Positions 1-40,729 of a stretch of 40,729 nt of DNA are shown one piece after another. Within the stretch, counting starts at the first letter, position 1. Every line of letters begins with the position of its first letter. The DNA is taken from assembly GCA_017470345.1 (NCBI GenBank), contig JAFUEP010000037.1:1-40729 (forward strand), in the 5' to 3' direction. The translations under genes and the position numbers were made by a program. Below the pieces are notes generated by a model. It worked only from the letters and a program-made list of their open reading frames with translations, made no database searches and had not been told where the DNA came from. This stretch comes from Prevotella sp. (GTDB lineage Bacteria > Bacteroidota > Bacteroidia > Bacteroidales > Bacteroidaceae).

Positions 1-1
1 C

Positions 2-1042
2 AAACATTTTCTCCATATTTTTCATCCCCCCACGGGCCCGCCGCCCCGCCCGTCCAGCCCCTTCGCGCACATGGTGCCGTTCGCACCTATATATAATAAG
101 GTGGAGGAGAACAAGGGACGCGCCGGCGAGCTGGAGAAGCTCTATCCCGTGCTGGAGCACAAGTCGAAGTACCGCCCGTACGACGAATCGCGCATCCTGC
201 GCAAGGAGAAGGGGGCCCTCTACGTCCACTTCCCGCTCGACAAGATCGACCTGCGTTATAACTTCCGCGACAACGACTGGCGCCTGGACCGCATCATCGA
301 CATCACGCGCCAGATCACGGCCGACACGACGTCGTCGGTGGAGAAGATCCAGATCATTGGTATGGCCTCCGTCGAGGGTACCGTGCCCCACAACCACTGG
401 CTGGCCCAGAACCGCGGCAAGGCGCTGAAGGACTACGTGCGCCGCGAGGTGCCCACGGTGACCGAGGACATGTTCGAGGTCATCGACGGCGGTGAGGCCT
501 GGACGGAGTTCCGCGACCAGATCAACGACGTGCGCCTGCTGAAGCAGGGCCAGAAGATGGACGCCAAGCAGCTGGGCGTCGACGCCTACGACCTGGCGCT
601 GACCGATGCCGACCTGTCGCAGATCACGATGGAGGAGCTCGACCAGGTGCTCGACATCATCGACAACGAGAAGAATCTCGACCGCCGCGAGCAGCGCCTG
701 CGCGCCATCAAGGGCGGCCAGACCTACCGCTTCCTGCTGCGCACCCTGCTGGCCGACCAGCGTAACTCGGGTTACCTGCGCGTCTACTGGGACTACGTGC
801 CCGACGAGATTGCCCGCCTGATCAACCGTGCCGTCGAGCTCATGCGCCAGGACAAGTACCAGGAGGCCTACGACATCCTCTCCATGCCCCGCGTGCAGGC
901 CGACCACCGCTCGTGGAACGCCCTCGGCTGCTGCCACTATATGCTCGGCCGTGAAGACGAGGGCATCCGCTGGTTCCATAAGGCTGACCAGGACGGCAAC
1001 GCCGACGCCCGCAAGAACCTCGAGCAGCTGGAGGAGAAGTGA
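2..1042 (+). CDS. OmpA-like fimbrial accessory protein, C-terminal part (left edge cuts it)
   Basis: The frame is open to the left edge with no stop before the first ATG at 71, so the true start is probably outside the window. From ATG 71 there are 323 residues. Residues about 75-140 form an OmpA-like fold: an IQIIGMASVEG strand followed by a helix of the form LAQNRGKALKDYV, as in peptidoglycan-associated domains. The last 80 residues look like a TPR or Sel1-type helical repeat (AVELMRQDKYQEAYDIL, then WNALGCCHYMLG). Proteins of this build, usually with an N-terminal DUF3868 domain that would lie off-window, sit at the head of FimA/Mfa-type fimbrial loci in Bacteroidales. Its place directly before a fimbrillin gene fits an envelope accessory or anchoring role. 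The DUF3868 assignment is inference. Confidence 0.7.
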   Translation, partial: KHFLHIFHPPTGPPPRPSSPFAHMVPFAPIYNKVEENKGRAGELEKLYPVLEHKSKYRPYDESRILRKEKGALYVHFPLDKIDLRYNFRDNDWRLDRIIDITRQITADTTSSVEKIQIIGMASVEGTVPHNHWLAQNRGKALKDYVRREVPTVTEDMFEVIDGGEAWTEFRDQINDVRLLKQGQKMDAKQLGVDAYDLALTDADLSQITMEELDQVLDIIDNEKNLDRREQRLRAIKGGQTYRFLLRTLLADQRNSGYLRVYWDYVPDEIARLINRAVELMRQDKYQEAYDILSMPRVQADHRSWNALGCCHYMLGREDEGIRWFHKADQDGNADARKNLEQLEEK

Positions 1043-1096
1043 GAGTTGAAGATTGAAAATTGAAGATTGAAGATTGAAAATTGAAGATTGAAGATT
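1041..1096 (+). repeat. Heptad tandem repeat, 8 units, overlapping the stop codon
   Basis: Eight consecutive 7-bp units (GAGAGTT, then GAAGATT or GAAAATT) start inside the TGA stop of the upstream gene. They belong to the same GAGAATT-like family seen after other stop codons in the window. The remaining 76 bp before the next ATG is AT-rich leader with no clear TAnnTTTG box. Confidence 0.9.
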
Positions 1097-1172
1097 CGTC
1101 AACAGACAACAACATATAGAGAACAAACATTTTTAGTATTAATTTTTTATTCACTTTTAAATTTCAAAACAA

Positions 1173-3437
1173 ATGAGAAAGTATCTAGTTTTTGGAATGA
1201 TGGGTGCCCTCGCACTCACATTCACCGCTTGCACCGAGTCTGACGATGCAGTGGCCCTCAATCCTACCTACAATGCTCAGAAGGGTGAGGTGACCGCTAC
1301 CTTCGCCTTCAACGTCGCCGGTGGTGTTGCCACCCGTATGACGTCGGCCACCGTTCAGGCTACTGACGCAGAGACGTTCCGCGGCATGCAGGACGCCAAG
1401 CTGATTGCTATCACTAACGGCACTGATGGCAAAGTCCTGACCGACGGCACCAGCAAGGACGGAAAGGTTTTCGACCTTGGTATGATCCTGAACAAGGGCG
1501 AAGTTGACTGGGCTGACAAGAGCCACCGTGTGCTCGAGCTCGCACTGCCCGTGGGAACCAACAAGCTGCTGTTCTACAGCCGCGCCTTCCGTGACGGTAA
1601 CGCTGAGGGTCTTGGCGTGATCAACGGTGAGCCCGGTGCAGAGAAGTCGGGCGTCTTCAACCCGACGGCTGACCTCAGCACTGTCGCCTTCAATCTCACC
1701 CGTCGTCTTGATGCCGACAAGGAGCAGATCATGAAGAACACCGAGGAGCTGATTGCCGGCGTGCTGACCAACATCATCCGCGGTGGTGCTACCTCTTTCG
1801 ACTTCTGGTACCCCACAACTAAGCCTCAGTATGCATCCGCTACCGGTTATGTTGACATGACCGATGCTCAGATTGCAGCTGCAACTGTTGCCAACGTGAC
1901 GAATCCTGAGCCCACCATCCAGGCTACTCAGGTTGACATGCTGACCGATGCCCTCGGCAACGTCTACTATCACTTCATTGGCGTTGAGCAGACTTGGAAA
2001 GACTATGGTATTGAGTACAGCAAGCTGGCTGACGACGATGAGGCTACCGTGGCTGACCTCGTTCCCCTGGAGGAAATCCTCGGCAATGCCTACTATCAGT
2101 TCTGCAAGATCGATGAGGGTGCTGCCCGTGCCGGTTCCGGTGCCTCTATCGCCCGTATGATCACCGACCTCTGGACCGTCACCAGCAAGGTTAGCAATGC
2201 CGAACCCACCAGTGTCCGTGAGACTGTCGCCAAGGAGGTTGCTACTCAGATCGAGACCCTCTTCAGCAGCTACTTCAAGGCTCTGCCCACCGATGGCTCC
2301 CTGACCGAATGGCTTACTGCTGATCAGGTGAAGACCGCTATGAGCTACACCGAGGAAGTGGTCAGCGACCTCAACAAGTTCCCCACTGTCGACCTGGCTC
2401 TGCCTATGGGTGCTGCCCAGCTGCTGATTGCTGATGCCTTCACCACCGGCGATGCTGAGTTCAGCTATGACAGTTCGAAGATTAAGTTCTATCTGGCCGA
2501 TCCTACGGCTGACCAGACCACCAGCGTCGAGAAGTTCATGTATCCTTCTGAGCTGATGTACTTCGGCAACAGCCCCATCCGTGTCAACGACAACACCATT
2601 CTTGAGCCCGACTATCCCAATGGCGTCGCCAACTGGGATGTGGCTGACTGGGGTAATGGCTGGAGCCAGAGCACCGCTGCTGCACACGTGCTGTCGACCA
2701 CCCGCTCGGTGGCTATGACCCACGAGGTCAACTATGGTAATGCTCTGCTCGCTACCACTCTGACCATCGCCAACACCGATCTGAAGGACAATCGCAATCA
2801 CTTCTATCCCGAGGAGGAGAACGCCACCATCGGCAAGGCCTTCCAGGTCACTGGTGTGCTCATCGGCGGTCAGCCTGGTACGGTTGACTGGCAGTACCTG
2901 CCTGTCGACGGTGCTACGTTTGACAATGTCGTCTACGACCGTCAGATGAATGGTGAGTTGAAGCTTAACGCTGCTGGTACCACCCCAGCTAACTACACCA
3001 TGGTGTTCGACAACTACAACAAGACTCTTGCTGATAACGAACAGTCGGCCGTCTATGTCGCTCTTGAGCTGGTCAACAACAACGCTACCGACTTCTGGGG
3101 TGACCACAACCTCATCCGTGCCGGTGGTACCTTCTACCTCGTCGGTAAGCTCGATCCCGCTGCCGCTGCTGGTGTGACCGCTCCCACATGGCCCGCTAAC
3201 ACTGACAAGTTCCGCAGCACGCCTCCTTACGATGCTGACGGCAAGACCAAGCAGATCAACCGCGTGTTCATCCAGGACTTCATGACCAAGGCTAACTTCA
3301 CCATCGGCGAAGAGTCGCTGCAGAACGCCTTCGTCACCGTGCCCGACCTCCGCTCCTCAGAGATTTCGCTCGGTCTGAGCGTCGACCTCAAGTGGGAGTC
3401 TGGCTATCAGTTCGAGGTGGACATCCAGAAGCACTAA
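1173..3437 (+). CDS. Fimbrillin-family lipoprotein, probable major subunit
   Basis: A 754-residue precursor with a lipoprotein signal (LALTFTAC, Cys20) and a T54-R55 site that matches the place where FimA/Mfa1 pilins are cut by an Arg-specific protease. Downstream it shares the motif FRGM-D-x-KLI with the proteins at 4763, 6951 and 8787. The C-terminal strand LGLSVDLKW, followed by an aromatic/acidic tail, is also shared and probably serves as the donor strand. It uses many GCT, TAT and ACT codons, unlike the more G/C-ending genes at 4763 and 8787, which may reflect high expression. The gene is first after the OmpA-like protein and is followed by a strong hairpin, which would favour more of this subunit than of the downstream anchor. 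The family call is firm; the claim that it is the major subunit is inference. Confidence 0.8.
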   Translation: MRKYLVFGMMGALALTFTACTESDDAVALNPTYNAQKGEVTATFAFNVAGGVATRMTSATVQATDAETFRGMQDAKLIAITNGTDGKVLTDGTSKDGKVFDLGMILNKGEVDWADKSHRVLELALPVGTNKLLFYSRAFRDGNAEGLGVINGEPGAEKSGVFNPTADLSTVAFNLTRRLDADKEQIMKNTEELIAGVLTNIIRGGATSFDFWYPTTKPQYASATGYVDMTDAQIAAATVANVTNPEPTIQATQVDMLTDALGNVYYHFIGVEQTWKDYGIEYSKLADDDEATVADLVPLEEILGNAYYQFCKIDEGAARAGSGASIARMITDLWTVTSKVSNAEPTSVRETVAKEVATQIETLFSSYFKALPTDGSLTEWLTADQVKTAMSYTEEVVSDLNKFPTVDLALPMGAAQLLIADAFTTGDAEFSYDSSKIKFYLADPTADQTTSVEKFMYPSELMYFGNSPIRVNDNTILEPDYPNGVANWDVADWGNGWSQSTAAAHVLSTTRSVAMTHEVNYGNALLATTLTIANTDLKDNRNHFYPEEENATIGKAFQVTGVLIGGQPGTVDWQYLPVDGATFDNVVYDRQMNGELKLNAAGTTPANYTMVFDNYNKTLADNEQSAVYVALELVNNNATDFWGDHNLIRAGGTFYLVGKLDPAAAAGVTAPTWPANTDKFRSTPPYDADGKTKQINRVFIQDFMTKANFTIGEESLQNAFVTVPDLRSSEISLGLSVDLKWESGYQFEVDIQKH

Positions 3438-3474
3438 TCTGTAGACATCTTTAACGGATCATAACCCTTAACAG

Positions 3475-3507
3475 AGCAGGGGCGCGGCAAGCGCCCGCGC
3501 CCCTGCT
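3475..3507 (+). terminator. GC-rich hairpin between fimbrillin and anchor genes (attenuator candidate)
   Basis: A perfect 13-bp inverted repeat (AGCAGGGGCGCGG paired with CCGCGCCCCTGCT, 7-nt loop) lies 38 bp after the fimbrillin stop. Only TTTC follows, so it is a weak terminator, better described as an attenuator or mRNA 3'-end stabiliser. The rest of the 170-bp gap holds no gene. Confidence 0.6.
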
Positions 3508-3607
3508 TTCAACAACAAACCAACAAGAACCCCGACAGGGGGGAGCGCTGACCGGGCTCCGAGAAAGGCCCGACAACCCCAAACGAATCCATAAAAACAG
3601 AGAACGA

Positions 3608-4654
3608 ATGAAACGCATTAGTATGACCATCAGACAACGTTCGACACAGATGCTCACCGGGATATGCCTCGCCGCAGGCGTCTTCCTCACTGCCTGCGGC
3701 GTCATCGACGACGACCTCTCAGACTGTGAGAAAGACCTCCATATCAACTACCACGTGGCGGTACAGACAAACCTGAGCGACCAGGTGCAGACCGTGCTCC
3801 GCGACCGTCAGGAGACGGCCGTGGCCCAACTGGTGGAAGACTCGCTGGCCGACTTCTTCCGTCCCTATGCCTACGACGCCGGCCTCTCGTTCTATAACGC
3901 CACGGGTCTGGCCCACGATGAGACCCAACAGATGAACGCGCAGCACGCCACCTTCGACGTGACGCTCAAGCCCGGCGTCTACCGCCACCTCGCCCTCGCC
4001 AACATGGCGCGTGAGGGACGAGTCGTGGCCCAGCAGACCACTGACGCCGCCACCTGCCGCCTGGCACAGACGGGCGCTGACAACCAGGAAGGCCACAGCT
4101 CCAGCCTCTTCACCGCCCGCAAGGACATCGACGCCCAGGGCACCGGCGAGGCCACGGCCGACGTCACCTTCTACATGACCAACTGCGCCAGCGTCCTCGT
4201 CATCCGTACCGACACCATTAAGTATAACGACATACGCGTGGAGAGCTGCGACTTCGCCGACGGCTTCACCGTCGACGACAGCGTCTTCACCTACGCCTCC
4301 AACCCCATCATCGCAGACCACCGCATGCGCACCGGCGTACCCGCACAGCGTGAGGTGTTCTATGCCAAGACGTTCCCCTCGCACGACACCGCCGCTGCTG
4401 CACATGCCCGCAGCCGTGCCGACGACCACCAGATGGGGGCCGACGACGCTGAGCGCGTCTGGCGCAAGGTGGCCTACGTGACCATGCCCGACGGCTCCAT
4501 CACCCGCACCGTCATCAACGTGCGCACACCGCTGCAGGCCAGCAAGGCCTACATCATCTACGGCATCATGGCCTCCGACGGCTCCATCCACTCCTACAAC
4601 GTCGAGGTCGGCACCTCGGTGACGCTCAACTGGAAGGAAGGACTCATTTTCTAA
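3608..4654 (+). CDS. FimB/Mfa2-family fimbrial anchor lipoprotein
   Basis: A 348-residue lipoprotein with lipobox VFLTAC (Cys30), directly followed by the family hallmark G-V-I-D-D-D-L-S-D-C. Mfa2/FimB proteins sit in the outer membrane, anchor the fimbria and limit its length. The length and the two-domain beta-sandwich layout fit: a middle region with LKPGVYRHLALAN and a second half ending in GTSVTLNWKEGLIF. Its position right after the first fimbrillin gene is the usual order (major subunit, then anchor). An Ala/His/Arg-rich stretch around residues 260-280 is unusually hydrophilic. No T/S-R processing site is evident, as expected for an anchor that is not polymerised. Confidence 0.85.
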   Translation: MKRISMTIRQRSTQMLTGICLAAGVFLTACGVIDDDLSDCEKDLHINYHVAVQTNLSDQVQTVLRDRQETAVAQLVEDSLADFFRPYAYDAGLSFYNATGLAHDETQQMNAQHATFDVTLKPGVYRHLALANMAREGRVVAQQTTDAATCRLAQTGADNQEGHSSSLFTARKDIDAQGTGEATADVTFYMTNCASVLVIRTDTIKYNDIRVESCDFADGFTVDDSVFTYASNPIIADHRMRTGVPAQREVFYAKTFPSHDTAAAAHARSRADDHQMGADDAERVWRKVAYVTMPDGSITRTVINVRTPLQASKAYIIYGIMASDGSIHSYNVEVGTSVTLNWKEGLIF

Positions 4655-4656
4655 GT

Positions 4657-4680
4657 GAGAAGTGAGAAGTGAGAAGTGAG
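4657..4680 (+). repeat. Heptad tandem repeat (GAGAAGT) after the anchor gene
   Basis: Three exact GAGAAGT units and one degenerate unit begin two bases after the TAA stop. They belong to the heptad family seen elsewhere in the window. Confidence 0.8.
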
Positions 4681-4700
4681 AGGCAGCAAAACTAACGTCT

Positions 4701-4732
4701 AAACTCCTAAACTCCCAAACTCCTAAACTCCC
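4701..4732 (+). repeat. 8-bp tandem repeat (AAACTCCT/AAACTCCC)
   Basis: Four 8-bp units alternate strictly between AAACTCCT and AAACTCCC, 30 bp upstream of the next ATG. The period differs from the heptad family. No function is visible. Confidence 0.8.
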
Positions 4733-4762
4733 AATAAAAAGAAAACAATATATATATTATAT

Positions 4763-6877
4763 ATGAAAAAGAAACAATCACTGTATATCGCATCACTGAC
4801 GGGCGTGCTCGCACTTTGCGCCGCCTGCTCCGACGACGACTCGTGGGGCGACGCTCAGCTGCAGCAGATCAGCACACGGCTGACCTTCTCGCTGCCCCAG
4901 CGCATCGTGGGCACCATGCCCGCTGCTGACAGCACCGCAGAGGCACAGACCCGCATGACCGACTATGTGGTGCAGACCAGCGAGGACGCCAGCGACTTCC
5001 GCGGACTCGACGACATCCGTCTGCTATGCTTCGACGCCGCACCCAAGGCCGGCGCACGCAGCCGCAGCGGCCTGTCGCTCACCGGCGGCCGTGAGATCAG
5101 CGACTACACGTCGCCCATCGCCGACTTCTCCAAGGTCTATCAGGTAGAGGTGCCCCTCGGCACCACACACATGGCTTTCTATGCCAAGGCGAAGGACGAC
5201 GGCAGCGACCCCGCACACAACGGCTCGCTCAGCGCTGACGGCCTCGACGGCACCACCGTCGCCCTCGACGACGTCACCTTCGCACCCGTCGCCATCTGCA
5301 CCAGCGAGGCCGACCAGGGTGGCAGCGCCGCCGGACAGGCCCTCGTCCGTCTGCTCAACGACCTCGCCGCCACGACCGGTCCCGAGGCAGCCCCCGACGA
5401 CCGCTGGTCGACGGCCGCCGATGAGTTCCTCGTCGAGACGTGGCGCGGACTGACCGAGCTCAAGACGCTTTCCTCGGCTAACGTCGAGCGCGTCCTTGGC
5501 ACCATCCACCACCTCGTCAGCACCATCCCCAACGAATTCCCCGGCCAGCAGCTCGGCCAGGCCATTGCCGCCCGCATCGCAGCCGCCTGTGCCACGACGC
5601 CCGCCGCCGGCGATGAGGTCATCGTCCTCAGCGACCAGTATCAGGGCTTCCCCGCCGACCTCGGCCTGCCCGAGGGTGCCGCCCGCATCGAGTGGGACGC
5701 CGCCAGCCGCCGTTTCGTCACCCCCAAGGCGCAGGTCTACGGCAAGGGCCTCGACATCCCCGCCATGTCTGACTATGTCTATCCCGCCAGCCTGCAGTAT
5801 CTGGCCCTCTCGCCCATCGTCGCCAGCGACTCGCTGGCACTGCCCGGCGATCCCCTTGCCGACGATGCCAACACCGTCTACACCTCGTGGCAGCAGCTCC
5901 TCGACGACTGCTATGCCGACGGCTACGACCGTGTCAAGGAGTCCACGCAGTCCGTCGCCATGGTCGACCAGGTGCAGTATGCCGTCGGACGCCTCGACAG
6001 CCGCGTCATCATGGAGAGCCGCTTCCTCTACGACGCCTACGGACGCTCCATCGACGCCATGAAGGGCTTCACCCTCACCGGATGCCTCATCGCTGGACAG
6101 CGCCCCGTCGGCTACGACTTCCAGCCCATCGCCACTTCGACCGACGACTACGTCATCTACGACACCGACCTGCAGGGCGGTCCCCAGCAGGTCAGCTACA
6201 CCGACTGGACGAAGTATAACCACACCCTCGGCCTGCCCACGTCGGCCGACGCCAACGTCCTCATGGCCCTCCAGCTGCGCAACGACGGACCCGAGTTCCA
6301 GGGTGCCGACGGACGCATCGCCACCGGCGCCACCTTCTATCTCGTGGCCGACCTCGTGCCCCGCACCGCCGCCAACTACCAGTCGAACACCCTCGACCGC
6401 GTCTTCATCAGCGACCACATCACCACCGTCTCGCTCAGCATCATGAAGGGCAGCGCCGACGTCAACGGCGACGGCAAGCCCGACACCGACCGCAACAACG
6501 ACGGCAAGCCCGACGTCTACGTCTTCGATCCTGTCACAGGTCAGCCCACCGGCATCGACGCCGACGGCGACGGCACGCCCGAGCCCACCTACGACGTCAA
6601 CGGCGACGGCACGCCCGACACGTTCATCGCCAGCGACACCGACAGCGACGGTAAGCCCGACACCTTCGGATGGGACACCGACGGCGACGGCACCATCGAC
6701 AAGCCCGTGCAGCCCGCCGACGACGACTCGTGGCCCGACACGCCCACCACGGCCTCCGGCCTCGCCACCGCCACCTACGGCATCCCCACGCTCGTCGAGC
6801 AGCGCCAGCAGCGCACCTTCGGTCTGAGCGTCGACCTCAACTGGAGCCGCGGACACATCTTCGATATCGAGTTCTGA
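4763..6877 (+). CDS. Fimbrillin-family lipoprotein with DxDGD calcium-type repeats
   Basis: A 704-residue paralogue of the protein at 1173. It has lipobox LCAAC (Cys22), a processing-type site QTRMT, the FRGLDDIRLLCF motif and the C-terminal strand FGLSVDLNW. Between the last core strands and the C-terminal strand lies an insert of about 90 residues (roughly 565-655). The insert is rich in D-x-N/D-G-D-G-x-P-D units (DVNGDGKPD, DADGDGTPE, DVNGDGTPD, DTDGDGTID), the spacing seen in thrombospondin type-3 or dockerin-like calcium loops. Such an insert could rigidify the subunit or bind calcium; no homologue in the window has it. Codons end almost always in G or C, unlike the paralogues at 1173 and 6951, suggesting a less abundant subunit or a different origin. 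Confidence 0.75.
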   Translation: MKKKQSLYIASLTGVLALCAACSDDDSWGDAQLQQISTRLTFSLPQRIVGTMPAADSTAEAQTRMTDYVVQTSEDASDFRGLDDIRLLCFDAAPKAGARSRSGLSLTGGREISDYTSPIADFSKVYQVEVPLGTTHMAFYAKAKDDGSDPAHNGSLSADGLDGTTVALDDVTFAPVAICTSEADQGGSAAGQALVRLLNDLAATTGPEAAPDDRWSTAADEFLVETWRGLTELKTLSSANVERVLGTIHHLVSTIPNEFPGQQLGQAIAARIAAACATTPAAGDEVIVLSDQYQGFPADLGLPEGAARIEWDAASRRFVTPKAQVYGKGLDIPAMSDYVYPASLQYLALSPIVASDSLALPGDPLADDANTVYTSWQQLLDDCYADGYDRVKESTQSVAMVDQVQYAVGRLDSRVIMESRFLYDAYGRSIDAMKGFTLTGCLIAGQRPVGYDFQPIATSTDDYVIYDTDLQGGPQQVSYTDWTKYNHTLGLPTSADANVLMALQLRNDGPEFQGADGRIATGATFYLVADLVPRTAANYQSNTLDRVFISDHITTVSLSIMKGSADVNGDGKPDTDRNNDGKPDVYVFDPVTGQPTGIDADGDGTPEPTYDVNGDGTPDTFIASDTDSDGKPDTFGWDTDGDGTIDKPVQPADDDSWPDTPTTASGLATATYGIPTLVEQRQQRTFGLSVDLNWSRGHIFDIEF

Positions 6878-6950
6878 CAATCACGCATTCGTCATGAACG
6901 ACAACATATAAATCATTAATTAATATTAACTCAATCCATTTCAAAAAACA

Positions 6951-8708
6951 ATGAAGAAAATGAAGAATTTCGCCTTCGTAGCAGCAGTGCTGCTCGCTGG
7001 CACAGCAGGCTTCACCGCCTGCTCATCCGACAACGAGGAGGTGCTCAGCCCCAACGTCGTCTTCGATGAGATGGGTAACAAGGGCGTCAAGCCTGAGTTC
7101 GCCATCTCCATTCCCCGCTCGGTCGTCAGCCGTATGAGCAACGAGGTGACGCAGAAAGCTGGCAACTCCGCAGTCTTCCGTGGCATGGAGCAGATCCAGC
7201 TTGTGCCGTTCAACGATGCAATTACCAAGGATCTCGCCAAGTCGTCGGACGTCATCAATCTGGAGAACATCACTGCCCTGCAGGAGGTCGGTACGCTCAA
7301 CTACAAGGTCTATGCTGACAAGTTCGTCCCCGTGGGCACCAGCAACTTCCTCTTCTATGGCAAGGCTATCGACAAGCCCGAGACCGCTGCTGACAAGTTC
7401 AAGTATGGCGTGCTCACCGCTGCCAACCTGGGCAAGGACTTCACCACGCCCGCTGCCGTTCAGTTTGGTCTCGAGCGCATCAACGCCGACAAGGAAGCCA
7501 TCGCTGGCGACGCTACCGGCCAGGCCATCATCAACCTGCTCAACGCCATTGCTTCTGTCGAGGGTTGGGCTACCACTGAGAATGATAACCTGAAGGATCT
7601 CTACAAGAAGTTCACCAGCCTGACAGTTGCTGCTTCTTATCAGGTAGCCATCGTGCTGAGCGACCTCTACTATGCCGCTGCTCATGTCGACATGGAGGAT
7701 GCTGCCTATGGTCTGTCGAAGGCTATCCGCGAAGAGATTGCCAAGGCCGGCACGCCCAAGAGCAACCAGCCCATGGCACTCAAGGCCGAGTACGATGGTT
7801 TCCCCGCCAACCTCAATCTGCCTGACGGCGCTGCCCGCATCAAGTGGAACGGCACGAAGTTTGAGGATGCCACCGCTACCTATGGTGAGAACAAGGCCGA
7901 CCTGACCCAGTATGCTTATCCTGCTGCCCTGTGGTACTATGCCAACACCCCCATCAAGGCTTCTGACGACATCGAGTCGACGGAGTATGACACTCAGGCC
8001 AGCTGGGACAAGGTCATCGGCACTGTCTATGGCGCTGCCGGTGCTGTGGTCACCGACAACACCCAGTCTGTCGCCCTCGTCAACCCCGCCCAGTATGCTG
8101 TTGGCCGCCTCGAGGTGACCGTCAAGCTCGGTGAGGAAGGTAAGACCGATTTCTTCGATCACGATGGTAAGAAGATGGACGTCTCCAAGGGCTTCACCCT
8201 CAAGGGCATCCTCATCGGCGGCCAGTGCGGTGTCGGCTACGACTTCACCACCCTCGGCAATGAGAACCTGACCATCTACGACTGCGATGTGGCTGCTGGC
8301 ACCCTCGTCAGCACCGAGAAGGCTTCTACAGAAAACCAGACCCTGGCCCTCGAGACCAAGGCTGACCTGCCCGTTAACATCGCTCTCGAGCTCGTCAACA
8401 ACGGCGATGAGTTCGTCGGTCGTGACGGTGGCATCATCCCTGCCGGCGCTACCTTCTATCTGGCAGCTAAGCTCGATCCCGCTCAGGCCAACAACTACAA
8501 GGCCGGTGAGCTCGACAAGGTCTTCATGCAGGACCACGTGACCAAGGTGACTGTCACCATCAAGAATGGTACGGAAGGCACGACCGATGACGACGGCCCT
8601 GGCGGTGGCGGTCCTACCGTCCCCGACCTCAGCAGCCCCAACATTGAGCTCGGCACGTCTGTCGACCTCGAGTGGCAGGAGGGTCTGATTTTCGAGCCCG
8701 CCATCTAA
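6951..8708 (+). CDS. Fimbrillin-family lipoprotein
   Basis: A 585-residue paralogue and the shortest of the four. It has lipobox GFTAC (Cys25), an S-R processing-type site (VVSRMSNEV), the FRGMEQIQLVPF motif and an ATFYLAAKLDP segment. A Gly/Asp-rich linker (DDDGPGGGGPTVPDL) precedes the C-terminal strand LGTSVDLEWQEGLIF. The linker occupies the same place as the DxDGD insert of the preceding paralogue, so this joint appears tolerant of insertion. Codon use resembles the gene at 1173 (many GCT and TAT), suggesting high expression. ATG 6951 and a second ATG at 6960 are both possible starts. The 73-bp upstream gap is AT-rich and has no clear promoter; co-transcription with the upstream gene is likely. 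Confidence 0.75.
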   Translation: MKKMKNFAFVAAVLLAGTAGFTACSSDNEEVLSPNVVFDEMGNKGVKPEFAISIPRSVVSRMSNEVTQKAGNSAVFRGMEQIQLVPFNDAITKDLAKSSDVINLENITALQEVGTLNYKVYADKFVPVGTSNFLFYGKAIDKPETAADKFKYGVLTAANLGKDFTTPAAVQFGLERINADKEAIAGDATGQAIINLLNAIASVEGWATTENDNLKDLYKKFTSLTVAASYQVAIVLSDLYYAAAHVDMEDAAYGLSKAIREEIAKAGTPKSNQPMALKAEYDGFPANLNLPDGAARIKWNGTKFEDATATYGENKADLTQYAYPAALWYYANTPIKASDDIESTEYDTQASWDKVIGTVYGAAGAVVTDNTQSVALVNPAQYAVGRLEVTVKLGEEGKTDFFDHDGKKMDVSKGFTLKGILIGGQCGVGYDFTTLGNENLTIYDCDVAAGTLVSTEKASTENQTLALETKADLPVNIALELVNNGDEFVGRDGGIIPAGATFYLAAKLDPAQANNYKAGELDKVFMQDHVTKVTVTIKNGTEGTTDDDGPGGGGPTVPDLSSPNIELGTSVDLEWQEGLIFEPAI

Positions 8709-8786
8709 TCTGAACATATCACATCATTGAGAGCAAGAAGGTAAAAAAGCATCATGGTAAGAATTTTAAAGACAAGAAAACAAGTT

Positions 8787-10754
8787 ATGAAGAAGCTGAA
8801 AATGACATATCGTACGATTGAACAACTGATGACCGGCAGCAGCCCGTCACCCAGTGCAGCCTCGCCGTCAGCAAGGTTCCTACCACTCTGCTTTTTTACC
8901 TCCATGCTCGCTTTCACAGCCTGCTCCACCGAGGAGGAGATGCAGCCCGTCAACGGCATCGTCAACCTGCAGGCCACGCAGCTCGCCCTCACCGTCAACG
9001 GTCAGGGCACGCAGCAGACCCGCATGACCGACGACATCGTCCAGGAAGGCGCCGACGCCGACCTGAACAAGTTCCGTGGCATCAGTGAGCTCCACCTCAT
9101 TCCTTTCTCTATCCGCGTCGCTGACGGTGAGGCCCTCGGGGCCGAACCCGTCACCGCCGACCGCCAGCGCTTCGGCGCCGAGCTCGTCGATCCGCGCAGC
9201 GGCATCGGTGCCAAGAACACCGACCTGGCCGTCAACACCAACGCCAAGGTCTACTTCGACGTGATGATCCCCGTCGGAACCAATGCCTTCCTCTGCTATG
9301 CACAGGCAACGGCAGCTGAGACCACGGGCCAGACCAAACAGCAGTCGAAGCACCAGAACGGCGTGCTTAACATCCAGAACACCTATGCCCAGACACCCGG
9401 CGCTGCCGACGGCATCACCTTCAGTCTGGAGCCTATCACCACCACGGCCGACGCCCAGAGCGCCGGCGAGAAACTCACCACCTTCCTTAACACCATGTAC
9501 GACGCCGCTGCTGCCGACTGGGCTAACGTGCCCCTGCTCAGCGGATCCAAGGAAGCCCTCATGGCCCTCAACGCCGGCTCGTCAGCCGACGTGCAGGAAT
9601 TTGTCACCCGTCTCTACAACTCCCTGGCCTTCGCCAAGGATCAGGAGAAGGTGAAGGACGTGCTCAAGGTCATCACCGACAACACCAACGTCGAGACCGG
9701 CGTCTTCACCAACACCGACCTCGCAGGCTATCCTGCCAACATCGGGCTGCCCGACGGCGCAGCCTACATCACGTGGGTCACCACCGCAACCACCGAACAT
9801 CCTTATGGCCACTATGAGGTGGCTACCGACAAGAGCAACACCGGCGCACTGAACGTCGATGTAGCCACATACACCTATCCCGCATCACTCTGGTATCGTG
9901 CCAACAGCCGCATCCACACCAGCACCCTCAAGGTAGCCGGCGACACGCCCGATGCCATCCATAACACCGTCAAGGGCTATTTCACCTCGCCTGAGTCGTG
10001 GGACCAGACCGAGACCAACGTCCTCAACCAGACCGTCGGCACCGACGCGCTCTTCACCCCGCAGGGCATCGTCAGCGTCGACCCCCGCACCACCATCGTC
10101 GCCGTCACCAACCCGCTGCAGTACGCCGTGGCACGTCTTGACGCCAAGGTGGCCCTCAGCACCGCCATCACGGCCGAGGAGGGTAAGTACTACCTCGAGG
10201 ACAACAAGAAGAAGATCGAGGTCGTCGACGGCACCACCTTCCCCGTCCGCGGCATCCTCATCGCCGGACAGAACAACGTCGACTGGCAGTTCCAGCCCGT
10301 GACGGCTCCGACGTCCAGCACCATCTATGATAACCAGCTGTCCACCAGTGGCTACTGCGTGAAGACCGTCTCCGCCGAGACCGACACCGAGATGGCCCTC
10401 CGCACCCTCGTCCTCGAGACCGTCAAGGACGCCACCGTCACCATCGCCCTTGAGCTCGTCAACCAGTCGGGCCAGGACATCGTCACCGGTGCCGACGACC
10501 GCATCGTGCCTCCCGGCTGCAAGTTCTACCTCATCGGACAGCTTGACCCCAACGCCACCACCGGCGTCACCGCCCCTGCCGCCGCACATGGCAAGGTCTT
10601 CCGTCAGGACCAGGTGACCACCGTCACCTTCCGCATCGCAGACCTCAAGCAGGCCTACAACGTCATCCCCGACCTGACCAACCCGCAGCTCGAGTTCTCC
10701 CTCGGCGTCACCGACTGGAAGCTCTCCACACCCGTCGGCATCGAGTTGGACTAA
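8787..10754 (+). CDS. Fimbrillin-family lipoprotein with unusually long signal region
   Basis: From ATG 8787 this is 655 residues; an in-frame ATG at 8754 would add 11. It shares with the other fimbrillins the QQTRMTDDIVQ processing-type site, FRGISELHLIPF, a YPANIGLPDGAAYI segment and a C-terminal VPDLTNPQLEFSLG strand. The lipobox is LAFTAC (near residue 44), but the signal peptide is preceded by a Ser/Pro-rich stretch (TGSSPSPSAASPSARF) that makes an atypically long n-region. That stretch may be an in-frame insertion, or the start may be misread. The final strand ends VGIELD rather than in the aromatic tail of its paralogues. Codons mostly end in C or G. Role is probably a minor shaft or accessory subunit (inference). 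Confidence 0.7.
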   Translation: MKKLKMTYRTIEQLMTGSSPSPSAASPSARFLPLCFFTSMLAFTACSTEEEMQPVNGIVNLQATQLALTVNGQGTQQTRMTDDIVQEGADADLNKFRGISELHLIPFSIRVADGEALGAEPVTADRQRFGAELVDPRSGIGAKNTDLAVNTNAKVYFDVMIPVGTNAFLCYAQATAAETTGQTKQQSKHQNGVLNIQNTYAQTPGAADGITFSLEPITTTADAQSAGEKLTTFLNTMYDAAAADWANVPLLSGSKEALMALNAGSSADVQEFVTRLYNSLAFAKDQEKVKDVLKVITDNTNVETGVFTNTDLAGYPANIGLPDGAAYITWVTTATTEHPYGHYEVATDKSNTGALNVDVATYTYPASLWYRANSRIHTSTLKVAGDTPDAIHNTVKGYFTSPESWDQTETNVLNQTVGTDALFTPQGIVSVDPRTTIVAVTNPLQYAVARLDAKVALSTAITAEEGKYYLEDNKKKIEVVDGTTFPVRGILIAGQNNVDWQFQPVTAPTSSTIYDNQLSTSGYCVKTVSAETDTEMALRTLVLETVKDATVTIALELVNQSGQDIVTGADDRIVPPGCKFYLIGQLDPNATTGVTAPAAAHGKVFRQDQVTTVTFRIADLKQAYNVIPDLTNPQLEFSLGVTDWKLSTPVGIELD

Positions 10755-10783
10755 TGTGTTGAAAATAAAAATAAATACAAGAT

Positions 10784-12691
10784 ATGAAACATTACCTAGT
10801 GAATAAAGCTGTAAGGAAGACCAAGGCCCTCCTGCCGTGGTCGCTCCTGACGCTTGTCCCTTTCATGATGGGCTCCTGCTCAGAGTATGAAGGCGATCCG
10901 GAATCCTATCAGACGGTTCCCCTCACCTTCTATCTTCAGGCAACGGGCGAGCAGACCACCACACGTGCCTATGAAGGCGGCGTGGCCAATCTGGACGGCG
11001 AGGGCACGATCCACAGCCTGCAGATATGGCTCTTCGACAGCACCGACAAGAACGTGCTCGTGGCCTACACCAGCACCTATGCCGACGATGGCACTGACGG
11101 CTTGAAGTCGAACAACGACCTCAAGAAGGTGACGCTCGACATCCCCAAGTATATCATCACGCAGAAGCGCAATGTCGACCTCTACGCCATTGCCAATGCC
11201 GAGAGCGCCGGACTGTCTCTCTCACAGACAGCCACCGTCGCCACCCTCGACGGGGCCCTGATGGACGGCGACTTCTTCAAGCCCACGTATGTCACCGGGA
11301 CGATGGACTTCACCACCTCCATCCCCGCCACCGGCCTTCCCTACGCCTACGTGGAGAAGGGCTGGAATATCCTGAACGAGGCACAGACCGACCTGCGCAC
11401 CGACCTCGAGACCGTCCGCATGACGCGTGCCGTCTCAAAGATCCGCTTCGCCTTTGCCCGCAGCAACGACATGGAGGGCGTGGAGGTCACGGGTATCCAG
11501 ATCGACGGCAACATGGTTCCCATCAGCCAGAAGCTCTTCCCCGTCGACAAGGCCACCTCGGCAGCCAGCTATGAGGGCGACTACTGGGGCGACCTCCTGC
11601 CGAACCTCACGACGGCCGACGGCTACTTCGAGTCTGCCATGGTCTGGGGCTCGTCCAGCACGACGTCCACGACGATCGCTCCGCTGCTGACCACCGCTCA
11701 GCTGGCCAAGTTTGAGCATCCGGAGAACATGACGTGGGAGAACTACACGTTCACCTCGACCGACGCCAAGGACCGCGCCCAGGAGTACGACAACTTCATC
11801 ACCTCGCAGGTGACCAGCGTCAACACGAAGGACTACCGCACCTACCTCCGCGAGAGCGACAAGGCCGTGACCGGCAGGATCTACTACCGCTTCAACCAGC
11901 TCAACACCGACGGCTCTGTCAAGGCCTACGGCACACCCCTCGTCAAGGAGTTCACACTCGCCGCTGCCGGCGACTTCGTCCGTAACCACTCGGCCATCGT
12001 CTATTGCTACTTCAAGGAGCACCGCCTCGAGGTCAAGCCCATTGTCCAGAAGTGGGACTGGGAGGCCGCCAACCAGCTGGACTTCGCCTCTCAGGGACCC
12101 ATCGAGATCGGTATCTTCGGTGATGCCGGTAACCAGTCGTACAAGGTGTACAACCCGACGCCGCTTGCTGGCGACTACCCCTCCAACATCAACTGGAACA
12201 ACGCCTACGTCGGCATCTACTACGGCATCATGGAAGATCAGGACGAAGAGCAGCTCATCGGACAGCCCCTCTATTCACCTATGCTCCACCTGAGGACCAC
12301 CTTCAGCTCTGACTTGACGCTCTATAGCTCCAACCCGGACTTTGGGTTCGTCACCGTCACCATCGACGAGCACGGCCACCGCACCTACAATCCGACCCAC
12401 CGCAACGGCGACAACACCCCGCTGACGTTCGTCACCATCCCCAAGTCGACCGACGGCGAGACGATCACCAACACCTATTTCTTCGTCGTACCGAAGACTC
12501 AGTTGCCCGACATCGCCGACCCGAACAACATGGTGGACTACCGCGCCACGCGTCTCTACCTGCTCGATGAGAACAACTATAAGCAGCCCATCAACCCGAG
12601 CTTCATGCCCGGTCCCAACAACGTGGAGATCTGGTTCTACTACATGAACTCGCTGGATGCTTACCACGCTTTACACGATTATGAAAATTAA
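10784..12691 (+). CDS. Large fimbrial accessory lipoprotein (FimC/Mfa3-like position)
   Basis: A 635-residue lipoprotein with a long basic n-region and lipobox MMGSC (Cys32), followed by a T-R site (TTTRAYEGG). The N-terminal segment IHSLQIWLFDSTDK and the MTRAVSKIRFAFA strand are typical of Mfa-like fimbrillin accessory proteins in which one domain carries a conserved TRAVSK/RAT-K-I motif. The second half (from about residue 440) has no recognisable family and may be a further beta-sandwich or adhesin domain. It starts 29 bp after the preceding gene and ends overlapping the leader of the next, so it is clearly operonic. In related fimbriae, proteins at this position form the tip complex; that role is inferred from order. 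Confidence 0.65.
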   Translation: MKHYLVNKAVRKTKALLPWSLLTLVPFMMGSCSEYEGDPESYQTVPLTFYLQATGEQTTTRAYEGGVANLDGEGTIHSLQIWLFDSTDKNVLVAYTSTYADDGTDGLKSNNDLKKVTLDIPKYIITQKRNVDLYAIANAESAGLSLSQTATVATLDGALMDGDFFKPTYVTGTMDFTTSIPATGLPYAYVEKGWNILNEAQTDLRTDLETVRMTRAVSKIRFAFARSNDMEGVEVTGIQIDGNMVPISQKLFPVDKATSAASYEGDYWGDLLPNLTTADGYFESAMVWGSSSTTSTTIAPLLTTAQLAKFEHPENMTWENYTFTSTDAKDRAQEYDNFITSQVTSVNTKDYRTYLRESDKAVTGRIYYRFNQLNTDGSVKAYGTPLVKEFTLAAAGDFVRNHSAIVYCYFKEHRLEVKPIVQKWDWEAANQLDFASQGPIEIGIFGDAGNQSYKVYNPTPLAGDYPSNINWNNAYVGIYYGIMEDQDEEQLIGQPLYSPMLHLRTTFSSDLTLYSSNPDFGFVTVTIDEHGHRTYNPTHRNGDNTPLTFVTIPKSTDGETITNTYFFVVPKTQLPDIADPNNMVDYRATRLYLLDENNYKQPINPSFMPGPNNVEIWFYYMNSLDAYHALHDYEN

Positions 12692-12704
12692 TAGTCACTC
12701 GGAT

Positions 12705-15227
12705 ATGAAAACGCTCAGATATACATCTTTCGCAACCGTCATGGCAGCGCTGCTCGCAGGAGGCACGATGACCTCCTGCAGCACCGAGGACCTGCTGATG
12801 CCTGACTATCCATACGCCACCGGCAGCCTGGAACTGTCGCCCAGGATCCTCGGGATGAGCCAGGGTAGCACGCGTGCCGTCGACGAGAACGAGATTACCA
12901 AGGTGATCACCGACCTACACGAGGACTATATGGGCCAGAAGCTCGACGTCTTCGTCGTCGGTAACGGCACGAGCAATGCCACGTTCTTCAACCGCTACAG
13001 CATACCCGCTGCGCCCGTCAATGAGCAGTACTACCTGTTGGAGCGCAACTGGAAGCACGTGCAGCAGGCTGAGGTCAACAACCAGCAGTACGTCGTCGGC
13101 GACCCGTATAAGCTCTATGCACTGGTCAACTACGAGGGACCGGCCATCACCACCCTCGACGAGCTGAAGCAGGCCACCGTCGGCTACCGCAACAGCGGCG
13201 ACGACACCTACGCCCTGACCAACGACATCTTCAAGTGGTACAACCCGAGCGACCCCAGCGGCTCGCGCTTCAACGGCTGGACCAACCAGAAGCTCTTCGC
13301 CATGGATGGCTCTACCGAGTTCACCTTCGCCGCCACCGACGACAACAAGCAGATCGATGTCGACATGAAGCGTGCCACCGCCAAGATCGTCCTCGACCTC
13401 AAGATGGATCCCGAGTTCCTCAAGAAGCTGATCCGTGAGGAGACCGACGCCAGCGACAACACCGTGCAGTTCATCACGGCCGGCAACCCCCGTTTCCGTC
13501 CCGTCGGCTTCAACTACCACGCCTATGCCGTGGGCGACATCGAGGGCCGTGAGGCGCTGGAGCCCGTCTCCTATATCGCGCCCAACATGTATAACGTGCT
13601 GCCGACGAACGTCACCGACGACACCGAGGTCACCGACCCCAAGCGTGAATATCAGCTCAACACCTACTGCTACCCCTTCTCGTGGAGCGACAACGAGCTG
13701 GAGAAGACGCCGACCATCGTCGTCTCCTTCGGTATCAACTCTAAGGGCAACACCGAGTACTACTACTACACCATTCCCATCACCCAGAAGTCGGTGAAGG
13801 AGCTCAAGCGCAACTACGTCTATCATATCGACGCCACCATCACGGGCTTCGGTGCCAAGCAGGAGACCGACCAGACAGAGGAGGTCCTCAACCTCAAGTA
13901 CGACGTCATCGACTGGGCAGAGTATGAGCAGGAGATCTCTATCGTCGACGTGGTCAATGATGTCGAGTTCCTCATGGTCGACCCCATCGAGGAAAAGATG
14001 TTCGGTGCCAACCCCGATCCTGCCGTCATCCACTACTATGCTGCCATGGGTGCTCCCGTCAAGTGGGCCATCCAGGAGGTCTACTATTATAACAGCAACA
14101 ACCAAAAGGTCACTTATAAGACCAACGCGAACTTCTGGAGCGGCGCCACGCTCGCTGCCGGACAGGGATCCACCTTCACCGTCAGCTCCGACGTGCTCGC
14201 AAACCACGCCGTGAAGTTCATCAAGATCCGCGTATGGCTCGACAGCGATAATGATGGCACCTTCGACAACGGAGAGAAATATCAGGACGTCGTCGTCAAG
14301 CACTTCCCCCTGCAGAGCATACAAAATATCTCTGGCTTGTGGTCTACCCGCTATAATAGATATAGATATGATAATGCTGCGAATAAAACTACGACCATTA
14401 ATACCATAGAGTATTCCTATGATCCTGTTGATGATGGCTGGGATACATATTCTACGGGGACAAGTAATAATAGAGCAAATAATCCTCCCGATGGTCTTGG
14501 ATGGACATATGTTAATGGAACCGGCTGGCGTAGATATTACAGAAATGTAACAAAAGAGGTCGCCAATGTAACTGGTTATACGAGTAATACGTCTAATTCT
14601 GGAAATCATTGGATTTTTGCAGATACTCATGTCGGTTCTTATACTGGAGGTAATAACAGTGTGTTTGAACCTCATATCTACTATAACAATTATAATAACA
14701 ATGGAGCTGGACAAGTATATTATTTGACTTCTAATCAAGGAGAACGTGGCGATGCTACGGGAACAGGCCATATCAACAACCATATGTACGTTATCCAAAT
14801 AACGGAAGCAAGCAACACCTATACAATTGGAAGTCCTATTTTGAATGATAATTATCTATCAAATAATAATGTGGTTGCGCCAGCCTTTATGATTGCATCA
14901 CAATTAGGTGTCACCTCTACAACTGGCACTGCGACAACTGCAGCAACCCATTGTAGCCAGTATATGGAAGTTGGATTAGATGGAAAACGTTATGTTGGTT
15001 GGCGACTTCCTACAGCAGCCGAAATCAATGTAATCGTTGAGTACCAATCAAGTGGATGGGATACTATTGATAGAGTTTTGAGAGGAAGGTATTATTGGAC
15101 TTTGGCAGGGACAAGAAGCGACCAGATACTGAACTATAGTAGTGGTGGTACTGATTCTTACTATATCCGATGTGTACGTGAACTTACTCCTGAGGAAGTC
15201 GTTGAGTTAAACAACAAGAGTAAATAA
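12705..15227 (+). CDS. Fimbrial tip adhesin-like lipoprotein with AT-rich lectin-like C-terminus
   Basis: ATG 12705 gives a good lipoprotein signal (MTSC, Cys25) and 840 residues; ATG 12681, which overlaps the previous gene, is also possible. The N-terminal half has a T-R site (GSTRAVDEN) and MKRATAKIVLDLKM, as in DUF4906-type fimbrial tip proteins. The last 300 residues are Asn/Tyr/Gly-rich. They contain APAFMIASQLG, GWRLPTAAEINVIVEYQ, YYWTLAG and YYIRCVRE, the signature of the C-type-lectin/FGE-like fold common at fimbrial tips. The DNA encoding this domain (from about 14325) is strikingly AT-rich, with AAT, TAT and AGA codons, while the first part is GC-rich. The break is sharp and coincides with the domain border, pointing to exchange of the adhesin end. 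Ligand unknown. Confidence 0.7.
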   Translation: MKTLRYTSFATVMAALLAGGTMTSCSTEDLLMPDYPYATGSLELSPRILGMSQGSTRAVDENEITKVITDLHEDYMGQKLDVFVVGNGTSNATFFNRYSIPAAPVNEQYYLLERNWKHVQQAEVNNQQYVVGDPYKLYALVNYEGPAITTLDELKQATVGYRNSGDDTYALTNDIFKWYNPSDPSGSRFNGWTNQKLFAMDGSTEFTFAATDDNKQIDVDMKRATAKIVLDLKMDPEFLKKLIREETDASDNTVQFITAGNPRFRPVGFNYHAYAVGDIEGREALEPVSYIAPNMYNVLPTNVTDDTEVTDPKREYQLNTYCYPFSWSDNELEKTPTIVVSFGINSKGNTEYYYYTIPITQKSVKELKRNYVYHIDATITGFGAKQETDQTEEVLNLKYDVIDWAEYEQEISIVDVVNDVEFLMVDPIEEKMFGANPDPAVIHYYAAMGAPVKWAIQEVYYYNSNNQKVTYKTNANFWSGATLAAGQGSTFTVSSDVLANHAVKFIKIRVWLDSDNDGTFDNGEKYQDVVVKHFPLQSIQNISGLWSTRYNRYRYDNAANKTTTINTIEYSYDPVDDGWDTYSTGTSNNRANNPPDGLGWTYVNGTGWRRYYRNVTKEVANVTGYTSNTSNSGNHWIFADTHVGSYTGGNNSVFEPHIYYNNYNNNGAGQVYYLTSNQGERGDATGTGHINNHMYVIQITEASNTYTIGSPILNDNYLSNNNVVAPAFMIASQLGVTSTTGTATTAATHCSQYMEVGLDGKRYVGWRLPTAAEINVIVEYQSSGWDTIDRVLRGRYYWTLAGTRSDQILNYSSGGTDSYYIRCVRELTPEEVVELNNKSK

Positions 15228-15237
15228 TGCTATTTGT

Positions 15238-17259
15238 ATGAGATACATAAATCACATATGGACCCTATTCGCTGGCGTGCTGTTGCTGACGGCATGCCAG
15301 AGCGAGGAGATTATCAATGATGAGCCGGCAGTGGCAACGTCATTGGAGGGCACGATGCCCGTCCACCTGACCTTCAGCATCCCTGAGGCCGAGTTGGTGA
15401 CGACGCGCGGCAGCATGGTGAGCGGTAAGGAGGTAGCCATCAGCGACATCAAGATGCTCTGCTTCAACAACACGGGCAACTTCCTGGGCCTCTACGAAGC
15501 CACTGTCAACCAGGTGACCGACTTTACGGGCACGATCGACGGCGAGGTGGATGCCAACACGTGCAGCGTCCACTTCATCGCCAACCATCCCGACCTGGTC
15601 GTGTCGCAGTCGGCTAACTACCTGCGCGAGATGATTGACGTCATCAAGGACAAGGCGCTCTCCATCAGCTACAATGATGTAGACCACATCACCTACTGGA
15701 CCTACCATGAGGAGGCCACCGCCGCACAAATGGCCGCCTTCCTGAACCCGGCAGAGTCGGGGGTGGAGCAGACCATCCACTTCGTTCGCGACCGCGTGAA
15801 GTTCCAGGCCATGCCCTTGACCCAGGAGGTCTTGGAGGCAAGCGGCATCCAGTCGGTGGAATGGATGGTGACCAACGGCCTGAGCAAGGGCTATGTCATC
15901 CCTTGGCGCACGTTCGAGAGCACCACGACCAACTTCAAAGGCCTTGACCTCAATGAAGCCTTCTTCGATGCCGACAACATCAAGATTACGCCCTACGAGA
16001 AGCTCGACCGCAGCCGCTATAACCCCGCCGCTACCGACGAGAGCCTCTTCGAGCCGTTTGTGGAAGGCAGCAGCCTCTTCACCTTCGAGGACTACAACAA
16101 CGGCACCTATAATGGCACGAACAGCGAGCCGATGGCCCGAGTGAAACTCATCTTCAAGGTGACCTTCACGAACAACCCCTCGCAGCCCAAGTATCATGTC
16201 ATCAAGGTCATGGACGAGGAGATGGCGCCGTTCCTCCTGAAGCGTAACCACTGCTTCCGCGTCAATATCCTCAACCTGCGCGAGACGCGAAGCGCCCTCA
16301 GCAGCTTCGAGGAAGCCCTCAACACCGACCAGTTCTCGAACGACCAGTTTGCCAATGTCGCAGACGTCATCCCGAGCGTCTCCGAACAGGTCAGCACCTT
16401 GACCATCATCGGCGGTACGACGAAGGAGGTGAACAGCGGCAACACCACGCTCGGAGCCGACGGCAAGCCGCGCTATACCTTCGAATTCGAGTTTACCGGT
16501 AGGACTGCTCAACTCTCCGACTTCCAGTTCTCGGGCTTGGAAGCCAGCTTTGGCCAGGTCGTCAACACGACCTATAACTCCTCTACGGGCCGAGGCACCG
16601 TGACCGTGGAGCTGGCACAGTCCATCCCCGACATAGGCGCTACGCCCCTCCGTGGCCGTCTGCGCGTCTTCGAGAAGAATTCTAAGCTCTATCGCTTCGT
16701 GTTGCTCTACGCCGTCAACGGCTTCACCTATCCGCAGAACAGGACACCGTCCATGACGTATTCGCAGAATGTCACAATCTCAGGCACGTCAACGCGCATC
16801 TACGACCTGTCGTTCACCATTCCCGCTGCCTATCCCGAGGGCCTCTACCCTGTGACGGTGGTCATCGGCAGCCGCACGCTGACACCGTGGAGCGACGTGT
16901 CGGCCACAACGCAGAGCGGATCGTTCGAGGTGGCCGTCGAGAGCACCGGCGCCAGCGGATGGAACTATCCCGCCAGCACCAGTACGACTAATGCCAATCT
17001 CTGGAAACTGAACGGCAACACGTGGAACTACGTCTACAAGTACAAGATCGACCAGAAGCCGCTCAATGATGACGGCACCGACTACAGCACTGAGGACAAG
17101 ACCTACCACATCTACCTGCGAGACAACCGCACGGCTATCAATGCAGGTACCAACGTAAACGTAGGCCTCTACTTCGAGGTGCAGAACTTCGGCAGCAAGA
17201 GCCAGTATCAGATTTATGGTCTGGATAATCCGCTGACTTCTGAGGCCGTGAACCCATAA
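15238..17259 (+). CDS. Last fimbrial-locus lipoprotein, Mfa-like
   Basis: A 673-residue lipoprotein with lipobox LLLTAC (Cys20), a TTRG processing-type site and the segment VAISDIKMLCFNNTGNFLGLYEA, typical of Mfa-like fimbrillin domains. It starts 10 bp after the preceding stop, with no room for a promoter. The second half (from about residue 385) contains repeated beta-sandwich-like strands: a VSTLTIIGGTTKEVNSG unit, then a TYSQNVTISG unit. There is no cysteine-rich or lectin motif. As the last member of the operon it is likely another tip or accessory subunit; the exact role cannot be read from the sequence. GC content is normal for the window, so the AT-rich patch is confined to the gene before it. 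Confidence 0.6.
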   Translation: MRYINHIWTLFAGVLLLTACQSEEIINDEPAVATSLEGTMPVHLTFSIPEAELVTTRGSMVSGKEVAISDIKMLCFNNTGNFLGLYEATVNQVTDFTGTIDGEVDANTCSVHFIANHPDLVVSQSANYLREMIDVIKDKALSISYNDVDHITYWTYHEEATAAQMAAFLNPAESGVEQTIHFVRDRVKFQAMPLTQEVLEASGIQSVEWMVTNGLSKGYVIPWRTFESTTTNFKGLDLNEAFFDADNIKITPYEKLDRSRYNPAATDESLFEPFVEGSSLFTFEDYNNGTYNGTNSEPMARVKLIFKVTFTNNPSQPKYHVIKVMDEEMAPFLLKRNHCFRVNILNLRETRSALSSFEEALNTDQFSNDQFANVADVIPSVSEQVSTLTIIGGTTKEVNSGNTTLGADGKPRYTFEFEFTGRTAQLSDFQFSGLEASFGQVVNTTYNSSTGRGTVTVELAQSIPDIGATPLRGRLRVFEKNSKLYRFVLLYAVNGFTYPQNRTPSMTYSQNVTISGTSTRIYDLSFTIPAAYPEGLYPVTVVIGSRTLTPWSDVSATTQSGSFEVAVESTGASGWNYPASTSTTNANLWKLNGNTWNYVYKYKIDQKPLNDDGTDYSTEDKTYHIYLRDNRTAINAGTNVNVGLYFEVQNFGSKSQYQIYGLDNPLTSEAVNP

Positions 17260-17371
17260 TCACTTTTAGCAAACGAAGGCATGCCGGCCAGGATCGCTGA
17301 TTCTGCCGGCTGCTTTCGCATACAGAAGTGACGAAAAGAAAAGCCCGCTGTGAAGCGCGCCCCAATTATTT

Positions 17372-17379
17372 TAGTTTTG
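17372..17379 (+). promoter_or_regulatory. Possible -7 box (TAGTTTTG) after the fimbrial operon
   Basis: TAGTTTTG matches the Bacteroidetes -7 consensus, but no TTTG is present 19-21 bp upstream. A 30-codon ORF (ATG 17384, beginning MATQTCDGPPPAPAPG) and a terminator-like hairpin follow, so a short transcript is possible. Confidence 0.3.
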
Positions 17380-17404
17380 TGTAATGGCAACACAAACATG
17401 CGAC

Positions 17405-17455
17405 GGACCCCCGCCAGCTCCTGCCCCAGGCAGACCGGCGGAGGCCGCCTTTTTG
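17405..17455 (+). terminator. Hairpin plus T-run, possible terminator of the fimbrial operon
   Basis: An imperfect stem (CCGCC near 17409 pairing with GGCGG near 17433, inner CCTG/CAGG) is followed by TTTTT at about 17450. A second GCCGGC inverted repeat lies at 17283-17310. Together they probably end the operon transcript. Confidence 0.4.
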
Positions 17456-17585
17456 TCAAAAGAACTTTCTCAGTAAACTGTCTTTCATCGTTACTGGTAC
17501 ATACTTGAAATGTTAAATAGTAGTAATGTTGATACGATTTTTTTAACTTATTTGGTTAATCGTAGTAATTAATTGCACATATAAT

Positions 17586-17853
17586 TTATGGATAATTCGT
17601 GTTCAATTCGTGGATATTCATGTTAAAACATAAAACACGAATGATCATGAATTAAACACGAATGATCATGAATTAACACGAATGATCATGAATTAAACAC
17701 GAATGATCATGAATTAACATGAATGATTCAAAAATATATAACTATTTATATTCTTCTACGTTTATTATTATGTCCATTCGTGGAATAAATGATGCCAATT
17801 ATGGTAATTTGTTTCCATAAGTCCGCGTCTCTGGGCTGGCGCCCGAAGATACT
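17586..17853 (+). repeat. Long direct repeat, copy A, left of the MNT/HEPN remnant
   Basis: This segment begins TTATGGATAATTCGTG, contains 20-bp tandem units, and ends GCTGGCGCCCGAAGATACT. It recurs at 18321-18710 with the same order of blocks and only scattered differences, apart from the number of tandem units. The stretch 17480-17585 before it holds no gene or repeat that I can see. Confidence 0.85.
17635..17716 (+). repeat. 20-bp tandem repeat array A (4 units)
   Basis: Four units of ACACGAATGATCATGAATTA (20 or 21 bp) are followed by a degenerate unit ACATGAATGATTC. Each unit contains the 8-bp palindrome ATGATCAT. Confidence 0.9.
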
Positions 17854-17888
17854 TGCACTCGGAAATGAAAAGAAAAACAAGTTTTCCT

Positions 17889-17919
17889 TTTGCATTTCAC
17901 TCGTTTTTTCGTATCTTTG
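17889..17919 (+). promoter_or_regulatory. Promoter of the MNT remnant
   Basis: TTTG at 17889-17892, a 19-bp spacer, then TATCTTTG at 17912-17919: a full Bacteroidetes-type promoter. It puts the transcript start near 17926 and so excludes the upstream ATG at 17789 as a real start. Confidence 0.75.
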
Positions 17920-17942
17920 CAGACGAGAAAAACGAAATGATT

Positions 17943-18280
17943 ATGATGAAGACTCAAAAGAGTATATCCGTATCTTGCAGAGCCATGCCGACGAGTTGCA
18001 GTCTCGGTTTGGTATCACGGCTATGCGATTGTTTGGGTCGGTGGCCCGTGGAGAGCATCATGATGGCAGCGATGTGGACATCTTTGTGGCTATGCCACCA
18101 AAATTCTATAATCATGTAGCAGCAGCACAATATCTGGAAGAATAGCTTGGCTGTAACGTTGACCTTATCCAGGATCATGCGCGCATCCGGCCTTTCTTCA
18201 GAAAACAAATCGAAGAGTATGGAATCAATATCATACCAGCAACTGCTGATAGTGAAAGACTTGCTCCAGCAAATTCATGA
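17943..18280 (+). pseudogene. MNT-type nucleotidyltransferase (MntA-like antitoxin), decayed
   Basis: The expected start after the promoter is ATG 17943 (or 17937), reading MMKTQ, but the frame is lost near 17955, where one A appears missing from a CAAAAGAG run. The continuing frame reads KEYIRILQSHADELQSRFG and then the polymerase-beta motif GSVARGEHHDGSDVDIFV (G-S, then D-x-D). It hits a TAG at 18143 and goes on as GCNVDLIQDHARIRPFFR to a stop at 18278-18280, where intact homologues have a closing helix. So there is one frameshift and one nonsense codon. MNT proteins of this size are antitoxins that AMPylate a HEPN partner; a partner remnant overlaps the 3' end. The sequence is less GC-rich than its neighbours, consistent with acquired DNA. 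Confidence 0.7.
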
Positions 18281-18326
18281 GGCAATCAGCCAACTGGAGG
18301 CATGGAATGCGAGCTTTTATTTATGA
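18219..18326 (+). pseudogene. HEPN (HepT-like) toxin partner, truncated to its first helix
   Basis: ATG 18219 overlaps the end of the MNT remnant, as in HEPN/MNT pairs, and encodes 35 residues (MESISYQQLLIVKDLLQQ, then IHEAISQLEAWNASF). This resembles the first helix of HepT-like HEPN proteins, which commonly carry an L-x-x-W-N motif at this point. The frame ends at TGA 18324-18326, exactly where repeat copy B begins (18321). The catalytic R-x4-6-H region is absent. The assignment rests on gene order and a short match, so it is moderate. Confidence 0.5.
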
Positions 18327-18710
18327 ATAATTCGTGGTCAATTCGCGGACATTCATGTTAAAACATAAAAACACGAATGATCATGAATTAACACGAATGA
18401 TCATGAATTAACACGAATGATCATGAATTAACACGAATGATCATGAATTAACACGAATGATCATGAATTAACACGAATGATCATGAATTAAACACGAATG
18501 ATTATGAATTAAACACGAATGATCATGAATTAACACGAATGATCATGAATTAAACACGAATGATCATGAATTAACATGAATGATTCAAAAAAAAATAACT
18601 ATTTATATTCTTCTACGTTTATTATTATGTCCATTCGTGGAATAAATTATGCCAATTATGGTAATTTGTTTCCATAAAGTCCGTGACTCTTGCTGGCGCC
18701 CGAAGATACT
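18321..18710 (+). repeat. Long direct repeat, copy B, right of the MNT/HEPN remnant
   Basis: Same block order as copy A (17586-17853), starting TTATGAATAATTCGTGG and ending GCTGGCGCCCGAAGATACT. It is longer because its tandem array has more units. Its left end coincides with the truncation point of the HEPN remnant. Confidence 0.85.
18371..18576 (+). repeat. 20-bp tandem repeat array B (10 units)
   Basis: Ten units of ACACGAATGATCATGAATTA, the first six exactly 20 bp apart and some later ones 21 bp. One unit has TTAT in place of TCAT. A degenerate last unit matches that of array A. Confidence 0.9.
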
Positions 18711-18845
18711 CTCGCCCGAAAAATAATCAAATATATTTGTTTTTTTGCTCGCTTATTCGTAACTCTGGGCTGGCGCCCGAAGATACTCTCGCCCGAAAAA
18801 TAATCAAATATATTTGGTTTTTTGCTCGCTTATTCGTAACTTTGC
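18692..18845 (+). repeat. 77-bp tandem duplication containing the pyrK promoter
   Basis: Two copies, offset by exactly 77 bp, each run from GCTGGCGCCCGAAGATACT to the -7 box. The first copy has a mutated box (TAACTCTG, 18760-18767); the second has the consensus TAACTTTG. The GCTGGCGCCCGAAGATAC block also occurs at 17835, before the MNT promoter. Confidence 0.9.
18813..18844 (+). promoter_or_regulatory. pyrK promoter
   Basis: TTTG at 18813-18816, 20-bp spacer, TAACTTTG at 18837-18844. The pyrK ATG lies only 8 bp past the -7 box, so the mRNA should be leaderless or nearly so. Confidence 0.8.
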
Positions 18846-18852
18846 GGTCTGA

Positions 18853-19734
18853 ATGATGAAGAAATATGTGAAGGACCTGAGGGTCAGGGCCGTGGAACGG
18901 CTGCACGAGCGTTATGTGCTGCTGCGGCTGAGCGGCGATGAGGGGCTGCCGGAGATGCGCCCTGGACAATTTGTGGAGGTGCGCGTGGACGACGCACCTC
19001 ACACGTTTCTGCGTCGTCCGATATCGATATGCTTTGTAGACCGCGAGGCGGACGAGCTGTGGCTGCTAGTGGCCTGCGTCGGCGAGGGCACACGGCGGAT
19101 GGCCCTGCTCCGCGAGGGCGACCGCCTGAACTGCATGCTGCCGCTGGGCAACGGCTGGAGCCTCGGCGACGACCGCTCGTCGGTGGGGGAGGGGAGAAGG
19201 AGGCTGCTGGTCGGCGGTGGCGTCGGCGTGGCGCCGCTGCTCTTCCTCGGGGCGGAGCTGCGGCGACGGGGCACCGACGTGACGTTCCTGCTGGGGGCGC
19301 GGTCGGCGAAGGACCTGCTGCTGATGAGCGAGTTTGAGCGCTATGGGCGGGTGCTGGTGACGACGGAGGACGGCTCGCAGGGCGAGCGTGGCTTCGTGAC
19401 GCAGCACTCGGTGCTCGGCCGTGAGCGCTTCGATATGATACAGTGCTGCGGTCCGACGCCGATGATGAAGGCCGTGGCGCGCTATGCACGGCAGACGGCG
19501 ACGCCCTGCGAGGTGTCGCTGGAGAACCTGATGGCCTGCGGGCTGGGGGCCTGCCTGTGCTGCGTGGAGAAGGTTTATCTGAGCGGCAATGCCGCTCAGC
19601 ACCGGACGGGAGGGGAACCCCTCCACCGACCTCTCACTGAAGGAGAGGGGGGAAAGGATGGCGAGGTCGCTAATGTTTGCGTGTGTAAGGAAGGTCCGGT
19701 GTTTAATATAGAGCGACTGCTATGGCAAGATTGA
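18853..19734 (+). CDS. pyrK: Dihydroorotate dehydrogenase B, electron transfer subunit
   Basis: This 293-residue subunit carries electrons from the PyrD flavin through FAD and a [2Fe-2S] cluster to NAD in pyrimidine synthesis. Visible features are the FAD-binding motif RRPISI (about residue 55), the nucleotide-binding loop [13 protein letters not shown] (about 118) and CGPTPMM near 197. The iron-sulfur ligands are C229, C234, C237 and C276 or C278. The gap between the third and fourth ligands is about 38 residues, against roughly 11-16 in known PyrK. It is filled by a hydrophilic stretch from [14 protein letters not shown] to GGKDGEVAN, encoded by DNA with three consecutive hairpins. The final [16 protein letters not shown] is normal. 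The stop overlaps pyrD by 13 bp, indicating translational coupling. Confidence 0.93.
19579..19648 (+). repeat. Three hairpins inserted in pyrK
   Basis: Three inverted repeats follow one another inside the coding sequence. The first is CTGAGCGGCA with TGCCGCTCAG (10-bp stem, 1-nt centre, 19579-19599). The second is GGAGGGG with CCCCTCC (2-nt loop, 19609-19624). The third is CCTCTC with GAGAGG (7-nt loop, 19630-19648). They sit exactly in the extra region between iron-sulfur ligands. Confidence 0.8.
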
Positions 19735-20630
19735 ACGTTGAGATAGGGGGACTGAAGCTGAAGAACCCCGTGATGACGGCCTCGGGCACGTTTGGCTACG
19801 GGCTGGAGTTTCAGGATTTTGTCGACCTGGAGGACCTGGGCGGCATCATCGTGAAGGGCACGACGCTGCATCCCCGCGAGGGCAACGACTACCCGCGCAT
19901 GGCGGAAACGCCGATGGGGATGCTCAACTGCGTGGGGCTGCAGAACAAGGGTGTCGACTACTTCTGCGAGCATATCTATCCGCAGCTGAAGGACATCGAC
20001 ACGCAGTTTGTGGTCAACGTGAGCGGCTCGTCGCCGGAGGATTATGCGGAGTGCGCCGCACGCATCGACCGGCTGGAGCGCATCAGGGCCATCGAGCTCA
20101 ACATCTCATGCCCGAACGTGAAGCATGGCGGCATGGCCTTCGGCACGACGTGCGAGGGGGCCGAGAGCGTCGTCAGGGCGGTGCGCGAGCGCTATTCGAA
20201 GACGCTCATCGTCAAGCTGTCGCCCAACGTGACGAGCATTGCCGACATCGCGCGGGCCGTCGAGGCGGCAGGGGCCGACGCCGTCAGCCTGATCAACACG
20301 CTGATGGGCACGGCCGTCGACATCGAGCGGCGCCGCCGCGTGCTCAGCATCGGCACGGGCGGGCTGTCTGGTCCCGCTGTGAAGCCCGTGGCGCTGCGCA
20401 TGGTACTCGATGTGCGCAAGGCCGTGCGGATCCCCATCATCGGTCTGGGCGGCATCATGACGGCCCAGGACGCCCTGGAGTTCATCATGTGCGGTGCGAC
20501 GGCCATCGAGGTTGGCACGGCCAATTTCATCGACCCGGCGGTGACGGTGAAGATCCGCGACGGCATCAACGCCTGGCTCGACAGCCACGGCGTCAGCGAT
20601 GTCCGGGAGATCGTCGGGGCGATTGAGTGA
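19722..20630 (+). CDS. pyrD: Dihydroorotate dehydrogenase B, catalytic subunit
   Basis: A 302-residue FMN enzyme oxidising dihydroorotate to orotate; the PyrK partner is encoded just upstream and overlaps by 13 bp. Family marks in order: [13 protein letters not shown] (substrate/FMN loop, from about residue 15), NCVGLQNKG (about 68), [10 protein letters not shown] (about 105), [11 protein letters not shown] with the active-site Cys of class 1B enzymes (about 128), [35 protein letters not shown], and [30 protein letters not shown], the FMN-phosphate site. Length and motifs are complete, and no oddity is seen. A repeat tract rather than a gene follows. Confidence 0.95.
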
Positions 20631-20678
20631 GATTTTTTTCCGGATTTTTCGGAATAACGTTATTTCGGAATCTCGTTA

Positions 20679-20796
20679 TAACGGAATCTCGGAATAACGT
20701 TATAACGAAATCCCGGAATAACTGAATCTCGGAATAACGAAATCCCGGAATAACTGAATCTCGGAATAACGAAATCTCGGAATAACGAAAGCAAAA
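20679..20796 (+). repeat. 16-bp tandem repeat tract after pyrD
   Basis: About five units of CGGAATAACGAAATCC or CGGAATAACTGAATCT (16 bp) run from 20714. They are preceded by diverged units containing the palindrome CGTTATAACG twice (from 20684). The 195-bp gap before the lyase gene holds no recognisable promoter. Confidence 0.85.
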
Positions 20797-20825
20797 AAGG
20801 AAATTAATAATAAGCGAAAAAAGAT

Positions 20826-23800
20826 ATGAAAACTACTACTAAGACAATGATTCTGGGGCTGATGATGCTCGTGGGCAGTATTGGCGCCATGGCACAGCAG
20901 CTGGCCTTTCCCGGCGCACAGGGCTGGGGCCGCTTCGCCACGGGCGGCCGTACGGGAAGCGTCTACCACGTGACTAACCTGAACGACTCGGGCACGGGCT
21001 CGCTGCGCGACGCCGTCAGCCAGCCGAACCGCATCGTCGTCTTCGACGTCAGCGGCGTCATCCGCATCTCGTCGCGCATCGTCTTTGCCAAGAACCTCTA
21101 CGTGGCTGGTCAGACGGCTCCGGGCGAGGGCGTCACGGTCTATGGCGACGGCGTGTCGTTCTCGGGTGCCGACAACATCATCGTGCGCTACATGCGCTTC
21201 CGCATGGGTGCCGTGGGCACTAAGGACAAGGACTGTGCGGGCATCGCCAACGGTCAGAACATGATCTTCGACCACTGCTCGTTTGCGTGGGGCCAGGACG
21301 AGAACTTCTCCATCAACTGGGACAACAAGGGCACGGCCCCGAAGAACATCACGCTGCAGAACTCCATCGTCGGCCAGGGCCTGATGACCCACTCGGCCGG
21401 CGGACTGATGCAGGCCGACAGCATCACGCTCTATCGCCTGCTGCTCGTCGACAACTCTACGCGAAATTTCAAGGTGAAGGGCATCAACCAGTATGCCAAC
21501 AACCTGGTCTATAACTGGAAGAATGCGGCCTACAACATGGGCGGCGACTCGGAGGGCACGTCGTATGCCAACATCGAGTCGAACCTCTTCATCAACGGTC
21601 CGGCCGTGGGCGGCAACTGTCTGACGGGTGGCAACCAGAACTTCCACTTCTACGGCGCCGACAACTGGCAGGACCAGAACCGCGACGGCATCTTCAACCC
21701 GCAGGAGTTCACGAGCGACGGCGGCGGCGACCGCCAGGCCCAGCCATACAACTACCCCGAGCTGGAGAAGTGGGCCGCCACCGACCTGGTGGAGAAGCTG
21801 CTGCCCGACGTGGGCGCATCGCTGCCTTACCGCGACCTGGCCGACTGCTACATGGTCGACGAGGTGCTGTCGTTCGGCAAGCAGGGCCGGCTGATCACCA
21901 ACGAGAACGAGCTGCCCATCGGCGTGCCCACGCAGTGGAGCTGGTTTAAGGGCACGAAGGCCCAGGACAGCGACGGCGACGGCATGCCCGACTGGTGGGA
22001 GACGGCCAACGGCTGCGACCCTCAGAAGAACGACGCCATGACGCTCGACGCCAACGGCTATGCAAACATCGAGAACTACATCAACAGCCTGACGAAGGCC
22101 GACCGCGAGTTCTATCTCAGGGCACCGCTCAACGTACAGCTGACGGCGTCGACCACTAACTCGCTGACGCTCTCGTGGTATGACTTCACGGACAATGAGG
22201 AGGGCTTCATCGTCGAGATGAAGCAGGGCGACACGTTCGTCGAGGTGGGGCGCACGCCCGACTCTCAGTTCTCAATACTCAGTTCTCAGTTCCCCCTGGA
22301 GCCCGGCCGGGCCTACGTGGTGCGTGTCTGTGCCTACAAGGGTGACGACAAGAGCGACTATACGTCAGAGGTGACCGTCAAGACACGGCCCGAGCAGGTC
22401 GACATCATCGACTGCGAGACGTTCACGGGCACCGGCGACGGCGAGTGGCTCATCAACCCGCTCGACGACGAGACGATCACACTGACGGAGCCGACGGAGA
22501 AGACGGCTGTCGTCGTCAACAGCGACGCCCACGTCACGCTCGGCGGCACGGGCTACGTCTGCGGTCCGGCCTCGATGAACAAGACGGGCAAGGGCACGTT
22601 CACTGTAGCCAGCGACCAGCACTACGAGGGTGCCACCGTGCTGCACGACGGCACCTTTGAATTCGCTACGTTGAAGAACGGCGGCGAGCCCAGCGGCCTG
22701 GGCATGAGCCAGGAGTTCGCCCAGAACTGGGTGATGGACGGCGGCATCTATAAGTACACCGGTGCGACGACGACTACCAACCGCTCGGCCCGCCTCTACA
22801 GCGACACCGAGTTCAACATCGCCGACAAGAGCGCTGTGGTGACGATGAACGGCGCCATTGAGGGTCAGGGCGACCTGATCGTCGACGGCGAGGGCACCAT
22901 GAGCGTCAACAACACGGGCTTCTTCAAGTACGACGGCGACCTCGTCCTGCGGGGCGGCACCGTGAAGCTTAACACGAAGGACGTCAGCTCGGCCGGCATC
23001 GGCTCGGCCTCGCGCCTCGTCCTGGCCGGCGGACGTCTGACCACCGTGGGCAAGAACGAGTCGAGCGTCGGCTACAGCTTCCCCATCGTGGCCGAGGCCG
23101 GCACGACGTCGACCGTCGAGTTCGACCTGTGGAACACCAACAAATGCACCGTCACGGGCACGGGCACCCTGGAGTGGGGCGTCACCTACCTGCGCGAATA
23201 CATCGAGGGCAACTGGGACAATTTCACCGGACAGCTCGTCATCAAGCCCTTCGGCAACAACGGCAGCAACCGTCAGTTTGCCATCCGCAACGGCGCGGGC
23301 ATCCGCAATGCCACCATCATGCTCAAGAGCGGCACGGCCATCAACGGCGCCAAGAACGAGTCGACCTACTATCTGGGCGGTCTCTCGGGCGAGGTCGGCT
23401 CGAAGCTGTCGGGCTTCAACGTCAAGCAGAAAGGCTCCGGCACGTGGATCGTTGGCGGTGCCAACACCGACGAGGAGTTCCGCGGCACGATCGACAACAA
23501 CGACCAGGCCGGCTCGCACCCCGGCACTACCAACATCGAGAAGCAGGGTACGGGCGACTGGCGACTGACGGGCAACAACGTCTACAGCGGCACGACCATC
23601 GTCAGCCAGGGCGCGCTCATCGTCAACGGCCGCCACACGGGCACGGGCAACGTCACCGTCCGCACCAATGCCACACTGGCTGGCACAGGCCAGCTGGCCG
23701 GCAACGTGACCGTCAACACGGGCGCCACGCTGCAGGCCGGCGACACGCTCGTCAACGGCAACGGCCTGACCTTCGGCGGTGCGCTCAAGATGAACGGCAC

Positions 23801-24782
23801 GAGCCGTCTCGTCGTCCTGGCCGACCGCACCCGCAGCAACACGCTGACCCTGCGGGGCCAGACGACCATCTCGACGCAGTCGACGCTCCGACTCGACTTC
23901 GAGGAGTCGCCCTACGACAAGACTGAATACCTGATCTTCAACATCGAGGGAACCACCATCACCGGACAGTTTGCCGCCATTGAGCCCGCCACGCCCGGCG
24001 AGGGCCAGACGTGGGACACGTCGCGCCTCTACACCGAGGGCGTCATCACCGTCGTGGGCGGTGAGACGAACCCTGACACGGGCGAGACCCCTGGTCCGCA
24101 GCCCGGCGAGATGAAGACGGCCCTGCTGGCCTGGGGCAACATGATTAACAAGTCGTACGACAACTCGGAATATAAGAACATGATGGTGGGTGCCGAGAAC
24201 GACGAGGCACAGGGCTTCTCCCTCGTCATCACGGGCAACCTTCAGAAGTCGTACTCCAGCGCCGGCACGCCCAAGCTGCCCGTCGAGTACAAGGGCGAGA
24301 TCATCGAGCGCACGGCCATCAAGCTGTCGAACGGTGCCCAGAACACGATCTTCATGCCCGAGGGTGCACGTGCCACGAAGATGACCATCTACAGCGTCAC
24401 AGGCACCAACGCCAGCAACCGCGAGAGCTACTGGAAGGAAGTGGCCGGCGTCGCCTATACGCCCGCAACGACCACCGTGCTCGACCTCGACGCCCCGCGC
24501 TCGAATCCGAACAAGGTGACGTTCGAACTGAGCGACGTGCCCGAACGGGTGACGTTCACCAACACGGGCGAGCAGCAGTGCGTCATCATCTATCTGGAGT
24601 ATTATATCGGCGGTGAGGCCGATGGCATCGAGAGCGTCAGCAACACCAGCGCCAAGGCCGTCCGCACGGAATTCTTCACACCCTCGGGCGAGCGCATCAC
24701 GCAGCCCCGCCCCGGCATGCTCTACATCGTCCGCTCCGTCGACGCCACGGGCCGGATGACGAGCCGTAAGGTCGTCTTCTGA
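20826..24782 (+). CDS. Secreted pectate-lyase-like beta-helix protein, multidomain
   Basis: A 1318-residue protein with a signal peptide (cleavage after GAMA, about residue 23). Residues 25-340 match the PL1-type parallel beta-helix family of Bacteroidetes: FPGAQGWGRFATGGRTG, LNDSGTGSLRDAV, GVSFSGADNIIVRYMRFRMG and FDHCSFAWGQDEN. A calcium-type segment DSDGDGMPDWWE follows (about 380), then an FN3-like domain (about 435-525). A long Gly/Thr-rich region includes autotransporter-type beta repeats (NNVYSGTTIVSQGALIVNG, about 918). The end (GMLYIVRSVDATGRMTSRKVVF) resembles a type IX secretion sorting tail. It probably acts on pectin or a related acidic glycan outside the cell; substrate unproven. 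Four heptad repeat units lie in frame within the FN3-like part. No SusC/SusD pair is nearby, so it is not part of a classic utilisation locus. Confidence 0.75.
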   Translation: MKTTTKTMILGLMMLVGSIGAMAQQLAFPGAQGWGRFATGGRTGSVYHVTNLNDSGTGSLRDAVSQPNRIVVFDVSGVIRISSRIVFAKNLYVAGQTAPGEGVTVYGDGVSFSGADNIIVRYMRFRMGAVGTKDKDCAGIANGQNMIFDHCSFAWGQDENFSINWDNKGTAPKNITLQNSIVGQGLMTHSAGGLMQADSITLYRLLLVDNSTRNFKVKGINQYANNLVYNWKNAAYNMGGDSEGTSYANIESNLFINGPAVGGNCLTGGNQNFHFYGADNWQDQNRDGIFNPQEFTSDGGGDRQAQPYNYPELEKWAATDLVEKLLPDVGASLPYRDLADCYMVDEVLSFGKQGRLITNENELPIGVPTQWSWFKGTKAQDSDGDGMPDWWETANGCDPQKNDAMTLDANGYANIENYINSLTKADREFYLRAPLNVQLTASTTNSLTLSWYDFTDNEEGFIVEMKQGDTFVEVGRTPDSQFSILSSQFPLEPGRAYVVRVCAYKGDDKSDYTSEVTVKTRPEQVDIIDCETFTGTGDGEWLINPLDDETITLTEPTEKTAVVVNSDAHVTLGGTGYVCGPASMNKTGKGTFTVASDQHYEGATVLHDGTFEFATLKNGGEPSGLGMSQEFAQNWVMDGGIYKYTGATTTTNRSARLYSDTEFNIADKSAVVTMNGAIEGQGDLIVDGEGTMSVNNTGFFKYDGDLVLRGGTVKLNTKDVSSAGIGSASRLVLAGGRLTTVGKNESSVGYSFPIVAEAGTTSTVEFDLWNTNKCTVTGTGTLEWGVTYLREYIEGNWDNFTGQLVIKPFGNNGSNRQFAIRNGAGIRNATIMLKSGTAINGAKNESTYYLGGLSGEVGSKLSGFNVKQKGSGTWIVGGANTDEEFRGTIDNNDQAGSHPGTTNIEKQGTGDWRLTGNNVYSGTTIVSQGALIVNGRHTGTGNVTVRTNATLAGTGQLAGNVTVNTGATLQAGDTLVNGNGLTFGGALKMNGTSRLVVLADRTRSNTLTLRGQTTISTQSTLRLDFEESPYDKTEYLIFNIEGTTITGQFAAIEPATPGEGQTWDTSRLYTEGVITVVGGETNPDTGETPGPQPGEMKTALLAWGNMINKSYDNSEYKNMMVGAENDEAQGFSLVITGNLQKSYSSAGTPKLPVEYKGEIIERTAIKLSNGAQNTIFMPEGARATKMTIYSVTGTNASNRESYWKEVAGVAYTPATTTVLDLDAPRSNPNKVTFELSDVPERVTFTNTGEQQCVIIYLEYYIGGEADGIESVSNTSAKAVRTEFFTPSGERITQPRPGMLYIVRSVDATGRMTSRKVVF
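22264..22291 (+). repeat. Heptad repeat inside the lyase gene
   Basis: Four 7-bp units (CTCAGTT, CTCAATA, CTCAGTT, CTCAGTT) are the reverse complement of the GAGAAYT family that otherwise follows stop codons. They encode the SQFSILSSQF stretch in the FN3-like domain. Confidence 0.75.
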
Positions 24783-24835
24783 ACCTTATGAAACCGAACA
24801 GTCCTCTCCCGCCATGGGGTGGGGGATGATGACCG

Positions 24836-24866
24836 AAAATGCCTGACCTCACGGCCAGGCATTTTT
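24836..24866. terminator. Bidirectional terminator between lyase gene and riboswitch transcript
   Basis: A 10-bp stem AAAATGCCTG / CAGGCATTTT with a 10-nt loop, followed by Ts on both strands (TTTTT on plus, TTTT on minus). It lies 54 bp after the lyase stop and 3 bp after the end of the minus-strand small ORF. Confidence 0.8.
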
Positions 24867-24868
24867 CA

Positions 24869-25021
24869 TCAGAAAAACTTATATAATAATACACGTACTA
24901 CATGAAAACGTAGCGAGAGAGTCGGCACACGTGAGGGCGCATCACTCTGACGAATGAGTGTCCACAAGGTCTGAATGTCATTGATCGCCTCGGCACGCTT
25001 ACATCGAGCGTGTGTCGGCAT
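24869..25021 (-). CDS. Hypothetical 50-residue ORF downstream of the cobalamin riboswitch
   Basis: The ATG on the minus strand at 25021 lies 15 bp past the last riboswitch motif, after a purine-rich GGTGAAGAGAAA that could serve as a ribosome site. It encodes a basic peptide beginning MPTHARCKRAEAINDIQTLW and ending RFHVVRVLLYKFF, and its stop touches the terminator. I do not recognise the product. The same DNA folds well as RNA: GCCTCGG pairs with CCGAGGC across the start codon, ACGCT pairs with AGCGT, and CACTC pairs with GAGTG. It may therefore be a non-coding RNA whose ORF is accidental. No other gene lies between the riboswitch and the terminator. Confidence 0.35.
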   Translation of the reverse strand: MPTHARCKRAEAINDIQTLWTLIRQSDAPSRVPTLSLRFHVVRVLLYKFF

Positions 25022-25029
25022 TTTCTCTT

Positions 25030-25220
25030 CACCGAGGCAGGTCTTCTGACTTCGTTCCCATCGGCCGTCTCCTTCCCGCCCGTAATGTGTTCAGAAGGGC
25101 AGTGGATTCTGTTTGTTTTTTGACGGCTAATGCTTAAAGGAACTCACAGCTGCGGGACAGTCGGAGATTCTCACTCACATTCCCTATTGATCGCGGCTAA
25201 GCGAACCTCAGTGGTGCTTT
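25030..25220 (-). promoter_or_regulatory. Cobalamin (AdoCbl-type) riboswitch
   Basis: Read on the minus strand, the conserved blocks come in the right order: AGGGAATGTGAGTGAGAATC (25190-25160), CTGTCCCGCAGCTGT (from about 25157), CCACTGCCC (about 25105), GGGCGGGAAGG (about 25080), and the B12 box TCAGAAGACCTGCC (25049-25036). The aptamer normally controls B12 uptake or synthesis genes such as btuB. Here the only thing in the same orientation is a 50-codon ORF followed by a terminator, and the next gene leftward is on the other strand. This is an orphan switch or the control element of a small transcript. Confidence 0.9.
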
Positions 25221-25237
25221 CTTGTCGTTAGCGGGTG

Positions 25238-25269
25238 CAAAGTTACGAAGAAAAGTTGAAACGGCCAAA
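25238..25269 (-). promoter_or_regulatory. Promoter of the riboswitch transcript, inside the folK 3' end
   Basis: On the minus strand: TTTG (25269-25266), 20-bp spacer, TAACTTTG (25245-25238). The TAA of the -7 box is the folK stop codon. The start would be near 25231, just ahead of the aptamer, so the switch has its own intact promoter. Confidence 0.8.
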
Positions 25270-25635
25270 CATTCCGAGCAGTTTCTTCACGTAGGGACGC
25301 TCCCAGTCGCGCTCGTGGTAGCGCCGGCGGTCGTAGAGCAGCAGGTCGAGGTCGATGCGGACGATGCCCTCGCGGCGGTCCTCGGCCGTGCGCCCCATGT
25401 CGGCCTCGATGCGCTTGAGGGCGGCCTCGAGGTCGTCGGCGCTGAGGGCGGTGTCGGCCTCGACCAGCTGGTTGAGGTAGAGGTCGGGCCGTGTGGTGCG
25501 GATGGGCTCGGTCCAGATGGCTTCGGTGTAGCGCCGTGGGGTGATGAGGTCGCCGAGTCGTCGGCGGGCCTCGGCGATGTTGGCCTTCTGACCGCAGTTG
25601 GAGGCCAGCGATATGATGATCTTGTGGAGCGTCAT
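25243..25635 (-). CDS. folK: HPPK: 2-amino-4-hydroxy-6-hydroxymethyldihydropteridine diphosphokinase
   Basis: This 130-residue enzyme transfers pyrophosphate from ATP to the hydroxymethylpterin in folate synthesis. It has the N-terminal strand and loop IIISLASNCGQKANI, LYLNQLVEADT, ALKRIEADMGRT, and the signature IVRIDLDLLLYD with the metal-binding D-x-D-x pattern. At 130 residues it is shorter than the usual 150-170. The C-terminal HERDWERPYVKKLL is intact, so it appears to be a compact Bacteroidetes form rather than a truncation. A -7-like box TAATTTTG lies upstream at 25671-25664 on the minus strand, divergent from the TetR gene. Its last codons overlap the riboswitch promoter. Confidence 0.88.
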   Translation of the reverse strand: MTLHKIIISLASNCGQKANIAEARRRLGDLITPRRYTEAIWTEPIRTTRPDLYLNQLVEADTALSADDLEAALKRIEADMGRTAEDRREGIVRIDLDLLLYDRRRYHERDWERPYVKKLLGMFGRFNFSS

Positions 25636-25663
25636 TGTGGAGCGTTTATGATGAACGGATGTG

Positions 25664-25671
25664 CAAAATTA
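25664..25671 (-). promoter_or_regulatory. folK -7 box
   Basis: TAATTTTG on the minus strand, 28 bp upstream of the folK ATG; no good TTTG is seen at the expected upstream distance. Confidence 0.5.
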
Positions 25672-25715
25672 GTAAAAACTTGGCATAAACGTAACGTTTT
25701 CTGAGATTTTTTTCG

Positions 25716-25723
25716 TACCTTTG
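25716..25723 (+). promoter_or_regulatory. TetR-gene -7 box, giving a leaderless transcript
   Basis: TACCTTTG matches the -7 consensus and ends 6 bp before ATG 25730. A TTG at 25721 lies inside the box, so it cannot be the start codon. Confidence 0.6.
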
Positions 25724-25729
25724 CGCCAA

Positions 25730-26350
25730 ATGGAAGAGACGCACCATATTTCGGCTTATCGGCAGTCGCTGCGCGAGAAGATTCTCGACAAGGCGATGGA
25801 GGCCTTCGCCGCCCATGGCATCAAGGCGGTGAAGATGGACGACATCGCCCAGAGCCTGGGCATCTCGAAGCGCACGCTCTATGAGATCTATGAGAACAAG
25901 GAGGTGCTGCTCTACGAGGGGCTGAAGAAGGTGAAGGCCCAGCAGGAGCGCGAACTGACGGCCATCGTGGCCCAGAGCGGCAGCGTCATGGACGTGCTGC
26001 TCTACGTCTATCGGCGCCGTGTCGAGGAGTTCAGCGCCGTCAATCCCGCCTTCTATGCCGACATGGCGCGCTATCCGCAGCTCATCGAATATCTTGAGGC
26101 CGACAAGGAGCGCCATCGTCAGCGCATGCTGGCCTTCCTCAGGCGTGGTGTCGACGAGGGCTACTTCCGCGGCGACATCGACTATGTGCTGACGATGAAG
26201 GCCTTCGAAGGGGTCTCCAACCTGGTCATGACGCAGCAGCTCTACCGCACCTATTCGATGCGCGATCTGTTCATCAACGTCTTCTTCGTCCTGCTTCGCG
26301 GCATTTGCACGAAGCGCGGCGTCGACGTGATCGACCAGATCAATCAGTAA
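25730..26350 (+). CDS. TetR/AcrR-family transcriptional regulator
   Basis: A 206-residue regulator from ATG 25730. The N-terminal helix-turn-helix spans about residues 14-55: REKILDKAMEAFAAHGIKAVKMDDIAQSLGISKRTLYEIYENKEVLL in outline, with the family's recognition helix ISKRTLYEIYENK. The C-terminal ligand domain (about 60-206) shows no known subfamily mark. The start sits right after a promoter box, so the mRNA is probably leaderless. It is divergent from folK and convergent with the porin gene (8-bp gap). TetR proteins often control a neighbouring efflux or envelope gene; none is adjacent in the same direction, so its target cannot be named. Confidence 0.85.
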   Translation: MEETHHISAYRQSLREKILDKAMEAFAAHGIKAVKMDDIAQSLGISKRTLYEIYENKEVLLYEGLKKVKAQQERELTAIVAQSGSVMDVLLYVYRRRVEEFSAVNPAFYADMARYPQLIEYLEADKERHRQRMLAFLRRGVDEGYFRGDIDYVLTMKAFEGVSNLVMTQQLYRTYSMRDLFINVFFVLLRGICTKRGVDVIDQINQ

Positions 26351-26358
26351 GTGTATCC

Positions 26359-28683
26359 TTAGTTGAAGAAGTTCCACGAGATGCCCAGCTGCAGGCTGGA
26401 GCGGTCGATGGGGTAGTGGGGCGTCAGGAATGCCTGGCGGCTGAACGAGGTGCCCATGGCGTTGGTCATCATGACGAAGAAGCGGGCATGCTTCAGGTGC
26501 AGGTTGGCATAGACGTCGATGAAGGGGAAGTTGCCCAGCTCCATGCGCGTGTCGGCATTCTGCTGCACGCCGAACTGGTTGAGCTGCGGACAGAAGTCGG
26601 GAGCCGCATACTTGGTGAAGTAGGTGGCGGCGGCGCCCAGCTCCACCTTCAGTACATGGGCCACCATGAAGTCGAGGTAGAGGTTGGAGAAGATGTTCAG
26701 CTTCGGCAGCGGCAGCACGTCCTTCGCGCTCGACGACTGGTAGGTCACGGTGTTGTCCCAGTGGAGCGGTCCCAGTCGGAGGCGCTGGTCTATCTGCGCG
26801 GTGAGGATGTTGATGTTGCCGCTGTGCTGCATCATCTGTGCGGAGAGCTGCTTGTGCGTCTCGCCGTCGATGGTGTAGTCCATTCCCAGGTAGGTGTAGT
26901 TCTGAATCTCCTCGACGGCCACGCGCAGTCGCGTCTTCGTCTTGTTGAAGCTGAAGTCGCCCTCGATGCGCGTGCGCATCTCCTTGCTCAGGTGGGGGTC
27001 CCACCAGAAGTGCTTCCCGTGGTAGTGGCGCTGGGTGAACGTGGGGTTCAGCCGGTAGAAGTAGCCGCGGGCGGCCAGCCGCACCGTGTCGCCCAGCAGA
27101 CGGAAGTTGAGGTCGGCGCGGCCGTCCAGCTTCAGCTGTCCCAGATCTTCGCCCGCCACCCATGTCTCGGCCGTCACGTCGTAGTGGAAGGTGCGTCCCT
27201 GCTGTCGGATCAGCTGTCCGCCCAGGCTGACGTTGTGCTCCGTCAGCCGGTTCATGTAGGCCGTCGTTCCCTCGTCGTCCACCCATGGCAGTTCGAAGCG
27301 CCGCAGCTCATGCGAGGCAAAGACCTTGAGGCCAGAAGGCACGTAGCGGTTGAAGCCCTCGAGCAGGGCCACGGCCACCGTGTTGCGCAGGGCGAAGTGG
27401 CGTGTGGGGTCGTAGATGGAGTCGCCCGAGTAGGTGCCCCGCAGGGTGCTGAAGTAAGTGTCGGCGTAGAGCCCCGTGGGCGAGTCGTAGGCCTGGTAGA
27501 TGCGCTCCTGGTTGGTCAGCTCGAGGGTGTGGATGAAACTGGTGACGGGCACGAACTCGCGCTTCATCGTCTGCTCTATCGAGTCCTCACGGGCTGCGAG
27601 GGCCTGCAGGCTGTCGGCCTCGGCCTTTGAGCTGACGGTGATGCGGGTGGCGTCGGCCGCTGTCGAGTCCTTCGGCATCGCCGTGGGCATGTCGCCCGCT
27701 ATCTCCGCATCGTCGGGCCGGCCCTTAATGATGGGCTCCGGCTCCAGGTCGCCCTTGTCGGCCTTCTCGCGCTCCTTGGCGCTCTCCATGGCAAACTGCC
27801 GGGCACGCAGCTCCTCCTCAGTCATCTTCACCTTGCGGTAGAAGCCGAGGGCATAGCGGTGGGTGAGGAAGAGCCGCTGCTGATTGTGGCGGTTCCAGTT
27901 GCGGTCCAGCACGACGGGTATCTCGCTGTCCTGATAGCTCTCCGTATAGATCTCCGGGTGCACGAAGTACTGGTCGTCCGAGATGCCGCAGTTCTCCGTC
28001 GCCTTCTGGTGGTTCAGCGTCACCAGGGCGTGCATCTGATACTGGTCGCCCCTGTACGAGGCATAGAGGTTGGTGTTGAAGTGCGAGTTATTCTGATTCT
28101 GGAAGTAGCCGCGGGCGTAGAGGTAGTCCAGGTCGAAACCGACGCCCAGCCGCTTGCCGAAGTTGGCGGCGAAGCGGGCGTCGATGTGGTCCTTGCCGTT
28201 GGTCTTGTCGCCGCAGTTGTTGTAGGTCAGGTTGGTGACGGGCGACAGCGTGTTCGTGAACTGCCACTGGTCGGGCTCGCTCAGCACCTGGCTGTAGACG
28301 TCGGCCAGCGCGAACTGCGACGGCAGCGGTCTGTTGGCGAAGATGCGCGACAGGCGGGCCGAGTAGTTGTTGCCCACGGTGTTGTATTCGCCCGTCGGGC
28401 CGATGCCCATCGTCGTGTGGGGGAAGAGGTGTGGCAGCGTGTCAGGCTCCGTCCGCGTGATGTCGCCGAAGCGGCGGTCGACGGTCCATACGTAGAGTCC
28501 CCGCGGGATGATCTTCTTCTTGTTCTTCGTCGTGTCGTTGTTGTGGGGATTGAAGTTCTGGTTGCGCCGCGTGACGTTGCCCGACGCGTCAATCTGGTTG
28601 AAGTCCTGGGCACGCACCATCGTGGGCGCACCGAGTGCGACCAGCAGCAGGAGCAGCAGCGGGCGTAGCGTCGTTGTCGTCAT
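26359..28683 (-). CDS. Putative outer-membrane porin (Porin_10-like)
   Basis: 774 residues with a signal peptide (LLLLLLVALGAPTMVRAQ). The sequence from about residue 60 (RGLYVWTVDRRFGDITRTEPDTLPHLF, in part) and the many short amphipathic strands ending in an aromatic residue (final LQLGISWNFFN) are typical of the Bacteroidetes putative porin family. A charged, proline-containing insert of about 90 residues (roughly 290-380, rich in E, K and A) interrupts the barrel strands and would lie in a loop or in the periplasm. It is the last gene of a minus-strand run with the small membrane protein (3-bp gap) and the DUF4468 gene. Transported substrate unknown. Confidence 0.7.
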   Translation of the reverse strand: MTTTTLRPLLLLLLVALGAPTMVRAQDFNQIDASGNVTRRNQNFNPHNNDTTKNKKKIIPRGLYVWTVDRRFGDITRTEPDTLPHLFPHTTMGIGPTGEYNTVGNNYSARLSRIFANRPLPSQFALADVYSQVLSEPDQWQFTNTLSPVTNLTYNNCGDKTNGKDHIDARFAANFGKRLGVGFDLDYLYARGYFQNQNNSHFNTNLYASYRGDQYQMHALVTLNHQKATENCGISDDQYFVHPEIYTESYQDSEIPVVLDRNWNRHNQQRLFLTHRYALGFYRKVKMTEEELRARQFAMESAKEREKADKGDLEPEPIIKGRPDDAEIAGDMPTAMPKDSTAADATRITVSSKAEADSLQALAAREDSIEQTMKREFVPVTSFIHTLELTNQERIYQAYDSPTGLYADTYFSTLRGTYSGDSIYDPTRHFALRNTVAVALLEGFNRYVPSGLKVFASHELRRFELPWVDDEGTTAYMNRLTEHNVSLGGQLIRQQGRTFHYDVTAETWVAGEDLGQLKLDGRADLNFRLLGDTVRLAARGYFYRLNPTFTQRHYHGKHFWWDPHLSKEMRTRIEGDFSFNKTKTRLRVAVEEIQNYTYLGMDYTIDGETHKQLSAQMMQHSGNINILTAQIDQRLRLGPLHWDNTVTYQSSSAKDVLPLPKLNIFSNLYLDFMVAHVLKVELGAAATYFTKYAAPDFCPQLNQFGVQQNADTRMELGNFPFIDVYANLHLKHARFFVMMTNAMGTSFSRQAFLTPHYPIDRSSLQLGISWNFFN

Positions 28684-28686
28684 GCG

Positions 28687-28923
28687 TCAGATCTTTAGGA
28701 TGCGCAGCGTCAGCTCCACGAACTTGAACAGCGAGGCGACGACGAGGATCCACTTCGCCACCTCGTGGTCCCACTTATAATAGCACAGCAGGCCAGCTAC
28801 GGCGCCCACCATGAAGACGACGTTGAGCCAGAAGCGCAGCACGCGCGTGCGGCTCGAGTCGCGGAATGGCTCCAGGTTGTGGCGCTTCTTGTGGGGTATC
28901 TGCTCGTTCAGTTGTTCTTCCAT
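28687..28923 (-). CDS. Small two-helix membrane protein, unknown function
   Basis: 78 residues. A hydrophilic basic N-terminus (HKKRHNLEPFRDSSRTR) precedes two hydrophobic segments: LRFWLNVVFMVGAVAGLLCYY (about 29-49) and WILVVASLFKFVELTLRIL (about 58-76). It lies 3 bp before the porin start and 18 bp after the DUF4468 gene, so it is probably co-transcribed with both. I do not recognise a family. Confidence 0.65.
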   Translation of the reverse strand: MEEQLNEQIPHKKRHNLEPFRDSSRTRVLRFWLNVVFMVGAVAGLLCYYKWDHEVAKWILVVASLFKFVELTLRILKI

Positions 28924-28941
28924 CGTCGGTGAGGGCTTAGC

Positions 28942-29553
28942 TTATTTGGTCAGGGCCTCGCTGAACTTGCGGAACAGGTAGTCCTTGCGGTCGATCGTCT
29001 TCTGGCGGAACTTGCCGCTGACGCGTGCCAGCTTCGTCTGCTTCTTGTTCAGTCCGTACTTGTCGTTGATCCATTCCTCGGCCTTGTAGGTCTGAGCCTC
29101 GCGCTCCTCGTCGTAGATGTAGATGATGCGCGTCATCTGCAGGCGCACGCGGCCGTCCTCGCAGTCGGCCACGAGATGATAGAGCAGGCGCGTGCGGTCG
29201 AGCACCAGCGCCGTCGACTTGAACACGAGCCACTCCTGAAGGCTGGCCACCACCTGGCCCTTCTCGGCGTCCTCGATGGCCACGCGGCTCTGCTCCTTCA
29301 CCTGCTCGGGAGCCTTCACCAGGTCGTGCATCAGCTTCACGACGGCGTCGTAGAGCTGTGCCTTCGTCTTGCCCGGGGCGTTGATGGTCGTCTCGAAGAC
29401 GACGCGGCCGTCCACCTCGGGCACGGCTCCCGCCAGATACTTCGGGTTCATCTTCGGGTCTGTAATTGTCGTCTCCGTCTGTTCCCAGGCGTTGCTCTGT
29501 GCCGTGGCTGCCAGCGGCAGCATCATCAGCAGTGCTATCACGATTCGTTTCAT
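28942..29553 (-). CDS. DUF4468-type secreted protein
   Basis: The start at 29553 gives 203 residues with a signal peptide MKRIVIALLMMLPLAATAQ; an in-frame ATG 72 bp upstream lies too close to the promoter and adds no plausible signal. The body has the pattern of DUF4468: VVFETTINAPGKTKAQLYDAVVKL near the start, then a beta/alpha core with LVADCEDGRVRLQMTRIIYIYD. An AAGGAA ribosome site lies upstream of the ATG. The function of DUF4468 is unknown; members are periplasmic or surface proteins of Bacteroidales. First gene of the run DUF4468, small membrane protein, porin. Confidence 0.75.
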   Translation of the reverse strand: MKRIVIALLMMLPLAATAQSNAWEQTETTITDPKMNPKYLAGAVPEVDGRVVFETTINAPGKTKAQLYDAVVKLMHDLVKAPEQVKEQSRVAIEDAEKGQVVASLQEWLVFKSTALVLDRTRLLYHLVADCEDGRVRLQMTRIIYIYDEEREAQTYKAEEWINDKYGLNKKQTKLARVSGKFRQKTIDRKDYLFRKFSEALTK

Positions 29554-29583
29554 CTTTTCCTTATTATTTATTGTAAAACCGTG

Positions 29584-29614
29584 CAAAGTTACGAAGTTAT
29601 TCCGAAATACACAA
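29584..29614 (-). promoter_or_regulatory. Promoter of the DUF4468-porin run
   Basis: On the minus strand: TTG (29614-29612), 20-bp spacer, TAACTTTG (29591-29584), about 30 bp before the ATG at 29553. Confidence 0.7.
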
Positions 29615-29662
29615 CTTTTTTCCAAACATTAACGCATCCGAAGAAAGCCGAAGAACTATTTT

Positions 29663-29746
29663 CAAGCCGTGAAAATATATTTCCAAGCCATGAAAATCTA
29701 TTTTCAAGCCTTGAAAATAAATTTCCAAGCCTTGAAAATAGCTTCG
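29663..29746 (+). repeat. 21-bp tandem repeat (4 units)
   Basis: Four 21-bp units of the form CAAGCCnTGAAAATnnATTTC, each able to fold as TTTTCAAG / CTTGAAAA. The period is a multiple of three, so both strands show spurious seven-residue repeats. The interval 29626-29860 holds no other feature. Confidence 0.85.
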
Positions 29747-29861
29747 TCGATTTCGCCGTCACGCTTTCGCCCATCCCGCCGCATGATAGTTGTGCAGCTA
29801 TTTCCAATTATTTTTTCGCAGTTTTTTTTACTCCAGTGCGCTTTATTCCATTGATTTTTTG

Positions 29862-29869
29862 TACTTTTG
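29862..29869 (+). promoter_or_regulatory. -7 box of the methyltransferase gene
   Basis: TACTTTTG matches the -7 consensus; the upstream element is weak. The start would be about 110 bp before the ATG, so the REP pair at 29883 lies in the mRNA leader. Confidence 0.55.
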
Positions 29870-29882
29870 TAGCGCACAAGTA

Positions 29883-29944
29883 GGAGGCGACGTGTCCCAC
29901 GTCGCATCAATCTGCTGGATTGCGACGTGAGACACGTCGCCTCC
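29883..29944 (+). repeat. REPIN (inverted REP pair) in the methyltransferase leader
   Basis: Two REPs face each other across a 15-bp spacer. Each has a GGAG head and the palindrome GCGACGTG-n3-CACGTCGC. The left copy is preceded by GTAG. The GTAG/GGAG head is the classical mark of RAYT-associated REPs. Confidence 0.85.
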
Positions 29945-29988
29945 TACTGCAACACGGCATAATAGAAGCAAAATAGTAATCGGGAGCA

Positions 29989-32900
29989 ATGGGTATGAAG
30001 ACAGATAGTCAGATGGCAGAAGCAGCAGCGAAGTTCGCTGCACGTTGGGAAGGCAGGGGCTATGAGAGAGGCGAGTCGCAGCCTTTCTGGATTGACTTGC
30101 TGAGCCATGTCTTTGGCGTTGAGACACCTACAGATGGATTCATACGCTTCGAAGAGCATCATAAGGTGGATGAATCGAACTTCGTTGACGGACGCATCCC
30201 TTCCACCCGTGTGCTCATCGAGCAGAAGTCGCTGGGCAAAGACCTGCGGGCACCTATCCGTCAGAGCGACGGAGCGCTGCTCAATCCATTCCAGCAGGCT
30301 CGCCGCTATGTGGTAGGGCTGCCTGTCTCGGAGCATCCCCGCTGGATAGTGACCTGCAACTTCTCCGAGTTTCTGGTCTATGACATGGAGCAGCCCAACG
30401 GTGAGCCGGAGCAGATTATGCTGAAGGACTTGGGCAGGGAATACTACCGGCTGAAGTTCCTCGTTGATGCCAAGAACGAACATATATCGAAGGAGATGCA
30501 GGTGTCGATGCAGGCAGGTGAGATTGTCGGCAAGATATATGACGCCTTGCTGAAACAATACGATGACAATTCGCCCGAAGCCCTCCGCTGGCTCAACATT
30601 CTCTGTGTGCGCATCGTGTTCTGCTTGTATGCCGAAGATGCAGAGATATTCACGCACGACCAGTTTCACGATTTCCTTACGACATACGAAGCCAAGGACA
30701 TGCGTAGGGCATTACGTGATTTGTTTGAAGTTCTGAATACTCCACAAGAGAAGCGCAGTAAATATCTGCAAGACGACTTGAAAGCATTCCCCTATACTAA
30801 TGGCGGGCTGTTTGCTGAGGAAATCGAGATACCGCAGTTCACTGAAGCGCTGAAGCAGACGCTGCTACAGAATGCGTCGCTCGACTTCGACTGGAGCGAG
30901 ATTTCGCCAACCATCTTCGGAGCCGTGTTTGAATCGACGCTCAATCCTGAGACACGTCGCAGCGGCGGCATGCACTACACCTCGATAGAGAACATTCATA
31001 AGGTCATCGACCCGCTCTTCCTGAATGACCTGCGCCGTGAGCTTGACGAGATCCTGGAGGAGAAAGTGGAGCGCCAGCGCCAGCGCAAACTCGGCGAGTA
31101 TCAGTCGAAACTCTCGTCGCTGACCTTCCTTGACCCGGCTTGCGGCTCGGGCAACTTCCTGACGGAGACTTACCTCTCGCTGCGCCGGCTTGAGAACGAG
31201 GCCATCCGTGAAATGTATCACGGACAGATGATGTTGGGTGCCTTCGTCAACCCCGTCAAGGTGAGCATTCAGCAGTTCTACGGCATCGAGATCAACGATT
31301 TCGCCGTCACCGTGGCCACCACCGCCCTGTGGATTTCCGAAGCGCAGATGCTTCGTGAGACGGAGAAGATAGTCCATCAGGAAATTGACTTCCTGCCGTT
31401 GAAGAGCTATACCAATATCAGAGAAGGTAATGCCTTAAGAATGGACTGGTTAGGAGGCGACGTGTCCCACGTCGCAACAGAGGACGCCTCGTCCCACGTC
31501 GCCTCCGGCCAAGCTGCTGATTGCGACGTGAGACACGTCGCCTCCTTGCAGTTTATGGAGCGTCACAAATACATTCGAATAACAGGCAATAAACTGCCTC
31601 ATTGGCATCAGAACAGTAAAGTTCAGTTCGTGACCTTCAGATTGGCTGACTCTCTGCCGCAGGCACGATTGGCCGAACTCTCTGAATTCAAGAACCAATG
31701 GTTGTCCGCCCATCCTGAGCCTTGGACCAAGCAGACGGAAGAGGAATACAATCACATTATCAGAAATAAAATAGACAAATGGCTCGACAACAACTATGGG
31801 AATTGCCTGTTGCAAAACGAAGCTGTCAGGCAGATTGTCATTGACAGTCTGCTCTTCAACAATGGCAAGAGTTATTGGCTCCATAGTTTTGTCATCATGC
31901 CAAACCACGTCCACCTGTTGATTTCACCTATCGGCGACATCACAATCAATGAGTCTGTTGGCAACGTCAAGAAATTCACGGCTCATTCCATCAACAGGTT
32001 GTTAGGACGACAGGGAGAAGTGTGGCAACGCGAAATTTTCGACCGCATGGTACGCGATCAGCAGAATTATGAAGCCTACGAGAGATATATCTATGACAAT
32101 CCCAGCCATCTGCCTATTGGCACCTACTCCATAGGAGGCGACGTGTCTCACGTCGCAACAGAGGACGTCGCGTCTCACGTCGCCTCCGGCAATGCTGATG
32201 GTTGCGACGTGAGACACGTCGCCTCCTACAATGCTGGTGATTGCGACGTGAGACACGTCGCCTCCTATGATTACATCATCGGCAACCCGCCATTTATTGG
32301 CGCCCGCCAGATGGACAGCGAACAAAAACAGGATGTCCTCAGCATTTTTGGAGAAAAGTGGAAGAATGTCGGCAATCTTGACTACGTCTGCTGCTGGTAT
32401 AAGAAAGCCTTCGATGCCATGAAGATAGGCAATCCCAAGGTGGCTTTTGTTTCTACTAACAGCATCTGTCAGGGCGAACAAGTGGCTAATCTCTGGCAAC
32501 CGCTTATGGAGCGTGGCTTGCATATAGACTTTGCTCACCGCACCTTCCGCTGGGACAGCGAATCCTCCACAAAAGCACAAGTGCATTGTGTGATTGTGGG
32601 CTTTAGCAAACAAGATCGTCAGTTGCGACGTGAGACACGTCGCCTCCTAAACGGCAAAGACGAAGAGTGCTTGTTATTCGACAATGACAAAGTGATAAAA
32701 GTCAACCACATCAATGCCTATCTGACTGCCGCACCCGATATCTTTATTTGGAGCCGACCGAAGCCGATATGTGATGTACCGCTGATAAGTATGGGTAACC
32801 AGCCTATAGATGGTGGTAACTATCTTTTTGACAAAGATGAGATGGAGGATTTCGTCAAAGAAGAGCCTTTGTCTGCTGCATATTTCCATCCTTATTACGG

Positions 32901-33588
32901 AGCCCTTGAATTTATCAACCGCAAGCCCCGATATTGCTTATGGCTCGGAAACTGTACGCCTGCTGAATTACGCAATATGCCACATTGTATGAAACGCATT
33001 GAGGCTGTACGCGAAGTAAGATTATCAAGCAAAAGACCTTCTACGCTTAAACTTGCAGACAGACCGACACGTTTCCAAACAGAGAACTTCCCGACGGAAG
33101 ATTATATCGTCATCCCAGAGGTTTCATCAGAGAAACGCCGTTATATTCCGATGGGGATTATGACCCCAAATGATATTTGTAGCAACAAACTGCGCATTAT
33201 GCCTAACGTGTCACGTTATCATTTCGGTATACTTCAGTCAAATGTTCACATGGCTTGGATGCGAGCTGTTGCAGGTCGCTTAGAAATGCGATATGACTAT
33301 AGCATCAACATCGTCTATAACAATTTCCCTTGGCCTACACCTACGGACGAACAGAGGGCAAAGATAGAGCAGACGGCTCAAGCTATTCTTGATGCCCGCG
33401 CTCTCTATCCCGACTCATCACTCGCTGACCTATACGACGAACTGACAATGCCCCCAGAACTGCGCAAAGCCCATCAAGAGAATGATCGTGCCGTCATGCA
33501 GGCATACGGTTTCCCTGTCAAGAGCACTTTCACGGAAAGCCATTGCGTTGCAGAACTATTCAGGCTATATAATGAGATAACTAAGTAA
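29989..33588 (+). CDS. Type IIL (MmeI-like) restriction-methyltransferase with a nested RAYT
   Basis: A single open frame of 1199 residues. The N-terminal nuclease part has a D-x9-E-x-K pattern in DGRIPSTRVLIEQK (about 67-80). The methyltransferase has motif I DPACGSGNF (about 381-389), GIEINDFAV, NALRMDW and the catalytic NPPF (766-769). A target-recognition region follows, up to the C-terminus. MmeI-like enzymes cut and methylate with one polypeptide of about 930 residues. The excess here is about 270 residues inserted between NALRMDW and YDYIIGNPPF: REP-encoded peptides flanking a complete Y1 transposase domain (residues about 523-710). A further REP (32623-32647) is read in frame as QLRRETRRLL. 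No stop or frameshift is seen. Whether the enzyme still works is unknown. ATG 29995 is an alternative start. Confidence 0.85.
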   Translation: MGMKTDSQMAEAAAKFAARWEGRGYERGESQPFWIDLLSHVFGVETPTDGFIRFEEHHKVDESNFVDGRIPSTRVLIEQKSLGKDLRAPIRQSDGALLNPFQQARRYVVGLPVSEHPRWIVTCNFSEFLVYDMEQPNGEPEQIMLKDLGREYYRLKFLVDAKNEHISKEMQVSMQAGEIVGKIYDALLKQYDDNSPEALRWLNILCVRIVFCLYAEDAEIFTHDQFHDFLTTYEAKDMRRALRDLFEVLNTPQEKRSKYLQDDLKAFPYTNGGLFAEEIEIPQFTEALKQTLLQNASLDFDWSEISPTIFGAVFESTLNPETRRSGGMHYTSIENIHKVIDPLFLNDLRRELDEILEEKVERQRQRKLGEYQSKLSSLTFLDPACGSGNFLTETYLSLRRLENEAIREMYHGQMMLGAFVNPVKVSIQQFYGIEINDFAVTVATTALWISEAQMLRETEKIVHQEIDFLPLKSYTNIREGNALRMDWLGGDVSHVATEDASSHVASGQAADCDVRHVASLQFMERHKYIRITGNKLPHWHQNSKVQFVTFRLADSLPQARLAELSEFKNQWLSAHPEPWTKQTEEEYNHIIRNKIDKWLDNNYGNCLLQNEAVRQIVIDSLLFNNGKSYWLHSFVIMPNHVHLLISPIGDITINESVGNVKKFTAHSINRLLGRQGEVWQREIFDRMVRDQQNYEAYERYIYDNPSHLPIGTYSIGGDVSHVATEDVASHVASGNADGCDVRHVASYNAGDCDVRHVASYDYIIGNPPFIGARQMDSEQKQDVLSIFGEKWKNVGNLDYVCCWYKKAFDAMKIGNPKVAFVSTNSICQGEQVANLWQPLMERGLHIDFAHRTFRWDSESSTKAQVHCVIVGFSKQDRQLRRETRRLLNGKDEECLLFDNDKVIKVNHINAYLTAAPDIFIWSRPKPICDVPLISMGNQPIDGGNYLFDKDEMEDFVKEEPLSAAYFHPYYGALEFINRKPRYCLWLGNCTPAELRNMPHCMKRIEAVREVRLSSKRPSTLKLADRPTRFQTENFPTEDYIVIPEVSSEKRRYIPMGIMTPNDICSNKLRIMPNVSRYHFGILQSNVHMAWMRAVAGRLEMRYDYSINIVYNNFPWPTPTDEQRAKIEQTAQAILDARALYPDSSLADLYDELTMPPELRKAHQENDRAVMQAYGFPVKSTFTESHCVAELFRLYNEITK
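31453..31545 (+). repeat. REP array left of the RAYT (3 REPs)
   Basis: Three REP palindromes, the first in direct and the last in inverted orientation, separated by short spacers. Translated as GGDVSHVATED and CDVRHVAS. The order matches the start of the right array. Confidence 0.85.
32134..32265 (+). repeat. REP array right of the RAYT (4 REPs)
   Basis: The first three REPs repeat the left array almost base for base, with the same ACAGAGGACG spacer. A fourth inverted REP follows after a TACAATGCTGGTGA spacer. It ends two codons before YIIGNPPF. Confidence 0.85.
32623..32647 (+). repeat. Single REP inside the methyltransferase coding region
   Basis: One inverted-orientation REP (GCGACGTGAGACACGTCGC plus CTCC) read in a different frame from the other coding REPs, giving QLRRETRRLL. 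It lies in the target-recognition half of the protein. Confidence 0.85.
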
Positions 33589-33627
33589 TATGCAAAAAAA
33601 TATTGGTACAATTTGGCTGCCTCAGTA

Positions 33628-33688
33628 GGAGGCGACGTGTCCTCACGTCGCACTTGCCGCAGGTGTCACGTGAGGACACGTGACCTCC
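33628..33688 (+). repeat. Variant REPIN downstream of the methyltransferase
   Basis: GTAGGAGG head, then GCGACGTG-TCCT-CACGTCGC (4-nt loop), an 11-bp spacer, and an inverted partner in which GTCACGTG pairs with CACGTGAC. It is more diverged than the other REPs. Confidence 0.75.
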
Positions 33689-33727
33689 TAAATCTTACGG
33701 TCACTAAACAATCTTGACGTCCGGGTG

Positions 33728-33867
33728 GCTACTTCAGTTCTATCTCGGCCTGCAGGCGGATAATCTCGTCGCGATACTGTGCGGCCTGAAGGAAGTCCAT
33801 CTTCTTGGCGGCCTCCTTCAAGCGGCGGGTGGTCTCGGCGATGAGCTTCTCGATCTGCGGACGTGTC
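33728..33867 (-). pseudogene. uvrB: Duplicate fragment of the uvrB 3' end
   Basis: 140 bp match the end of uvrB (34473-34612) without gaps, at a constant offset of 745 bp, with four differences. In the uvrB frame three differences are synonymous and one is Met to Leu, and the stop codon is kept. This pattern suggests the fragment came from a functional uvrB allele rather than drifting freely. It breaks off at 33868, where the small-gene cassette begins. Confidence 0.9.
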
Positions 33868-34067
33868 TACACTTCCAATTCACGTAACAGGTCGTTCAGA
33901 ATGTACGTGTCGCTCTGAAGTTGCAGCCCACTGTCTGGATTGGTCAGCAAGGCGTAGGTATGCGAATTATAGAGGAGGTCAAGCGCACGCTCGGTGTCAA
34001 CGTTGAGGCGGTCGGCCAGCAGGGTGGCTATACGTCCGGTCTTTCGCCAAAGTACTTGGTCTCTCAT
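33867..34067 (-). CDS. Small protein of a DUF3791-type two-gene cassette
   Basis: ATG 34067 is preceded by AAAGGAGGT at good spacing, the best ribosome site in the window, and gives 66 residues. The in-frame upstream extension to 34118 lacks such a site. The protein reads LWRKTGRIATLLADRLNV, then ALDLLYNSHTYALL, then LQLQSDTYILNDLLREL. This resembles the small helical proteins found next to DUF3791 genes in gut Firmicutes and Bacteroidetes, often beside a DUF3990 (ART-like) toxin candidate. Its stop codon lies exactly at the border with the uvrB fragment, so a third gene may have been lost. The toxin-antitoxin role is inference from the neighbourhood of such families. Confidence 0.6.
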   Translation of the reverse strand: MRDQVLWRKTGRIATLLADRLNVDTERALDLLYNSHTYALLTNPDSGLQLQSDTYILNDLLRELEV

Positions 34068-34137
34068 GGTTGACCTCCTTTCTCTGATACGGGTTCTGAA
34101 GAAATGAATCGTAGGCAACGATCAGCAATGGTCTGAT

Positions 34138-34368
34138 TTATTCTCCTCCTTCCCTTTTTTCCCAATTCTTCAATGCTTCTTGCACGTTCCACACCACGCC
34201 ATCAATGCTTTCGGTGTGCAGCGTGTCGTAGCAGTCGAAGAGCAGCCGGCGCACCAGATTGTGATGCTTCAGCCGGTTAAACAGTTCTGTGGTTGTTATA
34301 CCCATGCGCTGTGCTGTTGCTCCGATGGCAAGCGTGGCAAATTGAGTCTGCAGTATCGTCGTTGTCAT
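34138..34368 (-). CDS. DUF3791-like small protein
   Basis: A promoter at 34433-34402 places the transcript start inside the longer frame, so the start is ATG 34368 and not 34404. This gives 76 residues. ILQTQFATLAIGATAQRMGI, then ELFNRLKHHNLV, then CYDTLHTESIDGVVWNVQEAL matches the DUF3791 layout, in which an LHT-x-S motif precedes a final helix. It ends 70 bp before the next small gene, which is probably co-transcribed. The DNA is less GC-rich than uvrB beside it. Function unknown; DUF3791 genes are usually paired with other small genes in putative toxin-antitoxin modules. Confidence 0.6.
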   Translation of the reverse strand: MTTTILQTQFATLAIGATAQRMGITTTELFNRLKHHNLVRRLLFDCYDTLHTESIDGVVWNVQEALKNWEKREGGE

Positions 34369-34401
34369 ATTCTCTGTTGTGAAGAAACTGTCATACAGCT
34401 G

Positions 34402-34433
34402 CAAAAGTAGAAAAAATATCTGATATTCACAAA
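34402..34433 (-). promoter_or_regulatory. Promoter of the DUF3791 cassette
   Basis: On the minus strand: TTTG (34433-34430), exactly 20 bp, TACTTTTG (34409-34402). The start would be near 34395, fixing the first gene's ATG at 34368. Confidence 0.8.
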
Positions 34434-34473
34434 TTTATGAACTATTATTTGCAGGAAAAGGAATCATGCCCTG

Positions 34474-36495
34474 CTACTTCAGCTCTATCTCGGCCTGCAG
34501 GCGGATAATCTCGTCGCGATACTGGGCGGCCTGAAGGAAGTCCATCTTCTTGGCGGCCTCCTTCATGCGGCGGGTGGTCTCGGCGATGAGCTTCTCGATC
34601 TGCGGACGCGTCATGTGCTCGATGATGGGGTCGGCGGCGGTGTCGAGCTGCGGGTTCGCAGCATACTGCGAGCCGAGGAGCTCGCGGACGTCGGGCGGCG
34701 TGTCCTTGGTGAGCGTGCCGTGGAGGGCCTTGACGATCTGTGTGGGTGTGATGCCGTGCTCTTCGTTGTAGCGCAGCTGCTTGAGGCGTCGGCGGTTGGT
34801 CTCGTCGATGGTGAGCTGCATGGAGGCGGTGATGGAGTCGGCATACATGATGACGCGGCCGTTGACGTTGCGGGCGGCGCGGCCGGCGGTCTGCGTGAGC
34901 GAGCGGTGGGAACGGAGGAATCCCTCCTTGTCGGCGTCGAGGATGGCGACGAGCGACACCTCGGGCAGATCGAGGCCCTCGCGGAGGAGGTTGACGCCTA
35001 CGAGGACGTCGTAGACGCCCTGGCGCAGCTTCTCGAGGATCTGGACGCGGTCGAGGGTGGCCACGTCGCTGTGTATGTAGGCGGTCTGGACGCCGTGGTT
35101 CAGCAGATATTCGCTGAGCTCCTCGGCCATGCGCTTGGTCAGCGTGGTGACGAGGGTGCGCTCGTGGCGCTCGATGCGCTGGCGGATCTCCTCGAGGAGG
35201 TCGTCGATCTGATGCTCGGAGGGGCGCACCTCGATCTCCGGGTCGAGGAGGCCCGTTGGGCGGATGACCTGCTCGACGACGACGCCCTCGGCCTCCTGCA
35301 GCTCGAAGTCGGCGGGGGTGGCTGAGACGTAGATGCGCTGGTGGGTGTGCTCCTGGAACTCGTCGAACGTCAGGGGTCGGTTGTCGAAGGCGGCAGGCAG
35401 CCGGAAGCCATATTCCACGAGGTTAGTCTTGCGGGCGCGGTCGCCGCCGTACATGGCGCCGATCTGGGGGACGGAGACGTGGCTCTCGTCGACGACGAGG
35501 AGGAAGTCGTCAGGGAAGTAGTCGAGCAGACAGTAGGGGCGCTCGCCGGGGTGGCGGCCGTCGAAGTAGCGCGAGTAGTTCTCGATGCCGGAGCAGTGGC
35601 CCAGCTCCTTGATCATCTCCATGTCGTACTCGACGCGCTCCTTGATGCGCTGTGCCTTGAGCTCGTCGCCCAGGTCCTCGAAGAACTGCACCTGTCGGAC
35701 GAGGTCGTCCTGGATGTCGTGGATGGCGCGTTCGGTCTGTTCCTGGGTGGTCATGAAGAGGTTGGCGGGGTAGAGGCGGTAGTCGGCATAGCGGCCCATG
35801 GGCAGGAGCGTGACGGGGTCGAGCTCCTCGAGCTGGTCGATCTCGTCGTCCCAGAAGGTGACGCGCAGGATCTTCTCGGCGTAGGCCACGTAGATGTCGA
35901 CGGTGTCGCCCTTGACGCGGAAGTTGCCACGCTCGAGGGCGAGGTCGTTGCGGACGTAGAGCGACTGCACCAATTTTCTTAACAAAACGTTGCGGTCGAT
36001 GTGCTGGCCCTGGCGCATCTCGATGACGTTCTCGGACAGGGCATTGGGGCTGCCCATGCCGTAGATGCAGGAGACGGACGAGACAACGATGACGTCGCGA
36101 CGTCCTGACAATAAGGAAGATACGGCTGCGAGGCGCAGACGGTCGATCTCCTCGTTGATGGCGAGGTCCTTCTCGATGTAGGTGTCGGTGTGGGGGAGGT
36201 AGGCCTCAGGCTGGTAGTAGTCATAATAACTGACATAATACTCGACGGCGTTGTCGGGGAAGAAGCCGCGCATCTCCTCGTAGAGCTGAGCGGCGAGCGT
36301 CTTGTTGTGGCTGAGGATGAGTGTGGGGCGGGCGACGTTCTGGATGACGTTGGCGATGGTGAAGGTCTTGCCGGAGCCCGTGACGCCGAGGAGCACCTGT
36401 GCGCGGTCGCCCCTCAGGACGCCGTCGGTGAGCTGTCGGATGGCCTCGGGCTGGTCGCCCGTGGGATGGTATTTTGAGGTTAGTTTGAAGTCCAT
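34474..36495 (-). CDS. uvrB: UvrABC excision-repair protein B
   Basis: The 673-residue DNA-damage-loading helicase of nucleotide excision repair. Walker A GVTGSGKT (37-44), the YYDYYQPEAYLP beta-hairpin that inserts between DNA strands (about 92-103), DESHVSVPQIGAMY (Walker B, about 338), QTAGRAARNVNGRVIMYAD (motif VI, about 540) and a C-terminal UVR domain (from about 633) that meets UvrC. Length is standard. The last 140 bp are duplicated 745 bp downstream, with the DUF3791 cassette between the copies, so its 3' end marks a DNA junction. A TAATTTTG box (36511-36504) lies 8 bp upstream of the ATG. Confidence 0.96.
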   Translation of the reverse strand: MDFKLTSKYHPTGDQPEAIRQLTDGVLRGDRAQVLLGVTGSGKTFTIANVIQNVARPTLILSHNKTLAAQLYEEMRGFFPDNAVEYYVSYYDYYQPEAYLPHTDTYIEKDLAINEEIDRLRLAAVSSLLSGRRDVIVVSSVSCIYGMGSPNALSENVIEMRQGQHIDRNVLLRKLVQSLYVRNDLALERGNFRVKGDTVDIYVAYAEKILRVTFWDDEIDQLEELDPVTLLPMGRYADYRLYPANLFMTTQEQTERAIHDIQDDLVRQVQFFEDLGDELKAQRIKERVEYDMEMIKELGHCSGIENYSRYFDGRHPGERPYCLLDYFPDDFLLVVDESHVSVPQIGAMYGGDRARKTNLVEYGFRLPAAFDNRPLTFDEFQEHTHQRIYVSATPADFELQEAEGVVVEQVIRPTGLLDPEIEVRPSEHQIDDLLEEIRQRIERHERTLVTTLTKRMAEELSEYLLNHGVQTAYIHSDVATLDRVQILEKLRQGVYDVLVGVNLLREGLDLPEVSLVAILDADKEGFLRSHRSLTQTAGRAARNVNGRVIMYADSITASMQLTIDETNRRRLKQLRYNEEHGITPTQIVKALHGTLTKDTPPDVRELLGSQYAANPQLDTAADPIIEHMTRPQIEKLIAETTRRMKEAAKKMDFLQAAQYRDEIIRLQAEIELK

Positions 36496-36503
36496 ATCGG
36501 GTG

Positions 36504-36511
36504 CAAAATTA
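36504..36511 (-). promoter_or_regulatory. uvrB -7 box
   Basis: TAATTTTG on the minus strand, 8 bp before the uvrB ATG, so its mRNA would also have almost no leader. The -33 element is weak. Confidence 0.5.
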
Positions 36512-36562
36512 CGAATTTCTGTCGTAATAAACGTTATAAATGCGAAAAATCATTTGAAAAGC

Positions 36563-36593
36563 TTGCTTTTTCGGCTGAAAATGAGTAATTTTG
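36563..36593 (+). promoter_or_regulatory. bamD promoter
   Basis: TTG at 36563-36565, 20-bp spacer, TAATTTTG at 36586-36593, 20 bp before the ATG. Divergent from the uvrB box. Confidence 0.65.
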
Positions 36594-36613
36594 CAGGCTA
36601 AAATACGCGAGCA

Positions 36614-37444
36614 ATGAAGAAAACCGTACTTTATATGGGTTGCCTGATGCTGCTGCTGACGGGCTGCGCAGGCGAATTCAACAAGGTCTACAAGTCGACC
36701 GACATGGACTATCGCTACGAGTATGCCAAGCAGGCGTTTGCCGAGGGCAAGTATACGCGGGCGGTGGGGCTGCTGGAGAGTCTGATCACGGCCAAGAAGG
36801 GCCGCGAGGACGCAGAGGAGTCGCTCTACATGCTGGGCATGGCCGAATACATGAGCCACGACTACGAGTCGGCGTCGGCTACGTTCAAGAAATACCACCA
36901 GACCTACCCGAAGGGCATCTATGCCGAGCAGGCCTCGTTCTACACGGGTCAGGCCCTCTATGAGGGCGCGCCGGAGCCCCGCCTGGACCAGACGCCCACG
37001 ATAGGCGCCATCAATGCCTATCAGCAGTTCATGGACTTCTATCCTGACTCGCGCCTTCGTCAGCAGGCCCAGCAGCGACTCTTCGAACTGCAGGACAAGC
37101 TGGTGCAGAAGGAGTTGCTGTCGGCCCAGCTCTACTACAACCTGGGCGGATACTTCGGCAACATCAACTCGAACAACGAGAGCAACTATATCTCATCGAT
37201 CATCACGGCGCAGAACGCGCTGAAGAGCTACCCCTACTCAAAGTGGCGCGAGGACTTCTCGCTGATCATCATGAAGAGCAAGTTCGAACTGGCCGAGAAC
37301 TCGAGCGAGGACAAGCGCCTGGAGCGCTATCGCGACGCTGAGGATGAGGCCTACGGATTCCTGAACGAATATCCGGAATCGAAGAACTGCGAACTGGCCA
37401 ACAAGTTCATCGCCAAGTGCAAGAAGGTGGCGGGAGAGAAGTGA
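36614..37444 (+). CDS. bamD: Outer-membrane assembly lipoprotein BamD
   Basis: A 276-residue lipoprotein with lipobox LLLTGC (Cys19). TPR helices run from about residue 35: YEYAKQAFAEGKYTRAVGLLESLI, then AEESLYMLGMAEYMSHDYESASATFKKY, then YPKGIYAEQASFYTGQALY, in the YfiO/BamD pattern. A fourth and fifth repeat follow, with SQLYYNLGGYFGNI-like and YRDAEDEAYGFLNEYPES segments. BamD is the essential partner of BamA in inserting barrel proteins. First gene of the cluster bamD, rpoZ, DUF4293, which is common in Bacteroidetes. Its stop codon is part of a heptad repeat array. Confidence 0.9.
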   Translation: MKKTVLYMGCLMLLLTGCAGEFNKVYKSTDMDYRYEYAKQAFAEGKYTRAVGLLESLITAKKGREDAEESLYMLGMAEYMSHDYESASATFKKYHQTYPKGIYAEQASFYTGQALYEGAPEPRLDQTPTIGAINAYQQFMDFYPDSRLRQQAQQRLFELQDKLVQKELLSAQLYYNLGGYFGNINSNNESNYISSIITAQNALKSYPYSKWREDFSLIIMKSKFELAENSSEDKRLERYRDAEDEAYGFLNEYPESKNCELANKFIAKCKKVAGEK

Positions 37445-37491
37445 TGAGTGATGAGTGAAGAGTGAAGAGTGATGAGTGAAGAGTGAAGAAT
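37443..37491 (+). repeat. Heptad tandem repeat overlapping the bamD stop
   Basis: Seven units of GATGAGT, GAAGAGT or GAAGAAT; the bamD TGA spans its start. Same family as the other arrays. Confidence 0.9.
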
Positions 37492-37550
37492 TTGCTGCCG
37501 CCATTTTTTTGAAATAGAAAGAAAACATCAATAACGAGAATAGAAAAAAT

Positions 37551-37895
37551 ATGGATTACAAGAAGTCAAAGGCTCCGGTGAACACCGTGACGCGCAACAT
37601 CATGGACCTGTGCGAAGAGACGGGCAACATCTACGAGAGTGTGGCCATCATCGCTAAACGTGCTAACCAGATCTCCGTGCAGATCAAGGAAGACCTGTCG
37701 AAGAAACTGGCTGAGTTTGCCAGCTACAACGACTCGCTCGAGGAGGTGTTCGAGAACCGCGAGCAGATCGAGATCTCGCGCTACTACGAGAAGCTGCCGA
37801 AACCCACGCTGCTCGCCACTCAGGAGTTCATCGAGGGCAAGGTGTACTATCGCGACCCCGCCAAGGACAATCTGACCGTTGCTGCAGAGGTATGA
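37551..37895 (+). CDS. rpoZ: RNA polymerase omega-like subunit
   Basis: 114 residues of the Rpb6/omega family as found in Bacteroidetes: TVTRNIMDLCEETGNIYESVAIIAKRANQI near the start, holding the conserved helix with the S-V-A-I-I-A-K-R-A core. The acidic SLEEVFENREQIEISRYYEKLPKP is the Bacteroidetes C-terminal extension. Omega helps assemble the beta' subunit. It overlaps the next gene by ATGA, indicating coupled translation. Confidence 0.85.
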   Translation: MDYKKSKAPVNTVTRNIMDLCEETGNIYESVAIIAKRANQISVQIKEDLSKKLAEFASYNDSLEEVFENREQIEISRYYEKLPKPTLLATQEFIEGKVYYRDPAKDNLTVAAEV

Positions 37896-38254
37896 TACAG
37901 AGGATTCAGACTGTCTATCTCTTCATCGCCTTCGTCGTGCTGGCCGTCTGTGCCGCGTGCGACCAGACGTTCGGATTCCTGTGCGGATGGACGGCGGCCC
38001 TGTCGGTGCTGACGCTGGCCGACGTGTTCCTCTACAAGAAGCGCACGCGCCAGGCCATGTTCTGTCTGGTACTAATGGGGCTGGCCCTGGTCTACTATGT
38101 GGCCCTGGCGGTCTATAACCACCGCATGGGCGGCGCCCTCGTGCTGACGTGGCCCATGGTGCTGCCTGCCGTGGCCATCGTGCTGCTGTTCATGGCCCGC
38201 AAGCGGATCCTCAAGGACGAAAAGCTGGTGCGTTCGCTTGACCGCATCAGATGA
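37892..38254 (+). CDS. DUF4293 membrane protein
   Basis: 120 residues beginning [14 protein letters not shown], the signature of the DUF4293 family. Four hydrophobic segments: about 8-25, 30-48, 55-75 and 82-101. The start shares ATGA with the rpoZ stop. The pairing with rpoZ is conserved in Bacteroidetes; the function is unknown. Its TGA stop is supplied by the first unit of a heptad array. Confidence 0.85.
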
Positions 38255-38287
38255 ATTGAGAATTGAGAATTGTGAATTGAGAATTAT
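38253..38287 (+). repeat. Heptad tandem repeat bridging DUF4293 stop and engB start
   Basis: Five units of GAATTGA or similar run from the DUF4293 stop to the engB ATG. They fill the place where a ribosome site would be, and the engB start codon lies in the last unit. Confidence 0.9.
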
Positions 38288-38883
38288 GGAGATTAAGACC
38301 GCCGAGTTTACGCTGTCATCACCGATGGTGAGCATGTGTCCTAAGGACACGAAGCCGGAGTATGCCTTCATTGGCCGTTCGAACGTGGGCAAGTCGAGCC
38401 TGATCAATATGCTTTGCCGCAACAAACGGCTGGCCAAGACATCGGCCACGCCGGGCAAGACGCTGCTCATCAACCACTTCATCATCAACCGCGAGTGGTA
38501 TCTGGTCGACCTGCCCGGCTACGGATTTGCCAAGCGGTCGAAGTCGGAGGTGCAACGCCTCGACCAGATGATCCGCGGCTACCTGCTGGAGCGCGAACAG
38601 CTGGTCAACGTCTTCGTGCTCGTCGACGTCAGGCTGGAGCCACAGGCCATTGACCTGGAGTTCATCAATTGGCTCGGCGTGTCGAGCATCCCCTTTGCCA
38701 TCATCTTCACGAAGGCTGACAAGCTGTCGACACTCAAGGTGCGCCAGAACGTCGAGGCCTACAAGACGAAGATGCTCGAGACGTGGGAGGAGATGCCGCC
38801 TTACTTCATCACGTCGGCCGAAAAACAGGACGGTCGCGACGACGTGCTCGGATATATTGAGCAGATAAACAAAGGGCTGCTGG

Positions 38884-38891
<8 letters not shown>
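38286..38891 (+). CDS. engB: Ribosome-biogenesis GTPase EngB (YihA/YsxC)
   Basis: A 201-residue GTPase needed for maturation of the large ribosomal subunit. G1 GRSNVGKS (30-37), G2 region with the SATPGKT threonine loop (about 51-57), G3 DLPGYG (about 73-78), G4 TKADK (about 141) and G5 TSAEKQDG. The start is ATG 38286; an upstream in-frame extension would translate the heptad repeat and the DUF4293 end. No Shine-Dalgarno is present because the heptad array fills that space. The stop overlaps the next gene's start by 8 bp. Confidence 0.93.
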
Positions 38892-40662
<1,771 letters not shown>

Positions 40663-40671
<9 letters not shown>

Positions 40672-40711
40672 GAAGTGAGAAGTGAGAATTGTGAATTGAG
40701 AATTGTGAGGT
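40663..40711 (+). repeat. Heptad tandem repeat overlapping the ABC-F stop
   Basis: Seven units (GAGAGTT, GAGAAGT twice, GAGAATT, GTGAATT, GAGAATT, GTGAGGT). The first unit is inside the coding sequence and the TGA stop spans units 1 and 2. The window ends 18 bp later. Confidence 0.9.
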
Positions 40712-40729
40712 ATGGTGCAGCAATATCCA

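Follow-up and report, generated by a model that had tools for sequence, protein, structure and literature searches.

A MmeI-family (Type IIL) restriction-methyltransferase gene from Prevotella sp. carries, in frame and directly before its catalytic motif IV, a complete RAYT transposase domain flanked by REPs (Table 1). The frame is open, the motifs are intact and a REP-only allele occurs at the orthologous locus. We propose, with a probability of roughly 70%, that the insert is a REP/RAYT mobile element that is transparent to translation and is carried in host-protein loops that tolerate it. The window, meaning the whole stretch of DNA that was analysed, comprises 40,729 nucleotides of contig JAFUEP010000037.1.

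Table 1. Features of the fusion gene and its surroundings by window position, and host genes in which RAYTs were found in frame
Feature	Position	Strand	Residues, content or basis
REP pair just upstream of the fusion gene, outside the gene	29886..29941	.	
MmeI-family (Type IIL) restriction-methyltransferase gene with in-frame RAYT	29989..33588	+	1199 aa
N-terminal part	29989..31449	+	residues 1-487; nuclease with IEQK, helical spacer, MTase motif I
Content of slot A (REP unit, RAYT, REP units)	31450..32265	+	residues 488-759; between NALRMDW and YDYIIGNPPF
Left inverted-REP unit	31451..31546	+	translated GGDVSHVAT...CDVRHVAS
RAYT domain	31546..32133	+	residues 520-715; LQFMERHKYIRITG ... NPSHLPIGTYSI; Y1_Tnp, AlphaFold, fold match
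RAYT catalytic codons	HUH 31906-31914; Tyr 32086-32088	+	
Right inverted-REP unit and one extra REP	32132..32267	+	in frame
C-terminal part	32266..33588	+	motif IV NPPF, remaining MTase, TRD, C-terminal helices
NPPF codons	32284-32295	+	
Single in-frame REP in slot B	32621..32649	+	LRRETRRLL; after strand HCVIVGFS; common to L006
Inverted-REP unit just downstream of the fusion gene, outside the gene	33626..33690	.	
In-frame RAYT host, MmeI			G000, G415, G589, G739
In-frame RAYT host, PglX			G575
In-frame RAYT host, Type IIG			G820, G824
In-frame RAYT host, HsdR			G781; frame broken further on
In-frame RAYT host, PLD-SNF2 helicase			G1105
In-frame RAYT host, CbiG-CobM			G109; C-terminus
In-frame RAYT host, WYL regulator			G236; through-frame inferred
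In-frame RAYT host, DapF			G880; C-terminus

The preliminary description placed MmeI motifs, REP peptides and a full RAYT in a single 1199-codon frame, and the frame listing and Pfam agree. Five MmeI models (MmeI_N, MmeI_hel, MmeI_Mtase, MmeI_TRD and MmeI_C) and Y1_Tnp all scored above cut-off in Pfam, and PADLOC assigned the gene to REase_MTase_IIG (PDLC03598, 1141 bits). Along the frame, DPACGSGNF is followed by REP peptides, MPNHVHLL, ERYIYDNP, further REPs and YDYIIGNPPF. The IEQK, DPACGSGNF and NPPF motifs are all intact. The N-terminal part is 69-98% identical in amino acids to related loci (best 80 of 90). In the model of the whole protein, the predicted closest PDB fold is MmeI (5hr4); homologue L053 was aligned to this structure. 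The model has a pTM of 0.40 and falls under pLDDT 50 at residues 489-561 and 700-759, which cover roughly the first 42 and the last 16 residues of the modelled RAYT. The gene stands alone, with a DUF4468/porin pair on one side and uvrB on the other. As the outer REP pairs bracket it, the restriction gene itself could be cargo between REPs.

Y1_Tnp matched residues 630-703 with 28.6 bits in the whole protein and 31.3 bits in the insert alone (cut-off 23). Modelled by itself, the RAYT reached an AlphaFold pLDDT of 92.5, with TnpA_REP (4er8) as its predicted top fold match. Residues N118, H119, H121, W158 and Y179 were invariant in 32 aligned RAYTs, including all 13 aligned in-frame ones, and REPs lie outside the HUH-Tyr stretch. 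The transposase residues and the frame are both kept, as had been noticed earlier. NHVH and WQ are present, together with YIYDNP in the window RAYT and YIYNNP in L005. The RAYT equivalog NF047646 scored 58.4 bits in the insert and 55.2 in the whole protein, under its cut-off of 80, and the IS200-type transposase model NF033573 scored 20.5 bits, under its cut-off of 55.

The two REP units on either side of the RAYT (31451-31546 and 32132-32227, about 96 nt each) are 92% identical and contain inverted REPs. They form direct repeats with a spacing of 681 nt, or 227 codons, which is neutral to the frame. Allowing two mismatches at most, the REP core matched nine times in the window against 0.05 expected, and none of 100 shuffles reached nine. 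The exact core occurs at 23 places in the organism's own draft genome, six of them within the fusion gene. The remaining 17 are found outside genes, near a frame end or in frames no longer than 309 aa, some of them at contig ends where frames are cut. With none of these 17 deep inside a long frame, REPs in this genome are not intragenic as a rule. A search of the own assembly, an incomplete draft of 68 contigs (61.55% complete), with the insert found, apart from the insert itself, a single antisense match to the REPs of the insert.

The junctions between RAYT and REPs are identical in the window and in L005 (left CCTCCTTGCAGTTTATGG, right TACTCCATAGGAGG). In the free-standing sisters L210 and L211, SSLQF stands behind a start codon, and YTLGGTL is followed by a stop. 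The REP ends therefore replace the start-side and stop-side sequence of the free sisters, which makes the insert a cassette without its own stop and without the ancestral start. No stop separates the RAYT from the host, which sets it apart from a free-standing REPtron. For the same reason a shorter RAYT from ATG 31555, as had been suggested, is not to be expected: translation from that codon would run on through the entire C-terminal half of the enzyme.

To place the insert among related enzymes, we used the best 80 of 90 loci from a scan of genome contigs. All but one of the 80 were titled Prevotella, Prevotellaceae, Bacteroidaceae, Bacteroidales or Bacteroidetes, the last being just 'bacterium', and 78 contained both enzyme parts. 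Among these 78 spanning loci (best 80 of 90), three have an in-frame RAYT in the loop before motif IV, here called slot A (L003, L004 and L005; 244-276 aa). A different loop of 58-64 aa occupies slot A in 63 loci, and four (L048, L053, L060 and L079) have 9 aa, as in MmeI itself. L006 has 29 aa of REPs from the same family as in the window, without a RAYT, and the remaining seven lengths are 27, 32, 52, 67, 70, 70 and 73 aa. The 27-aa slot of L074 is palindromic and REP-like, while L003 and L004 carry other REPs, translated NRSAGVSPAS and GARASRPQ. The contig of L036 stops at the slot A boundary (MDW, 4048-4050), as expected if a repeat lies there.

Residues 488-759 are thus absent from the usual enzyme. 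This answers in the negative whether residues 490-760 are part of it, and supports a tolerated in-frame domain insertion. With another loop in 63 and the 9-aa form in four of the 78 loci, the insert replaces or overwrites a variable loop and splits no fixed sequence. Of the suggested insertion at a conserved site, the position next to the catalytic motif holds, but the loop itself is naturally variable. The nearest relative among the best 80 of 90, L006 (L006/L239), is syntenic, with 95.8% DNA identity over 5.2 kb; its slot A contains one REP unit only, whose REPs differ in detail from those of the window. No clean empty site for slot A was found among the homologous loci examined. Because the RAYT and REP alleles are without the usual 58-64-aa loop, arrival came with loss or replacement.

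Slot A is one of four places where foreign in-frame cassettes were found in 99 distinct MmeI-type genes, a set that took in the window, L232 and L234 because they bear RAYTs. The others are after residue 193, slot B (878-892) and the linker between TRD and C-terminal domain (1117-1123). In L004, REPs occur at three of these four places. L232 and L234 have a RAYT in slot B, where the window and L006 have one REP, and DUF559 with inverted-repeat peptides is present there in L032 and L038. In these last two MmeI-type enzymes (ORFs 3866-7378 and 3992-7615, respectively), the nuclease-like DUF559 domain (PF04480), assigned by a Pfam run on L032 only, is enclosed by inverted-repeat peptides (SPSKIRGGQGAL / NAPxPPLxLEGE); this is another type of cassette that lives in frame in the same way.

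We compared divergence of cassette and host between the window and L005 with NG86 estimates. The host is at or near synonymous saturation, with pS of 0.74 (dS about 3) in the N-terminal and 0.85 (saturated) in the C-terminal part. The RAYTs are 90.3% identical in nucleotides and 90.7% in amino acids, with a dS of 0.43 (0.28-0.62) and a dN/dS of 0.096 (bootstrap 0.050-0.185). In 60-nt bins, identity was 0.88-0.95 in the RAYT, 0.56-0.82 in the REP linkers and 0.52-0.88 in the host, the rise being confined to the RAYT between REPs. The cassette therefore moved as a unit between long-diverged genes and postdates the split between its hosts. As the REP linkers themselves have diverged, REP turnover blurs the cassette edges. 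A 'recent' insertion, one of two readings suggested earlier, does not fit these values: a dS of 0.43 from a sister resident in the same slot and a dN/dS of about 0.10 indicate a lineage that has persisted under selection.

The same pattern could arise by recombination inside REPs without transposition. Here the REPs of the loop would serve as homology arms, and RAYT and REP-only slots would be swapped by homologous recombination with no need for an active transposase. We regard this as possible, at well under even odds. The identity jump between window and L005 falls between the outer REPs, the REP-only slot of L006 could receive a cassette, and the flanking units form direct repeats whose spacing keeps the frame. 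Exchange leaves unexplained, however, how different RAYT clades and REPs came into the same slot (L003, L004) and how RAYTs came into slot B and into PglX, IIG, HsdR and helicase genes. That the RAYT is under selection and that its HUH and Tyr residues are invariant furthermore imply that it is used.

A tree of 37 RAYTs (13 in frame and 24 free, leaving out G236) requires nine changes of state, at least six of them forced by starred branches. The free and in-frame labels showed no marked clustering on it (78 of 500 shuffles were as low). A single clade of the four slot A RAYTs (window, L003, L004 and L005) was rejected (p-AU 7e-63), which rules out a single ancestral insertion in slot A; these RAYTs come from at least two RAYT clades. 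The tree test did not reject L003 and L004 as one clade (p-AU 0.289), and the value for all 13 in-frame rows as one clade was 0.043. Upstream of the slot, the hosts of L003 and L004 are 82% identical, whereas their RAYTs are 53% identical. For L232 and L234 in slot B, the RAYTs are 68% and the hosts 58-63% identical, so these look like one arrival, judged from sequence similarity. Several RAYTs thus arrived independently in the same loop, in support of repeated arrival at one place beside the catalytic motif.

We then determined how often RAYTs lie in frame in other genes. Searches of the genus (398 genomes, E ≤ 1e-20; nine rows representing eight elements, as G236 spans two contigs), the family (399 genomes, E ≤ 1e-20; 10 places) and the order (344 genomes, E ≤ 1e-15; 20 places) gave 36 distinct places, the window's own being present in all three. 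In 12 of the 36, one inferred across a contig break, the RAYT is in frame inside or fused to another gene. Nine of these 12 hosts are of restriction or defence type by Pfam and PADLOC, in a sample biased by queries that were RAYTs from MmeI genes; without the window and with sister pairs collapsed, the share is six of nine. The MmeI assignments of G415, whose DNA is that of L003, and of G589/L232 come from homology and reading and not from a family scan. For DapF, Pfam at 1e-5 gave the epimerase alone, and the RAYT rests on the order search and the RAYT alignment. Not every host stays intact, as the HsdR gene (L262) has a frame break after the RAYT.

In the genus search, the other 126 of 135 places (counted by hand) hold more distant RAYTs in frames of at most 342 aa. 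Frames over 350 aa number three of eight versus none of 126 (Fisher p 1.4e-4, post hoc). MmeI-like genes make up an estimated 0.03% of the sampled genus genomes (hand count, at least about 137 places listed, 398 genomes, E below about 1e-15), yet they hold four of the seven within-family in-frame RAYTs, or three of six without the window. The 2% background in the comparison of host shares is an assumption, and the hypotheses were formed on the same data as the counts. A RAYT scan of IMG/VR gave eight stretches that matched the pattern, none of them confirmed, and a search of PLSDB gave one match only (26% identity, Bernardetia).

Several individual loci show further arrangements. A BREX PglX-type methyltransferase (L226, 731-4699) has a long REP-peptide array and a RAYT near its C-terminus; another of its REP peptides reaches to 19 residues ahead of NPPY, a position equivalent to slot A. 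In L259 the RAYT follows the strand VDTNILLIQK, a position that matches slot B by eye. The CbiG-CobM cobalamin gene (L203, 838-3552) contains an internal REP-like peptide and a C-terminally fused RAYT, and the diaminopimelate epimerase (L264, 1404-2894) has an in-frame C-terminal RAYT. A WYL-domain regulator (L236, 1-1203, minus strand, and L237, 1-840) is seemingly split in frame by a RAYT; its through-frame is inferred because both contigs end in the RAYT, and we kept the pieces separate. In L263 (1442-2566, minus strand), the RAYT has a C-terminal tail of repeated peptides (HPIREDADCSGSGPTAS) that is apparently REP-coded.

The many restriction and defence hosts, the excess of MmeI genes and the purifying selection on the RAYT would also fit a domesticated fusion, where the RAYT adds a function such as binding or nicking single-stranded or hairpin DNA of phages or plasmids. 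This is unlikely, considering how patchy the RAYT is (three of 78 slot-spanning loci among the best 80 of 90) and how its position shifts among slots A and B, the region before motif I and the C-terminus. Moreover, the CbiG-CobM, WYL and DapF hosts have no evident link to defence.

The RAYT and REPs might instead gather harmlessly in a dying gene whose enzyme no longer matters, as the absence of the cassette from most homologues and the broken frame in L262 could suggest. All enzyme domains and motifs of the fusion gene are intact, however, and with five outgroups its branch since the split from L006 has 9 nonsynonymous and 54 synonymous changes in the enzyme. The L006 branch has 11 and 35, and 16 and 22 could be assigned to neither. 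Purifying selection thus acts on both RAYT and enzyme. A dying gene would not need to keep its frame, yet none of the 24 other RAYT places looks like an out-of-frame interruption. This count comes from a neighbour-ORF heuristic, and the 24 were called free-standing by their own start and stop and neighbouring ORFs; L252 and L257 were without a full ORF of their own, L257 having an internal stop. We therefore think this reading improbable.

Marginally less probable still is a reversible switch, in which cells of the population would regain a different, active enzyme once the RAYT is excised. The frame-neutral direct repeats and the REP-only allele in a sister genome would suit it, but that allele comes from another genome and not from a subpopulation, and its REPs differ in detail. 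The precise excision proposed earlier also finds no counterpart, as the closest syntenic relative without a RAYT keeps REPs. An assembly chimera joining a RAYT locus to a MmeI locus, conceivable in an incomplete draft since REPs cause misjoins, is ruled out by the same arrangement, with its own divergence and an open frame, in the separate assemblies L003, L004 and L005 and in slot B of L232 and L234, which confirm that the fusion locus is real and recurrent.

We return to the translation-transparent element. Its RAYT has lost the stop and the ancestral start, with REP ends joined to the coding sequence at LQF (left) and TYSI (right), and the element sits just ahead of catalytic motif IV of the Type IIL enzyme, in a loop that is tolerant and varies naturally. 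Promoter, start codon and frame would all come from the host gene. The predicted single product of 1199 aa would be an independently folding HUH transposase on two REP-coded tethers, around which nuclease, methyltransferase and TRD fold as usual. Acting on REP hairpins in single-stranded DNA, the RAYT domain may keep REPs, and sometimes the whole cassette, moving, and only insertions that leave the host enzyme working would survive. That the fusion is made, that its RAYT is active and that the element moves through single-strand transposition and not through REP recombination we infer from sequence.

In these rumen-type bacteria, the repeated arrival of different cassette versions in the same loop suggests a kind of mobile element that lives inside working proteins. 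At even odds, this is a Bacteroidales life style in which cassettes without start and stop, RAYT with REPs and likewise DUF559 with inverted repeats, live inside proteins as 'inteins without splicing'. They would resettle a few corresponding loops that surround the methyltransferase core in restriction and BREX enzymes, drawing on the expression and spread of a defence gene that is kept working. Close kin of free-standing RAYTs are found here inside other proteins, with their active site kept, and return to the same loops of phage-defence enzymes. In-frame RAYTs offer a testable route to RAYT activity, REP spread and the use of a gene without breaking it, and the slots mark places beside the active site of restriction-methyltransferases where loops naturally tolerate insertions.

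RAYTs are usually seen as mostly single-copy, free-standing genes that maintain REPs. Like REPtrons, the fusion has a HUH, single-Tyr transposase (TnpA_REP) of about 195 aa with the predicted fold of 4er8 and inverted REP pairs on both sides, and its free-standing sisters L210 and L211 and the next one, L212, lie among REPs as ordinary REPtrons. Unlike these, the fusion RAYT reads through both REP flanks inside the frame of another protein, and does so in several lineages. Inteins with homing endonucleases also lie in frame near active sites of DNA enzymes and arrive repeatedly at one position. The intein-like targeting proposed earlier stands as this analogy but not as a mechanism: there is no splicing domain or splice-site residue (no Hint family at E ≤ 0.001; the insert ends ...HVAS and is followed by Tyr, not Cys, Ser or Thr), and the element would remain in the mature protein.

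The domains and motif IV of MmeI are described in PMC4833311. The fusion enzyme has the same domain order, motif I, NPPF and TRD as MmeI (5hr4), but 272 residues where MmeI has a 9-residue loop. In-frame REPs have been published: PMC3733652 describes them in numerous genes, many of which serve DNA synthesis and repair, and at about the same site in recB of X. campestris and X. oryzae. The intragenic REPs and Rickettsia palindromic elements described there add only a repeat peptide (20-30 aa, in places 43-82) to genes thought still functional, whereas here a whole transposase is added too. For a RAYT inside a restriction gene, and for whole RAYTs recurring in frame in restriction enzymes, our literature search of open-licence PMC papers found no report. 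Family surveys that set long fusions aside can miss such a class; the survey in PMC6006769 set aside a small number of surprisingly long proteins, which it took for fusions or annotation errors. In that survey, subclass 2.4 (RAYT group 4) has Bacteroidetes among its hosts, NH[IFV]H (such as NHVH), WQ and YIxNNP-type signatures with REPs between HUH and Tyr, and transposase genes that tolerate in-frame REPs in a peripheral variable region. There the REP lies inside the transposase gene; here the transposase lies inside the host gene.
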